64,000 nucleotides of DNA from Chitinispirillaceae bacterium (GTDB lineage Bacteria; Fibrobacterota; Chitinivibrionia; Chitinivibrionales; Chitinispirillaceae): contig JAFGIN010000179.1 of assembly GCA_016929595.1 (NCBI GenBank), positions 1-64,000 on the forward strand. Reading direction: 5' to 3'. Position 1 is the stretch's first letter, and every line of letters begins with the position of its first letter. Of the stretch, positions 1-64,000 are shown one piece after another. Under the pieces are notes generated by a model. That model saw nothing but the letters and a program-made list of their open reading frames with translations. It was not told where the DNA came from and did not search any database. Made by a program: the position numbers and the translations under genes.

Positions 1-45
1 AATCTCCTACCTACCCCTGAGTAGTAACAAAATATATTACTAACC

Positions 46-1245
46 CTACTTCAGCATCGCATTACAAAATAGTTTATCTACATATTGCTGGAACAAGTTG
101 CAATATCTTTGGCTTTCTTGCATAATTTCTATTCTGTCTTCATTTAATAATTTATTAACAACCACTTTAGGTGGTATGCCTAAAATACCTCTCATATTAA
201 CCCTATTGCTTTTATACTTTGTTTTATCTAATAATTGGTATATCTTACTTTTTTTATCCAAAATTCTTCCTAATTTATAAAAGCCCATGCGATTAATTAT
301 CCTTATTAGTATTGATTTATTTCCATATGAATCAATGCTAAAAAAAGGAACCCCTGTAGTAATACAACTAATTATTGCATGAAACCTTAAACCTACAAAG
401 CCATCTGAATTTTTTATCCATAAAAACCATTGAATAGGATCTATGGGATATGGTATTGTAAAATCAAAGGATAGTCCTGATTTCCCTTCAGGAAGCGGTA
501 ATTCACCAACTAGAAAACCATTCTCATTTGCAATTTCTTTGAAATTTTTCAACCATTTTGCATATTTACAATCAACAAATTTAGGGAACGTAATTAAAAA
601 ATATTTTTTTCCTTCTTTCACTATATTCTGTGAATTCCATTTTTTTCTTTCAACAAATTTTTCAATACCAAAAACAGGATCAGGAAGTATAATTTTAATT
701 TTTTCTTTTTTGAATAAGTGTTTGTTAATAGTTTGTTTTGTCCATTTATCTCTTACTGATAAAAAATAAAACTTTGAAATACATTCTTTTAGTTTATTCT
801 TTTGTGCAATTGAAACATTTTTAAATCCTCCTGTCATATTTGCAACAGATATAGAAAAAACAGGTATGTTGGCTATTTCAGGACTCTCAAATAACCAATC
901 CATAAAATAAGCAGGTATGTCACTCTTATTGTAAAGAGGAAAACTCCAAACAGCATCCGCACCAACAATAATTTTATCAAATTTTTCCGCCTGTACAATA
1001 TGAACCAAATCGTCTTTAGTTTCCGCAGAAGCCGTTAAAGGCAATTCGGTAGTAATAAAATTATCATGCCCTGCCCATTGCTGCTGCGGTACTACCAAAC
1101 GGCAAATTTTTTGCTGCTCATTCCGATTATAATCAATAACCTTTACTTCAATTCCTTTACTTTGCAACATTTTAACAACAGTATAAGCTTGTAAATTAGC
1201 TCCAAAATTATATGGCGCATGGTAAGTCAAAATTCCTACCTTCAT
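46..1245 (-). CDS. Polysaccharide pyruvyl transferase family protein
   Basis: A 399-residue protein of the polysaccharide pyruvyl transferase family (WcaK/CsaB type), which adds ketal pyruvate to exopolysaccharide or cell-wall sugars in the cytoplasm. The N-terminus GILTYHAPYNFGANLQAY is typical of this family, and the C-terminal FVGLRFHAII is the usual conserved His-containing motif. It overlaps the upstream Fe-S protein by four bases (ATGA), so the two are almost certainly translationally coupled; this pairing is common in exopolysaccharide loci. The gene is very AT-rich compared with genes to the right of about 3930, suggesting recent transfer. The acceptor sugar cannot be read from sequence. 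The family call is firm; the exact reaction is inferred. Confidence 0.85.
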   Translation of the reverse strand: MKVGILTYHAPYNFGANLQAYTVVKMLQSKGIEVKVIDYNRNEQQKICRLVVPQQQWAGHDNFITTELPLTASAETKDDLVHIVQAEKFDKIIVGADAVWSFPLYNKSDIPAYFMDWLFESPEIANIPVFSISVANMTGGFKNVSIAQKNKLKECISKFYFLSVRDKWTKQTINKHLFKKEKIKIILPDPVFGIEKFVERKKWNSQNIVKEGKKYFLITFPKFVDCKYAKWLKNFKEIANENGFLVGELPLPEGKSGLSFDFTIPYPIDPIQWFLWIKNSDGFVGLRFHAIISCITTGVPFFSIDSYGNKSILIRIINRMGFYKLGRILDKKSKIYQLLDKTKYKSNRVNMRGILGIPPKVVVNKLLNEDRIEIMQESQRYCNLFQQYVDKLFCNAMLK

Positions 1246-2408
1246 CCTTTTACAATCCCTCTGATTTTACTTTTCATTTTTAACATAATATACTTCAATC
1301 GTTCCATCCAACCAAGATTCCCATACTTTTTTCCTACATATGTAAAACCATGTTTTATATAGTCTTTCCAAAACAAATTTCTGAATGAAGAAGCCTTCGA
1401 TGGCAATTGTAAATTAGGTTGTATGCATTTATCAGCTGAACTTTCCAGATAATTAATATATTGCTTAACATTTTCAAACACGTTTCTTCCTTTTTGTGTA
1501 TTTACCAACACCAAAGAGACTCCTTTATTATCTGCATTAAATTCTTGTGAAACCTTCTTCCATCCCCAGTAATCTGCTAATGTAATATCGGCAGGCCTAC
1601 GAAAATTCGTGTATCTGCAAACACTGCATGACGGACGTAATATAATGTGTTGATAAAAAAGATCTGTATAGGTTTTAGTCATTACTTTCTGATTCGTTCT
1701 TTGTAATATAAATGATTCAACATGCGCTTCCCACCCCCATTGCTTATCTCTGAAACTTACTGCTATTATATCATCCTTATACTTTTTTTCAATATAGGAT
1801 ATATAGTCTCTCCAGATAAATGGACTCGGAGCTCCATGACAAACAATATCACATACATATAGATTTTTCGTATCAATTTTATTTTTTAACAAATAAGAGC
1901 AAAGCCCGGACGTATGGCACGGTGTTCCACTATAGAGAACCATTCTTTTATTCTGTAAATCGTCTTTTACTTGTTCAAATGTTTCATTAAGATCACTTTG
2001 AACATATTTCGACCCTTTAAATTCATTACGTTCCGTTTTTGTTGTTGCCCGTTTATGCACTACACGGAAATGATCACTATATCCGGCACCATATATAATC
2101 CCATTGTGCGTTAAAATATAATCTGAAATCGCAATGAACATTGCACCTGAACGGCTTGTCAAAAGCTCATTTTCATTCTTATGTCGAACAGCATACACCA
2201 AAGGCTTTTCAAAATTATGTGGTGTTGCATATCCGTTTTGAAATGTGCACACCTTTTGGCACAATCCACATTCAATACAAATGTCTTTATTAATCTGAGG
2301 ATATAAAAAGCCCTCTTCGTCAGGGACCATATCAATTGCCGATTTAGGACAGATGTTTTTACATGCGGTACATCCGCAGCAATCTTCTTTTTTGTTAAAC
2401 AAAACCAT
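1242..2408 (-). CDS. F420 hydrogenase/dehydrogenase beta-subunit-like Fe-S protein
   Basis: A 388-residue protein. Two 4Fe-4S ferredoxin motifs fill the first 55 residues (Cys 10/13/16/20 and Cys 44/47/50/54), followed by the coenzyme F420 hydrogenase/dehydrogenase beta-subunit N- and C-terminal domains. Homologues occur widely in polysaccharide clusters beside pyruvyl transferases and flippases, where F420 itself is usually absent; a redox role in modifying sugars is assumed but unproven. The start overlaps the end of the flippase by 14 bases and the stop overlaps the pyruvyl transferase start, giving a tight three-gene unit. AT-rich like its neighbour. Function beyond Fe-S oxidoreductase is open. 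Confidence 0.83.
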   Translation of the reverse strand: MVLFNKKEDCCGCTACKNICPKSAIDMVPDEEGFLYPQINKDICIECGLCQKVCTFQNGYATPHNFEKPLVYAVRHKNENELLTSRSGAMFIAISDYILTHNGIIYGAGYSDHFRVVHKRATTKTERNEFKGSKYVQSDLNETFEQVKDDLQNKRMVLYSGTPCHTSGLCSYLLKNKIDTKNLYVCDIVCHGAPSPFIWRDYISYIEKKYKDDIIAVSFRDKQWGWEAHVESFILQRTNQKVMTKTYTDLFYQHIILRPSCSVCRYTNFRRPADITLADYWGWKKVSQEFNADNKGVSLVLVNTQKGRNVFENVKQYINYLESSADKCIQPNLQLPSKASSFRNLFWKDYIKHGFTYVGKKYGNLGWMERLKYIMLKMKSKIRGIVKG

Positions 2409-3927
2409 ATTTTGTCCTCAGAAAAGATATTTTACGATGAACAAATACGCGTTCTTTCTTTGATAATCCAACGCTGTAAATAATACTAAACGTTGATACA
2501 ACGCATACACAGCATACGCAAAAGAGACGTGTAATTCCACTTTGCATGCTTATACAAACAATTACGGGAATAACTGATGATAGTACGGCAACAACTATTA
2601 CATTCAATAATACATGACGCAGATAATAGATTACAGGAAGTTTAATCATACCGCGCAGTAAGTAGAGCCTTGCAAAAAGACACGCAACCGATAACGCAAT
2701 GGCAATAACAAGCGTGCTTTGCGGCGGAAACCCAAGTAGCAGTGCGATATATGAAAATGGAAAGTTGAGCATCTGCAATCCGCCAACAATAATCTGATAG
2801 GTTTTAATATTTCCCGTTGCAAGTGTTGCAGTTATTAATGTATTCGACAGTGTCTGACTTATAGCAAAAATCAGCGATAACTGAACAAAAACAACCGCAT
2901 AATCAGGAACAATCTTTAGCCAGAGTTTCAAAACACTCTGCGTTTCAATAAGAACAGGGAGTGACAAAAAGAACATCAAATAGAAAGAGAGCCGTGCCCC
3001 CTGCAAAATCAGGCTCATCATATATTTCTTATCATTGCTTGCATACGATTTTGTAATCTGAGGACTTAATGCTTTCATGAAATTGTTGATAAATCCGCCT
3101 ACTGCCCCTTGTACTTGCATGGCTATGCCCATAGCAGCATTAACAACAACGCCATAAAACATATTCAACAGTATATTTACACCCTGTGTCATCAATACAG
3201 AAGAACTTGTCCCAATAAAATTCCACCCGGCAAAACCCGCGATTCTACATAGAAGTTCTCTATTCCATAGCAGTCTGAATTTACACTCGTCAAAACTTCT
3301 TTTGCAGTAATACCCATATAGTAAACGGACTATAACAGATACTGATAAAACAAGAATAGCATATAGTTTTAACTTGTCAAACCTTCCAAAATATAGAGCA
3401 AAAACAATTACCAATTTTAAAACTACTTCAATTATCCCTATATACGCAAATGCTTTCATTCTCTCATGAGCTATTATTGACGCATTATAGGGAACACTTA
3501 TCAAACCTGTTATAAAGGAAAGCAGTGAACATTGAAATACCCAGTTAGCAGCACTCATTCTGGAAGATGCAATATTTATATGCGTATTCAGAAACCATAA
3601 ACCAATGGTTTCTGCAATTATAAAAACGACAATTGCTAAAACGTAATGGATCGTCACAACAACAGAGAATGTTTCCCCCAGCTTCTTATCAGAGCATTTT
3701 CCCAATTCGAAGGTGATAAAACGCTGTGATGCTGACGCCAGGCTTGCATTTACCATTGCATACATCGCAACCACACCGCCAACAACATTGTAAATACCGA
3801 AGTCTTCGACACCAAGAACATTTAAAACGATTCTTGACGTATAAAGGGAAACTCCCATTGTAAAGAACATCCGGAAATAGAGCATCAACGTATTTTTAGC
3901 TATGCGCTTATTGTTTTTTGACGACAT
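2395..3927 (-). CDS. Wzx-type polysaccharide flippase (MATE/MOP superfamily)
   Basis: A 510-residue polytopic membrane protein with roughly 12-14 hydrophobic helices and a positively charged start (MSSKNNKRIAKNTLMLYFRM), the pattern of O-antigen/polysaccharide flippases in the MOP exporter superfamily. Such proteins move undecaprenyl-linked oligosaccharide units across the inner membrane. It overlaps wecB by 20 bases at its start and the Fe-S protein by 14 bases at its end, so co-translation is likely. An ABC-type polysaccharide exporter lies a few genes upstream, so the locus carries both classes of export machinery. Family assignment rests on topology and start motif; no catalytic motif exists to check. 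Confidence 0.85.
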   Translation of the reverse strand: MSSKNNKRIAKNTLMLYFRMFFTMGVSLYTSRIVLNVLGVEDFGIYNVVGGVVAMYAMVNASLASASQRFITFELGKCSDKKLGETFSVVVTIHYVLAIVVFIIAETIGLWFLNTHINIASSRMSAANWVFQCSLLSFITGLISVPYNASIIAHERMKAFAYIGIIEVVLKLVIVFALYFGRFDKLKLYAILVLSVSVIVRLLYGYYCKRSFDECKFRLLWNRELLCRIAGFAGWNFIGTSSSVLMTQGVNILLNMFYGVVVNAAMGIAMQVQGAVGGFINNFMKALSPQITKSYASNDKKYMMSLILQGARLSFYLMFFLSLPVLIETQSVLKLWLKIVPDYAVVFVQLSLIFAISQTLSNTLITATLATGNIKTYQIIVGGLQMLNFPFSYIALLLGFPPQSTLVIAIALSVACLFARLYLLRGMIKLPVIYYLRHVLLNVIVVAVLSSVIPVIVCISMQSGITRLFCVCCVCVVSTFSIIYSVGLSKKERVFVHRKISFLRTKYGFV

Positions 3928-5038
3928 TATAACAAATCAATTTTTCTTCACCAATTAAACACACAATCCTCTCACTCGCCCGCCCATCCCACAACTCCGG
4001 CACGGCGCACTCCTTCCACTTCCCCTCAATCGCCTCCATCGCCAACCGTTTAATCTTCTCCCCATCTGTCCCCACAACAATATTGGATCCGACCTCCGCA
4101 GTTACCGGACGTTCGGTGTTTTCGCGCATGGTCAAGCATGGAATCCTGAGTGCTGTTGCCTCTTCCTGCAAACCGCCGCTATCGGTGAGTACAAGGCAGG
4201 AATCTTTCCACAGGTAAAGAAAGTCATTATAATCAAGGGGGCTTGTGGTAATTATATTTTCAGTATTGAGGAGCGGTTTTAAACCAAAGCTTTCGATGTT
4301 TTTCAGTGTTCTCGGATGAATCGGGAATACAACAGGTGCCCTGGTTGATATCTCCCGAACCGCATCAAAAATCTTACTGATATTTTCCCGACTATCAACA
4401 TTTGATGGGCGGTGGAGAGTCATGCATATATATTTTTCCGGCAGCGACTTTTTAAGTTGCACTACGTCCGTAGAGATTGTTGATTCCGATAGATTCTGAA
4501 GTTGATAGAACAGATTATCGATCATTACATGCCCGACAAAGTGTACCGATTCCGGAGCATGCCCCTCGTTAATCAGATTTTTTGTTCCCTGTAGCTCGGT
4601 CGTAAAGAACAGATCGGTGATCGCATCGGTAGCAAGCCGGTTAATCTCCTCGGGCATTGACCGGTCACCGGAACGCAATCCGGCTTCAACATGTGCCAAA
4701 GTAATATGCAGTTTCTTCGCGGTCAATCCTGTTGCTATTGTAGAATTGACATCCCCGACAACCATCACGACATCAGGTTTTTCTTTTAAACATACCTCCT
4801 CAAAACGTACCATCACCTCAGCAGTCTGGACTGCGTGCGACCCGGATCCCACTTGTAAATTATAGTGAGGATCGGGAATACCCAGTGTTTGAAAAAATGT
4901 ACCCGACATGTTTTTGTCGTAATGCTGTCCGGTATGCACGAGAACCGGCTCGAGTTGAGGATGTTTGTTCATCGCTCTTATAATTGGCGCGATTTTCATA
5001 AAATTAGGCCGGGCACCGGCAACGAGGATAATTTTCAT
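3908..5038 (-). CDS. wecB: UDP-N-acetylglucosamine 2-epimerase (non-hydrolysing)
   Basis: A 376-residue cytoplasmic enzyme converting UDP-GlcNAc to UDP-ManNAc, a precursor for surface polysaccharides. Recognisable family motifs are GARPNFMKIAP at the N-terminus, HVEAGLRSGDRSMPEEINR near residue 118, and TDSGGLQEEA near residue 285. Length is normal for the family. The start ATG has no visible Shine-Dalgarno sequence; a low-complexity inverted-repeat element abuts it directly. Base composition is much richer in G+C than the flippase it overlaps, marking a composition break. It probably heads the wecB-flippase-Fe-S-pyruvyl transferase operon. Confidence 0.93.
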   Translation of the reverse strand: MKIILVAGARPNFMKIAPIIRAMNKHPQLEPVLVHTGQHYDKNMSGTFFQTLGIPDPHYNLQVGSGSHAVQTAEVMVRFEEVCLKEKPDVVMVVGDVNSTIATGLTAKKLHITLAHVEAGLRSGDRSMPEEINRLATDAITDLFFTTELQGTKNLINEGHAPESVHFVGHVMIDNLFYQLQNLSESTISTDVVQLKKSLPEKYICMTLHRPSNVDSRENISKIFDAVREISTRAPVVFPIHPRTLKNIESFGLKPLLNTENIITTSPLDYNDFLYLWKDSCLVLTDSGGLQEEATALRIPCLTMRENTERPVTAEVGSNIVVGTDGEKIKRLAMEAIEGKWKECAVPELWDGRASERIVCLIGEEKLICYNVVKKQ

Positions 5039-5451
5039 AGTTGAGGAAGAGAAGGTTGAGGTTAAGATTAAGGCTTAGGTTAAGGATGAGAAAAGGTTGG
5101 TAATTACTGGGGTAATTTTTTCTGTTGTTCTCAACCTTAACCTCAATCTTCCTACAATCCGTCCGGACGCTCCTTTCCCCCGTCACGTCCGGAGACGTTC
5201 AAAATTTCAACTTATAATACTACTATTTTCCTGCGCTATCTTCAAGAGTTTTAAGCGCTTATAGATTTTTTTATACCTAAGTACCCCATTTCACAACTAT
5301 AAGCATGTATAACTTGCTCTTTTCCACACTATCTTTATCACTCGTTTGGTTAAATACTATCAGATACTATTAGCCATCCTTGTTTCACGATAGAAAGAAA
5401 AATTGCTGCGCTCTCCTGTAACCATAGTTATGAAAAGGGGGTACTAACTTG
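5039..5451. repeat. Gene-free stretch with low-complexity imperfect inverted repeat
   Basis: No supported gene. The part next to wecB (5042-5153) consists of purine-rich units like GGTTAAG on one side and complementary units like CTTAACC on the other, forming an imperfect hairpin: 5073-5092 pairs roughly with 5127-5150. Just left of 5200 are short GTCCGGAC-type palindromic bits (5161-5195). The rest, 5200-5451, is AT-rich with no terminator I could define after the ABC ATPase gene; it may hold the promoter for the wecB operon. A short open frame across 5004-5186 merely reads through the repeat. Confidence 0.5.
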
Positions 5452-6171
5452 TCACAGCTCTCTATCACTGGAGATCTCGCCATTACAGAGCTCTATCACT
5501 CTTGAACAGGTGCTATTGATAAGTTCCTGATTGTGGCTAACCAGAAGAATAGTTTTCTTTTTAGATTCAATAAGAATTTTCATAGTTTTCTGACATCTTT
5601 TCTGAAATTCAGCATCACCAACAGCAAAAATCTCATCAAAGAACAGTATTTCATGATCAAGATGAATTAAAATGGAAAATGCGAGTCGAAGGAACATACC
5701 GGATGAATACTTTTTAATCGGAGTGTCAGCATGTTCCTGAAGCTCTGCAAACTCAATAATTCTAAAACTATTTTCCTTAAGATACTTTTTTTGCGCACCA
5801 AAGTATGCACCTGCAAGAAGAATATTCTCTTTTCCGGTAAATTCGTGATAAAAACAGGAGAGTACATCGAGATACCCTGCAATTGACCCATTAAGCCTGA
5901 TTACCCCTGAACTAGGCGCAGTTACTCCGTATATCAATTTGAGCAGTGTACTTTTTCCTGCACCATTTTTTCCCGTGATTCCAACCGATTCACCTTTATT
6001 TATAGAAAAACTGATGTTTTTAAGTGCGAAAAATTCCCGATTCGACTTACGATCTGATCCTTTACAATTACGGCTCAGCAAACGCATTAATGATATCATG
6101 ATCTGTGGAAACCCGAAGCGGCCTCTTCGATACTTCTTGTACACATTTTCTAATCGAATTGCTATAGTCAT
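5452..6171 (-). CDS. ABC polysaccharide exporter, ATPase subunit (Wzt/TagH-like)
   Basis: A 239-residue ABC ATPase. Walker A GKNGAGKSTLL lies near residue 68, the signature region is YSSGMFLRLAFS, and Walker B ILFFDEIFAVGD follows. The combination of an N-terminal extension before the nucleotide-binding fold and this signature is typical of O-antigen, capsule or teichoic-acid exporters. It ends soon after the ATPase core, so it lacks the C-terminal carbohydrate-binding domain of the longer Wzt type. It follows its permease by five bases and so forms a complete exporter with it. Expected to act at the inner membrane exporting a lipid-linked polysaccharide. Confidence 0.9.
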   Translation of the reverse strand: MTIAIRLENVYKKYRRGRFGFPQIMISLMRLLSRNCKGSDRKSNREFFALKNISFSINKGESVGITGKNGAGKSTLLKLIYGVTAPSSGVIRLNGSIAGYLDVLSCFYHEFTGKENILLAGAYFGAQKKYLKENSFRIIEFAELQEHADTPIKKYSSGMFLRLAFSILIHLDHEILFFDEIFAVGDAEFQKRCQKTMKILIESKKKTILLVSHNQELINSTCSRVIELCNGEISSDREL

Positions 6172-6176
6172 ACAGT

Positions 6177-7076
6177 TTAAATCTTATCAACACAGGAACG
6201 CTGAGTAATAACAAACAAAGTCATACCAATTATACAGAGCAGTAGTGAAACCGCAGCCCCCGATGCTATCATGCTGCTACTGACAAACAATGAGCCTGAA
6301 AACGGAAAACGAAAAAGATCGATTGCAGATACCATAGGATTACATTGAAGAATTTTCCATAGATTAACCGGGATTCTATTTGGAGGATAAAGAATTGGCG
6401 TAGCGTAAAAAAGAAGGTTTACACCATAAGACACCATTATACTGGTATCTCTGAAAATGGTTGTCAGTGATGCAGCGATCAGGCCTGTTCCGATTGCAAA
6501 AACGGATGTTTCTATAAGAGCCGCAACGCAACAGAGCATCGAAACCGGAGATACTACTGCGAAACTTTTCCTGAACATGATAATATAAACTATCAGTAAA
6601 ATGGTGAATTGAAAAATAAATTTTGTACAATTTGCGAGAATCTCCGCAAGCGGCACTATAAATTTTGGAAATGCTAATTTACTGAAGGTATTACGATTAC
6701 TGATAAAAACACTTGAAACTGCATTTACGCTCTTTGCAAAAAATCCCCAGAGTACAACAGCTGATGAATAGAATACAAATGAAGAACGTCCCTGCACAGG
6801 AATTCCCAGAATTTTCTGAAAGACAAGCAAAAAAACAACAGATGTCATTAACGGCTGAATTATCAGCCACAAAGGACCAAGCACAGTCTGTGTGTAAACA
6901 GAACGGATACTTTTCTTTGTTAATTCGGCAAGCAAAAAACGATAGTCAAAAACATCAGTGATACAACGTATATCAAACTTACTGGCAGCACAGTGAATTC
7001 TTGTCCATTGCCCCTCACTGTGCTCTAACACGGAACATTTGTTTATTGTCAATTCATTTCCGGAAACTGTTTTCAA
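6177..7076 (-). CDS. ABC polysaccharide exporter, permease subunit (Wzm-like)
   Basis: A 299-residue membrane protein of the ABC-2 type transporter family. The segment TQTVLGPLWLIIQPLMTSVV after the cytoplasmic N-terminus and about six hydrophobic helices match polysaccharide-exporter permeases. It partners the ATPase five bases downstream. The assigned start is TTG, lying immediately after the TGA of the YdcF-like gene; no in-frame ATG precedes the family-conserved part, so termination-reinitiation coupling is likely. The exact start is less sure than the identity. Confidence 0.87.
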   Translation of the reverse strand: MKTVSGNELTINKCSVLEHSEGQWTRIHCAASKFDIRCITDVFDYRFLLAELTKKSIRSVYTQTVLGPLWLIIQPLMTSVVFLLVFQKILGIPVQGRSSFVFYSSAVVLWGFFAKSVNAVSSVFISNRNTFSKLAFPKFIVPLAEILANCTKFIFQFTILLIVYIIMFRKSFAVVSPVSMLCCVAALIETSVFAIGTGLIAASLTTIFRDTSIMVSYGVNLLFYATPILYPPNRIPVNLWKILQCNPMVSAIDLFRFPFSGSLFVSSSMIASGAAVSLLLCIIGMTLFVITQRSCVDKI

Positions 7077-7847
7077 TCAAATCCAACCTAGCAATGCGTA
7101 CCCGATTATCCCATAATATTCATGTAAAGCAGCAGTAGAGAGTCTCAATGCCCATTCTGCTGGAAAAAAATCATAAATGCTGTCAAAAAAATTTGGCCCT
7201 GAAGTAAAATCTGTGGCAGCGGGATAAACAGTATATCCATACTTTTTAAACGCCTTGATAGATCTTTTCATATGAGCAGCACTGGTTACCAGAACGACCT
7301 CCTGAGATACCCCTAATGAATCCAGGATTTTTTTAATATTCGGTGCGTGTTGGTGAGTATTTTTGGCATACAACTCTTTTATGATAAGTGTGGAATCTAT
7401 ACCAAATTCAATCAACAGCTCCGCATTGTGTACGGCTTCGGGAATCGTTTTCCTGAAAGATCCCACCGAAGTTCCAGTCGTAATAATTTTTTCGCCATAT
7501 CCCATTTTTTGCAATCTGGCAGCATGAATTATCCGGTCTCCGGCCTCATTGATCTCTGGAAATTTTCGCGGATACGCAACCGGCATTCCAGCTCCCCCTA
7601 GAAGAATGATCGTACTACAGGACTTATCTGGCAAACTCTTACTAAAAAAAGGTTTTTCAAGACTTAGAGTCAGCATTTGAGCCACAAAGGGCATTGAAAA
7701 AAACGTCAGGACCGAAATGCTTCCAATCATAAACCATAGTGCCGTTTTTTTTCTTAAGATGAAAAGTATTATTCCTGTAATTCCAAGTGAAACAGCCAAT
7801 CCGGTGGGATATAGCGGCATTGCAATGAACTTTATCAAGAGTGGCAT
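7077..7847 (-). CDS. YdcF/ElyC-like DUF218 membrane protein
   Basis: A 256-residue protein with two N-terminal hydrophobic segments followed by a DUF218 (YdcF/SanA/ElyC) domain: STIILLGGAGMP near residue 78, a DRIIHAARL segment, and VVLVTSAAHMKRSIKAFKKYG near the end. Members influence envelope polysaccharide or undecaprenyl-phosphate use; the biochemical activity is not settled. Its stop codon touches the TTG start of the exporter permease, placing it in the same operon. It is the first gene of this operon and diverges from the caspase-like gene across a gap of about 60 bases, which must contain both promoters. Confidence 0.82.
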   Translation of the reverse strand: MPLLIKFIAMPLYPTGLAVSLGITGIILFILRKKTALWFMIGSISVLTFFSMPFVAQMLTLSLEKPFFSKSLPDKSCSTIILLGGAGMPVAYPRKFPEINEAGDRIIHAARLQKMGYGEKIITTGTSVGSFRKTIPEAVHNAELLIEFGIDSTLIIKELYAKNTHQHAPNIKKILDSLGVSQEVVLVTSAAHMKRSIKAFKKYGYTVYPAATDFTSGPNFFDSIYDFFPAEWALRLSTAALHEYYGIIGYALLGWI

Positions 7848-7906
7848 AGTTGCTTAGTATAACTCCCTTTCAATGATTTTAGTTTGAAAATACAACATGA
7901 GGGTTA

Positions 7907-8485
7907 ATGATGTCTAACAATGGTATATTTTGTCTTGAAGGCACGTGGACCAAAGAACAGCAATCAGCTATTTCGGTGCGTCCGATGCTGAAAATTCTAT
8001 GTAAAAGTGCACATGTTGATTTCATGCACTATACTATCAGATCAGCGGCAGATTTTGAAAAAAAAATTGCAGCCTGGAAAAATCAGCATTACGACCACTT
8101 CCCGATTCTTTATCTGGCTTTTCACGGTCAAAAAAATTACGTTTATATCGGCTCAACGTCCTACAGTCTCTCTGATATCTGCACCATTCTTGGAAAATCC
8201 TGTCAGCGCTCTATAATCATGCTGGCGTCATGTAAAACATTAGGAGTCCCCCGGGTGACACTTCGACATTTTTTTCAAACGACCGGGGTGTGGGCACTGT
8301 TTGGATATGACCGTATGGTTTCATGGATGCATGCCGCCTCATGCGAATTTCTCACACTTTCATCACTGCAATCCATCACACTGTCAAAAAGTAACAGTAA
8401 CATCATTAAGAGCAGATTAGAATGTTACCATGGTTTGTATAATACCCTTGGCTTTCACTATTTCACACGTTCCGATTTTCAATGA
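7907..8485 (+). CDS. Putative caspase/CHAT-like-fold protein (resembles DUF6642)
   Basis: A 192-residue protein with no signal peptide or membrane segment. The core has a beta strand ending in a His (ILYLAFHGQ, residues 67-75) and a later strand ending in a Cys (SIIMLASCKT, residues 103-112), the His-Cys dyad layout of caspase-like and CHAT peptidases. The start FCLEGTW and overall layout recall the DUF6642 family as I remember it; that is memory, not a search. Two ATGs sit side by side; the second, at 7910, is better spaced from the GAGGG ribosome site at 7899-7903. It stands alone, opposite in strand to both neighbours. Proteolytic function is inferred only. Confidence 0.6.
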   Translation: MMSNNGIFCLEGTWTKEQQSAISVRPMLKILCKSAHVDFMHYTIRSAADFEKKIAAWKNQHYDHFPILYLAFHGQKNYVYIGSTSYSLSDICTILGKSCQRSIIMLASCKTLGVPRVTLRHFFQTTGVWALFGYDRMVSWMHAASCEFLTLSSLQSITLSKSNSNIIKSRLECYHGLYNTLGFHYFTRSDFQ

Positions 8486-8659
8486 GTGGTCACTCTTCAG
8501 GAGTAAGGAGTAAGAATACAGAATTCAGTATAAAAAATCAATGCAAGTGTACATTACTTCTATTTTAATGGTTTTAATGGTTTAATACACTTTATTCTTG
8601 CTTTTCTTCCTCTTATTCTGACTTCTTTCTACTGGCTGCTCGCTTCTGAATCCCTTCCG
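8486..8659. repeat. Intergenic low-complexity inverted repeat
   Basis: Between convergent genes. The left side (8499-8527) has GGAGTAAGGAGTAAGAAT-like purine units; the right side (about 8603-8650) has pyrimidine-rich complements such as CTTATTCTGACTTC. Together they form an imperfect inverted repeat of the same style as the one beside wecB. It may serve as a bidirectional transcription end, but there is no compact GC stem with a T-run. Confidence 0.4.
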
Positions 8660-11600
8660 TCATTCACCGTAGTATATTGAATCGACATAGGTACTGTGAA
8701 TACCTTTCATTTCAGTTACCTTAACAGATAAGACATCACGTAATTTATCAGGATCTGACTTTAAAGATAAAGTTATCAACCGATCTACTGATTTGCTGAA
8801 AAATTCCTGCCGGACATTTCCTAACATTACTTCAATAATAAATGAATCAGGAGGACTGGGATCCGGATCGTTAATCGATAACGTACACACGACCTCTTTT
8901 ACAAGTACATTACTCAGATCGATTTCCCCACTGGCCGTACGCGGCACTGTATTTACAAGACTTACCGTAAGAGAATATGAACCGTAAACTGAGGTATGAA
9001 ACGAAAAGACATCCTTGTTACCAACAGCATCTGTTACTTCAAGCATTATCAAATGTCGCCCAGTCTGAAAACAGTCGGGAGCCCATATAATTGAATCATT
9101 TCGTATCTGCGGTTTATTAGTCTGTACACTTTGCAATACGTTAATGTTGAAAGGGGGATATCCATTACTGATAGTAAGCGGAGCACGTATCGTATCAGCG
9201 CATCTTATCAGTGATGGCAATCTGGAATGAAGTGTATCGAATCGCACTTTATCGGGAGGTGTATAGTAAAATCTGCCGGTTGAACTTTCAGAAGATTTGT
9301 TATCGTATACGAGGACACTCCAATAGTAGATTCCTTCTTTTTTCAAATGTGAAAGATTAACAAATGTATCATAAATTCCAGCACGATTTTCAATCGTGGT
9401 TTCGCCATTAAAAAGCAATGAAAAATCGTACACTAAACCATCACTGTCAGGATCTGTACCGGACCAGCCGAAATGTACCGTTTTGCTATCAACAACAGTG
9501 TCGGAATGTGGTGTTTTCAGAGTAATCACTGGTGGAGAGCCATAATAGAGATTTTGTTTAATTTTTTTAACATGCCCGCCATTATCCGTAATTGTCACTT
9601 GAACCATGTCGGCACCAGACCGTTTTACCAGCGGGTCCAACACTATAAAAAATGCCGGTGAATCTGTTGATATCGAATATTTTTCAATTCCCGATTCAAT
9701 GACTATTGTGTATTTTTCAAATAGTGCACTGTCCGGATCGTCTATTGTATAAAACAACGTATCCGTATAAATTCCGCTTAAATCAAGTATCGCATCAGAC
9801 CATTTTTTACCAGTCCATTTTTTCTCAACAACCTCAAATGGCCTGTTTTCCGGCAGTATCGTAACTACTGGCCATAACGTATCTGCAATACCCAGAATAT
9901 CTTTCGCCACAATAAAAAACTGATAACTGGCAGCCTGCTCAACAATGGGAGGTTTCCATCTGAAAACAGTATCACTGTTATTAATTTTTATTTTTCCGTT
10001 AGAACTAACTTCAGCAATTTCAATTTTTACCAGCCCCGTTCCACCTTTCACTCTCAAAGGTACAATCAGACTATCCGTACAGGTGAGTGTTTTAGGGAAA
10101 TCGTTCCCTGATGTTAAAAACGTGACAGGCTCGAGGGCTTCACTGGACACATAAATTCTGTAAGTAAAGGATACTGAAGCACCATTTCGGTCTGTACCAA
10201 CGACAGTAACATGGTTAAACCCCAGGTGTGAACTATCAGGAATCCAGCTAATATGCCCATATTGATCAATTAACAATTTTTCTGTGCTTTGAGCTGTCAT
10301 ATTATTCATAAAATAGATCGAGTACTTCACATGATCATGCGGATCACCATCAACAACAACAACTGTATCTGCATAGGAAATGCCAGTAAATGCGTGACAT
10401 ATACTATCCGGAGGGACTTTTATAATTGGAGCAGAATTGTACCCCACAACAATTCTCATAGGATCACTTCGATTTCCATTTAAGTCAACAGTGTAAAAAA
10501 CAAGGGTATCGGGTGTTAAAATATGTGAAACTTCAAGCTTCTTATCCCAACGGTAACTCAACTTTTCATCAGGAGTCATTATCTCATTACCAATTAAAAC
10601 CGAATCAACTCCCGAACCAAGATCAAAGCAGATCAACTCAATGGAAACATCTCTGCTATTGCTTACATAACGATAGGCGGAAAGAGTGTCATTATTGACA
10701 AGAACAGATGCAATTACCGGTGGAACAGAATCAATACAATTTGCACAATATTGTATACTTACAGTCTTTTTATCAATTACATTTGAAAGAGAATCTCTTA
10801 ATTCCAATCTGTAAAAAATATCTTTCTTATTCTCCCGGGCCAGATCTAAAATAAAATTCCAGTGAAACGTTTCTTTTCCTGAATGACTCATACTATCCAC
10901 AAGTTCATCCACAGATTGATCTACTTTAAACAGCATTACAGAATATTTCATAACATTATTAGCATTGAAAACTATTCTGCCATTTAAATTATACTGCTTT
11001 TGCTGAATGTTGATTACTTCATCACCCGGATGCCCGATAACATCGATGAGAGGATTTACATATTGCAAAATGCTGCTGTTAAAAACAACGTACACTACCC
11101 TGTTTGACTTTTTACCCAATCCGGCATCAGCAACAATGTCAATCAGCATCTCCTGTTTATCAGCCCTGCTGATTATATGAACAAAAGAGTTCGATCCCAC
11201 ACCGGTCATTATAGTACCATTAGCATATACGGTGGTAGTACCGTAACTCTTTTTAATCTTCAAGTGAAGTTGCAGCGTATCTCCAGGTACATAAATGGTA
11301 TCGTTCGAAATGGGATTCTGAACAACAATCTCCGGTTTTACAGTATCTGACAAAACTATTCTGAAATATACAGGTGGCGAATAGTACCGTTTTTGGAAGT
11401 CGCATATCGTCAATATACATTTGTCATCTACTAGTGGTTCTTCAATTGTAATTGAATCCGTTGAATCTGGTGACTCAACCGTTTCATTGCCAATTTTCCA
11501 TATATACCATAGATCATGATCCTGATCCGGATTATTCTGATCAGCACTGAGTTCCAGAATGTTACCATAATGTCCCACAATATCATCCTGTTTTAACCGG

Positions 11601-12013
11601 GACATAACATAATAGTGTCTCCTGGCAATAAGTGGCTCGCCATCAATGAGATGTGTTACAACACTGAGTTCCTGATAGCCGGTATCGTAAAACGATACAG
11701 GTAAAGACACTTTTCCTTCTGGAAAGCATACATTTGTAAATACTGTATCATCGAAATACCTGTTGTTAGTAGCCTTTACCGATATTTTTTCGATCAGATT
11801 GCACACGGTGAAAAGAAGTTCGACAGAATCTGTCGTAAAAATCGGTAATGTGTCGGCTGTATGATCAGGCTTGAGTATATGTACCCGCGCATTAGTGGGA
11901 TCATTGAATGGATTATACTCTTTTGCACAATAAAGAAACAGCAGAATCATAAATCCAGACAGGAATATCCATCTGTTTATTTTAAAATAGTGCTTATTTG
12001 ATGACATAACCAT
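8660..12013 (-). CDS. Giant multi-domain lipoprotein with Ig/cadherin-like repeats
   Basis: A 1117-residue secreted protein. A hydrophobic N-terminal helix ends in a lipobox-like FLYC, followed by AKEYNPFNDP. The body is a string of beta-rich modules of the Ig-like/cadherin-like/fibronectin type; SHLGFNHVTVVGTDRNGAS and KKEGIYYWSVLVYDNKSS are examples of recurring patterns. No catalytic domain and no type IX sorting domain is visible at the C-terminus. It is a paralogue of the 1446-residue protein just upstream, sharing the post-lipobox motif, and overlaps it by 20 bases. Two starts, 12013 and 12007, are possible. A surface or periplasmic adhesin/scaffold role is plausible but not shown. Confidence 0.75.
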   Translation of the reverse strand: MVMSSNKHYFKINRWIFLSGFMILLFLYCAKEYNPFNDPTNARVHILKPDHTADTLPIFTTDSVELLFTVCNLIEKISVKATNNRYFDDTVFTNVCFPEGKVSLPVSFYDTGYQELSVVTHLIDGEPLIARRHYYVMSRLKQDDIVGHYGNILELSADQNNPDQDHDLWYIWKIGNETVESPDSTDSITIEEPLVDDKCILTICDFQKRYYSPPVYFRIVLSDTVKPEIVVQNPISNDTIYVPGDTLQLHLKIKKSYGTTTVYANGTIMTGVGSNSFVHIISRADKQEMLIDIVADAGLGKKSNRVVYVVFNSSILQYVNPLIDVIGHPGDEVINIQQKQYNLNGRIVFNANNVMKYSVMLFKVDQSVDELVDSMSHSGKETFHWNFILDLARENKKDIFYRLELRDSLSNVIDKKTVSIQYCANCIDSVPPVIASVLVNNDTLSAYRYVSNSRDVSIELICFDLGSGVDSVLIGNEIMTPDEKLSYRWDKKLEVSHILTPDTLVFYTVDLNGNRSDPMRIVVGYNSAPIIKVPPDSICHAFTGISYADTVVVVDGDPHDHVKYSIYFMNNMTAQSTEKLLIDQYGHISWIPDSSHLGFNHVTVVGTDRNGASVSFTYRIYVSSEALEPVTFLTSGNDFPKTLTCTDSLIVPLRVKGGTGLVKIEIAEVSSNGKIKINNSDTVFRWKPPIVEQAASYQFFIVAKDILGIADTLWPVVTILPENRPFEVVEKKWTGKKWSDAILDLSGIYTDTLFYTIDDPDSALFEKYTIVIESGIEKYSISTDSPAFFIVLDPLVKRSGADMVQVTITDNGGHVKKIKQNLYYGSPPVITLKTPHSDTVVDSKTVHFGWSGTDPDSDGLVYDFSLLFNGETTIENRAGIYDTFVNLSHLKKEGIYYWSVLVYDNKSSESSTGRFYYTPPDKVRFDTLHSRLPSLIRCADTIRAPLTISNGYPPFNINVLQSVQTNKPQIRNDSIIWAPDCFQTGRHLIMLEVTDAVGNKDVFSFHTSVYGSYSLTVSLVNTVPRTASGEIDLSNVLVKEVVCTLSINDPDPSPPDSFIIEVMLGNVRQEFFSKSVDRLITLSLKSDPDKLRDVLSVKVTEMKGIHSTYVDSIYYGE

Positions 12014-15000
12014 CCTGATTAACTACCGATACTATTCCGCCTGTCAGCTTCTGGCATTCATACATAAATCTGATCCAGTCATCAGTCCGGCGCCCTTTTG
12101 ATACCCAGATCTCATCCCATTGCCCATTATAAGGCTGTTTTTCATTTCCTCCACTCAAGTCATATTTCGACCCGAGTACCACAGCACCGGATGTCCATGC
12201 GATATCCCGTACCGCTGGATCCATCACTCCCTCTGTTTTTTCTTTGTCTACATATATGGAATATCTGATCTTATTTTCAAATACATTCGCAATAAAAGAA
12301 ACACGTTTCCACTCTCCTGGTGATACCTGAGTGTTATTAAAAAACTTTATATTTCTTTTGGTTCCCAGAGTGTCATAGCATTCATAATAAGGACTCAAAC
12401 CAGAAGATCCAACCACGAGTCCGCATTGGATAGAATCGTTTATTTTTATTGAAAACAGATAATTATCAGAAGTGGTAGCTGCGGATACTCTTTTTATCCA
12501 CGACTCGTAGATAAATGTTTTCTCTTCCCCGTTTTCGTAATGTATATCTTTTGAGGCTCTTAGCGTTGTCGGTTTCATATCTTTCAATACGACACCGTAG
12601 CCGCAGACACCATCAGAAAAACTATATGAACCCTCTAAAATGCCGTCATTCCGGCCTGCAGTCGCATCTTTTACAATTGCACTTTTATCATTTTCATCAA
12701 AATGGTAGACCCATTTATAATTGTTCAGGGTATCGAAAACCGCCCCTCCATCAGATTTATCGGGCAGCTGGTACCCGTACTGCATGACACAAGTATTATT
12801 CCCTGCAGGTGTAATTGTATTAAAGCGAACCCAGATTTCAGTTGTTTTTGTTTGAGCATTCCATGAATTAATCTGATAACTCAGCGTATCTGTATTGTTA
12901 TTTATCAGAAAACGAAAGCCGCTTTTTCTTGCGAAACCTATATGGTTAGCATTGAGCCTCAATAACACTGGTACATCGGATAAAGCAGCGGTTAAATTTA
13001 GTTGGCCAGAAGCAATTTCAACAGTGCGTACTGGAATATTGTAACGGATAATCACTGTGTCCCTGACTGGAGGGACATTGATCTTCTTATTGCGAACGAC
13101 AATCACCAGTGTATCATCAGCAACCGGTTGATCTGGTCGTTTTAAATGGATCACTGCCGAATCAGCATCTCTATCAACAGACAATTTACGTGATGTGACT
13201 TTTAAATTAAAGGTATCATAGCTGGTTTCAGCCGATCGTGTCAGTCCTATCAACAAGCTGGTTTCTTTAGTATCGCCATAGAGATCAACCGCTTTTTCAG
13301 TATATAATGACGTATCAGCACACTTAAGATTTATTACGCAGCTGGATGCCGCAACAATGCTCAGATGCGTTTTTAAGGTGTCGGCATTTCCAATGCTGTC
13401 ACTTGCGAAAATTAAAAGATCATACTCACCGGTGTCACTATTGAGGGGTATCAAGGTAAACATGCCATTTTCCGGAATTGTAATTGTATCTGTTACTCTT
13501 CCACGCAGCTGAGCAAAGAATCTATTTCCTGCAGCTGTCCCCGTCCCATCCTTCAGGTGAAGCTGTACTGTATATGTATCGACACCGGCAAAACAGTATT
13601 TTTTCAACTCCTGTTCAGTTGTTTTAAACTCAATATGCCGTGGTACACGAACAGAAACACTTCTCCACTCTCCTGTAACCGTATCTATTCCACTGGTTGC
13701 AATAACTCTCCAGCGGTAGGTATCGGATCGCTGGAAAATCTTAAAGGCAGTGGTATCATTTAATTTTTCGGCTCCGGTCACCCCATCAATATGAATTGTG
13801 TAAACGGCATCTGAAACACCACCGGCTTTTTTCCATCTGAACCAGACCGTATCCCTGAGCTGGTACTCTCCATTTTCGGGAGTAATATATTCAATTTGTG
13901 AAAGTTTATCAAGGTAATGAACAGGCACAACCAGGGTATCACTGAGACCACCGTTGTCTTCACAAATTAGAATCAGGGTATCTTCACTCCTTTTTTCATT
14001 TGGATTAAATATCTTCAGCTCATAAGCTCCGCTGTGATTTGAAGATATTTTTGCATTTGAAAAAACACAGGATACGCTTATTTTCATCGCATTACCACCA
14101 GCACTGTCCGGATCATGGATTAAAAGCGGAAAGGAAATGAACGAATCGATACCACCGGTAATGGTGATTGCTGCCTTGCCGTTAATTAAAAAAACAGAAT
14201 CAATAAACTGTGGTTTACGATTGGGAGGGATAACAATAAAACTGGTGTACAGCGTATCAGAAAGATCGAGCTGGTTTTTAGCTGTTACAGTTACTTTATG
14301 ATATCCGGTATCGTTTATTTGAGGCCGTAGAATCAATGTGTCCATTGACATCAGTACAGAATCCATATCTGTTCTGACATCAAACGTTACCCCCTTGATG
14401 CCTTTGCGGAGTTCAAGCTTATACTTGTATTGCCTGCCGGATTCAACTGTTGCAGAAATTTCTGAGGGTATTGTTTTAAAATCCACTGGGGCAATAAAAT
14501 CGGAACTGTCCTTAAAAACAAACAACAGCACTGAATCACGCACTTCATCATGGCCATCTTTTGCAAAAAATATGAATCGATGGCCATTACTGCTGGTATC
14601 TACGATTGAAGGGGTCCAGTGCAGTATCCCATACCCATTCCTGTTGATAATAACAATATCTTTTCCAGCACTCTCGACAATTCCATAAACAATAGAATCC
14701 TTATCAGCATCAGACACCTTCATTGTGTCTCTATAACTGTTATTGACTGCAATCTGTAGTTTTTTATGTATACTGTTAACCATTACCGGTCGATTGTTTC
14801 TGACAATTTGAAACAGGCTGTCTGCCCTGTTACCGGCCGAATCAACAGCGACTACACTAATACTGTAAAATTTATCCGGTATCGGAACTCTTCCGCTCCA
14901 CTGATAACCGTTTTTTTCACATGCAAGAGGTGTTTTGTCAATATAGACATTTTCCACAGCCCCTTTATCATCGAATGCAACAACACGAACATCAAGAGTA

Positions 15001-16328
15001 TCTCGGTCGGTAATAGTCTGACTGCCGGAAACCCTTGTATTAACAAATTGGACATCAAGAATAACTGGTACGAGATCTATTTTGTAGTCTTTGTTGAAGC
15101 AAATTATTATTTCCTTACAGTCCACACTATCACCTGTATTGCGATCATATAAAACGGTTCTAATTACATTTTCAGGAAGAGAAACGGGGACTTGAAACAT
15201 CCGCTGTGAAAAATAATTTTCCGTAATATCCGAGGAATCAATGAGAGTATTATTAACATTTATTAAAAGTCTATGGTGCAATTTCTTTCGATCAAGTCGC
15301 TCGACCTGTGTAAAAACAAGGACTTTTTCAGTAGCGACAGTATCGTAATTCCCTGGAAATAATATACTGGATTGAACGAGTCCGTTACCCTGAGAATACG
15401 TTGTATCCACTTTGACATAATACTGAACAGTTGTATGATTCCTGTTTGGCGATCCATCTTTCAAATAAAAAGAGATCACTCCTATATCAGCCGGGAAAAA
15501 TAATTCTATAGTATCTTTTTGCGTTTGAATTTCACCATTAATTCTCACCTCTTCAACGCTCCCGGAACCGGAATCTGTTACCACCAATTTTTTATACAAC
15601 GTATCCCAACTGCATATAAGTGTATCCCCACGGACTGTTCCGGGATCCCTGAACGTCAAACGTGGAGGAATTGTGTCAATCAGTCGGTACCAGAAGGGAG
15701 TTTTTGGTGAATTAAATTTTCTATCGGTTACATATACATACCCGGTCCCATAATCATTTACTCCATTGACAAAAAGTCCTGTCGTTTCAGCCCTTGTATG
15801 CTCCACCATTTTACCATTATCAAATACCCAGCGATAGAATACAGCTGTATCTGAAACACCTTCTGTTTTAAAATGCTGCGGGTTAAATGAATCAAATCCA
15901 CCCTCAACACTGCTGTTCACCAGAGGAGACCGTACATAAAACTTTACCTCTTTGTATTGTACCCCTGTCCCTTCAATCGTTTTTTCCATATACAACCTGA
16001 TAGTCACTTTTCCGGTATCCCAGAAAGAGAACCACAGCTTATGTGGACCACCACCCGATGGATTCAAGCTCATAACACTATCACTAAAGAACATATTGCC
16101 TGCTGCCTCAGCAGTAAATGACTTGACAAAACCTGATGCGGTAAACAAAACTGACAGTGTTTCAGTTGAAAAAATGGAAATGGTATCTTTTTCAGTAAGC
16201 GCTCCCGAGATATGCATTTCACAATTACCGGGATCGGAAAAGGGATTATAATCTCTGGAGCAAAGGGCGAGCAGAATGGTTAAAATAATACAAAAAAGAA
16301 TCGTTATCAATCTGATAAAGCGCACCAT
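11994..16328 (-). CDS. Giant lipoprotein with Ig-like repeats, DUF2341 and LamG-like end
   Basis: About 1444 residues. The N-terminal helix ends at a lipobox-like LLALC followed by SRDYNPFSDP, nearly the same motif as in the downstream paralogue. Many beta-sandwich modules follow (PVMVNSIHKKLQIAVNNSY and NRKPQFIDSVFLINGKAAI are Ig/cadherin-like linkers). Near residues 1130-1200 a DUF2341-like domain is seen (ending in NTCVMQYG), then a concanavalin A/LamG-like domain beginning KWVYHFDE and ending near the C-terminus. Such tails bind glycans in other surface proteins. ATG at 16328 with AAGG eight bases upstream is preferred over the GTG at 16334. No sorting domain is visible. Confidence 0.78.
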   Translation of the reverse strand: MVRFIRLITILFCIILTILLALCSRDYNPFSDPGNCEMHISGALTEKDTISIFSTETLSVLFTASGFVKSFTAEAAGNMFFSDSVMSLNPSGGGPHKLWFSFWDTGKVTIRLYMEKTIEGTGVQYKEVKFYVRSPLVNSSVEGGFDSFNPQHFKTEGVSDTAVFYRWVFDNGKMVEHTRAETTGLFVNGVNDYGTGYVYVTDRKFNSPKTPFWYRLIDTIPPRLTFRDPGTVRGDTLICSWDTLYKKLVVTDSGSGSVEEVRINGEIQTQKDTIELFFPADIGVISFYLKDGSPNRNHTTVQYYVKVDTTYSQGNGLVQSSILFPGNYDTVATEKVLVFTQVERLDRKKLHHRLLINVNNTLIDSSDITENYFSQRMFQVPVSLPENVIRTVLYDRNTGDSVDCKEIIICFNKDYKIDLVPVILDVQFVNTRVSGSQTITDRDTLDVRVVAFDDKGAVENVYIDKTPLACEKNGYQWSGRVPIPDKFYSISVVAVDSAGNRADSLFQIVRNNRPVMVNSIHKKLQIAVNNSYRDTMKVSDADKDSIVYGIVESAGKDIVIINRNGYGILHWTPSIVDTSSNGHRFIFFAKDGHDEVRDSVLLFVFKDSSDFIAPVDFKTIPSEISATVESGRQYKYKLELRKGIKGVTFDVRTDMDSVLMSMDTLILRPQINDTGYHKVTVTAKNQLDLSDTLYTSFIVIPPNRKPQFIDSVFLINGKAAITITGGIDSFISFPLLIHDPDSAGGNAMKISVSCVFSNAKISSNHSGAYELKIFNPNEKRSEDTLILICEDNGGLSDTLVVPVHYLDKLSQIEYITPENGEYQLRDTVWFRWKKAGGVSDAVYTIHIDGVTGAEKLNDTTAFKIFQRSDTYRWRVIATSGIDTVTGEWRSVSVRVPRHIEFKTTEQELKKYCFAGVDTYTVQLHLKDGTGTAAGNRFFAQLRGRVTDTITIPENGMFTLIPLNSDTGEYDLLIFASDSIGNADTLKTHLSIVAASSCVINLKCADTSLYTEKAVDLYGDTKETSLLIGLTRSAETSYDTFNLKVTSRKLSVDRDADSAVIHLKRPDQPVADDTLVIVVRNKKINVPPVRDTVIIRYNIPVRTVEIASGQLNLTAALSDVPVLLRLNANHIGFARKSGFRFLINNNTDTLSYQINSWNAQTKTTEIWVRFNTITPAGNNTCVMQYGYQLPDKSDGGAVFDTLNNYKWVYHFDENDKSAIVKDATAGRNDGILEGSYSFSDGVCGYGVVLKDMKPTTLRASKDIHYENGEEKTFIYESWIKRVSAATTSDNYLFSIKINDSIQCGLVVGSSGLSPYYECYDTLGTKRNIKFFNNTQVSPGEWKRVSFIANVFENKIRYSIYVDKEKTEGVMDPAVRDIAWTSGAVVLGSKYDLSGGNEKQPYNGQWDEIWVSKGRRTDDWIRFMYECQKLTGGIVSVVNQDGYVIK

Positions 16329-16350
16329 AAACACGGCCTTACACCCAGTT

Positions 16351-17223
16351 CTAAAACATAAATGAAACAGTAAATGCTGTCAGCCCCAGAAGTAATGCAG
16401 CATAACCAGCGACCATCCTTCGAACAGATGTATCTTTCCTATCCTTTGCTTTTTCCCATTCATGTGGATCTCCTGCCAGATACCGTAGATTTTTCTCTGA
16501 GATGTCTGGACTCACTTTGACACTTTTCTCTTTTAAATCTTTGAGATCTTCGATCGTTTCTTTTGTATAATAGCCCGCAACACCAGCTCCACCAGCAATG
16601 AACAACAACCCGGTATATCGGGTTATATTGCGGGTGGAACTGCGAGGGTCCATGAGAATTCTTACAGGTACACCATCGACAACAGCATCTTTCATGGAAA
16701 GATTGTAGGAATAGGGCATATCTTGAGTAACAGGTTTTGCTTCACCCTCAATAGTCAGATTCGCTCTTCCATTTTCATGAAAAAGAGCTTCAGAGATTCG
16801 AATAAATTTTGTTTCTGACAATATTCCTTTGACAGAATAACAAATCTTTACTTTTTCAAGGTCTGTTCCAAGACCGTCATTATGAATATATATACCATTC
16901 CAGTCATAAGGGGTGGGATTGAGACTTGAGTTTTCATTATATTCATTGTCATTTACTGATGTAAAAACTATATCTTTTAACAGAGATCCTCTTGCATTAA
17001 GAACACCCCGGATATGAAGCCCGGTAAAACTATTAAATAGAAATACCGTTCCAGGTTCTATTTCTACCGTCTTACCAGATGGAACATAAATATCGGCAAC
17101 CACATGATAGGGAGATTTATCTGCAGATACAAAATGAGGAAGATCCCCTGCAATCTGTTCAGCCATAATGGTGGTGGTCACAACAAATACAATTATGCAC
17201 CCGGCTGCATTTAAAATCTGCAT
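16351..17223 (-). CDS. Secreted beta-helix-like membrane protein, unknown function
   Basis: A 290-residue protein that I do not recognise as a named family. A signal peptide (about residues 1-22) is followed by a parallel-beta-helix-like stretch: YVPSGKTVEIEPGTVFLFNS, GLHIRGVLNARG and IVFTSVND are typical coil sequences of right-handed beta-helix proteins. Two hydrophobic helices, near residues 203-220 and 268-288, flank a charged linker, so the C-terminal part is probably membrane-inserted. It starts seven bases after the kinase stop and ends 22 bases before the 1446-residue lipoprotein start, placing it in the same transcript. It may couple the kinase to envelope structures; that is conjecture. 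Confidence 0.65.
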   Translation of the reverse strand: MQILNAAGCIIVFVVTTTIMAEQIAGDLPHFVSADKSPYHVVADIYVPSGKTVEIEPGTVFLFNSFTGLHIRGVLNARGSLLKDIVFTSVNDNEYNENSSLNPTPYDWNGIYIHNDGLGTDLEKVKICYSVKGILSETKFIRISEALFHENGRANLTIEGEAKPVTQDMPYSYNLSMKDAVVDGVPVRILMDPRSSTRNITRYTGLLFIAGGAGVAGYYTKETIEDLKDLKEKSVKVSPDISEKNLRYLAGDPHEWEKAKDRKDTSVRRMVAGYAALLLGLTAFTVSFMF

Positions 17224-17230
17224 GACAATA

Positions 17231-19117
17231 TCACCTTTGCGATACAGCTATTTTTGAGGTTATTCTCTGCATTTCAGCTTCTGCCTCTTTAAAGTATGTA
17301 TGGTCCTGAGCAGTCTGGAGCTCGACTTTCAGATCAAACCAGCTTCCCAGAGCATCATTTTTGGTATCAACGTCACCGACAAGATCAAATCTTTTACTTT
17401 TACACTTTGCCGTAAGATACAAATATTCCAGTCTGAATGTCTTTCCATCAATAAACCTTGCAGGTGTACGGATACACTCTCCAAGCAATTTCATACAGGA
17501 CGCAATATTATCATCAAAATACGTTATTCTTGCCTGTTCGAGAAGAAATTCCCCATCATCGATGTTTTGATCGGAAAGCATTTTTCGCAATCCGTTCCGA
17601 TCATTTAAATGTCTGAGCGCGCGAATCTTACACATGACAGACCTTGTATCAACTGCACCTCTGGAAACGATAGTATCGTAGAGCTGCAAAACCCGTCGAT
17701 AATTTCGCGACTCGGATTCTCTTTCGATTATCACACCCAGATCATCTGTTCCATACTTGATACGCAAAGAATCAATAATTGAAACGGCTTTCAAATGCTT
17801 GAAAAAATACGGCTCCAATGGTGCATCAACTTCTGGGGGAGCAGATGTCATCGGTTCAGTTCCCGGCACTGAAAAACCAGCCCGTTTACGATTCGAAGCA
17901 ACAGGTACAACAATCTCGTTCTTTTTCTTATTACTTTTTGTAACAGGCAGTTCAGCAAGCGGAACCGCTTTACCAGTATCAACATCAGATTTCGGCTCTA
18001 TTTCAATAGTTTTGACAACCGGAGTTATACTGACATTTTCTGAAGGAACTTTCAACCTGAATAACAGAGTTACGATCACTACCAGTATCGCAGCAACTGC
18101 AACGATATGATACGGAAATCGTTTTTTCATTGTTAACACTATCCGTTCACTGCTGACCTCATTTATAAAATTCCTCAACACCTGTTCCGGAGTTTTTGAT
18201 GAAACGGATTTATGGATTTTTGTTAATTCCGAGAGTAACTCGGTTGTGTTCAGAAACCTCTTCTCAGGATTCTGCATCATGCAGCGGTGAATCAGCTTCT
18301 TTATTCTTACAGGAATCCTGAGATCAAAAGATTCGAGTGAAACATACTCATTTTTCACCTTGGACATCATCAGTTTTGATACATTTTGCTCCGGAAACGC
18401 TTTCTGACCCAATATCAGTTCATAGAGTACTGTACCTATCGAGTAAATATCGGAACGAACATCTGCATCTTTTCCCTCCAGCTGTTCGGGAGAAAGGTAC
18501 TGAATTGTACCAAGAATTGCACCATCGGTTGTAAGAAGTGATGCATCGGTAGGACGGGCAATCCCAAAATCCATCAGCTTAAGAATACCTTTGAAGGATA
18601 TCATGATATTTGATGGTTTGAGATCGCGATGTATAACTCCCGTATACGGTTTTCCATAGATGACATATTCCTGGTTGTGTGCAAACCTCAATGCTCTGCA
18701 TACCGTTATGCCTATTGAAGTACAAACCTCGACCGGAAATGCGCCACGCTCCTGAACAAGTATGTCAAGTGTTGTGCCGTTTATCCGCTCCATTTCAATG
18801 TAAGGGAGTCCATTCCATTCACCGACATTATGTATTTCAACGATATTTGGATGCTGCAGTCGTGCAGTAATCTTGATTTCTGTTTCAAATCGTTGTTTCG
18901 CTTCCTGAGTATAGTTTGGATGAAGAAGTTTTACTGCCCGGTTAATTTCAAGTTGGGGATTCCAGATTTCGTAGACGTTGGCCATACCCCCAACACCCAG
19001 GATTCCTGTGATATAGCCCGAACCCATTGGTTCATTCGCAGTTCCATCAGGTAGAACAACAGTATTGTGCAACCTTTTTATGGTCAACTCAGGCTTTGAA
19101 GGATCAATTTTTTCCAT
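17231..19117 (-). CDS. Transmembrane eukaryotic-like Ser/Thr protein kinase
   Basis: A protein of about 628 residues with a complete Hanks-type kinase domain: glycine loop GVGGMANVYE, AVKLL lysine, catalytic GVIHRDLKPSN, DFGIARP, and YLSPEQ with the following regulatory helices. After the kinase comes a juxtamembrane region, one transmembrane helix (HIVAVAAILVVIVTLLF) and a long extracytoplasmic region that looks helical, possibly TPR-like. PknB-type PASTA repeats are absent. The ATG at 19117 is preferred to an upstream TTG at 19147 because the extra residues are hydrophobic and not family-like. It is the first gene of the lipoprotein operon, so signalling linked to the surface proteins is likely. 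Substrates are unknown. Confidence 0.88.
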   Translation of the reverse strand: MEKIDPSKPELTIKRLHNTVVLPDGTANEPMGSGYITGILGVGGMANVYEIWNPQLEINRAVKLLHPNYTQEAKQRFETEIKITARLQHPNIVEIHNVGEWNGLPYIEMERINGTTLDILVQERGAFPVEVCTSIGITVCRALRFAHNQEYVIYGKPYTGVIHRDLKPSNIMISFKGILKLMDFGIARPTDASLLTTDGAILGTIQYLSPEQLEGKDADVRSDIYSIGTVLYELILGQKAFPEQNVSKLMMSKVKNEYVSLESFDLRIPVRIKKLIHRCMMQNPEKRFLNTTELLSELTKIHKSVSSKTPEQVLRNFINEVSSERIVLTMKKRFPYHIVAVAAILVVIVTLLFRLKVPSENVSITPVVKTIEIEPKSDVDTGKAVPLAELPVTKSNKKKNEIVVPVASNRKRAGFSVPGTEPMTSAPPEVDAPLEPYFFKHLKAVSIIDSLRIKYGTDDLGVIIERESESRNYRRVLQLYDTIVSRGAVDTRSVMCKIRALRHLNDRNGLRKMLSDQNIDDGEFLLEQARITYFDDNIASCMKLLGECIRTPARFIDGKTFRLEYLYLTAKCKSKRFDLVGDVDTKNDALGSWFDLKVELQTAQDHTYFKEAEAEMQRITSKIAVSQR

Positions 19118-19426
19118 AAAAATGTTCACAAAAAACAAAAAGAGCAAAAATAATCTACATCAGATTAATGTAACCAACCGTATTGATATACCGATATGTT
19201 GCAAATAAAGTATATTTGTTCCAATAAAATATAAATCATTACCACTTAATTTAGTTAAATCCGGCTAATGAGCACAGAAAAATTATCCATTTTGTAATTA
19301 ATTTTCTTAATTATTCGGGTTTTTTTGTGTAATTCATAAAGTTAGCATTCAATTTACTCTATTTTGGTGGTTAATGTAAGGTAGACAAGTCACGAGGAAT
19401 AGCTTTTTCAGACGGGAGTGTATGTA

Positions 19427-20944
19427 ATGGCTATAGTTATCAATGAGATTTCAAGAACGTTTTCAGAATATCTGCTGCTTCCGGGACTTACCAGAAAAAT
19501 TCATCATCCCGAAAACGTCTCATTAAAAACGCCCATAGCAAAATTTCACTCAGGCGAAAGTTCCCGTTTGAATCTTAACATTCCCTTTGTTTCTGCCAGT
19601 ATGCAGTCTGTTTCGGGATCTGAAATGGCTATTGCTCTTGCCCGCAGGGGTGGCTGCACGTTCACCTTTTGCTCCCAACCAATTGATTCTCAGTCGCAAA
19701 TGATCGCAAGGGTTAAAAACCATAAAGCCGGATTTGTACAGTCAGACTCAAATCTTCATCCGGATAATACTCTTGCAGAAGCGTTGTCACTTCGTAAAAA
19801 AACCGGCCATTCAACTATGCCAATTACCTTTGACGGATCGAAAAACGGTCAATTTTTGGGAATTTTAACTGATAAAGATTTCTGGGAATTTGAGGATGAT
19901 TTAAATGGACCCGTATCAAAATACATGACTCCAAAAGAACATGTCGTTTTTGGAGCGCTGGGAATATCACTTCATGATGCCAATAAACTTCTCCAGGCTA
20001 ATAAAAAAGAGTGTCTTCCAATACTCGACAACAATGGTCACCTTCACTCTCTTGTATTTAAAAAAGACTATTTTGATCACATGAATAACCCTGATGAACT
20101 GCTCGACAACCATAAAAGGCTTGTTACAGGAGCCGGCATTAATACACATGATTATAAGACTAGAGTGCCTGCGTTACTGGAAGCCGGTGCTGATGTGCTC
20201 TGTTTCGATTCTTCAGATGGCTATACGGAATTTCAAAAAGAGGGCACGCAATGGATTCGCTCAAACTTTGGAAAAGATGTCGTTGTCGGAGGCGGGAATG
20301 TTGTCAGTGGAACGGCATTCAGGTATTTAGTCCAGGAAGCCGATCTCGATTTTGTCAAAGTTGGCATTGGAGGCGGATCAATCTGTATAACAAGAGAACA
20401 AAAAGGGATCGGACGTGGCCAGGCTTCTGCGCTTATGGATGTTGTCAATGAACGAAACAACTATTTCAAGGAAACCGGCATTTATGTCCCGGTCTGTTCT
20501 GACGGTGGATTGTCAAACGACACACAGATAATTATCGCTCTGGCAATGGGTGCTGATTTTGTAATGATGGGACGCTATTTTGCAATGACATACGAGAGTC
20601 CTACGCCAAAAGTTTCCATCGGCGGAAGAATTTACAAACCATACTGGGGTGAAGGCTCAAACAGAGCACGAAACTGGCAACGGTATAATCAATCATCCGA
20701 GACCGAAAGTGGATTAAAATTTGAAGAGGGTGTTGATGCCTACGTACCAATTATCGGCTCTCTCAGGGAGGTTCTCGGTGTTACCACTGCCAAGCTTAAA
20801 TCAACTATGTGCAACACAGGAGCACTCACCTTGAAAGAATTCACCGATTCAGCTATATTGACGAGAATTTCCGAACAATCATTTGTCGAAGGCGGAACAT
20901 CAAACGTTCTATCTCTTGACAAAGATCTCCCCAGGGAAGTTTGA
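19427..20944 (+). CDS. guaB: IMP dehydrogenase, divergent subfamily
   Basis: About 505 residues. It oxidises IMP to XMP, the committed step of GTP synthesis. The (beta/alpha)8 barrel is interrupted by a CBS-pair region (about residues 100-220). The catalytic loop reads [19 protein letters not shown] with the nucleophile Cys in SIC, and the GRYFA and [14 protein letters not shown] segments follow. The loop differs from the textbook GPGSICTTR form and matches a divergent bacterial subfamily as I remember it. ATG at 19427 has GGGAG nine bases upstream; an in-frame GTG at 19418 is less likely. It diverges from the kinase operon across about 300 bases. Confidence 0.88.
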
Positions 20945-21269
20945 TAGTTATTATAACTAACAATTGACTGGCCAAGTACACTTCCTTATAAGGATTAATT
21001 CATTTACGGTGTCATCTGTACTTTTTTTAAAGGATACATTTCGGAAGGATACTCCTGAAAACTGCTATAGATTGACCCAGATAACACGTCCCGGGCCCGG
21101 GACTGCCTGTCCTGCATCCCGATGTTTTCCTGTCGGGACGCAGACGATGGACGCATGAAATAATTATTCCCGGTTGCTTTGATACACGGTACAATAATTT
21201 CAGACACATACTCGTATTTACAAAGAATTCAAACGCTCATTGTTAATTAATTTATAAGGAGGAACTTTT
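20945..21269. other. Gene-free stretch with a 16-bp palindrome and a hairpin
   Basis: No supported gene; short frames on both strands here lack coding character. At 21088-21103 there is a perfect 16-base palindrome, GTCCCGGGCCCGGGAC, far richer in G+C than its surroundings. About 14 bases later, TCCCGA (21117-21122) pairs with TCGGGA (21133-21138) across a ten-base loop. The arrangement could be a REP-like unit, a remnant of a mobile element, or a protein-binding site. A good ribosome site (AAGGAGGA) for the HtrA gene ends the stretch. Confidence 0.5.
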
Positions 21270-22835
21270 ATGAATGTCCCTTTCAAAAGGCGTGCATTAC
21301 TACAAATTTCTATTGCAGCATCTCTTTTACTGGGAGGATCAATTTATTATAGCTGCTCATTTGCAGAATCTGACCGTCCTTCCAGAGGCGCAATTGAATT
21401 TGGTGCCAAAACCGAACCAAAGATAAACATTCCACCATCAGCTCAGAGTTTCAGTACACTGTTTGCTGATATTGCAGAAAAAGTTGTTCCTACTGTTGTT
21501 CAGGTTATCCCCACAAAAGTTGACACAGTAATCTTCTCAAACAACCCTTTCTACCAGTTCTTTGGTGACCCCTTTGGTATGGATGAATTCTTTGGGGCAC
21601 CACGAAACCGCAGATCGCAACCCCCGGTACAGAAAAAAGAGTTCCGGCAGCAAAGCCTCGGAAGCGGCGTTATCGTTTCAAAAGATGGTTACATTCTCAC
21701 CAATTTTCATGTTGTTGCGGGAGCAGACGAGATCGAAATAAAAACATCTGACAAAAGAAGTTTCCAGGCTACGGTTGTCGGCACGGACTCTCTCTCAGAT
21801 GTTGCAGTACTCAAAATCAAAGGTGCTGTGCAGGACCTTCCGGTAGCTTATCTTGGCGATTCAGATGAACTTCGCCCGGGAGAGTGGGCCCTGGCAATCG
21901 GCAACCCATTCAGTTTATCATCTTCAGTTACCCTTGGAATTATCTCTGCGCTTGGAAGGACAACCGGAAATGATGCAAACGCTTACCAAAATTTTATACA
22001 GACAGATGCTGCAATTAACCCGGGAAACAGCGGAGGTGCACTTGTCAATATCCGTGGTGAACTCATCGGTATTAATACAATGATCTATACTCAGTCCGGC
22101 GGGTATATGGGGATTGGATTCGCAATACCGATCAATATGGCCAAAAAAATCATGGAAGACCTGATCTTTGAGGGAAAAGTCTCCAGAGGCTGGCTCGGTG
22201 TAATGATTCAGGAACTCGATCAACCAACCCGTGAGGCTTTTGGTCTTGACAATAAGACACAAGGAGTCCTTATCGGTGATGTATTTCAAAATCAACCGGC
22301 AGCTAAAGCTGGTATCCAGCGGGGGGACATTGTTACTACCGTTGACGGTAAAGATGTTGCCACACCTAACGAACTGCGCAACGCTGTAGCAGCCATCCAT
22401 CCGGGTAAGAAAGTACCGGTACAACTTCTGCGATCCGGAAAAAAGATCACCGTTCATGTAACGCTGAGTGGACGGGATAATAATAGTGGCCCCGAAAAAG
22501 ATGAAAAAAAGAGTAATAACTCACCAGAAAACGAAAGCGCTGATTATTCCAAAAAACTGGGAATTCATGTAACCCCTCTTACATCCGAAATCAAGACCAG
22601 ACTTGGAATAAAGGACGATATAAAAGGAGTGGTTATAGAGAAAATAGATGAACAATCACTGATATCCAGAGAAGGACTCCAGCAAAACGATATAATCATC
22701 GAGGTGAACAGAAAACCAGTTTCCAGTATTAAAGATTTTAAAGCATCAGTGAAAGCTTTGAAATCAGGGGATTCTATCCTGCTTTTAATACAGCGAGGTG
22801 AGAACACCTTTTTCAAAGCATTTAAAATCCGCTAA
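21270..22835 (+). CDS. degP: Periplasmic serine protease, HtrA/DegP family
   Basis: A 521-residue protein with a signal sequence (basic start, hydrophobic LQISIAASLLLGGSIYY). The trypsin-like domain has the His in TNFHVVAGADE, the Asp in SLSDVAVLK and the Ser in NPGNSGGALVN. Two PDZ domains follow, the second near residues 430-520 after a charged linker. This is the Do-type protease/chaperone that removes misfolded envelope proteins. An AAGGAGGA ribosome site precedes the start. A perfect 11-bp hairpin lies after the stop. Identity is firm; DegP, DegQ and DegS subtype cannot be told apart, though two PDZ domains exclude DegS. Confidence 0.93.
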   Translation: MNVPFKRRALLQISIAASLLLGGSIYYSCSFAESDRPSRGAIEFGAKTEPKINIPPSAQSFSTLFADIAEKVVPTVVQVIPTKVDTVIFSNNPFYQFFGDPFGMDEFFGAPRNRRSQPPVQKKEFRQQSLGSGVIVSKDGYILTNFHVVAGADEIEIKTSDKRSFQATVVGTDSLSDVAVLKIKGAVQDLPVAYLGDSDELRPGEWALAIGNPFSLSSSVTLGIISALGRTTGNDANAYQNFIQTDAAINPGNSGGALVNIRGELIGINTMIYTQSGGYMGIGFAIPINMAKKIMEDLIFEGKVSRGWLGVMIQELDQPTREAFGLDNKTQGVLIGDVFQNQPAAKAGIQRGDIVTTVDGKDVATPNELRNAVAAIHPGKKVPVQLLRSGKKITVHVTLSGRDNNSGPEKDEKKSNNSPENESADYSKKLGIHVTPLTSEIKTRLGIKDDIKGVVIEKIDEQSLISREGLQQNDIIIEVNRKPVSSIKDFKASVKALKSGDSILLLIQRGENTFFKAFKIR

Positions 22836-22849
22836 AACATCATAATGTT

Positions 22850-22876
22850 GAAGCAGTTGAGCTATTCAACTGCTTC
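22850..22876 (+). terminator. Hairpin after htrA/degP
   Basis: GAAGCAGTTGA (22850-22860) and TCAACTGCTTC (22866-22876) form a perfect 11-bp stem with a five-base loop, 15 bases after the stop codon. The sequence after it is pyrimidine-rich but lacks a solid T-run, so it may act as a weak terminator or an mRNA-stabilising hairpin. Confidence 0.65.
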
Positions 22877-23061
22877 TCCTCATCAATATCCTGCCTTTTT
22901 CAGAATTCCGCATTATATTTTAAATACACTTGACTCTACATTTCCTTACAAGGTATCTTCCAATATATTTTGGGGATTCTATATAGAGTCTTATCTAAGT
23001 ATCTAAAAACTGGAAATAATACTTTTCATAAACGTCTAAATTCAAGCAGAAGGAGTCTTAT

Positions 23062-23955
23062 ATGAGATGCAGGCGGATATTACAGTTATTTGGTTTAACC
23101 GCTATAATTGGTATCACAGGATGCGGCGTCAACCAAAAGGCTATTGAGGAAAGTGAGAATAGAATTAATGAGCTACTACAGATGGGAATACCCGACAGTA
23201 CACTTTCCAAAGCCAAAGTATATGTATATCAGGCAAAGGACGCCGCCCGACTCGGTAAAACCAGCCTCGCTAAAAGCTCCTACGACTCGACGAAAATTTA
23301 TATCGCTCAGGCAGAAGCATTGTACAAAGAAAGCCTGGATAAGCTGCTCCCTGAAGTTAATGCAATCAAATCCAAAATTAACAGTGTTAAAGCAAACCTT
23401 TCAGGATTACAGGTTAAAAAAATTGACAGCCTGATGGTACCGATCGATTCTCTGCTGAGTTCGAAATGGATCCTCAACGCTCATGCCCTTATCCTGGATC
23501 TTCAGGCGCGCTTACCATCCCTGGAAGCAGATCAGGTAAAGGCTGATAAATTGAAAAAAACTATTCCCGGCGAATGGTTGTGCGTCAATGTTACAAAAAG
23601 CCAGGAAATCAGAGAGATCAATGCAGTTGAAAAGAAAATCTTTTCTTTAAGTCGTGATGGAAAAGCCAAACTGATTGAAAACAAAAAAGGTCAAAGTGGC
23701 CAGTATCTCAAAGAAGATTATGAATTTTTATCCTATGGCACATGGGACCTTCTCGGAGATACACTCTGCCTTTTTATTAACCGTTTTGCCGCAGTTCGAC
23801 AGAACTTTCAGAAAATTTATGTTGAAAATGGCAAAAAGGTATGGAAAAAAGAATCTCATCCGACCTATGATTCACTGATTACCGATGGAAGTCAGAACCG
23901 GTTTATCACCTACCCGGATTTAACTGAGGATTTCAAACAGATTAAGAGATTTTAA
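23062..23955 (+). CDS. Lipoprotein with helical N-terminal domain, unknown function
   Basis: A 297-residue protein, preceded by the ribosome site AGAAGGAG. The signal peptide ends in a clear lipobox ITGC at residues 18-21, so it should be lipidated. Residues 25-170 are alpha-helical, with Ala-rich spacing (STLSKAKVYVYQAKDAARLG) reminiscent of DUF4398-type helical hairpins. The C-terminal part (residues 175-297), starting GEWLCVNVT, looks like a small beta-barrel (lipocalin-like) fold. No gene name is supported. It sits between two hairpins, so it is probably a single-gene transcript. Confidence 0.7.
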   Translation: MRCRRILQLFGLTAIIGITGCGVNQKAIEESENRINELLQMGIPDSTLSKAKVYVYQAKDAARLGKTSLAKSSYDSTKIYIAQAEALYKESLDKLLPEVNAIKSKINSVKANLSGLQVKKIDSLMVPIDSLLSSKWILNAHALILDLQARLPSLEADQVKADKLKKTIPGEWLCVNVTKSQEIREINAVEKKIFSLSRDGKAKLIENKKGQSGQYLKEDYEFLSYGTWDLLGDTLCLFINRFAAVRQNFQKIYVENGKKVWKKESHPTYDSLITDGSQNRFITYPDLTEDFKQIKRF

Positions 23956-23972
23956 TACCTGCAACTCTATTC

Positions 23973-24010
23973 AAAAAAAACAGGGCCGGTTTACCCGGCC
24001 TTTTTATTTT
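23973..24010. terminator. Bidirectional terminator between convergent genes
   Basis: A run of eight A (23973-23980), then GGCCGG (23984-23989) pairing with CCGGCC (23995-24000) across a five-base loop, then TTTTTATTTTT. The A-run and T-run let it work for the lipoprotein gene on the plus strand and the TonB receptor gene on the minus strand. Confidence 0.85.
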
Positions 24011-24042
24011 TACAACAGCATTCCATTCAGTTTCATTGACTG

Positions 24043-26640
24043 CTATAATCGAAACGCCAGACGGGCGCCGACCTCCGTATAAACAGGACCACTCAGATCA
24101 ATGGGGTGCATTCTCATGCCGTAATCCCAATAATAGGTTCTTACGTTGTAATATTTACCAACAAGATTACTCGTACGGAAATAAACATCATAACGAGTCA
24201 AAAAGCGGTGTTTAATAATCGGGGATCTGTATTGGAAACTAATATCAACACGCTGATAGTGAGGCAGGCGTTCATACCTCTTCTGGACAAAATCAAAATA
24301 AGGAAGCCCATCATTAAATTTACCTTCGAGATAGAAATACAACAGATCATGAAACATCCTGAATGTTGCCCTCCCTCGAAAAGTAAACGGTATACCCCAT
24401 TCATAGGTCGAATCGCCGTCGTTATCACGATATGCACGGGATATATTTACAGCCCCATTCAATTCCAACCATCTAAATGGCTTAACCTCAAGATCACAAT
24501 CAACCCCTGCAGCCTTTAATGGAGTCGAACATACAGGATCCCAAGCTTTTAAAAGAGGATCCAGTTGAGGAGCATTTTTTCGATAACGTGCGTAGGGCTG
24601 TATGCCAAGTGATGCTTTATTGTTATATTTTAATTTCAATGGAGCGGATACAATATAAGTAGTCAACTGTTTTTTTCTGAATACAGAATCGGGAACACCC
24701 CGTATATCCGGATGACTTGTGATTTTCCCGACATTGAATTCCAGATCCATTATTGTGCTCTTCCACAGCATTGACAAACCGACATCGATCGTCCCTTGAG
24801 GCTTATCCCCAAAACTGATTCCTGTAAACAGTAGATTTGAACTTACCTCCAATGGGCCCACATTTTTCATCATCGTTGTTTTACAATCAAACAGTACTTC
24901 ATCACCGCTGCCAATTACTGCGGTATCCAGCCCCCGCTCATCACGTTGTTTCACGGCTCCCCGCCACTGCAAGTAATTGATTGATGTCAATATATTGACA
25001 TCAACTATATCTGTCTTTATCGAATCATAAGCAAATGTAAAAATTGCATTACTCTGTTGTACTGTTTTAAGAAACGAATTTGATCCGACACGTATGCCTT
25101 CCGCGAAATACTGATGAGCACCACCAGCTGTCAATGAAACATTTTTTCTGCTTACAGGATACACTTTTACACTTGCCATACCCCATGGGTAAACAGCAGA
25201 GGTAATCCCAGTATAGCTTTCATATACATCAAATGCAAACCACGAAAAACACTCCGTCTGCATCTTCCCAAAAAGCTTTCTTCCTGTAAGAGTAACATTA
25301 CCAAAACTTTCAGGCGGAGCAATTCCGACCTCTGCATCAGGACTGATACTGTATGAGCTTTTCAAATACCGCAGAGAATAGTCCTCTGAACGGGTAATTC
25401 CGATCTGAATAAAGTCCTGTTTTGTAAGAGGAAAAGAGAGTAAAAAATCCTGGCTGATAGTACTGAAATCTAAGGACAGTTCCGTTCTTTTTTTTAATTT
25501 TTTTGGTGCCGGACGATAGATACCGGGGTCTATTTTTATAAAAACCCCCGACACCTCTGGAAATGTCCCCCCAATCCGGTTTACTGTAACGTCAATGTTT
25601 TCTACCGTTGAGAGCATAACACCATCGATATCGGCATACGGATATCCTCCGAAATGAAATGGGGCCAGCATTGGAACCCCTGCAACCAGATAACGATTGT
25701 CATACGGACTGCCGGATCGTACCAGTAATGCAGAACCCGCCTCAGGGACCTGAAGAATCGTTGCTTTTGTCAGAATTATCTTACTTAGATAATGTGTCAA
25801 CCCCGATGAAAGCTGCTGTTCTTCAACATTTACCGTCTCCCGTCCCGGGGAATCTCTTCCATACACATTTATCTGATAAACGCTATCAACGTCTTCAGTA
25901 TAGGGATTTATCAAATAACGGATCTGTTTATTCTCACCAGTGCGTATAGTTTCTGTAAAATGCATTATTGAGTATCCCTTTGCCAGCACTGCAACAGTTG
26001 TAACACCATCAGGCAGTAAGCGTAAAGAGAAACGACCTGAAGAATCTGTTGTTGTTGACATTATTCCATCAGAAAATCTCTGACCGGGTATTTTCCCTAT
26101 TGTTTCCATATAACTGTTAAAATTACCAACCAATAATATATCTGAGATCGTATCCTTATACTGTAAATTTACAACAACTCCCGGCAACGGACGTCTTGAG
26201 TCTTTATCAACAACAACTCCTTCAAGCTCTTTAACCCCGTAAGTACCACTGGAAATTACACTATCAGAGTCAAAAGGCAACTGGAATAGTATCGTTGAAG
26301 GAACCGGGATACCCCTGTCATACGCAGGAGAAAACCGTGATCTCATGACAGCATTATAAACAATCGAATCGAGCAGCGCAAACAATGGTTGCTTTACCGT
26401 GCATTTCTCAACCAGACCACTATCGGAGACATCAACTTCAACAGTAATAACCCCTTTAATCTTTTTTTTGAATATCTGAGGTGGATATTCGATTCTTTCC
26501 CCGGTAAGAAGAAATGGATCAGCATTATAATTATTGTTTTGCAGGTCTGCTACGGTCTGGGCTGCTGTATGATTTATTGAAACAGACAGTATCAATAAAA
26601 AAAACAGTACATACCACATGTTATCTTTTATTTCTTTCAT
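24043..26640 (-). CDS. TonB-dependent receptor with N-terminal TonB C-terminal-like domain
   Basis: An 865-residue outer-membrane protein. Order of parts: signal peptide (residues 1-27); a TonB C-terminal-like domain at about residues 55-125 (KGVITVEVDVSDSGLVEKC and MRSRFSPAYDRGIPVPSTI match the beta-alpha-beta pattern of that family); a carboxypeptidase regulatory-like domain at about 138-240 (GVVVDKDSRRPLPGVVVNL); a plug at about 280-375 (LLVRSGSPYDNRYLVAGVPM, PFHFGG); then the 22-strand barrel ending in an aromatic strand (GARLAFRL). The TonB-like module on the receptor is unusual, though I recall such fusions in some myxobacteria. The substrate is unknown. Confidence 0.82.
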   Translation of the reverse strand: MKEIKDNMWYVLFFLLILSVSINHTAAQTVADLQNNNYNADPFLLTGERIEYPPQIFKKKIKGVITVEVDVSDSGLVEKCTVKQPLFALLDSIVYNAVMRSRFSPAYDRGIPVPSTILFQLPFDSDSVISSGTYGVKELEGVVVDKDSRRPLPGVVVNLQYKDTISDILLVGNFNSYMETIGKIPGQRFSDGIMSTTTDSSGRFSLRLLPDGVTTVAVLAKGYSIMHFTETIRTGENKQIRYLINPYTEDVDSVYQINVYGRDSPGRETVNVEEQQLSSGLTHYLSKIILTKATILQVPEAGSALLVRSGSPYDNRYLVAGVPMLAPFHFGGYPYADIDGVMLSTVENIDVTVNRIGGTFPEVSGVFIKIDPGIYRPAPKKLKKRTELSLDFSTISQDFLLSFPLTKQDFIQIGITRSEDYSLRYLKSSYSISPDAEVGIAPPESFGNVTLTGRKLFGKMQTECFSWFAFDVYESYTGITSAVYPWGMASVKVYPVSRKNVSLTAGGAHQYFAEGIRVGSNSFLKTVQQSNAIFTFAYDSIKTDIVDVNILTSINYLQWRGAVKQRDERGLDTAVIGSGDEVLFDCKTTMMKNVGPLEVSSNLLFTGISFGDKPQGTIDVGLSMLWKSTIMDLEFNVGKITSHPDIRGVPDSVFRKKQLTTYIVSAPLKLKYNNKASLGIQPYARYRKNAPQLDPLLKAWDPVCSTPLKAAGVDCDLEVKPFRWLELNGAVNISRAYRDNDGDSTYEWGIPFTFRGRATFRMFHDLLYFYLEGKFNDGLPYFDFVQKRYERLPHYQRVDISFQYRSPIIKHRFLTRYDVYFRTSNLVGKYYNVRTYYWDYGMRMHPIDLSGPVYTEVGARLAFRL

Positions 26641-27171
26641 GATTCTTTTTTAACTATTGCAAGTTATCTATATTTACAGGTTCTACTTTATTTCGTCTGT
26701 GTTAATCCGAATAGCATTTTTTTTTGCAGATTACTGTATTTTATTGCAGATACTATTTTTACTCAATGCCCGAATATACACCTATGAAAAACATCGAAAC
26801 CTACGTTCTCCAGAAGAACACTATTGAAGTTTCATGGAGGACAGGTTCGTTTACCATTTGTCGGATAATCTGTTGTACCGGTAAAAAATAAAAATTACAC
26901 ATGTGGGCTCAGATACTCTGAAGATACTACCCCGGTTTTTTTTCCTGCGGAATCGGGTGGGCAATATACCCTGTCAGATTCAACTGTTATCCTGAAATTG
27001 CAGTACTCGAATTGACAAGAGCGTAAACAAAAAGACTCCCGCGCAAGCGTAGCTGTTTTGTAGTGGTTAATTAACAAAAGCACCTGAAGCCCTGTCAGGG
27101 GTGACAGGGCCACACAATTGAACATTAATAATAGTGTTAACCCCTGTAATTCCTATATACTGTATAAAAAC
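26641..27171. other. Gene-poor stretch with a 9-bp hairpin
   Basis: About 530 bases with no convincing gene. The end next to 26640 should contain the receptor promoter. GCCCTGTCA (27089-27097) and TGACAGGGC (27102-27110) form a perfect nine-base stem with a four-G loop. A 35-codon frame (26784-26891, plus strand) and a 76-codon frame (26895-27125, minus strand) have no ribosome site or family resemblance. Confidence 0.4.
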
Positions 27172-27203
27172 AAAAAAGGCAGGTTAAAAACCTGCCTTTA
27201 AAA
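27172..27203 (-). terminator. Rho-independent terminator after rpmA
   Basis: AAAGGCAGGTT (27175-27185) and AACCTGCCTTT (27189-27199) form an 11-bp stem. On the minus strand the stem is followed by a T-run, ending the rng-rplU-rpmA transcript 20-odd bases after the rpmA stop. Confidence 0.88.
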
Positions 27204-27223
27204 ATTCTGAAATTTGAAGCCGT

Positions 27224-27493
27224 TTATTCCTGAGTTAGCAACTGCGGAACAATACTTACCTTCTTTTTGTTTCCCGTAAACCAGGAAAACTGAATCGTTC
27301 CGGTGACCTTCGCGAAAAGAGTATGATCTTTTCCCATCCCGACGTTTTCTCCAGGATGAACCTGGGTCCCTCTCTGACGAACAATAATAGTTCCGGCATT
27401 AATAAGCTGACCACCAAAACGCTTCACACCAAGCATCTTGGGATTGCTCTCACGCCCGTTTCTACTGCTTCCGCCACCTTTCTTATGTGCCAT
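27224..27493 (-). CDS. rpmA: 50S ribosomal protein L27
   Basis: An 89-residue protein starting [16 protein letters not shown], the diagnostic L27 N-terminus that reaches the peptidyl-transferase centre, and containing [19 protein letters not shown]. Full normal length. The N-terminus begins directly at MAHKKG, without the cleaved extension known from Firmicutes. It lies 16 bases after rplU, the near-universal order. Confidence 0.97.
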
Positions 27494-27509
27494 TAAAACT
27501 CTCCCTCAG

Positions 27510-27821
27510 TTATGCGTTGATTGAAACGATCTGAATTTTTGTATACTGCTGACGATGGCCATTCACACGACGATAATCTTTTCTACGTTTGCGTTTGATT
27601 ACCATAACCTTTTCAGCCTTAGCATGATCAACTACTTTTGCAATAACCTTTGCGCCCTCGACTATCGGCGTCCCAATTTTTACGGTTTCGCCCTCACCTG
27701 TAAGTAACACCTTATCAATAGTGATCTCAGTACCAGCTTCAGCATTAATAAGCGGTACATTGATTGTATCACCCTGGGTTACTTTGAACTGAGCGCCACC
27801 CTGTTCAATTATCGAGTACAT
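27510..27821 (-). CDS. rplU: 50S ribosomal protein L21
   Basis: A 103-residue protein of normal length, starting MYSIIEQGGAQFKVTQGD and carrying the basic KRKRRKDYRRVNGHRQQYT loop that binds 23S rRNA. Cotranscribed with rpmA. The 105-base gap from the RNase G stop may contain an internal promoter. Confidence 0.97.
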   Translation of the reverse strand: MYSIIEQGGAQFKVTQGDTINVPLINAEAGTEITIDKVLLTGEGETVKIGTPIVEGAKVIAKVVDHAKAEKVMVIKRKRRKDYRRVNGHRQQYTKIQIVSINA

Positions 27822-27926
27822 GATAACTCCTATATGCTCAAAATATCCCCCAATTTACACAATTAAGGGAAAACTACATTATTTCAGAGAAAAGATTTCT
27901 AAATATAATTCATGTTTCACCAGGAA

Positions 27927-29480
27927 TCAAGCATCAATATCTTTTGATTCTTTTGATGATGTATCCTGTAAAACGAGTCCCGTCGTCGTGGATAAAACAT
28001 ATTCATCCTGATCCAGCTCTTCATCTTCGACGACCTGAAGGTCGCAATGAAAATCACGCTCCATATTTCTTTTCATCAGACCATCATCTTTAAAAAGAAA
28101 TGCTGCAACAGCCGGATGTACTGCGAGGATAAGATCTTTTTCATTCACTTTTAACCGTTTGAAATCTCTCTCAATTCTCCCGGTTACTGTTTCTGCTGAA
28201 AAAACCCAGCCAAGTCCCTGACATGCATGGCAAACATCAGTAAAAAACTCCTGAAGTTCCGGTCTGACTCGTTTTCTGGTTATTTCCATCAAACAAAATT
28301 TTGATAATCCTGTGTATGCTGTCGCGGTTGGATCATTATCCAATGCCTTGCGCATCTCATTTTCAATTTTTTTCCTGTTTTCGGGGCTACGCATATCGAT
28401 AAAATCAACGACAATCAAGCCGCCGATATCACGCAGTCGTAACTGGCGGCAGATTTCAGAAACGGCATCAAGATTTGTTCTGAAAATTGTATCCTCAAGA
28501 TTTGTCTTTCCGATATTACGGCCAGTGTTTACATCAATCGCAACAAGCGCTTCAGTTCTGTCGATAAGAATGTACCCACCGCTTTTTAGCCAGACTTTTC
28601 TTTTCAGCAACCTTTCGAGATCTTTTTCGATATCAAACCTATCAAAAAGCGATTCGTTTTCCTTATAGTGGATCACCCGCTGGCAAAGATCCGGAGACAA
28701 CGATCGCAAATACCCCAGAATCTCCCTGTAATCATTCTCCTCATCGACATACACCTGAGTCACATCATCAGAAAAAATATCCCTTATCACTCTGGTGGTA
28801 ATCCCCAGTTCCTGGTGCACCAGTTTGGGACCACTTCCGCTCAAAGCGACACTTTGCGCTTTTTTCCACTCATCAAGCAGCAGATGAATCTCCTTAATAA
28901 ACTCTGTTTCGGAAACCTGCAACCCGATAGTCCTCACAATAAAACCGACACCTTTTGGTTTTATCTGCGCAATAATATCCTTTAGTTTCTCCCTCTTCTT
29001 AAAATCGTGTGTTTTCTTTGAAACACCGATAAAATCGGTATCTGGAACAAGCACCAGAAATCGTCCGGCCAGACTGATCTGAGTCGTGATTTTCGCCCCT
29101 TTAGAGCTAATAGGTTCTTTAGCAACCTGTACCAGGATCTCCTGACCTGCACTGAGCACTTTTTCGATTGGAATCCGGGCTATCCTCTTTCTGTTTGATG
29201 AGGTCGGAGAGGAAAACCTGTCGTTAGACATGTCCCGCTCATCCAGGAGCAGTGATGGATCGACATCTGTAGCATGAAGAAATGCGCATTTCTCAAGCCC
29301 TATGTCTATAAACGCAGCCTGGATCCCGGGAAGAATGGATTTCACTTTCCCACGATAGATATTCCCAACCAGACGATACTCATCCGGCCGCTCAACAACT
29401 AATTCAACAATTTTCTTATTCTCTAGTAATGCCGCTCTTTTTAGCGTACGCGTTGCATTGAAAAGAATTTTTTTTTCCAT
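27927..29480 (-). CDS. rng: Ribonuclease E/G family (RNase G)
   Basis: A 517-residue endoribonuclease. An S1-like RNA-binding domain (NIYRGKVKSILPGIQAAFID) at about residues 38-130 is followed by the DNase I-like catalytic domain with metal-binding aspartates in AIDVNTGRN and VVDFIDM. A CHAC Zn-link motif lies near residue 410. There is no long degradosome scaffold tail, so RNase G is the better name than RNase E. In family members it processes 16S rRNA 5' ends and degrades mRNA. It stands upstream of rplU-rpmA, a common gene order, and starts seven bases after the SprA stop. Confidence 0.93.
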   Translation of the reverse strand: MEKKILFNATRTLKRAALLENKKIVELVVERPDEYRLVGNIYRGKVKSILPGIQAAFIDIGLEKCAFLHATDVDPSLLLDERDMSNDRFSSPTSSNRKRIARIPIEKVLSAGQEILVQVAKEPISSKGAKITTQISLAGRFLVLVPDTDFIGVSKKTHDFKKREKLKDIIAQIKPKGVGFIVRTIGLQVSETEFIKEIHLLLDEWKKAQSVALSGSGPKLVHQELGITTRVIRDIFSDDVTQVYVDEENDYREILGYLRSLSPDLCQRVIHYKENESLFDRFDIEKDLERLLKRKVWLKSGGYILIDRTEALVAIDVNTGRNIGKTNLEDTIFRTNLDAVSEICRQLRLRDIGGLIVVDFIDMRSPENRKKIENEMRKALDNDPTATAYTGLSKFCLMEITRKRVRPELQEFFTDVCHACQGLGWVFSAETVTGRIERDFKRLKVNEKDLILAVHPAVAAFLFKDDGLMKRNMERDFHCDLQVVEDEELDQDEYVLSTTTGLVLQDTSSKESKDIDA

Positions 29481-29487
29481 AGAATTC

Positions 29488-32400
29488 TCAAAATTTTAAA
29501 TTTAGAATAACTGCAAATTTATTCGTAGTTCTTGTCTCTGTATCCGCCAACATCTTCTGCTTTCCAAATTCATAATACATTTCGCCGTTTAGGTTGTCGG
29601 TAAAAATATAGGTAACTTTTGGCGACAGAGAAAAGCTACGATGATGTTCGGTCTTTTCGGGTTCTTTAGCACCCTCTTTCTTGTATGCCAGATTTCTGCT
29701 TACATTACCTTTGATTCCAACGGTTGTTTTACCACTGACTGGAATTGTCCATAAAAATAGTTTAAGTTCAGACAATCTGCTGTTCTTTTGTATCTCATAA
29801 TTGATAGAAAATGTATGATCCAGTTTTTCATCAGTAGTTTCGGAGGTAATTGAAGTATCGGTGCTCCCCAGCCTCTGACATTCATTTGATTTATCACACG
29901 AATAATTTATAGAAACCGGAGCCTTCGCTAATTCTCCACTTATAGAAATCAGCGGATGCATCGTATGCCTTACAGCATCAGAATATTTCGGTACTGAAGA
30001 CCAGGTTCTGCTCTTTTCAAAATTATATGACGTATTACATCGCATCGAGCTGAAATACTGCTTTATCAGCTTAATTTTTATCAAAGCAGGAGTATTCGCA
30101 CCGATCTGTATTCTTGGCAACGTCTGGCTCTTATCATAATAACTTGTATCTTTAGCCTGCAGAGATTTGCGGTCATTCCACTCAATTGTTATAGGAGAAA
30201 TCGACAACTCAAATGGTGCTCTGAAATTCAAACCGGTTGAAATGGAATATCTACGATCTGCACTTCTGGTATCATTGCGGTAGAACTCTTCATCATCAAC
30301 ACCATACCTGTTTCTCATGCCACCAAGCGCGCCATCGTCATCCATGTTACCAGAGATGATATCACTGAAACTGCGCCCATTAAATCCAGTCTGATATTTA
30401 AAATATTCCCAGAAATGGATCTCTCTTTTCTGAAAATACTCCTCATTAAAATAATCATTCCTTAAATTCATGTCTGAGGAGTAGGTAAAACTGACAGTTC
30501 TAAGACCAACTTTGTCGTACCCCTTTTTAATATGCCCGAAAAAACGTCCTATCGTTTTAAGTTTTGTAGTATCGGAAATTTTTTCAAACAGCGACCCAAG
30601 CTGCAACGAGCTGTTGAAGGTAAACCTGGGACTGACAGTTGCATTTGCATATTGTTTCGTTTCATTAAGCCGTGTAATCATTGTCGATGCAAACGAGGAC
30701 GAATAGCTTGCATCAGTCGTAAGCCATGACACCAGCTCAGGCTTAAGATTTATCGATATCTGCTGATTTCTGCTTTTTTCTCCGTGCAGAACAGTCTGTT
30801 CTTTCCACTCACTATCCCCTTTGAATGCCATTTTAACTTTATCCCACGAATCAGTAGTCGAATCGATACGCGAATCAAGGTCTCTGTTAATCGAAAGACT
30901 GTAATCAATTGACAGCAGTGGTGATATGGGAGAATAATTCAGATTTACTCCATGATTCAAATCGTAACGATATGTTGTCCTGTGGACATTTTTCTCTGTC
31001 TCGTTATACATTGATTTACCATAATTCAGATCTGCAAGATTGAACTTGAACGTTGATGGCAAAAGTGCCAACTCATAACGTTTGAACTTTTCAGCCCATT
31101 TTTTTTCGGTTTTTTCAAATGGACGCCATGTGGGGTTGTCCCGCGGCGTAAGATCATACTGAAGTTTTGCGGTGTAGTCATTGGATTCATCCCGTATATT
31201 ATAAATCTGAGCTTTATCTGGTGATGGTCCCATGTTTGTCGAAGAAACACTTTTCGAATAGGTAAAATTAGTCGTAATTCTATCGGCTGTAATATTTACA
31301 AGCGGGTTTTCCGACTGCGCACTCTTTCCGTAATTTGTATACACTGTCCCCCTGAACGATTTTCTTCCATACCATTCAGACTCACTTACATCATCAACCT
31401 CATCAGGCTCCTCATCATCCCTTGACAATTCATCCGATATCATTCTTGCCGCATCAGCCACCATTTCATAAACGCCGTCATTTTCGAGCCGCATATCTGA
31501 ATTCTTTTTTAATTCCGGCCTATCAATGCTACTTGACACGCTTCCACCAACAGGAATTGATACTCCCAGATCACGGGGGAGAAACCTGTCAAGACTCATA
31601 CTGCCGGAAACAGACCCATCGAATTTTGAATCACGCGCGCTGTAGCCAGATTCATTCATCATTCTGAAATCTCCACCGGTATAACTTACACGCGCATCAA
31701 TATTGAGAAAATCAGCCCATTTTGTTTTCAGCGATGCTCTTGCTGCCCACCCTTTCAACGTATGAATACCATCGACTTTCATCTCATTAACCCAGATTGT
31801 ACCAGACACCGTATCATTCGAGTTGTTCCTGACCCCAAGCGCCATCCAGGTAATTTTGGTCAAAGATGGCTCGATGCCTGCACGATTTGAATACACACGA
31901 TAATGACCAGCTGAAGTCTCAATCGTACCTCCCGGATGAGCAATCTGGTGCTTGCCTTTGAGCTTTGTGAGTTCCAGAAGATCTATTTTTGCAAGAGTCC
32001 ATCCAGACCTTAGTGTGTCGTTGTACTCATAATAGGTAGAATCGTTATTTCCAAACCGGAATAGAAACTCTACTTGACCATTGAACATGACCCTGCCAGG
32101 ATCTTTTATTCGTGTGTTGAACTCCTTGTCACCATAAAAAGCGAGTGTCATCCGTTCATACTGTGAGATATCCATAGGCTGGAAAGGTATCAGTTTCCTG
32201 ACCAATGCGGTATCCTTAGACTTAACACCAGAGAAATCTATTTTCAACGCCGTCTCCAGCTCGTTATCATCGGTGCCGGAATATTTCTCATGATGTATAT
32301 AAGGAACTTCACTTGTCACTCTGTAGTAATCATCTTCGTGGTTATTGAGTGATGATGCTTCGGCCAGAGTTGTCGAATTTGAGTCTGACTGAGCCAGCCA

Positions 32401-35400
32401 GTAATTGCCTGTAAACTGGAGATCGGAAAGCATCAATTCGCTCTCTTTATTAAAAGCAGTATCAAAATCGGTCCAGATCAGCCGCACCATCGAAATCCTG
32501 GTCCAGGACGGGTTATTTATTGCGTGACGAATCGAAGAGGTATCGTGAATCGGAATTCTATATTTTCTCCATGCTTCCCTTCCAAAATCATCTTCTCTAT
32601 GCACCCGGGCAGTGGAATCTTCATACTGTGAAGCGCTGTCAAGATCGATGACAAATTCGTAATAACTCTCCTGTATGCTGGTCTGGACAGTTCCATCATA
32701 TCCGAGATCCTCATTTGCATATCGGTCGTCCCACTGCAGTCGACTTGCCCTGTTTCGCATGGTTAGCTCGTTCTCATACTTTTGTCCATCTTTAGTGTTT
32801 CGGGCATTATCTTTTGAAGGGTCATTTTTAAATACACCTAACGTGTCATTTCCATAGAATAATTTATCCCACCCATTCTGTGCAGCGTTGGGAATCATAT
32901 AAAATTCATCTTCATCCCACGTCCGGTCAAGTCCACGATCAAGTTCCTTAGTTCCTGTTCCTGCCAGTGTCGTATCTTCCTTGTCACCATCGCCGTTAGG
33001 GGGACCGCCGTTGTGAGAAATATCTTCTCTCATGACACCCATTTGTATGATAAGTTTTCTACCTTTGCTATTAGACTTATTCATGCAGAATTCGAAATAT
33101 TTATCTCTGCTTCGATCGATGGAACTCTGTGAAATAGGCATCATTATCCCTGCCCAGGAATTCTTGAACCTGTGTTTTAAACCGGGAACGTCCGGAAATG
33201 GTGAACAGTGAAGCCTGAGAATCGGATCGTAATCCAGCTCATTAGCCTGCGGTTTTGTTGTATTGCGTTTCCACACTTTCTGAGCTATTGGCTTTTGCTC
33301 CAGGGACCTGGGTTGAAACCAGTACCAGTCCCACGCCGGAGGATACTTCAATAGAGAATCTGCTACCCGAAGAGTATCCCAGAGCTGTGAACCGTTTCCT
33401 TTCAGTATAAGATACTGGGGAGGACTTGCTTTTGACCATGAATCATGATGAGTGCCAAGGGGGTATGTTTTCCTGCTATCCTCAAAATCATCAAGATAAG
33501 CTTCACCACTGGTATTGGGATTGGTAACACTCTTTGCAGCCTCAAATTCAACCACAACTGACGAGGGCTGTTCTGTTTTTATCAGTGGCAGCTTATCAAT
33601 AAGATTGGTCATCCATTCCGGTTCGAAGTCAGCTTTCAAATTTAAATCGATTAATAATTTGCTGTACGGTTCCTGCTCAAGACGGGGGATATCATTGGTA
33701 CCTGCATTCTGAAAGAGCAATGATGCACCAACAAATGAATTCTCGCTGAGAAATGGTAACGCCATCTCTCCACGTACTCCAAAAAATGCTTTACTTTCAG
33801 GAACGAACATGGCTTCCTGCTGAAATGTTACATCAACATTGTCCGCAGCCAGCGCTCTTGGAGATACCAGCTCAACAGTACCAGTTTCATAATCGATAAT
33901 ATAATCACGGTTACGTTCCAGCACCTCACCACCACTGGTCTTTACCAGCTCAGTTTCCGGCATCACCTGCCAGCCAAGGTTAAGCGAGGTTATTTTCGTA
34001 CTTCCTGAAGTTTTGAATTTATATATCGGTTTGTGATCATACCACTGGGTACTTTCATGACTAAAGCGATAAATTACCGAATCACGGAATTCTGCTCCAA
34101 GATTTGGGTTGTTAAATGGTTCATTACAGGTCGGACAGGTGTCATAAGGAGGTATAATGATATATTCGTGGTTTCTATCGTAAATTTCATCATAATCGGT
34201 AAGCGGTTTCCCATCATTGTTTGTCAATCCAATCAAAGCGGAAATCAGTTGTTCCTCACCATTTAAATCTTTACAATACATCGTGCTGTCACCATTGTCC
34301 GGCTGTCGCCAGGTGCTCAGCTCAAAGGTTGCAAGCATGTTTGTATCCAGATGGTACACATTGCGCCACATCAGATAAAAACGCTCAGGGTCATCACTTG
34401 CACTGTTTATAGGTGTTCTTGGTCTCAATGTCCAGACGTTCAATGTGGAGTCACCCTTTTCACCTTTTTTTATCTTCCCATTGCCAGCACGAAGATAGAT
34501 TCCCACAAGATCGTTACTATTAATTGTTGTATCAAATCGAATATACCCCTGATCCTCAAAAAGCTCGTAATGCCTGTCGGGTATTAACTTGTAAAAGTAA
34601 TACATCTGATTATCCGAAGCCTTTGCGTATTGAAGTGAATCCTGAAGCTGATCGGTCTGATATACCTCTTTTTTGATATACACTTCAAGTGTATCCACAT
34701 AAGGTGGTACCACATAGGCAGGATTTGTCTTTTTATACCGGCTGTTTTTATTGTAAAGATTGCGATAAAGTGTATCGAGGAAAAAGAATACATCTCTTCT
34801 GTATTCAGATGACAACATACTACCTGCATTGCCGCCATTTTTCAAAGACATGTTGAGCTTCTGCGCCTCACCTTTTTCCTGACTGGCGATTGTGGTAAGT
34901 GTAAGCGGCCCCAGTTTGGATTTTATCTTTATCCCAAATAATCCATCCTTGCCCCCCGAATACCCGCTCAATTCTGTTCCTGGCATGTTGAAATTTGTCC
35001 ATCCGGCAATTACTTCCTGAATGACCTCATCTTCCATTTCACCCGGGGTTGATTCTTTATATTCGATCTTGAAATTCTTAAAATTATTCTCACTGACAAA
35101 TTCCGCATCTGCCACCCGGATACCTACATTTATCAATTTACCGACAGAGCCATGAATTCCGAACTGGTATTGCATATTAAAACCGAAATCTTTAGTAGAA
35201 CTCTGATTGTCGCGGCTTTCGTTTCCTTCCTTGATTGTCGAATGATCAAACCCCATCGTTATCGTCAGATTACCATCAATGACAAGACGCGGCGGCTCAT
35301 TTCCGAGTATACGCTGTGCCCAGGAGGGGTACTGCACCGGAAGCTCCCACTCCATTTTCAAGCTTCGCTGTTGTTTTTTCTGATCGGCTTCTCTTTTTGC

Positions 35401-35760
35401 ATTAGCAACCTCTTTATGCCACGAATTTTTCAGGACAAAGTTTTTACGTGACGAAAGGTACTCACTCAACTCTGAAAAATGGTACTCCCACATGGTAAAG
35501 CCCAGGCTGTCTACGCGGCGAAAAGTTATCTGCCTTTTTTCAAAATCAATATCTTCCTGACTGAAAAAAAGATTGGACTTTATCGACAGAATCGCTGGTT
35601 TCGCCGCGTTCAAAGGCGATACCGCCTCAGGCTCTTCATCAAGCGGATGAAAGCCCTCCAGACGCTGCGCCTCAAACTGTATCCCAACTGCAGCAGCACA
35701 GACAGACACGTACCACAACAGCAGTACTACCGGGATCATTAAACACTTCCGGTAACTCAT
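29488..35760 (-). CDS. sprA: Type IX secretion outer-membrane translocon SprA
   Basis: About 2090 residues, the giant 36-strand barrel through which T9SS cargo crosses the outer membrane. After a signal peptide (CLMIPVVLLLWYVSVCAAA) come recurring SprA-type blocks; examples are VVEFEAAKSVTNPNTSGEAY, ELDYDPILRL and TISGTIWVNEMKV-like segments (here SGTIWVNEMKVDG). The final strand reads FAVILNLKF. Length matches known SprA/Sov proteins. ATG at 35760 is preferred over a TTG at 35814, which would run back into the neighbouring gene. No other T9SS core gene (porV, gldL, gldM, gldN) is visible nearby, apart from the FGE-fold gene upstream. Confidence 0.92.
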   Translation of the reverse strand: MSYRKCLMIPVVLLLWYVSVCAAAVGIQFEAQRLEGFHPLDEEPEAVSPLNAAKPAILSIKSNLFFSQEDIDFEKRQITFRRVDSLGFTMWEYHFSELSEYLSSRKNFVLKNSWHKEVANAKREADQKKQQRSLKMEWELPVQYPSWAQRILGNEPPRLVIDGNLTITMGFDHSTIKEGNESRDNQSSTKDFGFNMQYQFGIHGSVGKLINVGIRVADAEFVSENNFKNFKIEYKESTPGEMEDEVIQEVIAGWTNFNMPGTELSGYSGGKDGLFGIKIKSKLGPLTLTTIASQEKGEAQKLNMSLKNGGNAGSMLSSEYRRDVFFFLDTLYRNLYNKNSRYKKTNPAYVVPPYVDTLEVYIKKEVYQTDQLQDSLQYAKASDNQMYYFYKLIPDRHYELFEDQGYIRFDTTINSNDLVGIYLRAGNGKIKKGEKGDSTLNVWTLRPRTPINSASDDPERFYLMWRNVYHLDTNMLATFELSTWRQPDNGDSTMYCKDLNGEEQLISALIGLTNNDGKPLTDYDEIYDRNHEYIIIPPYDTCPTCNEPFNNPNLGAEFRDSVIYRFSHESTQWYDHKPIYKFKTSGSTKITSLNLGWQVMPETELVKTSGGEVLERNRDYIIDYETGTVELVSPRALAADNVDVTFQQEAMFVPESKAFFGVRGEMALPFLSENSFVGASLLFQNAGTNDIPRLEQEPYSKLLIDLNLKADFEPEWMTNLIDKLPLIKTEQPSSVVVEFEAAKSVTNPNTSGEAYLDDFEDSRKTYPLGTHHDSWSKASPPQYLILKGNGSQLWDTLRVADSLLKYPPAWDWYWFQPRSLEQKPIAQKVWKRNTTKPQANELDYDPILRLHCSPFPDVPGLKHRFKNSWAGIMMPISQSSIDRSRDKYFEFCMNKSNSKGRKLIIQMGVMREDISHNGGPPNGDGDKEDTTLAGTGTKELDRGLDRTWDEDEFYMIPNAAQNGWDKLFYGNDTLGVFKNDPSKDNARNTKDGQKYENELTMRNRASRLQWDDRYANEDLGYDGTVQTSIQESYYEFVIDLDSASQYEDSTARVHREDDFGREAWRKYRIPIHDTSSIRHAINNPSWTRISMVRLIWTDFDTAFNKESELMLSDLQFTGNYWLAQSDSNSTTLAEASSLNNHEDDYYRVTSEVPYIHHEKYSGTDDNELETALKIDFSGVKSKDTALVRKLIPFQPMDISQYERMTLAFYGDKEFNTRIKDPGRVMFNGQVEFLFRFGNNDSTYYEYNDTLRSGWTLAKIDLLELTKLKGKHQIAHPGGTIETSAGHYRVYSNRAGIEPSLTKITWMALGVRNNSNDTVSGTIWVNEMKVDGIHTLKGWAARASLKTKWADFLNIDARVSYTGGDFRMMNESGYSARDSKFDGSVSGSMSLDRFLPRDLGVSIPVGGSVSSSIDRPELKKNSDMRLENDGVYEMVADAARMISDELSRDDEEPDEVDDVSESEWYGRKSFRGTVYTNYGKSAQSENPLVNITADRITTNFTYSKSVSSTNMGPSPDKAQIYNIRDESNDYTAKLQYDLTPRDNPTWRPFEKTEKKWAEKFKRYELALLPSTFKFNLADLNYGKSMYNETEKNVHRTTYRYDLNHGVNLNYSPISPLLSIDYSLSINRDLDSRIDSTTDSWDKVKMAFKGDSEWKEQTVLHGEKSRNQQISINLKPELVSWLTTDASYSSSFASTMITRLNETKQYANATVSPRFTFNSSLQLGSLFEKISDTTKLKTIGRFFGHIKKGYDKVGLRTVSFTYSSDMNLRNDYFNEEYFQKREIHFWEYFKYQTGFNGRSFSDIISGNMDDDGALGGMRNRYGVDDEEFYRNDTRSADRRYSISTGLNFRAPFELSISPITIEWNDRKSLQAKDTSYYDKSQTLPRIQIGANTPALIKIKLIKQYFSSMRCNTSYNFEKSRTWSSVPKYSDAVRHTMHPLISISGELAKAPVSINYSCDKSNECQRLGSTDTSITSETTDEKLDHTFSINYEIQKNSRLSELKLFLWTIPVSGKTTVGIKGNVSRNLAYKKEGAKEPEKTEHHRSFSLSPKVTYIFTDNLNGEMYYEFGKQKMLADTETRTTNKFAVILNLKF

Positions 35761-35771
35761 TCCTGCAGCCA

Positions 35772-37001
35772 CTATTTTTTCCGCCTCTGCGTTTGAGTTT
35801 CTACACTCTGACAACAGCGGAAACCGACTGGATTATGCCGGTTTTGAGAGTAATAACTGTACCGCCGTTCCCGACAGGAGCTTTTTATTCCACTACTCCA
35901 GAAACCACCTGCCACATAATTAAAACGACCATTTTCAGTTGAACGGGTGTCTGTCCACTCCTGTAAATTACCAGACATATCATACACTCCGAAATAGCTG
36001 CGACATTCAGCCTTACCACCCGACTTGTGCACCACAGTATCAGCAGTAACACATGCCCTCTCTTCGTAGTTGTTTCCATAAGGATATGCCGAACTGAACG
36101 GACCGGAACAGGCCAGGAACCACTCATCTGCAGTACAAAGCCTCTTTCCAACCGAGAAACAGGAGTCTGCCGCCTGATAGAGTGAGACATACGCTGCAGG
36201 CCGCACCCCCTTTTTATTCGGCCATTCGTAAATATCAACACAATAGGACGCATCACCAATCAGTACATGTGCCATGCCTCTGGGACACACCGATGTTACT
36301 TCCTGTTCAATTTCGTAATACTCTTCCCGTATCGTCATCTCTCTCCCACACGTATCAACACCCATAAACTGCAATGTATTTGTAGAATTAATCTCAACTT
36401 CACGTCCGTCATACTCGAGCCAGTCATCAGTACCTTTATGTCTCCAGAAGATCTTACACGGCCTGTTTGAATAAAAATGGATTTTCTGTGAAAGGCGATG
36501 CAAACCACCCGATGGATCCGGATATATCCACAACTCAGAAGTATCTGTTTCACAGGGTGATTTCGGTCCGGATTTCAGAGTATCAGGTTTAATCGGTTCA
36601 CTCTTTGCCAATGTATCAACAAGAGTGTCCTGGCTGGCTGTTGACTGTGCACTTGAATCTACCTGTAACGGAAACGATACATCGGCAGAATCGACGTATT
36701 TCTTTTTGTGTTTTTTTTTCTTTTGAATAACAACCGTGTCCACAACAACAGGAATCGTATCTAAAGATTTTGTTGTGTCAGCAGAAAGGGAATCTACGCA
36801 TACGGTATCCTGAGAAGTTTCCATGGTATCAATATGCACCTTTACTGTATCTGCAATTTTCCACCTGTTTTGTCTCTTTACATATTGCGTATGACAGCTG
36901 CGTACTGCAATCAGCACCAGTACAATAACTGCAATGATGATCACAAAAGACCAGATCTTCGATTTTCGTTTTTTTTTATCGGTATTTAAGCGCTTCTGCA
37001 C
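35772..37001 (-). CDS. FGE/sulfatase-modifying-factor-fold membrane protein
   Basis: A 409-residue protein with a single N-terminal transmembrane helix (about residues 17-35, FVIIIAVIVLVLIAV), a Ser/Thr/Asp-rich linker, and an FGE-sulfatase-type C-terminal domain (about residues 240-405: GKRLCTADEWFLAC, GVYDMSGNLQEWTD, GFRCC). The usual catalytic cysteine pair of true formylglycine-generating enzymes does not appear in the right place (SSCRERRYSYYSQNRHNP), so a structural role is likelier, as in GldJ and GldK of the T9SS. It starts at GTG with AAAGG upstream and ends 11 bases before sprA. The T9SS link is inference from adjacency and fold. Confidence 0.75.
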   Translation of the reverse strand: MQKRLNTDKKKRKSKIWSFVIIIAVIVLVLIAVRSCHTQYVKRQNRWKIADTVKVHIDTMETSQDTVCVDSLSADTTKSLDTIPVVVDTVVIQKKKKHKKKYVDSADVSFPLQVDSSAQSTASQDTLVDTLAKSEPIKPDTLKSGPKSPCETDTSELWIYPDPSGGLHRLSQKIHFYSNRPCKIFWRHKGTDDWLEYDGREVEINSTNTLQFMGVDTCGREMTIREEYYEIEQEVTSVCPRGMAHVLIGDASYCVDIYEWPNKKGVRPAAYVSLYQAADSCFSVGKRLCTADEWFLACSGPFSSAYPYGNNYEERACVTADTVVHKSGGKAECRSYFGVYDMSGNLQEWTDTRSTENGRFNYVAGGFWSSGIKSSCRERRYSYYSQNRHNPVGFRCCQSVETQTQRRKK

Positions 37002-37056
37002 TGTAATAAGCCTTTAATTCACATTATTTAAAACGGTAATATCCCTTGTGCCTCGC

Positions 37057-37887
37057 TTACATTCCGATTTCAGAGAGGACTTTTAAAAAATCAGATGTTT
37101 CTGCAACATCATGAACCCTGAACAGTTTAACTCCTGCAGCATACGCAGCCGCAATACTTCCCAATGACCCTGGCAGCCTTTTTTCAACTTCCCGTCCTGT
37201 TATTTTTCCGATAAAAGATTTCCGTGACGTACCAACAAGAACCGGAAACCCTATCTTACAAAATGTATCTATTTCCCTCATTAAAGTGCAATTATGGTCA
37301 AATGTTTTTCCAAACCCTATTCCCGGATCCAGTATGATCCGATCTGTGCTGATACCTGCATCGAAACAGTTCCTGACTGCACCCCACAACTCAGTTATTA
37401 CTTCAGCCAGGACATTCTGATATCCAGGATTCTCCTGCATCGTTTGAGGTGTCCCCCTGCTGTGCATTAAGACGATTACAGCCTTATATTTTGCGACGAC
37501 ACTCAGTATTCGACTATCAAATCTTCCGGCACTGATATCATTTATCCAATCTGCACCACTCTCAAGAGCTGCCTCAGCTACTTTCGACCAAGTGGTATCC
37601 ACGCTTATTGGAATCGCAGATTCCTTTCTGATTGCTTTTATTACAGGTAATACCCTCTCAATCTCTTCATCGAATGTAACAGGTGAAGCCCCCGGCCTGC
37701 TTGATGCTCCCCCTATGTCCAAAATGGCAGCACCATCCCCGATAAGTTTCATTGCATGGGAAAAAGCAGCATCAACACTCGAATATCTTCCTCCATCATA
37801 AAAAGAATCTGGAGTACTATTCACTATTCCCATTATAGCGAATCTTTTATGCACGATTGCGGTTAGATTATTCATATATTGTAACAT
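37057..37887 (-). CDS. folP: Dihydropteroate synthase
   Basis: A 276-residue folate-biosynthesis enzyme joining p-aminobenzoate to the pterin pyrophosphate. Family motifs: MGIVNSTPDSFYDGGRY near the start, LDIGGASSRPGASPV, and GTSRKSFIGKITG. Normal length. ATGs at 37887 and 37875 are both possible. It follows ftsH, after an efficient hairpin terminator. Confidence 0.96.
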   Translation of the reverse strand: MLQYMNNLTAIVHKRFAIMGIVNSTPDSFYDGGRYSSVDAAFSHAMKLIGDGAAILDIGGASSRPGASPVTFDEEIERVLPVIKAIRKESAIPISVDTTWSKVAEAALESGADWINDISAGRFDSRILSVVAKYKAVIVLMHSRGTPQTMQENPGYQNVLAEVITELWGAVRNCFDAGISTDRIILDPGIGFGKTFDHNCTLMREIDTFCKIGFPVLVGTSRKSFIGKITGREVEKRLPGSLGSIAAAYAAGVKLFRVHDVAETSDFLKVLSEIGM

Positions 37888-37894
37888 TCCTGAT

Positions 37895-37930
37895 AAAAAC
37901 AGAAAGACTCCTGTTCAAAGAACAGGAGTC
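37895..37930 (-). terminator. Terminator after ftsH
   Basis: GACTCCTGTTC (37906-37916) and GAACAGGAGTC (37920-37930) form a perfect 11-bp stem with a three-base loop; on the minus strand it is followed by TTTCTGTTTTT. It lies between ftsH and folP, so folP needs either its own promoter or read-through. Confidence 0.87.
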
Positions 37931-37972
37931 CGAATCTCTTATTAAAAACGCTGCGTGATTTGACCCGAAACA

Positions 37973-40081
37973 TCAATCTGGAGTTTTTTCCTGGATTAAT
38001 GTTTCAGCCTCCCCACTAGACCCTTCCGAAGAATTACTGCCCGAACTTGCCGCTACTAACGTTGCGCTCTCTGTCTTTACCGGCCTGGTCAAAATTGAAC
38101 GCGTCTTTTTTACGTTCTGAAGAGTATCGCCAGCGATGACTTTCATAATCTCCTCACGATCAAGCAGTTCATGTTCAAGAAGAGCCTGTGCAAGTCGCTC
38201 AAGTTCCTCACGATGCTCTTTGAGTATAGCTGTTGTACGCTGTACCTGCTCTTCAATAATAGTACGCATCAAAGAATCGATCGTCTCAGCAGTCTTGTCA
38301 GAATAATCCCGGTTTCTTGAAATCTCACGACCCAGAAAAATCTGCTCCTCTTTCTGCCCGTAACTGATCGGCCCGAGTTCATCAGTCATACCATAATCAC
38401 AGATAAGTTTGTGTACAAAATTTGTCGCATGTTTTATGTCACTTGAAGCGCCTGTGGTCTCATGCTCAAAGATCATTTTCTCAGCAACCCGACCACCCAT
38501 CAGAATACAGATCTCATCTAGAATATACGCTTTTGAGTAATTGTGCTTGTCCTCAAAAGGTAATGAGAACGTGACACCCAGAGCACGGCCGCGCGGAATA
38601 ATGGTTACTTTATGAAGCGGATCGGCTTCTTTACAGTAAATATTACATATCGCATGCCCGGCTTCGTGGTATGCTGTTATTTTTTTCTCCTTATCGGAAA
38701 GCACCATGCTCTTTCTTTCAGCACCCATAAGCACTTTGTCCTTTGCCTCTTCAAAATCCAGCATCGTTACCGTATCCTGGCCAAAGCGCGCTGCCATGAG
38801 TGCTGCCTCATTGACAAGATTTGCAAGATCCGCACCCACAAATCCAGGTGTACCACGTGCTATTGTATGAAGATTCACATCGGTTGAAAGCGGAATATTT
38901 TTTGAATGGACATTCAGGATCCCTTCACGACCCTTAACATCCGGGACATCAACGACGACCTGACGGTCAAAACGTCCGGGACGAAGCAGAGCCGGATCGA
39001 GAACATCAGGACGGTTTGTTGCTGCAATAAGAATAACACCCGAATTGACCTCAAACCCATCCATTTCAACAAGCATCTGGTTAAGTGTCTGCTCACGCTC
39101 ATCGTGACCGCCTCCAAGTCCGGCACCACGCTGCCGTCCTACCGCATCAATTTCATCGATGAATATGATACAGGGAGAATTGCGTTTTGCCGTTTCGAAA
39201 AGATCACGAACCCTTGATGCTCCAACACCAACGAACATCTCAACAAAATCTGACCCGCTCATTGACAAAAATGGGGCACCTGCTTCACCGGCCACACAAC
39301 GGGCCAGAAGTGTCTTTCCAGTTCCCGGAGGCCCCAGAAGAAGCACACCTTTTGGTATTTTCCCGCCAAGACGTTTGAACTTTTTGGGATCTTTTAAAAA
39401 GTCGATAATTTCCTGAAGCTCCGCTTTAGCTTCTTCAACGCCCGCAGCATCTGCAAAGGTAATTTGCGGTCTGTCGATGGAGTGAAGCTTCGCGCGGCTC
39501 TTTCCGAAACTGAATATTCCCTTCTGTCCAGACTGCATCTGACGCATCATGAAGAGCCAGAAGAGGATGAAAAGAGCCCAGGGAAGAATACTGATAAGAA
39601 TGTCCCCCCAGTTCATCTTCTCCTGTTCAAAGGTGTAATTGAATCCGGAATCATCCCATTTCTTTAACATGTCAGAATCGACATAGGGCAGATTTACTGT
39701 TATAGTCTTGCCAGGATCGATCCCACTCAGTGATGGAATCGTTTTTAACAGCTCCGGCTCTTCCAGTTCACCGGTAAATACAGCCCTGTTGATTGCCTTC
39801 TGGATAATGGTAGCTTTAAGCAATTTAATCTGAGGATTTTCAAGGACCTCCTGGAACTGCCGATACGTCAACTTTGTTTCTTTTAATGCACCATGACCGT
39901 CAATGGATCTCAACGCAAATATGACCGCAACTCCAATCGCCAGCCACATAAGAATTGTTTTGCCTGGATCGTTTCGAGGTCCTCCCTTACGACCGCCCTC
40001 CGTCTCTTTCTGCCTTTTTCGTGCAGCAGAAGCAGGCCCCTTATTGTCTGTGCCTTTTTGTTTTTTCTCTTCCAACGCCAA
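37973..40081 (-). CDS. ftsH: ATP-dependent zinc metalloprotease FtsH
   Basis: A 702-residue membrane-anchored AAA+ protease. A charged N-terminal extension (Lys/Gly-rich, residues 1-40) precedes the first transmembrane helix ([17 protein letters not shown]); a second helix follows the periplasmic domain. Then AAA motifs GPPGTGKT and [13 protein letters not shown] with the SRH AATNRPD, and the metalloprotease HEAGH. It degrades unstable membrane and cytosolic proteins. The order tilS-ftsH-folP is common in bacteria. Confidence 0.97.
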
Positions 40082-40140
40082 TTATTCCTCCAAAATATCT
40101 AATAAAAATTCAAACTTTAAACTCTCAACATTAAAATACA

Positions 40141-41517
40141 TTATATATCAGGGGTAAGGGTTTTCATTGATATTTTTATTACCTCCTGAGTACAATTCGA
40201 TACCCTGCACTGTTCATTTATCCTTATTCCGGGGACCCAGAGAATTTTATTGTACTGGTCCGTCACAATACCAAAACTTTGTCGCAAAGGCAGAGGAATA
40301 CCCTGCCTGGAGAGGAACACCCTTAGCCCAATCTCATTTTTTTTGCCTAAAGGCTGAAACAAATCCCCATCCTCAACAGATCGATATAAAAGCTGTTCCC
40401 CGGCTGTACATCTATCAATCACCGCAATCGAGTTGTCATCGGGTATTTCCGTTTTATCTGAAACATTCTCAATCGTAATATGAAATGATCTGTTAAGGTC
40501 ATGAAAATCGGTGACCCCCGGAACAGACAATGTATACCTGAAACTCTGTAACAGCTTTTTATTATAAAAGAGCAACCTGCCTTTTGATACCCTGTAAGCC
40601 CAGCCCCCCGGAAGTATAAACTCACCCTTTTTATCCCAATTTTCGAATACAGACTCGATATGTTTTCTCGACGCCCCGACTCTATACTCTTCAAGAATAT
40701 GCCGTAAGGCTTCAACATTTAACGATTCTTTTCTGGCCACCCCATTACGATCTATTGAAAATGATGTCCTTGAGTCTCTGATAACGTATTTCTTAGCCCA
40801 ATTATTTATCTCTGGAACCATTTTTTCCCATGCACAATACATATGCTCACCAAGTGAGAAAAGATTCTCTGCTATCTCCGGCGCAACACTTTTCAATAAA
40901 GGAAGGATTTTGAGTCGGATCATGTTACGACGAAAACGGGTTTCGTTATTGGAAGAATCAAAGCGAAAACTCTGTCCAATACCACTTAGCCATTTCTCAA
41001 GTTCACTTTTTTCAAGTTTTAAAAGAGGCCGGTAAACCCGATCCTCCCTGCATGGAAGAATTCCCCGCAATCCTCTGATTCCGCAACCCCTCATTAACCT
41101 CATCAGTACTGTCTCAGCCTGATCATCAAGAGTATGTGCAGTTACAAGACAATTATATTGCGCGCTCTCCATTACCGACATGAAAAAGGAGTATCGCTCC
41201 CTGCGAGCCCACTCTTCAATTCCTGATGAGTCAGCGTTTTTGCCAGATAGATGTTTAACAAAAAAAGGCAGATCAAACTGTTGAGCACACTGGCGGACGA
41301 ACTCCTCATCAAGATCAGACTCCTCGCCACGAAGACCATGGTTAACATGAATGACACCAAGCTGATCCAATTGAAGGGTCTCTTTAAATTTGACAAACAA
41401 CCTCAAAAGGGCAACTGAATCGCTACCACCACTTACAGCAATTAAAACAGAAGAACCCTTTTGAAAATGGGCACGGCAAAACTCAAGAAATTTTGTTTCT
41501 ACTTTAGAGGGGAACAT
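40141..41517 (-). CDS. tilS: tRNA(Ile)-lysidine synthase
   Basis: A 458-residue enzyme that converts the CAU anticodon of tRNA-Ile2 to lysidine-AU so it reads AUA. The PP-loop SGGSDSVALLRLF is near residue 29, and the HTLDDQAETVLMRLMRGCG motif near residue 127. The C-terminal lysidine-synthase domain (FLSRQGIPLPLRQSFGIV) is present. A tRNA gene with anticodon CAT lies immediately upstream. Confidence 0.96.
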   Translation of the reverse strand: MFPSKVETKFLEFCRAHFQKGSSVLIAVSGGSDSVALLRLFVKFKETLQLDQLGVIHVNHGLRGEESDLDEEFVRQCAQQFDLPFFVKHLSGKNADSSGIEEWARRERYSFFMSVMESAQYNCLVTAHTLDDQAETVLMRLMRGCGIRGLRGILPCREDRVYRPLLKLEKSELEKWLSGIGQSFRFDSSNNETRFRRNMIRLKILPLLKSVAPEIAENLFSLGEHMYCAWEKMVPEINNWAKKYVIRDSRTSFSIDRNGVARKESLNVEALRHILEEYRVGASRKHIESVFENWDKKGEFILPGGWAYRVSKGRLLFYNKKLLQSFRYTLSVPGVTDFHDLNRSFHITIENVSDKTEIPDDNSIAVIDRCTAGEQLLYRSVEDGDLFQPLGKKNEIGLRVFLSRQGIPLPLRQSFGIVTDQYNKILWVPGIRINEQCRVSNCTQEVIKISMKTLTPDI

Positions 41518-41540
41518 GTAATTCTAATGAGGATAAAGAG

Positions 41541-41614
41541 TAGCAGCGGAGGGAATCGAACCCCCGACACGTGGATTATGATTCCACTGCTCTAACCGAC
41601 TGAGCTACGCTGCC
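41541..41614 (-). tRNA. tRNA-Met (CAU)
   Basis: Seventy-four bases fold as a complete cloverleaf on the minus strand: acceptor stem GGCAGCG/CGCTGCT (one G-T pair at the end), D stem GCTC/GAGC, anticodon stem GTGGA/TCCAC with loop ATCATAA, five-base variable loop, T stem GGGGG/CCCTC with TTCGATT. Anticodon CAT. The end pair is not the C-A mismatch of initiators. CCA is not encoded. It resembles elongator Met tRNAs most, but CAU could also be the TilS substrate tRNA-Ile2, given that tilS is adjacent. Confidence 0.93.
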
Positions 41615-41918
41615 GCGAATTAATACCAAAGATACGTTCTGGTCAGGGGGAAAATCAATTTGAATTTTTATAATAATTGAAAATTTAAGACAGGATCCAA
41701 ACGACGAAACAAACTACCCCTGCATTTGCATTGAATTAGTCTTCACATGCTTTTAGACACCCAGTGTCGTACACATACTTTAAATACCATTGGAACAGCA
41801 GCACAACTTTCCTACTCCGACAAATTACTAACTGTTAACGTACGTCAGAATAAAACTTCTTTCGCACCTTTATCCAATTTACTCAAAGAGTGTAGTACAT
41901 CTCATCGTGCAATCACCA
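41615..41918. other. Intergenic stretch upstream of the tRNA; nothing supported
   Basis: About 300 bases between the tRNA and the glycosyltransferase. A plus-strand frame at 41747-41950 overlaps the end of the glycosyltransferase gene, has no ribosome site and resembles nothing I know. The tRNA promoter presumably lies at the left end. Confidence 0.4.
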
Positions 41919-42866
41919 TTATCCGAATTGTGCATTTTTTAACATCATAACATACTCCTCCAGCACATCACCCATTCCCCTCTGTGAATCCGGGAACTGC
42001 TTTTTTTCTATACTATCAATCAATTCAGGGAGTACTTCTTTTATTGCATTATTTCCGCAGGGGTGAAGACACCATAGTCCCGGCTCTTTACCATAAAAAT
42101 CAAGCCGAAACCATTGTTTCCTTTTAAGAAGCCCTGAGATGGTCCCCTCTGGATAACGATAGGGATGTGCATTTCGAAGTATTGCTTTAATAAAATGATC
42201 AAAATTAGGAAATTGTACAGAAATATTCCTGTACAGTTTTTCCTTTTTAATCAAAAACACTCTTGTGGAAAAGTGAGTGTACAAGTAAGATAAAGGAAGA
42301 TGATATATCTTAACAGGATTAAACTTTTGTCTGTAAAATGACGGCATTTTTGACTGACTCAGAAGAGGAGGACCGCTTAATGGCGAACAGGAAAAAACAT
42401 CTGAATCTTTTTTCAAAATTTCTAAAGCTTCCTCTACCCAGACCTTACTGCCACCACCAAACATCATATCAGCATCTATATGCAGAACATATTCGTTTTT
42501 GGCACTGTAAATACCGTAAAAATATGAATAATATGGACCTCCGGAGTAATCTTTATCCGGAATAGTACCACGCATCATAATCGTTTTACTCATATTTTTT
42601 CTTGTTTCAACAGAGTAATCCACCTCTTTAATAACAAGATCTGGATAATTGCCTCTTTTTAAATTATGCAGGTATTCCATTAATGGAGTTATGTTGGTAT
42701 CCCAGAGCGACCCATTTGATTTTTTACTACTGCTTTTTTTTAGATCTATAATAATGAGCTGTTCATTACACTGGGAAGCAAATACATTTAACTGATGAGG
42801 CAACAGATGGACCACCTTAGGATAATCGAGAGGCGAAAGGTTTACTTGCAGTGTAACGTCGTTCAT
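41919..42866 (-). CDS. Glycosyltransferase-like protein (GT-A fold)
   Basis: A 315-residue cytoplasmic protein. YVLHIDADMMFGGG near residue 130 is a DxD-type nucleotide-sugar and metal-binding motif of GT-A glycosyltransferases; the surrounding sequence (SYFYGIYSAKNEYVLHIDAD) fits a family 2-like fold. The first 110 residues lack the usual PxYN start of GT2 enzymes, so this is an atypical member. It is flanked by the tRNA and an RNA methyltransferase and has no polysaccharide genes around it. Substrate unknown. Confidence 0.7.
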   Translation of the reverse strand: MNDVTLQVNLSPLDYPKVVHLLPHQLNVFASQCNEQLIIIDLKKSSSKKSNGSLWDTNITPLMEYLHNLKRGNYPDLVIKEVDYSVETRKNMSKTIMMRGTIPDKDYSGGPYYSYFYGIYSAKNEYVLHIDADMMFGGGSKVWVEEALEILKKDSDVFSCSPLSGPPLLSQSKMPSFYRQKFNPVKIYHLPLSYLYTHFSTRVFLIKKEKLYRNISVQFPNFDHFIKAILRNAHPYRYPEGTISGLLKRKQWFRLDFYGKEPGLWCLHPCGNNAIKEVLPELIDSIEKKQFPDSQRGMGDVLEEYVMMLKNAQFG

Positions 42867-42989
42867 GGCTTGATTCTTTAAAAAAATTTACTTAAAAGGG
42901 TCGGACCTGCATAACTTATTGATTTTAATACTTAATACACCCAAAACATACCAATTCCGAAGGCTAAAATACTGTTTTTTAAATCAAAA

Positions 42990-44126
42990 TCAAACCTCAA
43001 GTATCATCACCGACTCTATATGTGAAGTATTCGGGTAACAATCAAACAGTGCAGACCTGATTATCCTGTAGTTCATTTCCTTTATAAAAAATTCACAATC
43101 TCTTGCCTGTGTGGAAATATTGCACGATACATACACTATTTTTGCCGGCTTGAGTGCCGCTATAGCAGATCTAACCTGCGGGGTAAGACCTGGACGCGGA
43201 GGATCAACTATCAGACAATCCGGACGCTGCGAACAAACACTGTGCAGGTTCTCTGAATCACTGCAAATTGCCTTAAAATGATGTATACCGTTGTTAAAAA
43301 AATTACTTCTGGCATGTTCAACCTGTGATCGTACCGATTCAATAAGTAATCCCTTTTTAAACCGTGATGCAACCATCATGGAAAAAAAGCCGCAGCCCCC
43401 ATAGAGATCGATGCACAAACCTCCCCCGACAAATGGCCTGAACCAGGTTCCAAGCCGCTCGTTCACGAAGCAATTACTCTGAAAAAAATCACCCCCATTC
43501 ACCCTGAACAATTTCCCGTCAATGGTAATATCCGCTTGTGACTCTGTAAATCCTGCGATTATCGGATCTGAAGCAACAGACGTATCCCCCTCAATAAGTT
43601 TCAATTCATTTTTTCTTCTGTCATTACGGACAGGAAAACTATTGGTAAACAGTTGATTCAACTTTCCTGATAGCAGAGGGCATGATTGAATAGCGACAAT
43701 ATCATTTGAGTTTTTTCTGAAAAACCCAAGTCGTCCATCATTTCTTATTTGTGCTCTTGCCCTGATTCGATACCCCGTTTCGGGTGAAGTAAAAATTTCA
43801 GGATCAGGAAGTTGTGCAATTGATGAAATCTTTCTGAAACTATCTCTGTAAATATTTCGTTTCAACTCCACCTGGGTCTCATAGGAAATGTACTGCCAGT
43901 CACAACCTCCGCACACTCCAAAACAGGGACAAAGGGGAATCCGTCTTTTTTCTGAAGCTTCAATCAACTTTACAGATTTAGAAAACAAAGCTCCCCGTAC
44001 CTTAACAGGTGGAGAGACCTCCACCACTTCGCCAGGAAGAACGTCGTTTACAAAAACAACTCCCTGATCTGTCCGCGCGAGCCCCTGACCTCCAAAAATA
44101 ACCTTTTCAATGGTAACTATACTCAT
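42990..44126 (-). CDS. rlmD: 23S rRNA (uracil-5-)-methyltransferase, RlmD/TrmA family
   Basis: A 378-residue SAM enzyme of the RumA/TrmA class. A TRAM RNA-binding domain (about residues 1-55) is followed by an Fe-S site of C-x5-C-x2-C form in CPCFGVCGGC with a fourth Cys in QSCPLL. Then the methyltransferase domain: CIDLYGGCGFFSM, VDPPRPGLTPQV and YVSCNISTQARD, whose Cys is the catalytic nucleophile; the end HIESVMILEV carries the conserved Glu. The exact uracil targeted cannot be assigned, so the gene symbol marks the subfamily only. Confidence 0.88.
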   Translation of the reverse strand: MSIVTIEKVIFGGQGLARTDQGVVFVNDVLPGEVVEVSPPVKVRGALFSKSVKLIEASEKRRIPLCPCFGVCGGCDWQYISYETQVELKRNIYRDSFRKISSIAQLPDPEIFTSPETGYRIRARAQIRNDGRLGFFRKNSNDIVAIQSCPLLSGKLNQLFTNSFPVRNDRRKNELKLIEGDTSVASDPIIAGFTESQADITIDGKLFRVNGGDFFQSNCFVNERLGTWFRPFVGGGLCIDLYGGCGFFSMMVASRFKKGLLIESVRSQVEHARSNFFNNGIHHFKAICSDSENLHSVCSQRPDCLIVDPPRPGLTPQVRSAIAALKPAKIVYVSCNISTQARDCEFFIKEMNYRIIRSALFDCYPNTSHIESVMILEV

Positions 44127-44160
44127 AATATATCAGAAAAATACTGCTGAAAAATACCTG

Positions 44161-45264
44161 TCAGGGGCCAATCTGTACATCTCTAATTATGTACCCCTCT
44201 GGAAGGAGCGATTCCCTGGTTTTCCGCAGCGAAGGGGTCATCGTCAAATCTGATGCCCTTACATCTGGCTCAAGCAACCTGACAACTTCAAGCAGACTAC
44301 TATCATTCAATTTATAAATGTTAAGCTTTGGAATTGTGATATCAGGAACCAGCCCAACATTCTGATACTTACCCGCACTGATTCCTTTTAATTGAAGAAA
44401 CGTTATCTGAAGCCACTTGCGCCCCCTGCGGGGTAATTTGATCTGCCCTATCGCTTTTCCATATGTAGTATCTCCCGCCAGTATTGCACCACACCCATCT
44501 TTAAGACCTGATGCCAATATTTCAGCAGCACTCGCACTCCCACTGTCCATGAGAACAACTATTTTTTTCCCTGCCAACATAGAACTTGCTGGCCGCTTAG
44601 TCTTTAGAGCCCGGTAATCGATAGTTGTATACTGTTTACTTATCGTATCATATGCTCTTTCACGGGCAAGTATATAAGGGGTATTCTCAGGAAGAAATAA
44701 TTCAAGTATCGAATCGAGTTCATCGAGATCTCCGCCCGGATTCTGGCACACATCAATGATATAGTTTTTTATCGGAAAGATATACGATGGATCAGACTCC
44801 TTCTTTTTGGTAAAAGAAGAATCCAATTTATTAATAATGTCACAAAACTGACTGTAGGTTACATCAGTATCAAATCTGCTGATCCTGATAAGGGCGGTAG
44901 AAGATGTTATCTGGTAAAATTTAACCAGTCTCTCTTCTGGTAATGCCGAACCAAATGATGCTGATGCACACCTTTCACCAGACAAATCATACTTTGTATA
45001 CGCAGCCCCTTTTAGAGTATCATCAAGTCCCAGCATCATCTCTTCAGGCGTCTTGTAAAGAAAAGGCGAATCACGCAATTTTTTTACACATGAAAAGCCG
45101 CTCCCGGAGACACACTCATCCTGGTGAATACTGTATGCTTTAAGATATTGCCAGACACTCTCCATCTCAATGAGATCGTCCTGTCCTGATGGATAGCTCG
45201 GTATATTTTGACAGGAAACAAATAACACTGTTACTGAAAAAAGAAATGCCATCCTAATCATCAT
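44161..45264 (-). CDS. S41-family peptidase lipoprotein
   Basis: A 367-residue secreted protein with a lipoprotein signal ending in LFVSC. The C-terminal processing peptidase (S41) core is present: NPGGDLDE, the Ser in LMDSGSASAAEILA, and the Lys in TTYGKAIGQ. No PDZ domain is recognisable between the N-terminal part and the core, unlike CtpA. Its start overlaps the end of rpe by 11 bases, so the two are coupled. Expected to be a periplasmic or surface protease; its target is unknown. Confidence 0.82.
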   Translation of the reverse strand: MMIRMAFLFSVTVLFVSCQNIPSYPSGQDDLIEMESVWQYLKAYSIHQDECVSGSGFSCVKKLRDSPFLYKTPEEMMLGLDDTLKGAAYTKYDLSGERCASASFGSALPEERLVKFYQITSSTALIRISRFDTDVTYSQFCDIINKLDSSFTKKKESDPSYIFPIKNYIIDVCQNPGGDLDELDSILELFLPENTPYILARERAYDTISKQYTTIDYRALKTKRPASSMLAGKKIVVLMDSGSASAAEILASGLKDGCGAILAGDTTYGKAIGQIKLPRRGRKWLQITFLQLKGISAGKYQNVGLVPDITIPKLNIYKLNDSSLLEVVRLLEPDVRASDLTMTPSLRKTRESLLPEGYIIRDVQIGP

Positions 45265-45937
45265 TCATACCCGATTCTGCAGATTGTTTAAGAATCAAAA
45301 TTCTGTCCCTGTAATCAGCGGCATTAAAAATATAACTCCCGGAAACAAACACATTCACACCCTTCTGTGCACATAAAAAAGCTGTTTCCTTATTAATACC
45401 CCCGTCAACCTGCAAGTCGATCTGATGATTCATTTTCTTTATACAGTCAGCTGTCCGCTCAACTTTTGAGAGCATTTCATCAATAAACTTCTGACCTCCA
45501 TAACCCGCATAGACCGTCATAATCAGGATCTGGTCGATTGTATCTAAATACGGCAGAAACAGATCTATTGGTATATCTGGATTTACCGTGATACCCGCTT
45601 TTATTCCACGCTTCCTGATACTCTCAAGCAATGCGGCACTGTCGTTGCATGCCTCTGCATGAAACGTCAATATATCAGCACCGGCATCAATAAATTCATT
45701 ATAACATTTTTCCGGCCGGGTAATCATCAGATGAACATCAAGAGGAATGGTTACTGATTTTTTTACCGCCTCTACCACTATCGGTCCGAAACTGATGTTT
45801 GGAACAAAATTTCCATCCATGATATCACAATGAATGCGATCAGCACCACTATCCTGCGCTGCTTTTACTTCCCGTTCAAGATTTCTGAAATCGGCGGCTA
45901 GTATTGAGGGTGCGATTTCAATTTTTTTTGATTTCAT
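45254..45937 (-). CDS. rpe: Ribulose-phosphate 3-epimerase
   Basis: About 227 residues, TIM-barrel enzyme interconverting ribulose 5-phosphate and xylulose 5-phosphate in the pentose phosphate pathway. Motifs: IAPSILAADF, DRIHCDIMDGNFVPNISFG, LDVHLMI, VYAGYGGQKF and LQVDGGIN. The ATG at 45937 (GGAGAG about ten bases upstream) matches the family start; an upstream ATG at 45979 would add 14 residues not seen in the family. Confidence 0.95.
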   Translation of the reverse strand: MKSKKIEIAPSILAADFRNLEREVKAAQDSGADRIHCDIMDGNFVPNISFGPIVVEAVKKSVTIPLDVHLMITRPEKCYNEFIDAGADILTFHAEACNDSAALLESIRKRGIKAGITVNPDIPIDLFLPYLDTIDQILIMTVYAGYGGQKFIDEMLSKVERTADCIKKMNHQIDLQVDGGINKETAFLCAQKGVNVFVSGSYIFNAADYRDRILILKQSAESGMNDD

Positions 45938-46023
45938 CGTATAAGCTCTCCAACCTGTCATATCCAAAGATACATACAAAATTTGATACTATCTCAATCA
46001 TAATGGAAAAAATTTAATAAAAT

Positions 46024-46054
46024 AAAAAAGGGATGCAACAGCATCCCTTTTTTT
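46024..46054. terminator. Bidirectional terminator after the acyl-CoA dehydrogenase gene
   Basis: AAAAAAGGGATGC (46024-46036) pairs perfectly with GCATCCCTTTTTT (46041-46053) over a four-base loop: seven GC-rich pairs extended by six A-T pairs. It closes the long fatty-acid/RNase III operon on the minus strand. Confidence 0.92.
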
Positions 46055-46077
46055 AAAAAAAAACATTAAACAAAAAA

Positions 46078-47229
46078 TTAAGCAGCAGCACCTTTGATCA
46101 ACTGAAGCGCGATCTCATTACGCTGAATCTGGTTGGTTCCTTCATAAATCTGAGTAATCTTTGCATCACGCATTCTCTTTTCCATCGGATACTCACGCAT
46201 ATAACCATACCCGCCATATACCTGCAATGCATCGACAGTGACTTTCATAGCAACATCGGAACAGAACAGTTTAGACATGGCTGATTCTTTTGCAAACTTT
46301 TTCTCACCGGCATCAATAGTACGCGCCGTTGCGTAAAGGAGCGCCCGTGCAGCCTCCACCTGAGTTGCCATATCTGCAAGTATATGCTGAACCGCCTGAA
46401 AAGAAGAGATAGGAGCGCCGAACTGCACACGTTGACGGGAATAGGTAACAGCATCCTCAAGCGCACCAGCAGCAATGCCGAGAGCCTGTGATCCAACTCC
46501 GGGACGAGAGAAATTAAGGGTGTTGATTGCAACAATCGAACCCATCCCTTCCTTGCCAAGAATAGCATCTTTTGGAATGCGGCAATCCTGAAAAACAAGC
46601 TCTGTTGTGCTTGAAGCTCTGATACCCATTTTATCTTCATGCTTACCAAACGTGAATCCCGGAGTTCCCTTTTCAATAATGAAACAACTTAAACCGCGGG
46701 CACCCTTTGCAGGATTTGTCTTTGCAAACACAGTATACACCTGTGCATTTTCTCCATTTGTAATCCATTGTTTTGTACCGTTGAGAACCCATTCATTACC
46801 ATCAAGAACCGCAGTCGTTCTCATCCCGAGAGCATCAGAGCCAGCATTCGCTTCTGTTAACCCAAACGCAGCGATTGTCTTTCCAGCAGCAATCCCGGGA
46901 AGGTACTTCTTCTTCTGTTCATCACTGGCAAAAAGAAGTATCGGAAATGTACCTAATGCTGTCGCAGCCATTGCAAGCGAAATTCCGCCGTCAACTTTTG
47001 AAAGTTCTTCAACAGCAAGGCACAGCTCAAAAACTCCGCCGCCAAAACCACCGTATTCAGAAGGAATATACAAACCACAAAGATCAACTTCGGCAAGAGC
47101 CTGTACAACATCCCACGGGAAAATTCCCTCATGGTCATACTTTTCACGTACAGGAAGAATTTTCTTCTGTGCAATCTCACGTGCAGTATCGACAATCATC
47201 TGTTGTTCTTCAGTCAGAAACCAATTCAT
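46078..47229 (-). CDS. Acyl-CoA dehydrogenase
   Basis: A 383-residue FAD enzyme of the short/medium-chain type. Motifs: FGLTEANAGSDALG, WVLNGTKQWITNG, and the catalytic-base region YEGTNQIQRNEIALQ near the C-terminus. It oxidises acyl-CoA at C2-C3, passing electrons to ETF; no ETF genes are visible here. Unusually it is the last gene of a fatty-acid synthesis operon, overlapping rnc by 20 bases. Whether it works in breakdown, amino-acid or butyryl-CoA metabolism cannot be decided from sequence. Confidence 0.92.
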   Translation of the reverse strand: MNWFLTEEQQMIVDTAREIAQKKILPVREKYDHEGIFPWDVVQALAEVDLCGLYIPSEYGGFGGGVFELCLAVEELSKVDGGISLAMAATALGTFPILLFASDEQKKKYLPGIAAGKTIAAFGLTEANAGSDALGMRTTAVLDGNEWVLNGTKQWITNGENAQVYTVFAKTNPAKGARGLSCFIIEKGTPGFTFGKHEDKMGIRASSTTELVFQDCRIPKDAILGKEGMGSIVAINTLNFSRPGVGSQALGIAAGALEDAVTYSRQRVQFGAPISSFQAVQHILADMATQVEAARALLYATARTIDAGEKKFAKESAMSKLFCSDVAMKVTVDALQVYGGYGYMREYPMEKRMRDAKITQIYEGTNQIQRNEIALQLIKGAAA

Positions 47230-48022
47230 TTTTTTCTCCTTCTTTCAGTCGAGAAGTAATCTCTTCTTTACTATAGTTTAATGTTGCTATCTGAGCGGCG
47301 TTTTGCTGGGCTATTTTTTTATTTGTTCCAACACCCTCACCCATCGGTATGCCGGCGATCTCTATTCTTACCTTGAACTGCTTCGCGTGATCAGGTCCGG
47401 ACATTTCAATAGTAGAGTACCGGGGAATCCCAAATCCGTCTTTTTGAGACATTTCAAGTATTTTACTTTTGTAATTTACATTCCGTTCATCCTTAAGAAA
47501 TTCAGGTATTCTTCCAAACAAAACATTTGTCAGAAATATCTTCGACGCTCCAAGTCCGCCATCAAGGTATATCGCACCAAGAACAGCTTCAAAGGCATTG
47601 GATAATGTTGACGAACGGCTTCTTCCTCCAGACTTCTCTTCAGACAAACCGAAAATCAGATACTTTCCCAGGTTCAGCGAAATTGCTACTTCTCCCAATA
47701 TCTTCCTGCTGACCACAAGCGACTTGATTTTAGACAACTGGCCTTCACTTTTATCCGGATTTGAAAGATAGAGGAACTCTGTTACCAGGCAATTAAGAAC
47801 AGCGTCACCCAGAAATTCAAGCCGTTCATTTGACTGCAACCCCAGGGTGTCTTCAGGTGATGTCATAGACTTATGTGTAAGAGCGAGTTTCAGCAATGCT
47901 TGAGATTTAAACCTGTAATCCAGAATCTGCTGAAACTTGTCTAACAGCTCTGAGCTGCCGGCGCGTTTGAATCGACCGGCAATTAGATGCAGTACATTAA
48001 TTACCTGCTTGAGCGGATTCAT
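47210..48022 (-). CDS. rnc: Ribonuclease III
   Basis: About 270 residues. The RNase III signature NERLEFLGDAVLNCL lies in the N-terminal third, the second metal-binding Glu in EAVLGAIYLDGG, and a dsRNA-binding domain at the C-terminus (GVGTNKKIAQQNAAQIA). It processes rRNA precursors and structured mRNAs. The ATG at 48022 is preferred to that at 48058, because the residues between are read from the end of fabF. It overlaps fabF by 26 bases and the acyl-CoA dehydrogenase by 20. Confidence 0.95.
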   Translation of the reverse strand: MNPLKQVINVLHLIAGRFKRAGSSELLDKFQQILDYRFKSQALLKLALTHKSMTSPEDTLGLQSNERLEFLGDAVLNCLVTEFLYLSNPDKSEGQLSKIKSLVVSRKILGEVAISLNLGKYLIFGLSEEKSGGRSRSSTLSNAFEAVLGAIYLDGGLGASKIFLTNVLFGRIPEFLKDERNVNYKSKILEMSQKDGFGIPRYSTIEMSGPDHAKQFKVRIEIAGIPMGEGVGTNKKIAQQNAAQIATLNYSKEEITSRLKEGEKNELVSD

Positions 48023-49253
48023 ATTTACCCAGAGCAAGGCAGGCATTATGTCCGCCAAAACCGAACGAGTTACTTAACACATAACGCAGCTGTTTTTTTA
48101 CGGCAGTATTAGGCGTATAATTGAGCGTACAATCGGGATCGGGATCTTCATAATTGATAGTTGGAGGAATAATACTATCCCTGATTGCCAGTATTGATGC
48201 GATAAATTCAACAGCACCTGATGCGCCAAGGAGATGACCTGTCATTGATTTTGTTGAGCTTACATGCAGATTCGCAACATCTTCACCAAAAACCTTGTTT
48301 ATCGCAATACTTTCATATTTGTCGTTAAGAGAAGTTGATGTCCCGTGCGCATTAATGTAACCGATATCAGATGTTTTGAGACCTGCAGTACTGAGTGCCA
48401 TACGTATAGCTGCTTGTGCCCCTACGCCATCAGGTGCCGGATGTGAGAGATGATGCGCATCACCAGACGCCCCGTATCCAACCATTTCGGCGTAAATTCT
48501 TGCCTTGCGAGCAAGAGCATGTTCCAGACTTTCGAGAATAACAATACCGGATCCCTCACTCATTACAAACCCATCCCGTTTTTTATCAAACGGTGAGCTG
48601 GCTTTCTGAGGATTATCATTCCTTGTTGATAGTGCTTTCATATTACAGAAACCGGCAAAACCAGTTTCGGTTATTACGGCTTCAGATCCACCGGCAGCAA
48701 CAACGTCTGCCATTCCGGCCTTAATCAACATGAATGCATCACCAATTGAATGAGAACCTGATGCACATGCACTGACAACAGCATAGTTTGGTCCTTTAAA
48801 ACCATACTCCATAGAGATTCTACCCGGAACCATATCGGGAATCATCATCGGAATAAGAAAAGGCGAAACACGTCCCGGCCCCTTCTGGATCAATTTCGTA
48901 TGTTCATTTTGAAGAGTAATCAGACCGCCAATACCGGAACCCACAATAGTTCCCACACGGTCAAGATTAACAGTAGAGAGATCCAGTCCTGAATCTTTAA
49001 CAGCTTCAGCTGCTGCAGCAATACCTAAAAGGATTACACGATCAGTACGCTTTGCCTCTTTCGGCTCAACATATTTACTGAAATCAATATCCTTGACTTC
49101 TCCGGCGATTTTCGAGTCGTACTCTGAGATATCAAAAGCAGTGACACGATCGATTCCGGATTTTCCTGAACAAAGCGCACTCCAGAAAGAAGCGACATCA
49201 TTTCCAACGGGACTGGTGACTCCAAGCCCGGTGACAACTACTCGTCTTGACAT
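47997..49253 (-). CDS. fabF: 3-oxoacyl-ACP synthase II
   Basis: A 418-residue condensing enzyme of type II fatty-acid synthesis. The Cys-His-His triad is in SACASGSHSI, NAHGTSTSLND and KSMTGHLLGASG. GAGGAT stands nine bases before the start. It elongates acyl-ACP with malonyl-ACP. The gene is separated from acpP by a strong hairpin terminator. Confidence 0.97.
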   Translation of the reverse strand: MSRRVVVTGLGVTSPVGNDVASFWSALCSGKSGIDRVTAFDISEYDSKIAGEVKDIDFSKYVEPKEAKRTDRVILLGIAAAAEAVKDSGLDLSTVNLDRVGTIVGSGIGGLITLQNEHTKLIQKGPGRVSPFLIPMMIPDMVPGRISMEYGFKGPNYAVVSACASGSHSIGDAFMLIKAGMADVVAAGGSEAVITETGFAGFCNMKALSTRNDNPQKASSPFDKKRDGFVMSEGSGIVILESLEHALARKARIYAEMVGYGASGDAHHLSHPAPDGVGAQAAIRMALSTAGLKTSDIGYINAHGTSTSLNDKYESIAINKVFGEDVANLHVSSTKSMTGHLLGASGAVEFIASILAIRDSIIPPTINYEDPDPDCTLNYTPNTAVKKQLRYVLSNSFGFGGHNACLALGKYESAQAGN

Positions 49254-49290
49254 TAAAAATATCCTCGCAAGGGTTTAGAGTTCATTAATC

Positions 49291-49333
49291 TAAAAAAATC
49301 TTTTCGCTTATCATAATCTGATAAGCGAAAAGA
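49291..49333 (-). terminator. Strong terminator/attenuator between acpP and fabF
   Basis: TCTTTTCGCTTATCA (49299-49313) pairs perfectly over 15 bases with TGATAAGCGAAAAGA (49319-49333), with a five-base loop. On the minus strand seven T follow. It lies between two genes of one pathway, so it probably trims transcripts to give more acpP mRNA than fabF mRNA. Confidence 0.9.
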
Positions 49334-49342
49334 ATTGAAGCA

Positions 49343-49576
49343 TTAGATTTTGCCTGCAAGATAATCAAAGGCATCTTTAACTGTCTTGAACTTTTCTGCA
49401 TCATCATCAGGTATTTCAACATCAAAAGCATCTTCAAAAGCCATGATAAGTTCAACCTGATCAAGAGAATCTGCACCAAGATCATCAACAAAAGAAGCCT
49501 GTGGATTTACTTTATCCTCACTGACACCTAATTTCTCAGCAATAATCTGTTTTACTTTACCTTCCATTTCGCTCAC
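49343..49576 (-). CDS. acpP: Acyl carrier protein
   Basis: A 77-residue acidic protein with the phosphopantetheine attachment serine in [16 protein letters not shown]. It carries the growing acyl chain. The start is GTG, with AAAGGAG at seven bases; an ATG three codons in lacks such a site. The gene has its own downstream hairpin terminator. Confidence 0.97.
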
Positions 49577-49637
49577 AATAAAACTCCTTTCAAAAAGAAT
49601 ACTGTTATTTAATTTATAAAAATGGTTATTTTACAAC

Positions 49638-50381
49638 CTACATGACAAGTCCACCATCAACAGTCAAAACCTGACCTGTAATATAATCAGAAAGTGATGA
49701 ACTAAGAAAAAGAACTGCATTGGCTACATCTTTCGGTAATCCTAACGCCTGCATCGGAATCTGACTACTTAATTTAAGCTTTTCTGCATCAGAAAGCTTG
49801 TCGGTCATTGCAGTTTTTATAAATCCCGGGGCAACCGCATTAACATTTATAGATCGGGCAGCAAATTCGCGGGCAAGAGTCTTTGTAAGACCTATAAGAC
49901 CAGCCTTTGATGCTGAATAGTTTGCCTGTCCGGCATTACCCATCAAACCAACCACTGAAGCGATATTTATAATCTTACCGCTGCGAGCCTTCATCATGGG
50001 CCGCACCACCTCTTTTGAGCAAAGGAAAGCACTCTTAAGATTGATATTGAGTACCAGATCCCAGTCTTCCTCTTTCATTCTCATAAGAAGACCATCACGG
50101 GTAATACCTGCATTGTTTACCAGTATATCGATTTTTCCGAATTTTTCAACAAAGTTTCCAACCATAGTCTCTACATCTTTGGCATTTGAAACGTCCGCTT
50201 TCAATGGAAGTGCCTGACGTCCTAAAGCCTCGATCTCTTTAGCAGCAGCCGATGCTGTATCATAGTCAATATCACTGACTGCTATATCGCAACCCGCTTT
50301 TGCAAGCGTCATTGCAATCTCTTTTCCGATACCTCTTCCAGCTCCAGTTATCAGGGCTGATTTTGATGAAAGGTCTATCAC
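49638..50381 (-). CDS. fabG: 3-oxoacyl-ACP reductase
   Basis: A 247-residue short-chain dehydrogenase. NADPH-binding TGAGRGIGKEIA at residue 12, NNAGITRDGLLMRMKEEDW (the FabG-type stretch), the YSASK Tyr-Lys pair and the ending TGQVLTVDGGLVM are all present. It reduces the beta-keto group in fatty-acid elongation. It lies 16 bases after fabD. Confidence 0.96.
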   Translation of the reverse strand: MIDLSSKSALITGAGRGIGKEIAMTLAKAGCDIAVSDIDYDTASAAAKEIEALGRQALPLKADVSNAKDVETMVGNFVEKFGKIDILVNNAGITRDGLLMRMKEEDWDLVLNINLKSAFLCSKEVVRPMMKARSGKIINIASVVGLMGNAGQANYSASKAGLIGLTKTLAREFAARSINVNAVAPGFIKTAMTDKLSDAEKLKLSSQIPMQALGLPKDVANAVLFLSSSLSDYITGQVLTVDGGLVM

Positions 50382-50397
50382 TTTTTTCTCCCTTTTC

Positions 50398-51321
50398 TCA
50401 AGATTTTGTTAGCAGAGAATATATGTTTGTTACAGTATCACAAGAAATGACATTTAAGGTATTCTGACACTTTTTAGCAAGTCCTTTAAGAACACTGCCC
50501 GGCCCGACCTCGATACAGGTACCATAATCCCGGGAAACAAGTGACTGCATTGAATCAACCCATCGTACCGGTGAAACCAATTGCTTAACAAGAAGACTTT
50601 TCATCAGTTGAGGGTCCGTCTCAGGCTTCGCAGTAACATTAGTGACCACAGGACAACGGGGCACAGAAAATGTAAGCGTATCAAGGACTTGTGAAAATTC
50701 ATCGGCAGCACTCTGCATAAGCGGCGAATGAAATGCACCACTTACCGGCAATACAATCGCACGCTTTGCACCCGCTTCTTTCAACAAAGTACAGGCCTCA
50801 TTTACCGCAGTTACTTCACCGGATATCACGGTCTGTTCGGGAGTATTCTCATTTGCAGTAACTACCACCCCTGAAGTAACCTTTTTTAACACCACAGATA
50901 TTGCTTCTTTTGAAAGCCCCATGACCGCAGCCATAGCTCCTGCAGAACTCTTTCCAGCTTTTGCCATATACTCACCGCGAAGTGCAACAGCCTTCAACCC
51001 ATCTGCAAACGTTAAAACACCCGCTGCATATAGAGCACTATATTCTCCAAGTGAATGACCAATAGTAAAAGATGGCACAACTCCCTTTTCGTTAAGAAGA
51101 TCTGCAATTACCGATTCCACAATAAAAAGTGACGGCTGAGTGTTCTGCGTTGCTGTAAGTTCCTCCTGTGGCCCCTCAAAAATTATCTTGAGGATATCTC
51201 TTTGAAGAATCTCATTGGCAGAATCAAATCGTTTACGGGCAGATTCAAACTCACTGTAAAAATCTTTACCCATTCCGACTATCTGCGAACCCTGACCAGG
51301 AAATAAAAATGTAAATGCCAT
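50398..51321 (-). CDS. fabD: Malonyl-CoA:ACP transacylase
   Basis: About 307 residues. The catalytic Ser is in GHSLGEYSALYAAG and the His in SGAFHSPLM; the FLFPGQGSQ start is diagnostic. The ATG at 51321 is preferred over that at 51333: GGAGAG lies just before it. It loads malonyl groups onto AcpP. Confidence 0.96.
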   Translation of the reverse strand: MAFTFLFPGQGSQIVGMGKDFYSEFESARKRFDSANEILQRDILKIIFEGPQEELTATQNTQPSLFIVESVIADLLNEKGVVPSFTIGHSLGEYSALYAAGVLTFADGLKAVALRGEYMAKAGKSSAGAMAAVMGLSKEAISVVLKKVTSGVVVTANENTPEQTVISGEVTAVNEACTLLKEAGAKRAIVLPVSGAFHSPLMQSAADEFSQVLDTLTFSVPRCPVVTNVTAKPETDPQLMKSLLVKQLVSPVRWVDSMQSLVSRDYGTCIEVGPGSVLKGLAKKCQNTLNVISCDTVTNIYSLLTKS

Positions 51322-51356
51322 CACTCTCTCCATTTTTTCTTGCTTTTTCGGTTTAC

Positions 51357-52319
51357 CTAAAACTGTACCAATGCACTGCCGACAGCAACACCCCCGCCCA
51401 GCGCTGTAAAAAGTATCCTCGTTCCACTCTTCACTCTGTTATCTTTCCACGCTTCCTCCAAAGCAAGCGGTATCGATGCAGAGGATGTGTTTCCATATCG
51501 TTCAACGTTAATAACAACCTTCTCACGAGGAACATTCAGCCGTTCAGCTACAGCCTGAATGATTCGAATATTTGCCTGATGAGGAATAAGCAGATCCACA
51601 TCATTTACAGAAAGTCCTGTCGAATCAAGTACTTTTTGTGACATTTCAGACATCATTTTGACAGCATGTTTGAAAACTTCGTTTCCTTTCATTTTCATAG
51701 TGCAGTCGCTACCACTTGATGGAAGAACCAGTATATCTCCCAGGTTACCATCGCTCTGAATCTGTGTTGCCAGAACCCCTTTCGATTCATCATTGGTTCC
51801 CCTCAGCACAACTGCCCCGGCACCATCACCAAACAGAATACACGTTGTACGATCTTTCCAATCAAGAGATTTTGAAATAACTTCTGCACCCACTATAACT
51901 ATATTTTTTGCTACCCCGCTGACAATCAAACTGTTTGCACTTGTAAGAGCAAATACAAAACCCGCACAGGCGGCACTTATATCATATGCAAACGCGCGGG
52001 AACATCCGGTAATAGCCTGAATCCTGCAAGCAGTGGAAGGGAAAAAACTATCTGGAGTAAATGTGGCACAGATTATGCCATCTATGTCCTGAGGTTCAAG
52101 TCCAGCCTGCTCGATTGCACGCCGAACAGCTACAGCACCAAGCTCAGAAGCCTTCAGATCAACACCTCTTGGGGCAATATGTCGTCTCTTTATACCGGTG
52201 CGCGTTGTAATCCACTCATCTGTAGTATCCAGAAAAGCCTCAAAATCCTTGTTGTACATAATGTTATCAGGGACATTTGTTCCCACTGAAGCTATATATG
52301 ACCGCTTAAAACTTTTCAC
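51357..52319 (-). CDS. fabH: 3-oxoacyl-ACP synthase III
   Basis: A 320-residue initiating condensing enzyme. The Cys is in DISAACAGFVFAL; His and Asn lie in LLIPHQANIRI and GNTSSASIPLAL. It joins acetyl-CoA or branched primers to malonyl-ACP. It sits 34 bases after plsX. Confidence 0.97.
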   Translation of the reverse strand: MKSFKRSYIASVGTNVPDNIMYNKDFEAFLDTTDEWITTRTGIKRRHIAPRGVDLKASELGAVAVRRAIEQAGLEPQDIDGIICATFTPDSFFPSTACRIQAITGCSRAFAYDISAACAGFVFALTSANSLIVSGVAKNIVIVGAEVISKSLDWKDRTTCILFGDGAGAVVLRGTNDESKGVLATQIQSDGNLGDILVLPSSGSDCTMKMKGNEVFKHAVKMMSEMSQKVLDSTGLSVNDVDLLIPHQANIRIIQAVAERLNVPREKVVINVERYGNTSSASIPLALEEAWKDNRVKSGTRILFTALGGGVAVGSALVQF

Positions 52320-52353
52320 TAATTCAACCTTTCACACTATCAGATCTGACAGC

Positions 52354-53307
52354 TCAACACAATGCATTGCTCTCAACAGCAGCAGTCGCAGTGTGTATCG
52401 CATGTGCAATTGCTCTTACACTAGATCCACCGTGAGCTTTCAGAACAGTACCGTTTATACCAAGAAAAGGAACAGCCCCCTGCAACTCTGGATCAAGGGT
52501 AGAAAGTTTGCCTTTCAACTTTTTTCCCAGGTCGCAACCAGAACCAAGAACCGATTCTATCAACAAATGAAACTGTTCATATGCCTTTAACAATACATTG
52601 CCGACAAAACCATCACATACAACAACATCAGCCTCACCGGAAACGACACCGCCTCCCTCAATGAAGCCAATATAATTTTTATACTTTTTTTGGAGAACTA
52701 AAGCGGCATCACTCACTGCCTTTGTCCCCTTCATTGGTTCCTTACCAATATTTAGAAGTGCAATAGCCGGAGAATTGGAATCAAAAAATTTTTCTACGTA
52801 TCTACTCCCCAGAGCTGCAAAAGAGACCAGATGCTCGGAACGGCAATCCAGATTCGCCCCGACATCAAGGAGCAACACCGGCTTTCTCTTAACTGTTGGT
52901 AAAAAAGCCGCAAGAGCCGGACGAAGCACACCTTCGCTGCGGCCAAGGAGAAAAATTGATGCACCCAATAACACCGCAGTATCACCAGCACTGATAGATG
53001 CATCTACCCGCTTCTCTTTTTGAAGAGTAATACAGCGAATAATCGATGAATCAGTCTTTCGCTTCCAAACACTTGACCTTTTATCACCGGAATCGACTGA
53101 CTCCGTACAATGAATAACTTCGTATTTATCAGGAGTAAGTGCTTCTCCTGACACCAGAAACACCTTCCGGATGACATCCTGATTTCCGCACAGAAACGCT
53201 TTAAATGGCTTATCCATTTTTTTATGCGCTTCAATAATACCTGAAATCATAGTCTCAGGGCCAAAATCCCCACTTTCGACATCTATAGCAAGGCGAATCT
53301 CTTTCAT
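52354..53307 (-). CDS. plsX: Phosphate acyltransferase PlsX
   Basis: A 317-residue enzyme making acyl-phosphate from acyl-ACP, feeding PlsY in phospholipid synthesis. The start IRLAIDVESGDFGPE is a variant of the usual MGGD form: the canonical DAMGGD appears here as DVESGD, a difference worth noting. LLDVGANLDCR, NIGKEP and DGFVGNVLLKA are conserved. Order yceD-rpmF-plsX-fab is classic. Confidence 0.93.
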   Translation of the reverse strand: MKEIRLAIDVESGDFGPETMISGIIEAHKKMDKPFKAFLCGNQDVIRKVFLVSGEALTPDKYEVIHCTESVDSGDKRSSVWKRKTDSSIIRCITLQKEKRVDASISAGDTAVLLGASIFLLGRSEGVLRPALAAFLPTVKRKPVLLLDVGANLDCRSEHLVSFAALGSRYVEKFFDSNSPAIALLNIGKEPMKGTKAVSDAALVLQKKYKNYIGFIEGGGVVSGEADVVVCDGFVGNVLLKAYEQFHLLIESVLGSGCDLGKKLKGKLSTLDPELQGAVPFLGINGTVLKAHGGSSVRAIAHAIHTATAAVESNALC

Positions 53308-53348
53308 GCAGCGCTAACGCAATCGATAATCCCGAAATTGGAGTGCTT

Positions 53349-53528
53349 CTATTCCTCTACCTGTAATACTTCACGACCAGCATAGTATCCACAGTTTGGA
53401 CACACCCGATGCGCTGTCTTTGGCTGCTTGCAATGTGAACATGTCACAGGCTTTGATGGTTTGATCGCAAGATGACTTCTGCGTTTATCTCTTCTGGCAC
53501 TCGTATGGTGCTTTTTAGGAACTGCCAT
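53349..53528 (-). CDS. rpmF: 50S ribosomal protein L32
   Basis: A 59-residue protein found by direct translation: MAVPKKHHTSARRDKRRSH at the start, then a zinc site with Cys 30/33 and 43/46 (CSHC, CPNC), and a tail YAGREVLQVEE. This is the zinc-binding form of L32. It lies 23 bases after yceD and 41 before plsX, the standard position. Confidence 0.96.
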   Translation of the reverse strand: MAVPKKHHTSARRDKRRSHLAIKPSKPVTCSHCKQPKTAHRVCPNCGYYAGREVLQVEE

Positions 53529-53551
53529 GTATCCTCCTCATAATTGTATAT

Positions 53552-54064
53552 TCAGTTCTGTTTTAATTTACGTAAAGCATCCCAGCGCGGGTCGATTCCT
53601 TTAAATTGTTCCTTTTTTCCCGGCTCATACTCAATAGAAATATCTGAATCATTAACAACGATACCCTTACACTCCGAACTGCATAATGGCATCAACGGAA
53701 AAGCAGTCTGGATCTCTTCGTATAATAATGGACTCAAATCTACCTTATCATCTCTGTCGTTAAAGTAAAAATCTGCCACATCATCGTCCAGTGATCGCCC
53801 ACTTTTCCCTGATACTTCCTTCAAAACTGCCCTGAAATCGCCCTCTACAGTAAAAGGAAATAAATCAAGGCATCTGGCGCACTCTATTTTGAACTCTCCA
53901 GTGAACCAGATATGCAAAAAAATCGTCGGTCCACAACGATCTATCTCCAAGCGACACTCCATCTTTCTGGAAATTGATGGTAGATCTTCTTTCAGTTTTT
54001 CAAGATCTGCCAAACCATGTTGCGTAGAATGTCCTTCTGGTATAAGGTGTGTTTCCAAAATCAT
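53552..54064 (-). CDS. yceD: YceD/DUF177 family protein
   Basis: About 170 residues. The DUF177 pattern ECARCLDLFPFTVEGDFRA is clear; a second Cys pair (CSSECKG) stands where the family has its C-terminal zinc-like motif, in reduced form. In plants and E. coli members take part in 23S rRNA accumulation. ATG at 54064 has GGGAGG six bases upstream; a start at 54121 would be upstream of that site. It is the first gene of the rpmF-plsX-fab operon. Confidence 0.9.
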   Translation of the reverse strand: MILETHLIPEGHSTQHGLADLEKLKEDLPSISRKMECRLEIDRCGPTIFLHIWFTGEFKIECARCLDLFPFTVEGDFRAVLKEVSGKSGRSLDDDVADFYFNDRDDKVDLSPLLYEEIQTAFPLMPLCSSECKGIVVNDSDISIEYEPGKKEQFKGIDPRWDALRKLKQN

Positions 54065-54335
54065 ATAAAACCTCCCGAAAATAGAACAATCTGTAATGTC
54101 TTCAAACCTTAAACAGATCACGAATAAAGAGATTTTATATTATCCGAAAATCCGGCAAGCCTGTTCCGAACAGTATAAGTCTGATAAACCTGCTGAAAAT
54201 CCTCAAATATAGTTTCAAACAACCCTATCGAAGTCCTCTAAAATAATTCGTCTCTAATACAATTCCAAGAAAAGTATTGTAAAAAAAAAAGATTTAACGT
54301 ACTTTTATTGTGATACAGACATCATTAACTACGGT

Positions 54336-54986
54336 TCAACCGCCAGCAACTTTTGTGCCTGCCTTCTGAAATAATTCGTAAGCAGCTCTTGCACGCTGTC
54401 GCAAAACACGCTCACGATTAGCCTCCTGGGATGAGTCATCGGATTGATAATAGAGCCGATAGTAGTAAGCAGCTTCAGTCAGCAGTTTCAAGGCATCTCT
54501 AATAATCGTTACTGTTTCTGTAAAAGATGCATCCTGGATTGGCACACTCTCAAATTCAGTATTGAGTTGATCTATGTTTTTCTTCATCTCTGATGTACGC
54601 CCCAGAAGAACATCAACATCCACGGTTTCGTCCTGAAGCTCAATATTGATCAGTGATGTTGTGTACCCGCTTCCGGCAGTGATAATTTTGTTTATATGCG
54701 CAACCCTGATTAACCGTTCCTTGTTTTTCAGTTTTTCTTCAGTAGACAACGCCCTTTCTTCCGCAAGCCGTTTTTCTTTCTCCAGCCTTCGCAGCTCTTC
54801 AATTTTCTTGGTATCAAGACCGGTGTTAACGTACTGAACTATGCACCAGACCGTTCCCGCCAGCATTATCGTTGCAATTAGATAGGAAAGACTTAGCCGT
54901 GTAGGACCATGAGCATTAATAGCTACCATGTACGCTAAAAGTGTCAATCCACATGCCAGCGCCAATAAAAGGACTTCAGTACTCAT
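54336..54986 (-). CDS. Membrane protein with coiled coil, unknown function
   Basis: A 216-residue protein that I do not recognise. Two transmembrane helices at the N-terminus (about residues 3-22 and 32-52) are followed by a charged coiled coil (KKIEELRRLEKEKRLAEER) and a helical C-terminal half ending in an AYELFQKAGTKVAGG segment. It overlaps the DUF21/CBS protein upstream by four bases, so the two are coupled. A T-run of ten at 54281-54290, read on the minus strand, follows its stop. Confidence 0.7.
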   Translation of the reverse strand: MSTEVLLLALACGLTLLAYMVAINAHGPTRLSLSYLIATIMLAGTVWCIVQYVNTGLDTKKIEELRRLEKEKRLAEERALSTEEKLKNKERLIRVAHINKIITAGSGYTTSLINIELQDETVDVDVLLGRTSEMKKNIDQLNTEFESVPIQDASFTETVTIIRDALKLLTEAAYYYRLYYQSDDSSQEANRERVLRQRARAAYELFQKAGTKVAGG

Positions 54987-56218
54987 ACATTTTCACCTTT
55001 GCTGATTAAAACTCTTTCGATCTTTGAAGAAGTAGCTTTTATAATATAGAAATTATATCCATCTATTGCAACCCTGTCACCAGACTTTGGAATCTTTTCC
55101 AGATAATTTGTCAGTAAACCATTCAGAGTCCTCACATTTGGAACAGCCTTCAACAGTGAATGGGGTAACCAGTCCTGAATCAGTGCAATCTCCTGAAGCC
55201 CATCAAAAATTCTGCTTATTCCAGTCACATTTTCCTTCACAGGGGCAGTAACCATATTTGACATAATACTATTTAGGCATAGCTGCAATGAAAATATTCC
55301 GCTGAAACAGCCAAACTGATCCAGGACACACACCTCATCACATTTTTCCGTGAAAAGCAGGCTTATCAAATCCGCCGTCTCCATAGTTTCGGCAACCCAC
55401 ACTACTGGTGATATGATCCGATTCGCAATTAACTCTGTTCCATCTGCCCCCGCACAATCTTTGATATGCACTACTCCTCTGATAGTACGGATATCGTTAT
55501 TGCTCCTTATAACCGCCAGACTTTTTTTGGTTAGAGCCATCTTCTGAAGCACCTTCCTGACAGTCATCTGTTCCTGTACAATCAACAATTTTGACCTATG
55601 TATCATCACCTTGCGAACCGGCTCCGCACCCTGACTCAAAATGCCAATTATCATTGCCTTCTCATGATTATTTATTACCGACTCTGTCGCCGCTTTTTCT
55701 ATATTCGTTTTCAATTCCTCTATAGTTATAAACGGGCTTGGACGACGTAAACGGGATTTGAAAAGATTTAAGAAAAAACTATTAACGTTCTGAATTAACC
55801 CAAGCACTGGTGTGGCAACAACTTCAAGATGATATAGAAACGGTGAAATCGACACCGCAATAAACTCGTTATTTTTCAGCGCAATATTTTTAGGAAGCAT
55901 CTCTCCAAAAACAATAATCATTACTGTAGCAATTCCTAAAGATGTCAATGTTGAGTTATCGGGCAGCAATATTCCCATAATATTATCGATCAATCCTGCA
56001 AGTGTTATGTTCACAAATAAATTTGCAAGCAATATCAGAAGAAGCGTTCGTTGCCCGTTTTTGAGCAACAGATATAACCACTGGTATTTTTTTTCTTTCT
56101 GATAAAAAAGGATCCGTTCACGGGGAATCGAAAATAAAGCAGTTTCGGAAGCTGAAAAAAAAGCTGAAAAACTTAAAAGCAGAATCGCGATCACTACTTG
56201 TATTATTAAGATTGTCAT
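54983..56218 (-). CDS. DUF21/CBS-domain membrane protein (HlyC/CorC, CNNM-like)
   Basis: A 411-residue protein. N-terminal DUF21 transmembrane domain (FFSASETALFSIPRERI at about residue 21, FGEMLPKNIALKN near 105), a CBS pair in the middle (VRKVMIHRS and TIRGVVHIKDCAG segments) and a CorC_HlyC transporter-associated domain at the end (GDRVAIDGYNFYIIKATSSK). Members are linked to magnesium or cobalt movement or resistance. Coupled to the coiled-coil protein by ATGA overlap. Confidence 0.88.
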   Translation of the reverse strand: MTILIIQVVIAILLLSFSAFFSASETALFSIPRERILFYQKEKKYQWLYLLLKNGQRTLLLILLANLFVNITLAGLIDNIMGILLPDNSTLTSLGIATVMIIVFGEMLPKNIALKNNEFIAVSISPFLYHLEVVATPVLGLIQNVNSFFLNLFKSRLRRPSPFITIEELKTNIEKAATESVINNHEKAMIIGILSQGAEPVRKVMIHRSKLLIVQEQMTVRKVLQKMALTKKSLAVIRSNNDIRTIRGVVHIKDCAGADGTELIANRIISPVVWVAETMETADLISLLFTEKCDEVCVLDQFGCFSGIFSLQLCLNSIMSNMVTAPVKENVTGISRIFDGLQEIALIQDWLPHSLLKAVPNVRTLNGLLTNYLEKIPKSGDRVAIDGYNFYIIKATSSKIERVLISKGENV

Positions 56219-56437
56219 ATTTCAGGGAAATTATATGAACCAACCGGAAGAACCGGTATTGTATTGACACCCATCGAACAATGGGCTAAATAGTGCAAAA
56301 CAAAACTTTGAAAAACTACCTGACTTATGCGTCAAAAAAGGCAACCTTGTAATTAACCCTGATTTCGATGCACAAATCAAGTACCAACATTTCGATCCTC
56401 CAAAGAGGACCGAATTAATTAACACGACTTTTCAGGA

Positions 56438-56893
56438 TTAAAACGGAAGATCATCAGCCATCGAATCCTGACTTACCGGCCCCATATCATATGAAGGCAC
56501 CTCGGGTATTCCCGGATCAGAATACGAAGAACCACTACTACCGCCTGAAGATGGTGCTCCACCTCCATTTCCACCTATAAACTGAAATGTCTGGACATTA
56601 ATCTCTGTACGATATTTTTTGACACCATCTTTATCATCCCAGGAACGGGTTCTGATACTTCCTTCGAGATAGACAGTTCTGCCTTTCTTAAGGTATTGAT
56701 TAACTATTTCTGCCTGTTTCCCCCAAACCACAATATTGTGCCACTCTGTACGGTCCTGACGTTGCCCGTTTTTATCGGTGAACCGCTCCGATGTAGCCAG
56801 AGAAAAGGTTGCAACTGCCTGACCTCCCGGAGTGTATTTCAATTCCGGATCCTTACCCAGATTCCCAACTAATATGACTTTGTTTACCCCCAT
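56438..56893 (-). CDS. ssb: Single-stranded DNA-binding protein
   Basis: About 151 residues. OB-fold start [19 protein letters not shown], then [14 protein letters not shown] and [13 protein letters not shown]; a Gly/Ser-rich linker and the acidic partner-binding tip DDLPF. ATG at 56893 has AGGAGG five bases before it; an upstream ATG at 56926 would sit on that site. Confidence 0.96.
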
Positions 56894-57031
56894 GAAACCT
56901 CCTTTTTTGATAGTTAAAACATTCATCGCCCGGGGTGAGCTGTAATTACTTAAAAATAATAAGGTGCATCTAAAAATGTAAGATTCAATGCAGTGGTTAG
57001 TGATCGGAAGCTAGTCACTCAGTCACCGATC

Positions 57032-58234
57032 TCATATCTCACTCTCATTCCTGATTCCCAGCTCCGACATTACATAACAAAAATGCGCTATAATTCCAGT
57101 TCTGATCGCTTCTTCATCAGGAATAAAGGATGAGCTGTGAAGTCCGCTGCCATTAAAAGTCCCGTTTTTCTGACGCACACCCAAATGAATAAACACCCCT
57201 TTTAGAATCTGCTGATAAAAAGCAAAATCTTCAGCATACATACTCGGATTATGCCGGATTATTGCAGTTCCCTCCCCCACTATCGATTCAAATACAGAAG
57301 CAAAGTGAGCAGCAATTGACGGATCATTATTTGTCGGGGGAAACGTTTTAAGGAAATTCACTTCTGCCTGAGTTCTGAATGACTGCGCGGTCGCAGATAC
57401 CATTTCTGTTATACGGTTCATTAGTTTTTCGAGCAGCTCGCGGGAGTGGCAGCGTATTGTTCCGTGTAATAGAGCCTGATCAGGAATGACATTGCGCTGA
57501 CTACCCGCCTTAAATTCCCCGATAGTCAAAGTCACCGGAACAAAAGGTGACACCTCGCGGCTGACCAGCGTCTGCAGTTGAATAACAAGAGTTGACGCAC
57601 AAACGATCGGGTCCACTGTTACCTCCGGTGTTGCACCATGCCCCCCTTTACCATTTACAACAACATCAAACGCCGTGATTCCGGCAAAATCAAGACCATC
57701 CTTAACACCAACAGTCCCGGTATCATGATCAGTATTGACATGAAGCCCAAAAATCGAATCCGCCTTCGGCAGATGTCCGCCTGATAGTAACGTATACGCA
57801 CCTCCCGGTTCAACCTCCTCAGATGGTTGAAAAAGAAGATGCACCGTTCCCTGCCACAGATGCTTCATCTGCAAAAGCAGTGACGCAGCACCCAACAGAA
57901 TTGAAGTATGCATATCATGGCCGCAGGCGTGCATAACCCCCCTGCTTGTGGAACAATACTCCAGACCACTCTTCTCCTCAATAGGAAGTGCGTCCATATC
58001 TGCCCTTAAAATGACACTCTTTCCTGCACCGTTTTTAACAGGTGTTATAACTGAAGTCTTCTCCAGATAATAAACCGGGTCCAATCCCAGATTCTTTAAC
58101 CGATTATATACCAGTTCCGCTGTTTTATACTCCTGACCACTCAGTTCCGGATTCTGATGAATATTCCGACGAATCCCCACTATTTCCGGATACATATTAT
58201 TAACAATGTCAACTATCTTTTTTTTATCTGTCAT
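57032..58234 (-). CDS. M20-family amidohydrolase/peptidase
   Basis: A 400-residue metalloenzyme of the hippurate/indole-acetyl-amino-acid hydrolase type. Conserved: NPELSGQEY near residue 28, LRADMDALPIEE, HACGHDMHTSILLGA, PSEEVEPGGA and MYAEDFAFY. No signal peptide, so cytoplasmic. Substrates of such enzymes are N-acyl amino acids; the specific one cannot be read here. Confidence 0.9.
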   Translation of the reverse strand: MTDKKKIVDIVNNMYPEIVGIRRNIHQNPELSGQEYKTAELVYNRLKNLGLDPVYYLEKTSVITPVKNGAGKSVILRADMDALPIEEKSGLEYCSTSRGVMHACGHDMHTSILLGAASLLLQMKHLWQGTVHLLFQPSEEVEPGGAYTLLSGGHLPKADSIFGLHVNTDHDTGTVGVKDGLDFAGITAFDVVVNGKGGHGATPEVTVDPIVCASTLVIQLQTLVSREVSPFVPVTLTIGEFKAGSQRNVIPDQALLHGTIRCHSRELLEKLMNRITEMVSATAQSFRTQAEVNFLKTFPPTNNDPSIAAHFASVFESIVGEGTAIIRHNPSMYAEDFAFYQQILKGVFIHLGVRQKNGTFNGSGLHSSSFIPDEEAIRTGIIAHFCYVMSELGIRNESEI

Positions 58235-58397
58235 TGTTCATTCTCTCTACATTCTATTATGTCTTATCAGCACATTTCTACTTATTGACAACTCGATTAC
58301 CACTGGTTATCATTTTGTTTTAAATTATCATTAACTCTTGTTTCTCACCAAATTATCTTTCATTGAGATATTTCTGATAAACCGGATTAAAAAGTGT

Positions 58398-58404
58398 TAT
58401 AATT
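58398..58404 (+). promoter_or_regulatory. Candidate -10 for the first small-paralogue gene
   Basis: A TTATAAT match lies about 80 bases before the start of the first paralogue. No good -35 is visible at the usual spacing, so this is a weak candidate. Confidence 0.25.
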
Positions 58405-58480
58405 ATAATGTAGTTCATGCGTAATCGGAATAAACATTAAAAACCTGACCTGCATTGATTGATATAACAGGGAGGTCTTT

Positions 58481-58705
58481 ATGGCAGATCTAATTTTGAA
58501 TGACCCGGAAAAGAGTAGCGAACTAGCATCAGAAAATGAACTGAATTACGAATTTGATCCCAACGACAGTGCGGCGGTAGAACGCATTCACGCGTTGCTG
58601 TCTCTTAGAAATAAACATCGCATTGAAAACAGCGAAAAATTGTTGGCAATTTTTTGTGATAAGACGATCGATCACAATAACGAACCTGAACAACCAACAA
58701 TCTAA
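58481..58705 (+). CDS. Small acidic protein, tandem paralogue 1
   Basis: A 74-residue protein, first of three tandem paralogues. Ribosome site GGGAGG. It shares with the next two the start MA-x-LILN/D-D/P-E, a central YEFDPND followed by AVERIHALLSLR, and a lysine/serine-rich stretch with a Cys (NSEKLLAIFCDKT). It lacks the C-terminal extension of the others. No signal peptide, membrane segment or known domain. The family is unknown to me. Confidence 0.75.
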   Translation: MADLILNDPEKSSELASENELNYEFDPNDSAAVERIHALLSLRNKHRIENSEKLLAIFCDKTIDHNNEPEQPTI

Positions 58706-58772
58706 CAAACTATCGTGCGTAAGTACACTAACAAATTTCTAGCACACTCTTAATAAAGTCTCAACATTCGTT

Positions 58773-58781
58773 TGGTATACT
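58773..58781 (+). promoter_or_regulatory. Extended -10 promoter, paralogue 2
   Basis: TGGTATACT (TG-n-TATACT) ends 29 bases before the ATG of the second paralogue. The third paralogue has TGGTATTCT at nearly the same distance. No clear -35 is needed by extended -10 promoters. Confidence 0.55.
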
Positions 58782-58810
58782 TAATATAGAACAATCAAAG
58801 GAGGTTCTAT

Positions 58811-59161
58811 ATGGCATTACTAATACTTAATGAAGACGAAGCATGTGCAGCAGGGAAAACTCCAGAAGCTGAAAAATTTTATGAATTCGATCCTAACGAT
58901 AGAACTGCTATCAATAGAATTCATACGATTCTGTCGCTTCGGAAAAAAAGCTCTGCTGAAAAAAGTGAAAAGGTTCTTGCAGAAGTATGCACAAAGAGCC
59001 TTGAACAGAGTTTTTCAAAAACTTCTCAAGTTCATGTCAGCAGCTGGTTTCAGACTATTTCCGGGTATATTCCGAAATTCAATACCATAAACGGAAATTA
59101 CCGTAAACCGAAAAAAATCTACTCTTCCGGCCATATCAATATTCGTTTCCCGAGTATCTGA
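58811..59161 (+). CDS. Small basic-tailed protein, tandem paralogue 2
   Basis: A 116-residue protein with the ribosome site AAAGGAGG. N-terminal half as in its neighbours: MALLILNEDE, YEFDPNDRTAINRIHTILSL, then KSEKVLAEVC. The C-terminal 50 residues are basic and aromatic (NTINGNYRKPKKIYSSGHIN) and have no counterpart in paralogue 1. Own promoter upstream. No known family recognised. Confidence 0.75.
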   Translation: MALLILNEDEACAAGKTPEAEKFYEFDPNDRTAINRIHTILSLRKKSSAEKSEKVLAEVCTKSLEQSFSKTSQVHVSSWFQTISGYIPKFNTINGNYRKPKKIYSSGHINIRFPSI

Positions 59162-59284
59162 TATCGGCCTTCTTTCTCCACTTTCCTCTATCTCTTCGCT
59201 CCTTTTAATTCTAACCTTACATTGTTCATTCAACATGTTTTAATACATTTCTAATTTCAAGCTAATAAGAACCGAACACCCATC

Positions 59285-59293
59285 TGGTATTCT
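59285..59293 (+). promoter_or_regulatory. Extended -10 promoter, paralogue 3
   Basis: TGGTATTCT (TG-n-TATTCT) ends 31 bases before the ATG at 59325, matching the arrangement before paralogue 2. Confidence 0.55.
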
Positions 59294-59324
59294 TTGTAAC
59301 AGGATGTAATTGAAGGAGGTTCTT

Positions 59325-59687
59325 ATGGCATACCTTATTTTAGATGATGATGAATCATATTCGGGCAAAAAAAATGACTGGGAAAATTTCTTTGAGTTTG
59401 ACTCAAATGACACTAGTGCTGTTCGTAGAATCCATCGGATTCTATCGTTGCGTAAGAGATCTGTTTTTGCTGACAGTGTGAATAATCTTTCTGACATATG
59501 CGAATCAACGATGGAAAATAGTAATAATGACAAAAAAAACACTACCATGTCCGGATTATTTGAACGCACAGTAAAATATTTCTCTAATGTCAGAAATTCC
59601 GCAAAAACAAGGAGAAATTACCCGAAGAAACAGAATTTGAATCAATGCCACTTCTGTAAAGTAAAGTTCCATACCTTTAAAGCATGA
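59325..59687 (+). CDS. Small protein with Cys-rich tail, tandem paralogue 3
   Basis: A 120-residue protein starting at ATG 59325, five bases after AAGGAGG; a longer frame from 59310 would run through that site. Shared core: MAYLILDDDE, FFEFDSNDTSAVRRIHRILS, LRKRS. The tail is basic (RTRRNYPKK-like stretch, here KTRRNYPKKQ) and ends with one CxxC pair (NQCHFCKVKFH). No known family recognised. Confidence 0.75.
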   Translation: MAYLILDDDESYSGKKNDWENFFEFDSNDTSAVRRIHRILSLRKRSVFADSVNNLSDICESTMENSNNDKKNTTMSGLFERTVKYFSNVRNSAKTRRNYPKKQNLNQCHFCKVKFHTFKA

Positions 59688-60260
59688 ACCCTTGTTACCT
59701 TAGCTATACTGGAGGAATGATGAGCTGTTATTAACTGTCTCATATTACCTGCTTTCGGCGAGCAACTCGTATGTGACATGACACTATCGGACTGCGAATC
59801 CGTCAACGCACTGATTTTCATTTCGGAGCCGGGATCGCAATCGGTATCGACATCAAAAAGCATAGCAATTGCAAATCGATCCCGATTCCAATACCGACAG
59901 CGACCCCGATAATTACTATCGAAAAATATGCGGATATTACAAGTCTTTAGCTTTTGTTAAATTAACTGGCTTTTTTACTTGCAGGAATCAGCAATTATAT
60001 GAATCCCTTCATCATACGCTTTTTTGAGAACTTCATCAACGCTGATAGATCCTACCCGTATGCCATATCTGAATAAACAAAAAAAGGTGATGATAAAATC
60101 CTGGGGAAGCGAAGCCGTCCATGCTGTGTTTTAGAAAAATATGACTGCAATTTTGAAACGAAATCACGATCTGCAGTTTTATCGACGGAAGTAATTATTT
60201 TGTATTATGTAAAACAATTGAAAGAACGACACTTTTTATGCACTCTTATATGTTGGTGGT
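59688..60260. other. Gene-poor stretch with hairpin repeat and decayed frame
   Basis: About 570 bases. Contains an imperfect inverted repeat built on GATCG/ATCGG units: 59830-59854 against 59884-59908, about 30 bases apart. Also contains a decayed minus-strand reading frame (see the pseudogene entry). No intact gene is supported. Confidence 0.5.
59966..60204 (-). pseudogene. Possible decayed gene fragment
   Basis: On the minus strand one frame reads ITSVDKTADRDFVSKLQSYF before losing sense, and a second frame, shifted, reads GIRVGSISVDEVLKKAYDEG and ends at a TAA near 59966. The two halves look protein-like but are broken by a shift and have no start with a ribosome site. The parent family is not recognised. 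Could also be chance; confidence is low. Confidence 0.35.
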
Positions 60261-60452
60261 TCACTTCTGTGTAAACTTTTTCCACATGAATTTGATACCC
60301 ATATGGATAGTCAAAGGGATAGCAAAGACCAGATTGAATAACAACTCTTTTGCCAGATCATACTTTCCCTCTTTACCTTTGTTTCCGGTGGCGGAGATAT
60401 TCTTGTCACTACTACTTTTGTCGCTGCCGCTATCACACCGTTTCGCATCCAC
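60261..60452 (-). CDS. Small single-helix membrane protein
   Basis: A 63-residue protein with a Ser/Asp/Lys-rich start (MDAKRCDSGSDKSSSDKN) and one hydrophobic helix near residues 37-52 (ELLFNLVFAIPLTIHMGI). The GTG start has AAGGAG eight bases upstream. It follows the small lipoprotein gene by 35 bases on the same strand. No family recognised; the overlapping plus-strand frame has no ribosome site. Confidence 0.55.
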   Translation of the reverse strand: MDAKRCDSGSDKSSSDKNISATGNKGKEGKYDLAKELLFNLVFAIPLTIHMGIKFMWKKFTQK

Positions 60453-60487
60453 TTGAATATCTCCTTTCGATAAGTTAACGAATACAC

Positions 60488-60883
60488 CTATCCATCTTCA
60501 CGCTCAAGTATCCGGATATATCTGGCCATTAACGTATCCGAAACCGATTGCAACTGCCAGTATGCTTTATAGGTAATTGTCTTCCCACTCATAACATTGA
60601 CTAATTTCTCATCGATTTTCCATTCCCCAGGCATATTGATGAATGTCCTGCTGCTGTCTTCTGCGCTGCACAGGAACAGCTCACGATTTGACACCCTTAC
60701 AAAAGATCCCGAATTGTTTCGTATCTGGACAGAACCGATAACCTTACCCTCAGATTTATGGTATGTTAAATTGAATATGGTAATGGTCACCCCTTCAAAT
60801 GGGGACAGTTCAATAGGATCGTATTTTGAACAGACCACCAGGGCAATTATCGCAACCACCAGAATCTGTTTCCACATAGTCAT
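60488..60883 (-). CDS. Small lipoprotein, unknown function
   Basis: A 131-residue protein. The N-terminal helix (MWKQILVVAIIALVVC) ends in a lipobox-like LVVC, followed by SKYDPIELSPFEG. The mature part is beta-rich (VTITIFNLTYHK, VIGSVQIRNNSGSFVRVSN), suggesting a small beta-sandwich. It diverges from cysK. No family recognised. Confidence 0.65.
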   Translation of the reverse strand: MTMWKQILVVAIIALVVCSKYDPIELSPFEGVTITIFNLTYHKSEGKVIGSVQIRNNSGSFVRVSNRELFLCSAEDSSRTFINMPGEWKIDEKLVNVMSGKTITYKAYWQLQSVSDTLMARYIRILEREDG

Positions 60884-61114
60884 AACACCTGAAATTTTTA
60901 CAAAAAATACCCACTACACGGGCACTCTTTTAAGATGGTAATCTTTTGAAGTAGAATCAAGAGCTTTTCTCAATAATTTCATGATAAACCGATCATTTAT
61001 CACATTCTTTATCAATTTTGTGATAATTATATTGCGCATTTTCCATTTTATTGCTTATATTATAATAGATTATAGATTACTGATTGCCAGAAATTTTAAA
61101 GTAGCAGGTAAATA

Positions 61115-62041
61115 ATGAATATAGCAAATACTATCGTTGATCTTATAGGAAACACCCCTCTTGTCAGAATCAATCGACTTAATACCGGGTATGCTCAAAT
61201 TTTCGCTAAACTCGAATTTTTCAACCCCTTATCCAGCGTTAAGGACCGCATAGGTGCTGCATTGATCGAAGATGCTGAAAAAAAAGGAAAACTTACCAGA
61301 GACAGCGTCATCATTGAACCAACCAGTGGCAATACCGGCATTGCACTTGCATTTGTGGCCGCTGTCAAAGGGTATCGCTTAATATTAACGATGCCTGAAA
61401 CGATGAGCCTTGAAAGACGCAAACTCCTTAAAGCGTTTGGGGCTGAGTTAGTACTCACTGAAGGATCTAAAGGAATGAAAGGTGCTATTGAGAAAGCCGA
61501 AGAGCTGGCTGCTGAGATACCCCATTCTTTTATTCCGCAGCAGTTTGACAACCCTGCAAACCCCCGGATCCATCGTGTTACCACCGCTGAAGAGATCCTT
61601 AGGGATACTGATGGAAAGGTCGATATTTTCATCGCCGGAGTTGGAACCGGCGGCACATTAACTGGTACGGGTGAAGTTTTAAAAAGCAAAATTAACAATG
61701 TAAAAATTATTGCCGTAGAACCTGATAAATCACCCGTGATTTCCGGTGGCATGCCGGGCCCGCACAAACTTCAGGGCATTGGTGCAGGATTTATTCCCGG
61801 AAACCTCAACATATCAATCATTGATGAAGTTATTACCGTTAAGGAGGAGGATGCAGGAAATACAGCTCGTGAAGCGGCCCGCCGCGAGGGTTTACTTATT
61901 GGGATTTCTTCAGGGGCTGCACTCTGGAGCGCCATAAAGGTGTCTTCACGTAAAGAGAACGAGGGTAAAAACATCGTAGTGATCCTGCCAAGCTGTGGAG
62001 AACGCTATTTAAGCACCTGGCTTTTTGATGATCTGAGCTGA
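61115..62041 (+). CDS. cysK: Cysteine synthase A (O-acetylserine sulfhydrylase)
   Basis: A 308-residue PLP enzyme making cysteine from O-acetylserine and sulfide. The PLP lysine lies in [12 protein letters not shown], the substrate loop is [13 protein letters not shown], and the phosphate-binding loop [13 protein letters not shown]. Normal length. It heads a plus-strand sulfur cluster with the sulfhydrylase and larE. Confidence 0.96.
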
Positions 62042-62128
62042 ACCTGTATATCAGTGCTACCCTGCTTAATTAACATAAAATATGTATAAGCTTATTAAAT
62101 ATACACCAAACCGAAAGAGTTTTACACT

Positions 62129-63418
62129 ATGAATGAAAAGCAGTATCGATTTGAAACACTGGCACTTCACGCAGGGCAACCTGTTGACGAAACATTATCA
62201 CGCGGTGTACCTGTATACAGGACAAGTTCGTACCTTTTCAAGAGTACCGAACATGCGGCCAACCTTTTCGCCCTTAAAGAACCTGGTAATATATATAGCA
62301 GATTAAACAATCCCACAACAGATATTCTTGAACAAAGAGTCACAGAACTTGAAGGAGGAGCGGCATCAGTTGCAGTTTCTTCGGGAACATCAGCAATATT
62401 CAATACAATAATTACTCTGGCGCAGGGCGGTGATGAGATTGTTTCGGCAAACAACCTCTATGGTGGAACGTATACACAATTTGATGCGATTCTCCCTAAG
62501 TTCGGCATCAAAGTTTCATTCGTCGACCCGTCAGACCCCCGGAATTTTGAAGTTGCCATTACCGAAAAAACAAAAGCTCTTTATATCGAAACTATTGGCA
62601 ACCCGGTTCTTGATTTTACCGATGTAAAAGCGGTTGCAGATATAGCGCACGCACATGGAATTCCGCTTATTGCAGATGCAACATTTACAACTCCATACCT
62701 TCTCAAAACAATCGAACTGGGAGCAGACATTGTTGTGCAATCGCTGACTAAATGGATAGCCGGCCACGGGGCAGCAATAGGAGGGATTGTCACCGATTCC
62801 GGTCGATTTAACTGGAAAAGCGGAAAACACCCACTGTTTACAGAACCGGACGAAAACTATCATGGATTGCGATGGGCGCTGGACCTTCCACAACAACTTG
62901 CTCCAATCGCTTTTGCCTTACGATTCCGTACTGTTCCGTTACGTAATCTTGGCGCATGCATCTCTCCGGATAATTCCTGGATTATTCTTCAGGGCGTTGA
63001 GACATTGCCATTACGCATGATAAAGCATTCCGAAAATGCGATGAGAGTTGCACAATTTCTTAAAAACCACCCTAAAATTTCCTGGGTCCGTTACCCTGGT
63101 CTTCCGGACGACCCATCATACAAGACCGCATCAAAATATCTGAAAAATGGTTTTGGCGGAATGGTTGTCATGGGCGTTAAAGGTGGATATGATGCAGCTG
63201 TAAAGATTATCGATTCAATAAAGCTGTTCTCTCACCTTGCCAATGTAGGTGATGCAAAGAGCCTGATTTTGCACCCTGCCAGCACCTCACACAGCCAGCT
63301 CAGCGAGCAGCAGCAGCGCAATGGGGGATTGACTAGCGATTTAATCAGACTCTCTATCGGACTTGAGCATCACGACGATCTTATCGAAGCACTTGATGAG
63401 GCGCTTTCCAGGGCGTAA
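62129..63418 (+). CDS. metY: O-acetylhomoserine sulfhydrylase-like PLP enzyme
   Basis: A 429-residue Cys/Met-metabolism PLP protein. The PLP lysine is in VQSLTKWIAGHGAAIGG, with SSGTSAIFNTI and NPVLDFTDVKA typical of this class. The length above 420 with the extra segment near residues 225-260 fits the O-acetylhomoserine aminocarboxypropyltransferase group better than cystathionine gamma-synthases. It makes homocysteine from sulfide. Confidence 0.88.
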   Translation: MNEKQYRFETLALHAGQPVDETLSRGVPVYRTSSYLFKSTEHAANLFALKEPGNIYSRLNNPTTDILEQRVTELEGGAASVAVSSGTSAIFNTIITLAQGGDEIVSANNLYGGTYTQFDAILPKFGIKVSFVDPSDPRNFEVAITEKTKALYIETIGNPVLDFTDVKAVADIAHAHGIPLIADATFTTPYLLKTIELGADIVVQSLTKWIAGHGAAIGGIVTDSGRFNWKSGKHPLFTEPDENYHGLRWALDLPQQLAPIAFALRFRTVPLRNLGACISPDNSWIILQGVETLPLRMIKHSENAMRVAQFLKNHPKISWVRYPGLPDDPSYKTASKYLKNGFGGMVVMGVKGGYDAAVKIIDSIKLFSHLANVGDAKSLILHPASTSHSQLSEQQQRNGGLTSDLIRLSIGLEHHDDLIEALDEALSRA

Positions 63419-63452
63419 TTTCATATCAATACAACAAAAGGTGATAAAGAAT

Positions 63453-64000
63453 ATGAACGAGACCCTTCAGAAAAAGACGGAGCAGCTTGAAACGATCATC
63501 GGACAATACCAATCTGCACTTGTTGCCTTTTCCGGTGGTGTAGACAGCTCGCTCCTTGCATTTATCTGTAAACGAGTCCTGGGCAGCAGGGCAATTCTGG
63601 CAACTGCCACATCATCCACCTATCCGCAGCGTGAACTCGATGAAGCACGATCAATTGGTGAATCTCTGGGTCTGAAGCATCTTTTTATCGTTTCTGAAGA
63701 AATTGATTTGCCAGAATTTTTTCATAACCCGCATGACCGGTGCTATCACTGTAAAAAAGAACTGTTCTCGAAACTTCAGGACCTCGCAACCGGCCATGGA
63801 TGCGAGATTGTTTTTGATGGAAACAACAGTGACGATATCAGCGATTACCGGCCGGGGCGCAAAGCGCTCAGGGAACTCGGTATCATTTCACCACTGGAAC
63901 TAGCCGGTATGACAAAAAACGATATACGGGAACTATCTCGTAATTTTAATCTCACGACAACGGACAAACCTGCAATGGCCTGCCTTTCATCCCGTATACC
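63453..64000 (+). CDS. larE: ATP-dependent sacrificial sulfur transferase LarE (5' part)
   Basis: About 182 codons up to the window end; the gene continues. The PP-loop ALVAFSGGVDSSLLAF, NPHDRCYHCKKELF, DGNNSDDISDYRPG, SPLELAGMTKNDIR and KPAMACLSSRI match LarE, which gives its cysteine sulfur to the nickel-pincer cofactor of lactate racemase. The Cys in ACLSSR aligns with the sacrificial one by memory. AAAGGTG precedes the ATG at 63453. No larB or larC is in the window. Confidence 0.9.
   Translation, partial: MNETLQKKTEQLETIIGQYQSALVAFSGGVDSSLLAFICKRVLGSRAILATATSSTYPQRELDEARSIGESLGLKHLFIVSEEIDLPEFFHNPHDRCYHCKKELFSKLQDLATGHGCEIVFDGNNSDDISDYRPGRKALRELGIISPLELAGMTKNDIRELSRNFNLTTTDKPAMACLSSRI

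Follow-up and report, generated by a model that had tools for sequence, protein, structure and literature searches.

Three tandem paralogues of an apparently new small-protein family in a Chitinispirillaceae genome

Three adjacent genes of a Chitinispirillaceae bacterium encode small proteins that share their N-terminal half and belong to a genuine and apparently new family, of the common type of lineage-restricted small proteins. They lie in a contig stretch of 64,000 nucleotides, called here the window. An earlier note, made from the sequence of the window, had described them as plus-strand paralogues of 74, 116, and 120 residues with a common N-terminal half, and their alignment confirms this description.

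58481..58705, plus strand: gene 1, 74 residues; core only, without a basic tail; core net charge -7
58811..59161, plus strand: gene 2, 116 residues; core followed by a basic and aromatic tail (+6)
59325..59687, plus strand: gene 3, 120 residues; core followed by a basic tail (+10), with CHFC close to the C-terminus

The length of gene 3 is counted from the ATG that has a ribosome site, the mechanical open reading frame (ORF) beginning at a TTG five codons upstream. The intergenic gaps are of 105 nt (genes 1 and 2) and 163 nt (genes 2 and 3), and the leaders are separate.

Shared core and charged tails

The core common to the three proteins spans the N-terminal ∼65 residues, with 39%–46% identity between pairs. 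In the three-sequence alignment it has 23 invariant columns, including the motifs MA-LIL, EFD-ND, and RIH--LSLR, and single E, A, S, L, and C residues. The cysteine of predicted helix 2 is present in five of six family members. Comparisons among the three genes give 47–53 differences at codon position 3 versus 25–32 at position 2, and dN is ∼0.6 whereas dS is either above 2 or incalculable, i.e., silent sites are saturated. Because of this excess at position 3 and of the contrast between dN and dS, the likeness of the genes is neither due to chance nor recent: they are coding, constrained at the protein level, and of old divergence. Hence, the suggestion that the expansion was recent does not hold. 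In the phylogenetic tree, genes 1, 2, and 3 and the copy of genome G006 form an open fork, which neither supports nor refutes an expansion inside the genus.

The core and the tail have opposite charges. Net charge ranges from -1 to -8 in the cores and from +5 to +10 in the tails of all four tailed members, and tail-less copies of the family exist alongside the tailed ones. The view of a conserved core with variable basic tails thus stands, as does the statement that the family is unrecognised, since it matches no described one. That the tails differ is right in part: gene 1 has none and gene 3 alone has a CxxC (CxC motifs are present in the G017 relative), but the tails are alike in charge, with no significant sequence homology between them. 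Putative tail remnants, sought past the gene 1 stop codon and in the G006 copy by reading its other frames, were no better than shuffles, with the sole exception of 1 of 12 G006 comparisons (p = 0.036), and were rejected.

Two AlphaFold2 models, built with different query proteins from input alignments of six or seven sequences, agree in the order of elements: strand, strand, helix, helix, helix, and then mostly disorder. The mean pLDDT is 64.5 in the first model and 56.5 in the second; cores are mostly at 65–83 and 44–79, respectively, and C-terminal parts fall below 50. Foldseek found nothing significant for these models, whose weakness limits a fold search. The structure prediction proposed in the earlier note therefore yields the same strand and helix order twice and no structural neighbour. 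The N-terminus (MA-LIL followed by acidic residues) is predicted to be a short strand, and by inspection it does not have the hydrophobic look of a signal peptide. The idea of a secreted small protein accordingly finds no positive support.

Occurrence among genomes

The genome (6.6 Mb in 224 contigs, the window being on contig C34) contains no family copies other than genes 1 to 3. A search of 168 genomes from across the phylum found certain relatives in the window's own family alone, in 4 of 24 genomes belonging to four genera; the other 20 genomes of Chitinispirillaceae lack the family. The relatives are one copy in G006 (67 residues), one in G017 (116 residues), and three in G003. The profile search and copy count thus give three copies in this genome and relatives in three other genera. 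Other phyla were covered by two pattern scans of the genomes of GTDB 220. The first found none, and the second recovered two known relatives (Chitinispirillaceae bacterium Zod_Metabat.1421 and 'Fibrobacter sp.' AS22ysBPME_152) and nothing else; as these two scans are the whole coverage there, distant relatives may exist outside the phylum. A search for a ribosome site followed by the MAYLI pattern returned the known copies only. Weak matches to the core profile (E between 0.001 and 1, in Fibrobacter and others), of which a dozen were read, were taken as chance. One that recurs is part of a ∼500-residue protein resembling cysteinyl-tRNA synthetase, and others fall within long or antisense frames.

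No family in Pfam, NCBIfam (searched with the three window proteins), PHROGs, PADLOC, or PDB matches at a credible E-value. The best scores are E = 0.0089 (phrog_17555), 0.013 (PADLOC C3a205), and 0.039 (Tea_helical), each for one member, and those with a curated cut-off score below it. Phage, viral, and plasmid collections gave nothing credible, one phage match (34% coverage, E = 0.7) being at chance level. In the portions of the literature available to us, no work on Chitinispirillaceae evidently concerns such proteins, and no paper was found for Fibrobacterota and small proteins.

The three copies of G003 are likely to be decaying. One has ATA at the expected ATG, with an intact AGGAGG upstream and an in-frame ATG further upstream; another has a stop after 25 codons; and the third follows the family pattern for ∼45 residues only, with a possible continuation in a different frame, as after a frameshift. 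Decay is likely because there are three separate lesions, though draft and metagenome-assembled genomes may carry single-base errors. Two other ORFs were observed at one G003 locus (L016). That at 1916–1992, close downstream of a family copy, has a GGAG ribosome site and encodes a peptide rich in aspartate, in which MIREWNREE is followed mostly by D. That at 516–1151, upstream of a family copy, encodes a protein with a PEP-CTERM-like C-terminus (VPESSSMALFGMGIVGFAGVFLIRKKQ).

Translation signals and upstream sequences

The following elements were identified in the leaders of the three genes.

58467..58480, plus strand: ribosome site of gene 1, 6-base anti-16S match GGAGGT
58728..58747, plus strand: upstream element CTAACAAATTTCTAGCACAC
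58772..58782, plus strand: extended -10-like sequence of gene 2, TTGGTATACTT, read by eye
58784..58812, plus strand: leader hairpin of gene 2, ATATAGAAC/GTTCTATAT; the loop contains the ribosome site and the stem includes part of the start codon
58796..58810, plus strand: ribosome site of gene 2, 8-base anti-16S match AAGGAGGT
59311..59324, plus strand: ribosome site of gene 3, 8-base anti-16S match AAGGAGGT

The very strong ribosome sites that had been pointed out are real, with matches of eight bases for genes 2 and 3 and six for gene 1. A match of eight bases is reached by only 1 of the 39 long ORFs of the window, and the longest one in a ribosomal-protein region of the same genome is of six (26 ORFs, some with uncertain starts). 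Codon bias in the three genes (0.64, 0.70, and 0.68, versus a window mean of 0.67) is mildly ribosomal-like at most, and for this reason high expression is left unestablished.

The leader hairpin, the upstream element, and the -10-like sequences are suggestive, and only that, of control signals. The hairpin of gene 2 has a z-score of -3.65 and was not found in the other four leaders tested (z = -1.8 in G006). G006 and two G003 copies have, at about -83 relative to the start, a sequence similar to the upstream element, which hints at an element common to these and gene 2. Its motif score is 81.7, versus 74.2 ± 2.6 for shuffles, a difference inflated by the relatedness of the copies; pairwise tests give p-values of 0.02–0.04 at best, and a genome-wide scan revealed no regulon (4 matches versus 11 for the reversed control). 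Sequences comparable to the -10-like one can be read by eye upstream of gene 3 (TGGTATTCT) and of gene 1 (TGTTATAAT), and a consensus promoter scan found promoter-like sites not to be in excess.

About 140 bp 3′ of gene 3, at 59828–59904, there is a CGATNC-periodic cluster in both orientations. With up to three mismatches allowed, the pattern CCGATNCCGATNCCGAC occurs 11 times in the window versus 0.72 expected, and the cluster is possibly a repeat element of the lineage.

Loci and neighbours

On one side of the trio are the genes for SSB and an M20 amidohydrolase. On the other are two small minus-strand ORFs, a cysteine-synthase-like gene, and a Cys/Met-metabolism enzyme, past which are fatty-acid synthesis and RNase III genes; on the far side are GGDEF, DNA polymerase III delta, protease, amidase, and other genes. 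The two small ORFs (60488–60883 and 60261–60452), which separate gene 3 from the cysteine-synthase-like gene, have no Pfam match. Elsewhere the neighbours are flagellar genes (G006), pho/pst genes (G017), and unrelated genes (G003). Each genome has the family at a different site, without any recurring partner gene. Synteny with hipO was considered and discarded, as it is not kept among relatives: the hipO loci of 17 of them contain no recognisable family copy. The ORFs scanned reach from ∼43 kb (window position) to ∼78 kb (contig position), and none of them was recognised as a phage, transposase, RiPP, or toxin-antitoxin gene.

Possible functions

Lineage-restricted (ORFan) families of bacterial small proteins are short, patchily distributed, free-standing, gained and lost, and without domain match. 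The family described here resembles them in all these respects, and differs from the class in its tandem trio, its acidic core and basic tail, and its unusually strong ribosome sites. Tentatively, it may be a lineage-restricted, non-essential family of cytosolic proteins with fast turnover, in which the core binds itself or a partner and nucleic acid or membrane is the target of the cationic tail. The copies would each stand alone as genes, with a strong ribosome site and probably a promoter of their own. From the predicted models, the two strands and the helices would fold compactly into a protein-binding module that is probably a dimer, the tail with the third helix would touch nucleic acid or membrane, and the tail-less product of gene 1 could pair with the tailed products and tune them. 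The family would therefore act as an accessory regulator or adaptor, and regulators, one of the classes named in the earlier note, may be the right one. Speaking for this are the coding constraint, the same core in four genera, the charge split, the two agreeing models, an anti-16S match in genes 2 and 3 that exceeds that of every gene of the ribosomal region, neighbours that differ by genome, the lack of a copy upstream of hipO in relatives, and the damage in G003. Against it are the weak models, because of which dimerisation and tail function are guesses, the lack of a structural neighbour, the many possible roles of basic tails, and the mild codon bias. Some other accessory role, e.g., as a structural or envelope-associated small protein, a stress protein, or an inhibitor of a host enzyme, is a serious possibility, short of an even chance, and would fit the strong ribosome sites, the helix 2 cysteine, and the predicted third helix. 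A more elaborate regulatory module confined to Chitinispirillaceae is very unlikely. In it, the acidic tail-less paralogue would control cationic-tailed ones acting on nucleic acid or membrane, and the gene 2 ribosome-site hairpin and the shared upstream element would provide autoregulation through the leader.

The damage to all three G003 copies, together with the absence of the family from most of the Chitinispirillaceae genomes, would also be expected of orphan genes that are nearly neutral and decay fast, left over from a lost mobile element and with little present function. This is rather unlikely given the protein-level constraint among the window copies and between genera, the ribosome sites that have been kept, and the lack of transposase neighbours and of phage or plasmid relatives. 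Patchy distribution, tandem and decaying copies, and acidic beside basic versions can also be read as a toxin-antitoxin system or another addiction or defence element, with the acidic gene 1 product neutralising the basic-tailed copies. Type II systems likewise have small neighbouring genes of opposite charge, but here genes 1 to 3 are all paralogues, G006 and G017 have singletons with no evident small partner, and a conserved two-gene operon with a partner is seen at none of the window, G006, G017, and G003 loci. Since the gaps and separate leaders of the trio make no tight operon and the best PADLOC match concerns one member, the toxin/antitoxin-like character first proposed finds no backing and is distinctly unlikely. 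RiPP-like precursors, with a conserved N-terminal leader and a variable C-terminal core peptide, are highly improbable. In general layout, the Nif11- and NHLP-leader families share with the trio a conserved N-terminal and a variable C-terminal part and tandem copies, and strong ribosome sites would suit such precursors. Unlike them, the present family has tail-less members, has no GG cleavage motif where core meets tail, and lacks maturation genes (radical SAM, YcaO, or lanthipeptide-type) among the ORFs scanned around the trio; none are evident near the G006 and G017 copies either, and distant enzymes elsewhere in the genome are conceivable.

In conclusion, the trio by itself answers no known open question. 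It adds a well-supported and apparently undescribed protein family, whose alignment can serve for its annotation, to a poorly studied and mostly uncultured family of bacteria, and it is a case of a small gene being duplicated, truncated, and left to decay inside a single bacterial family.
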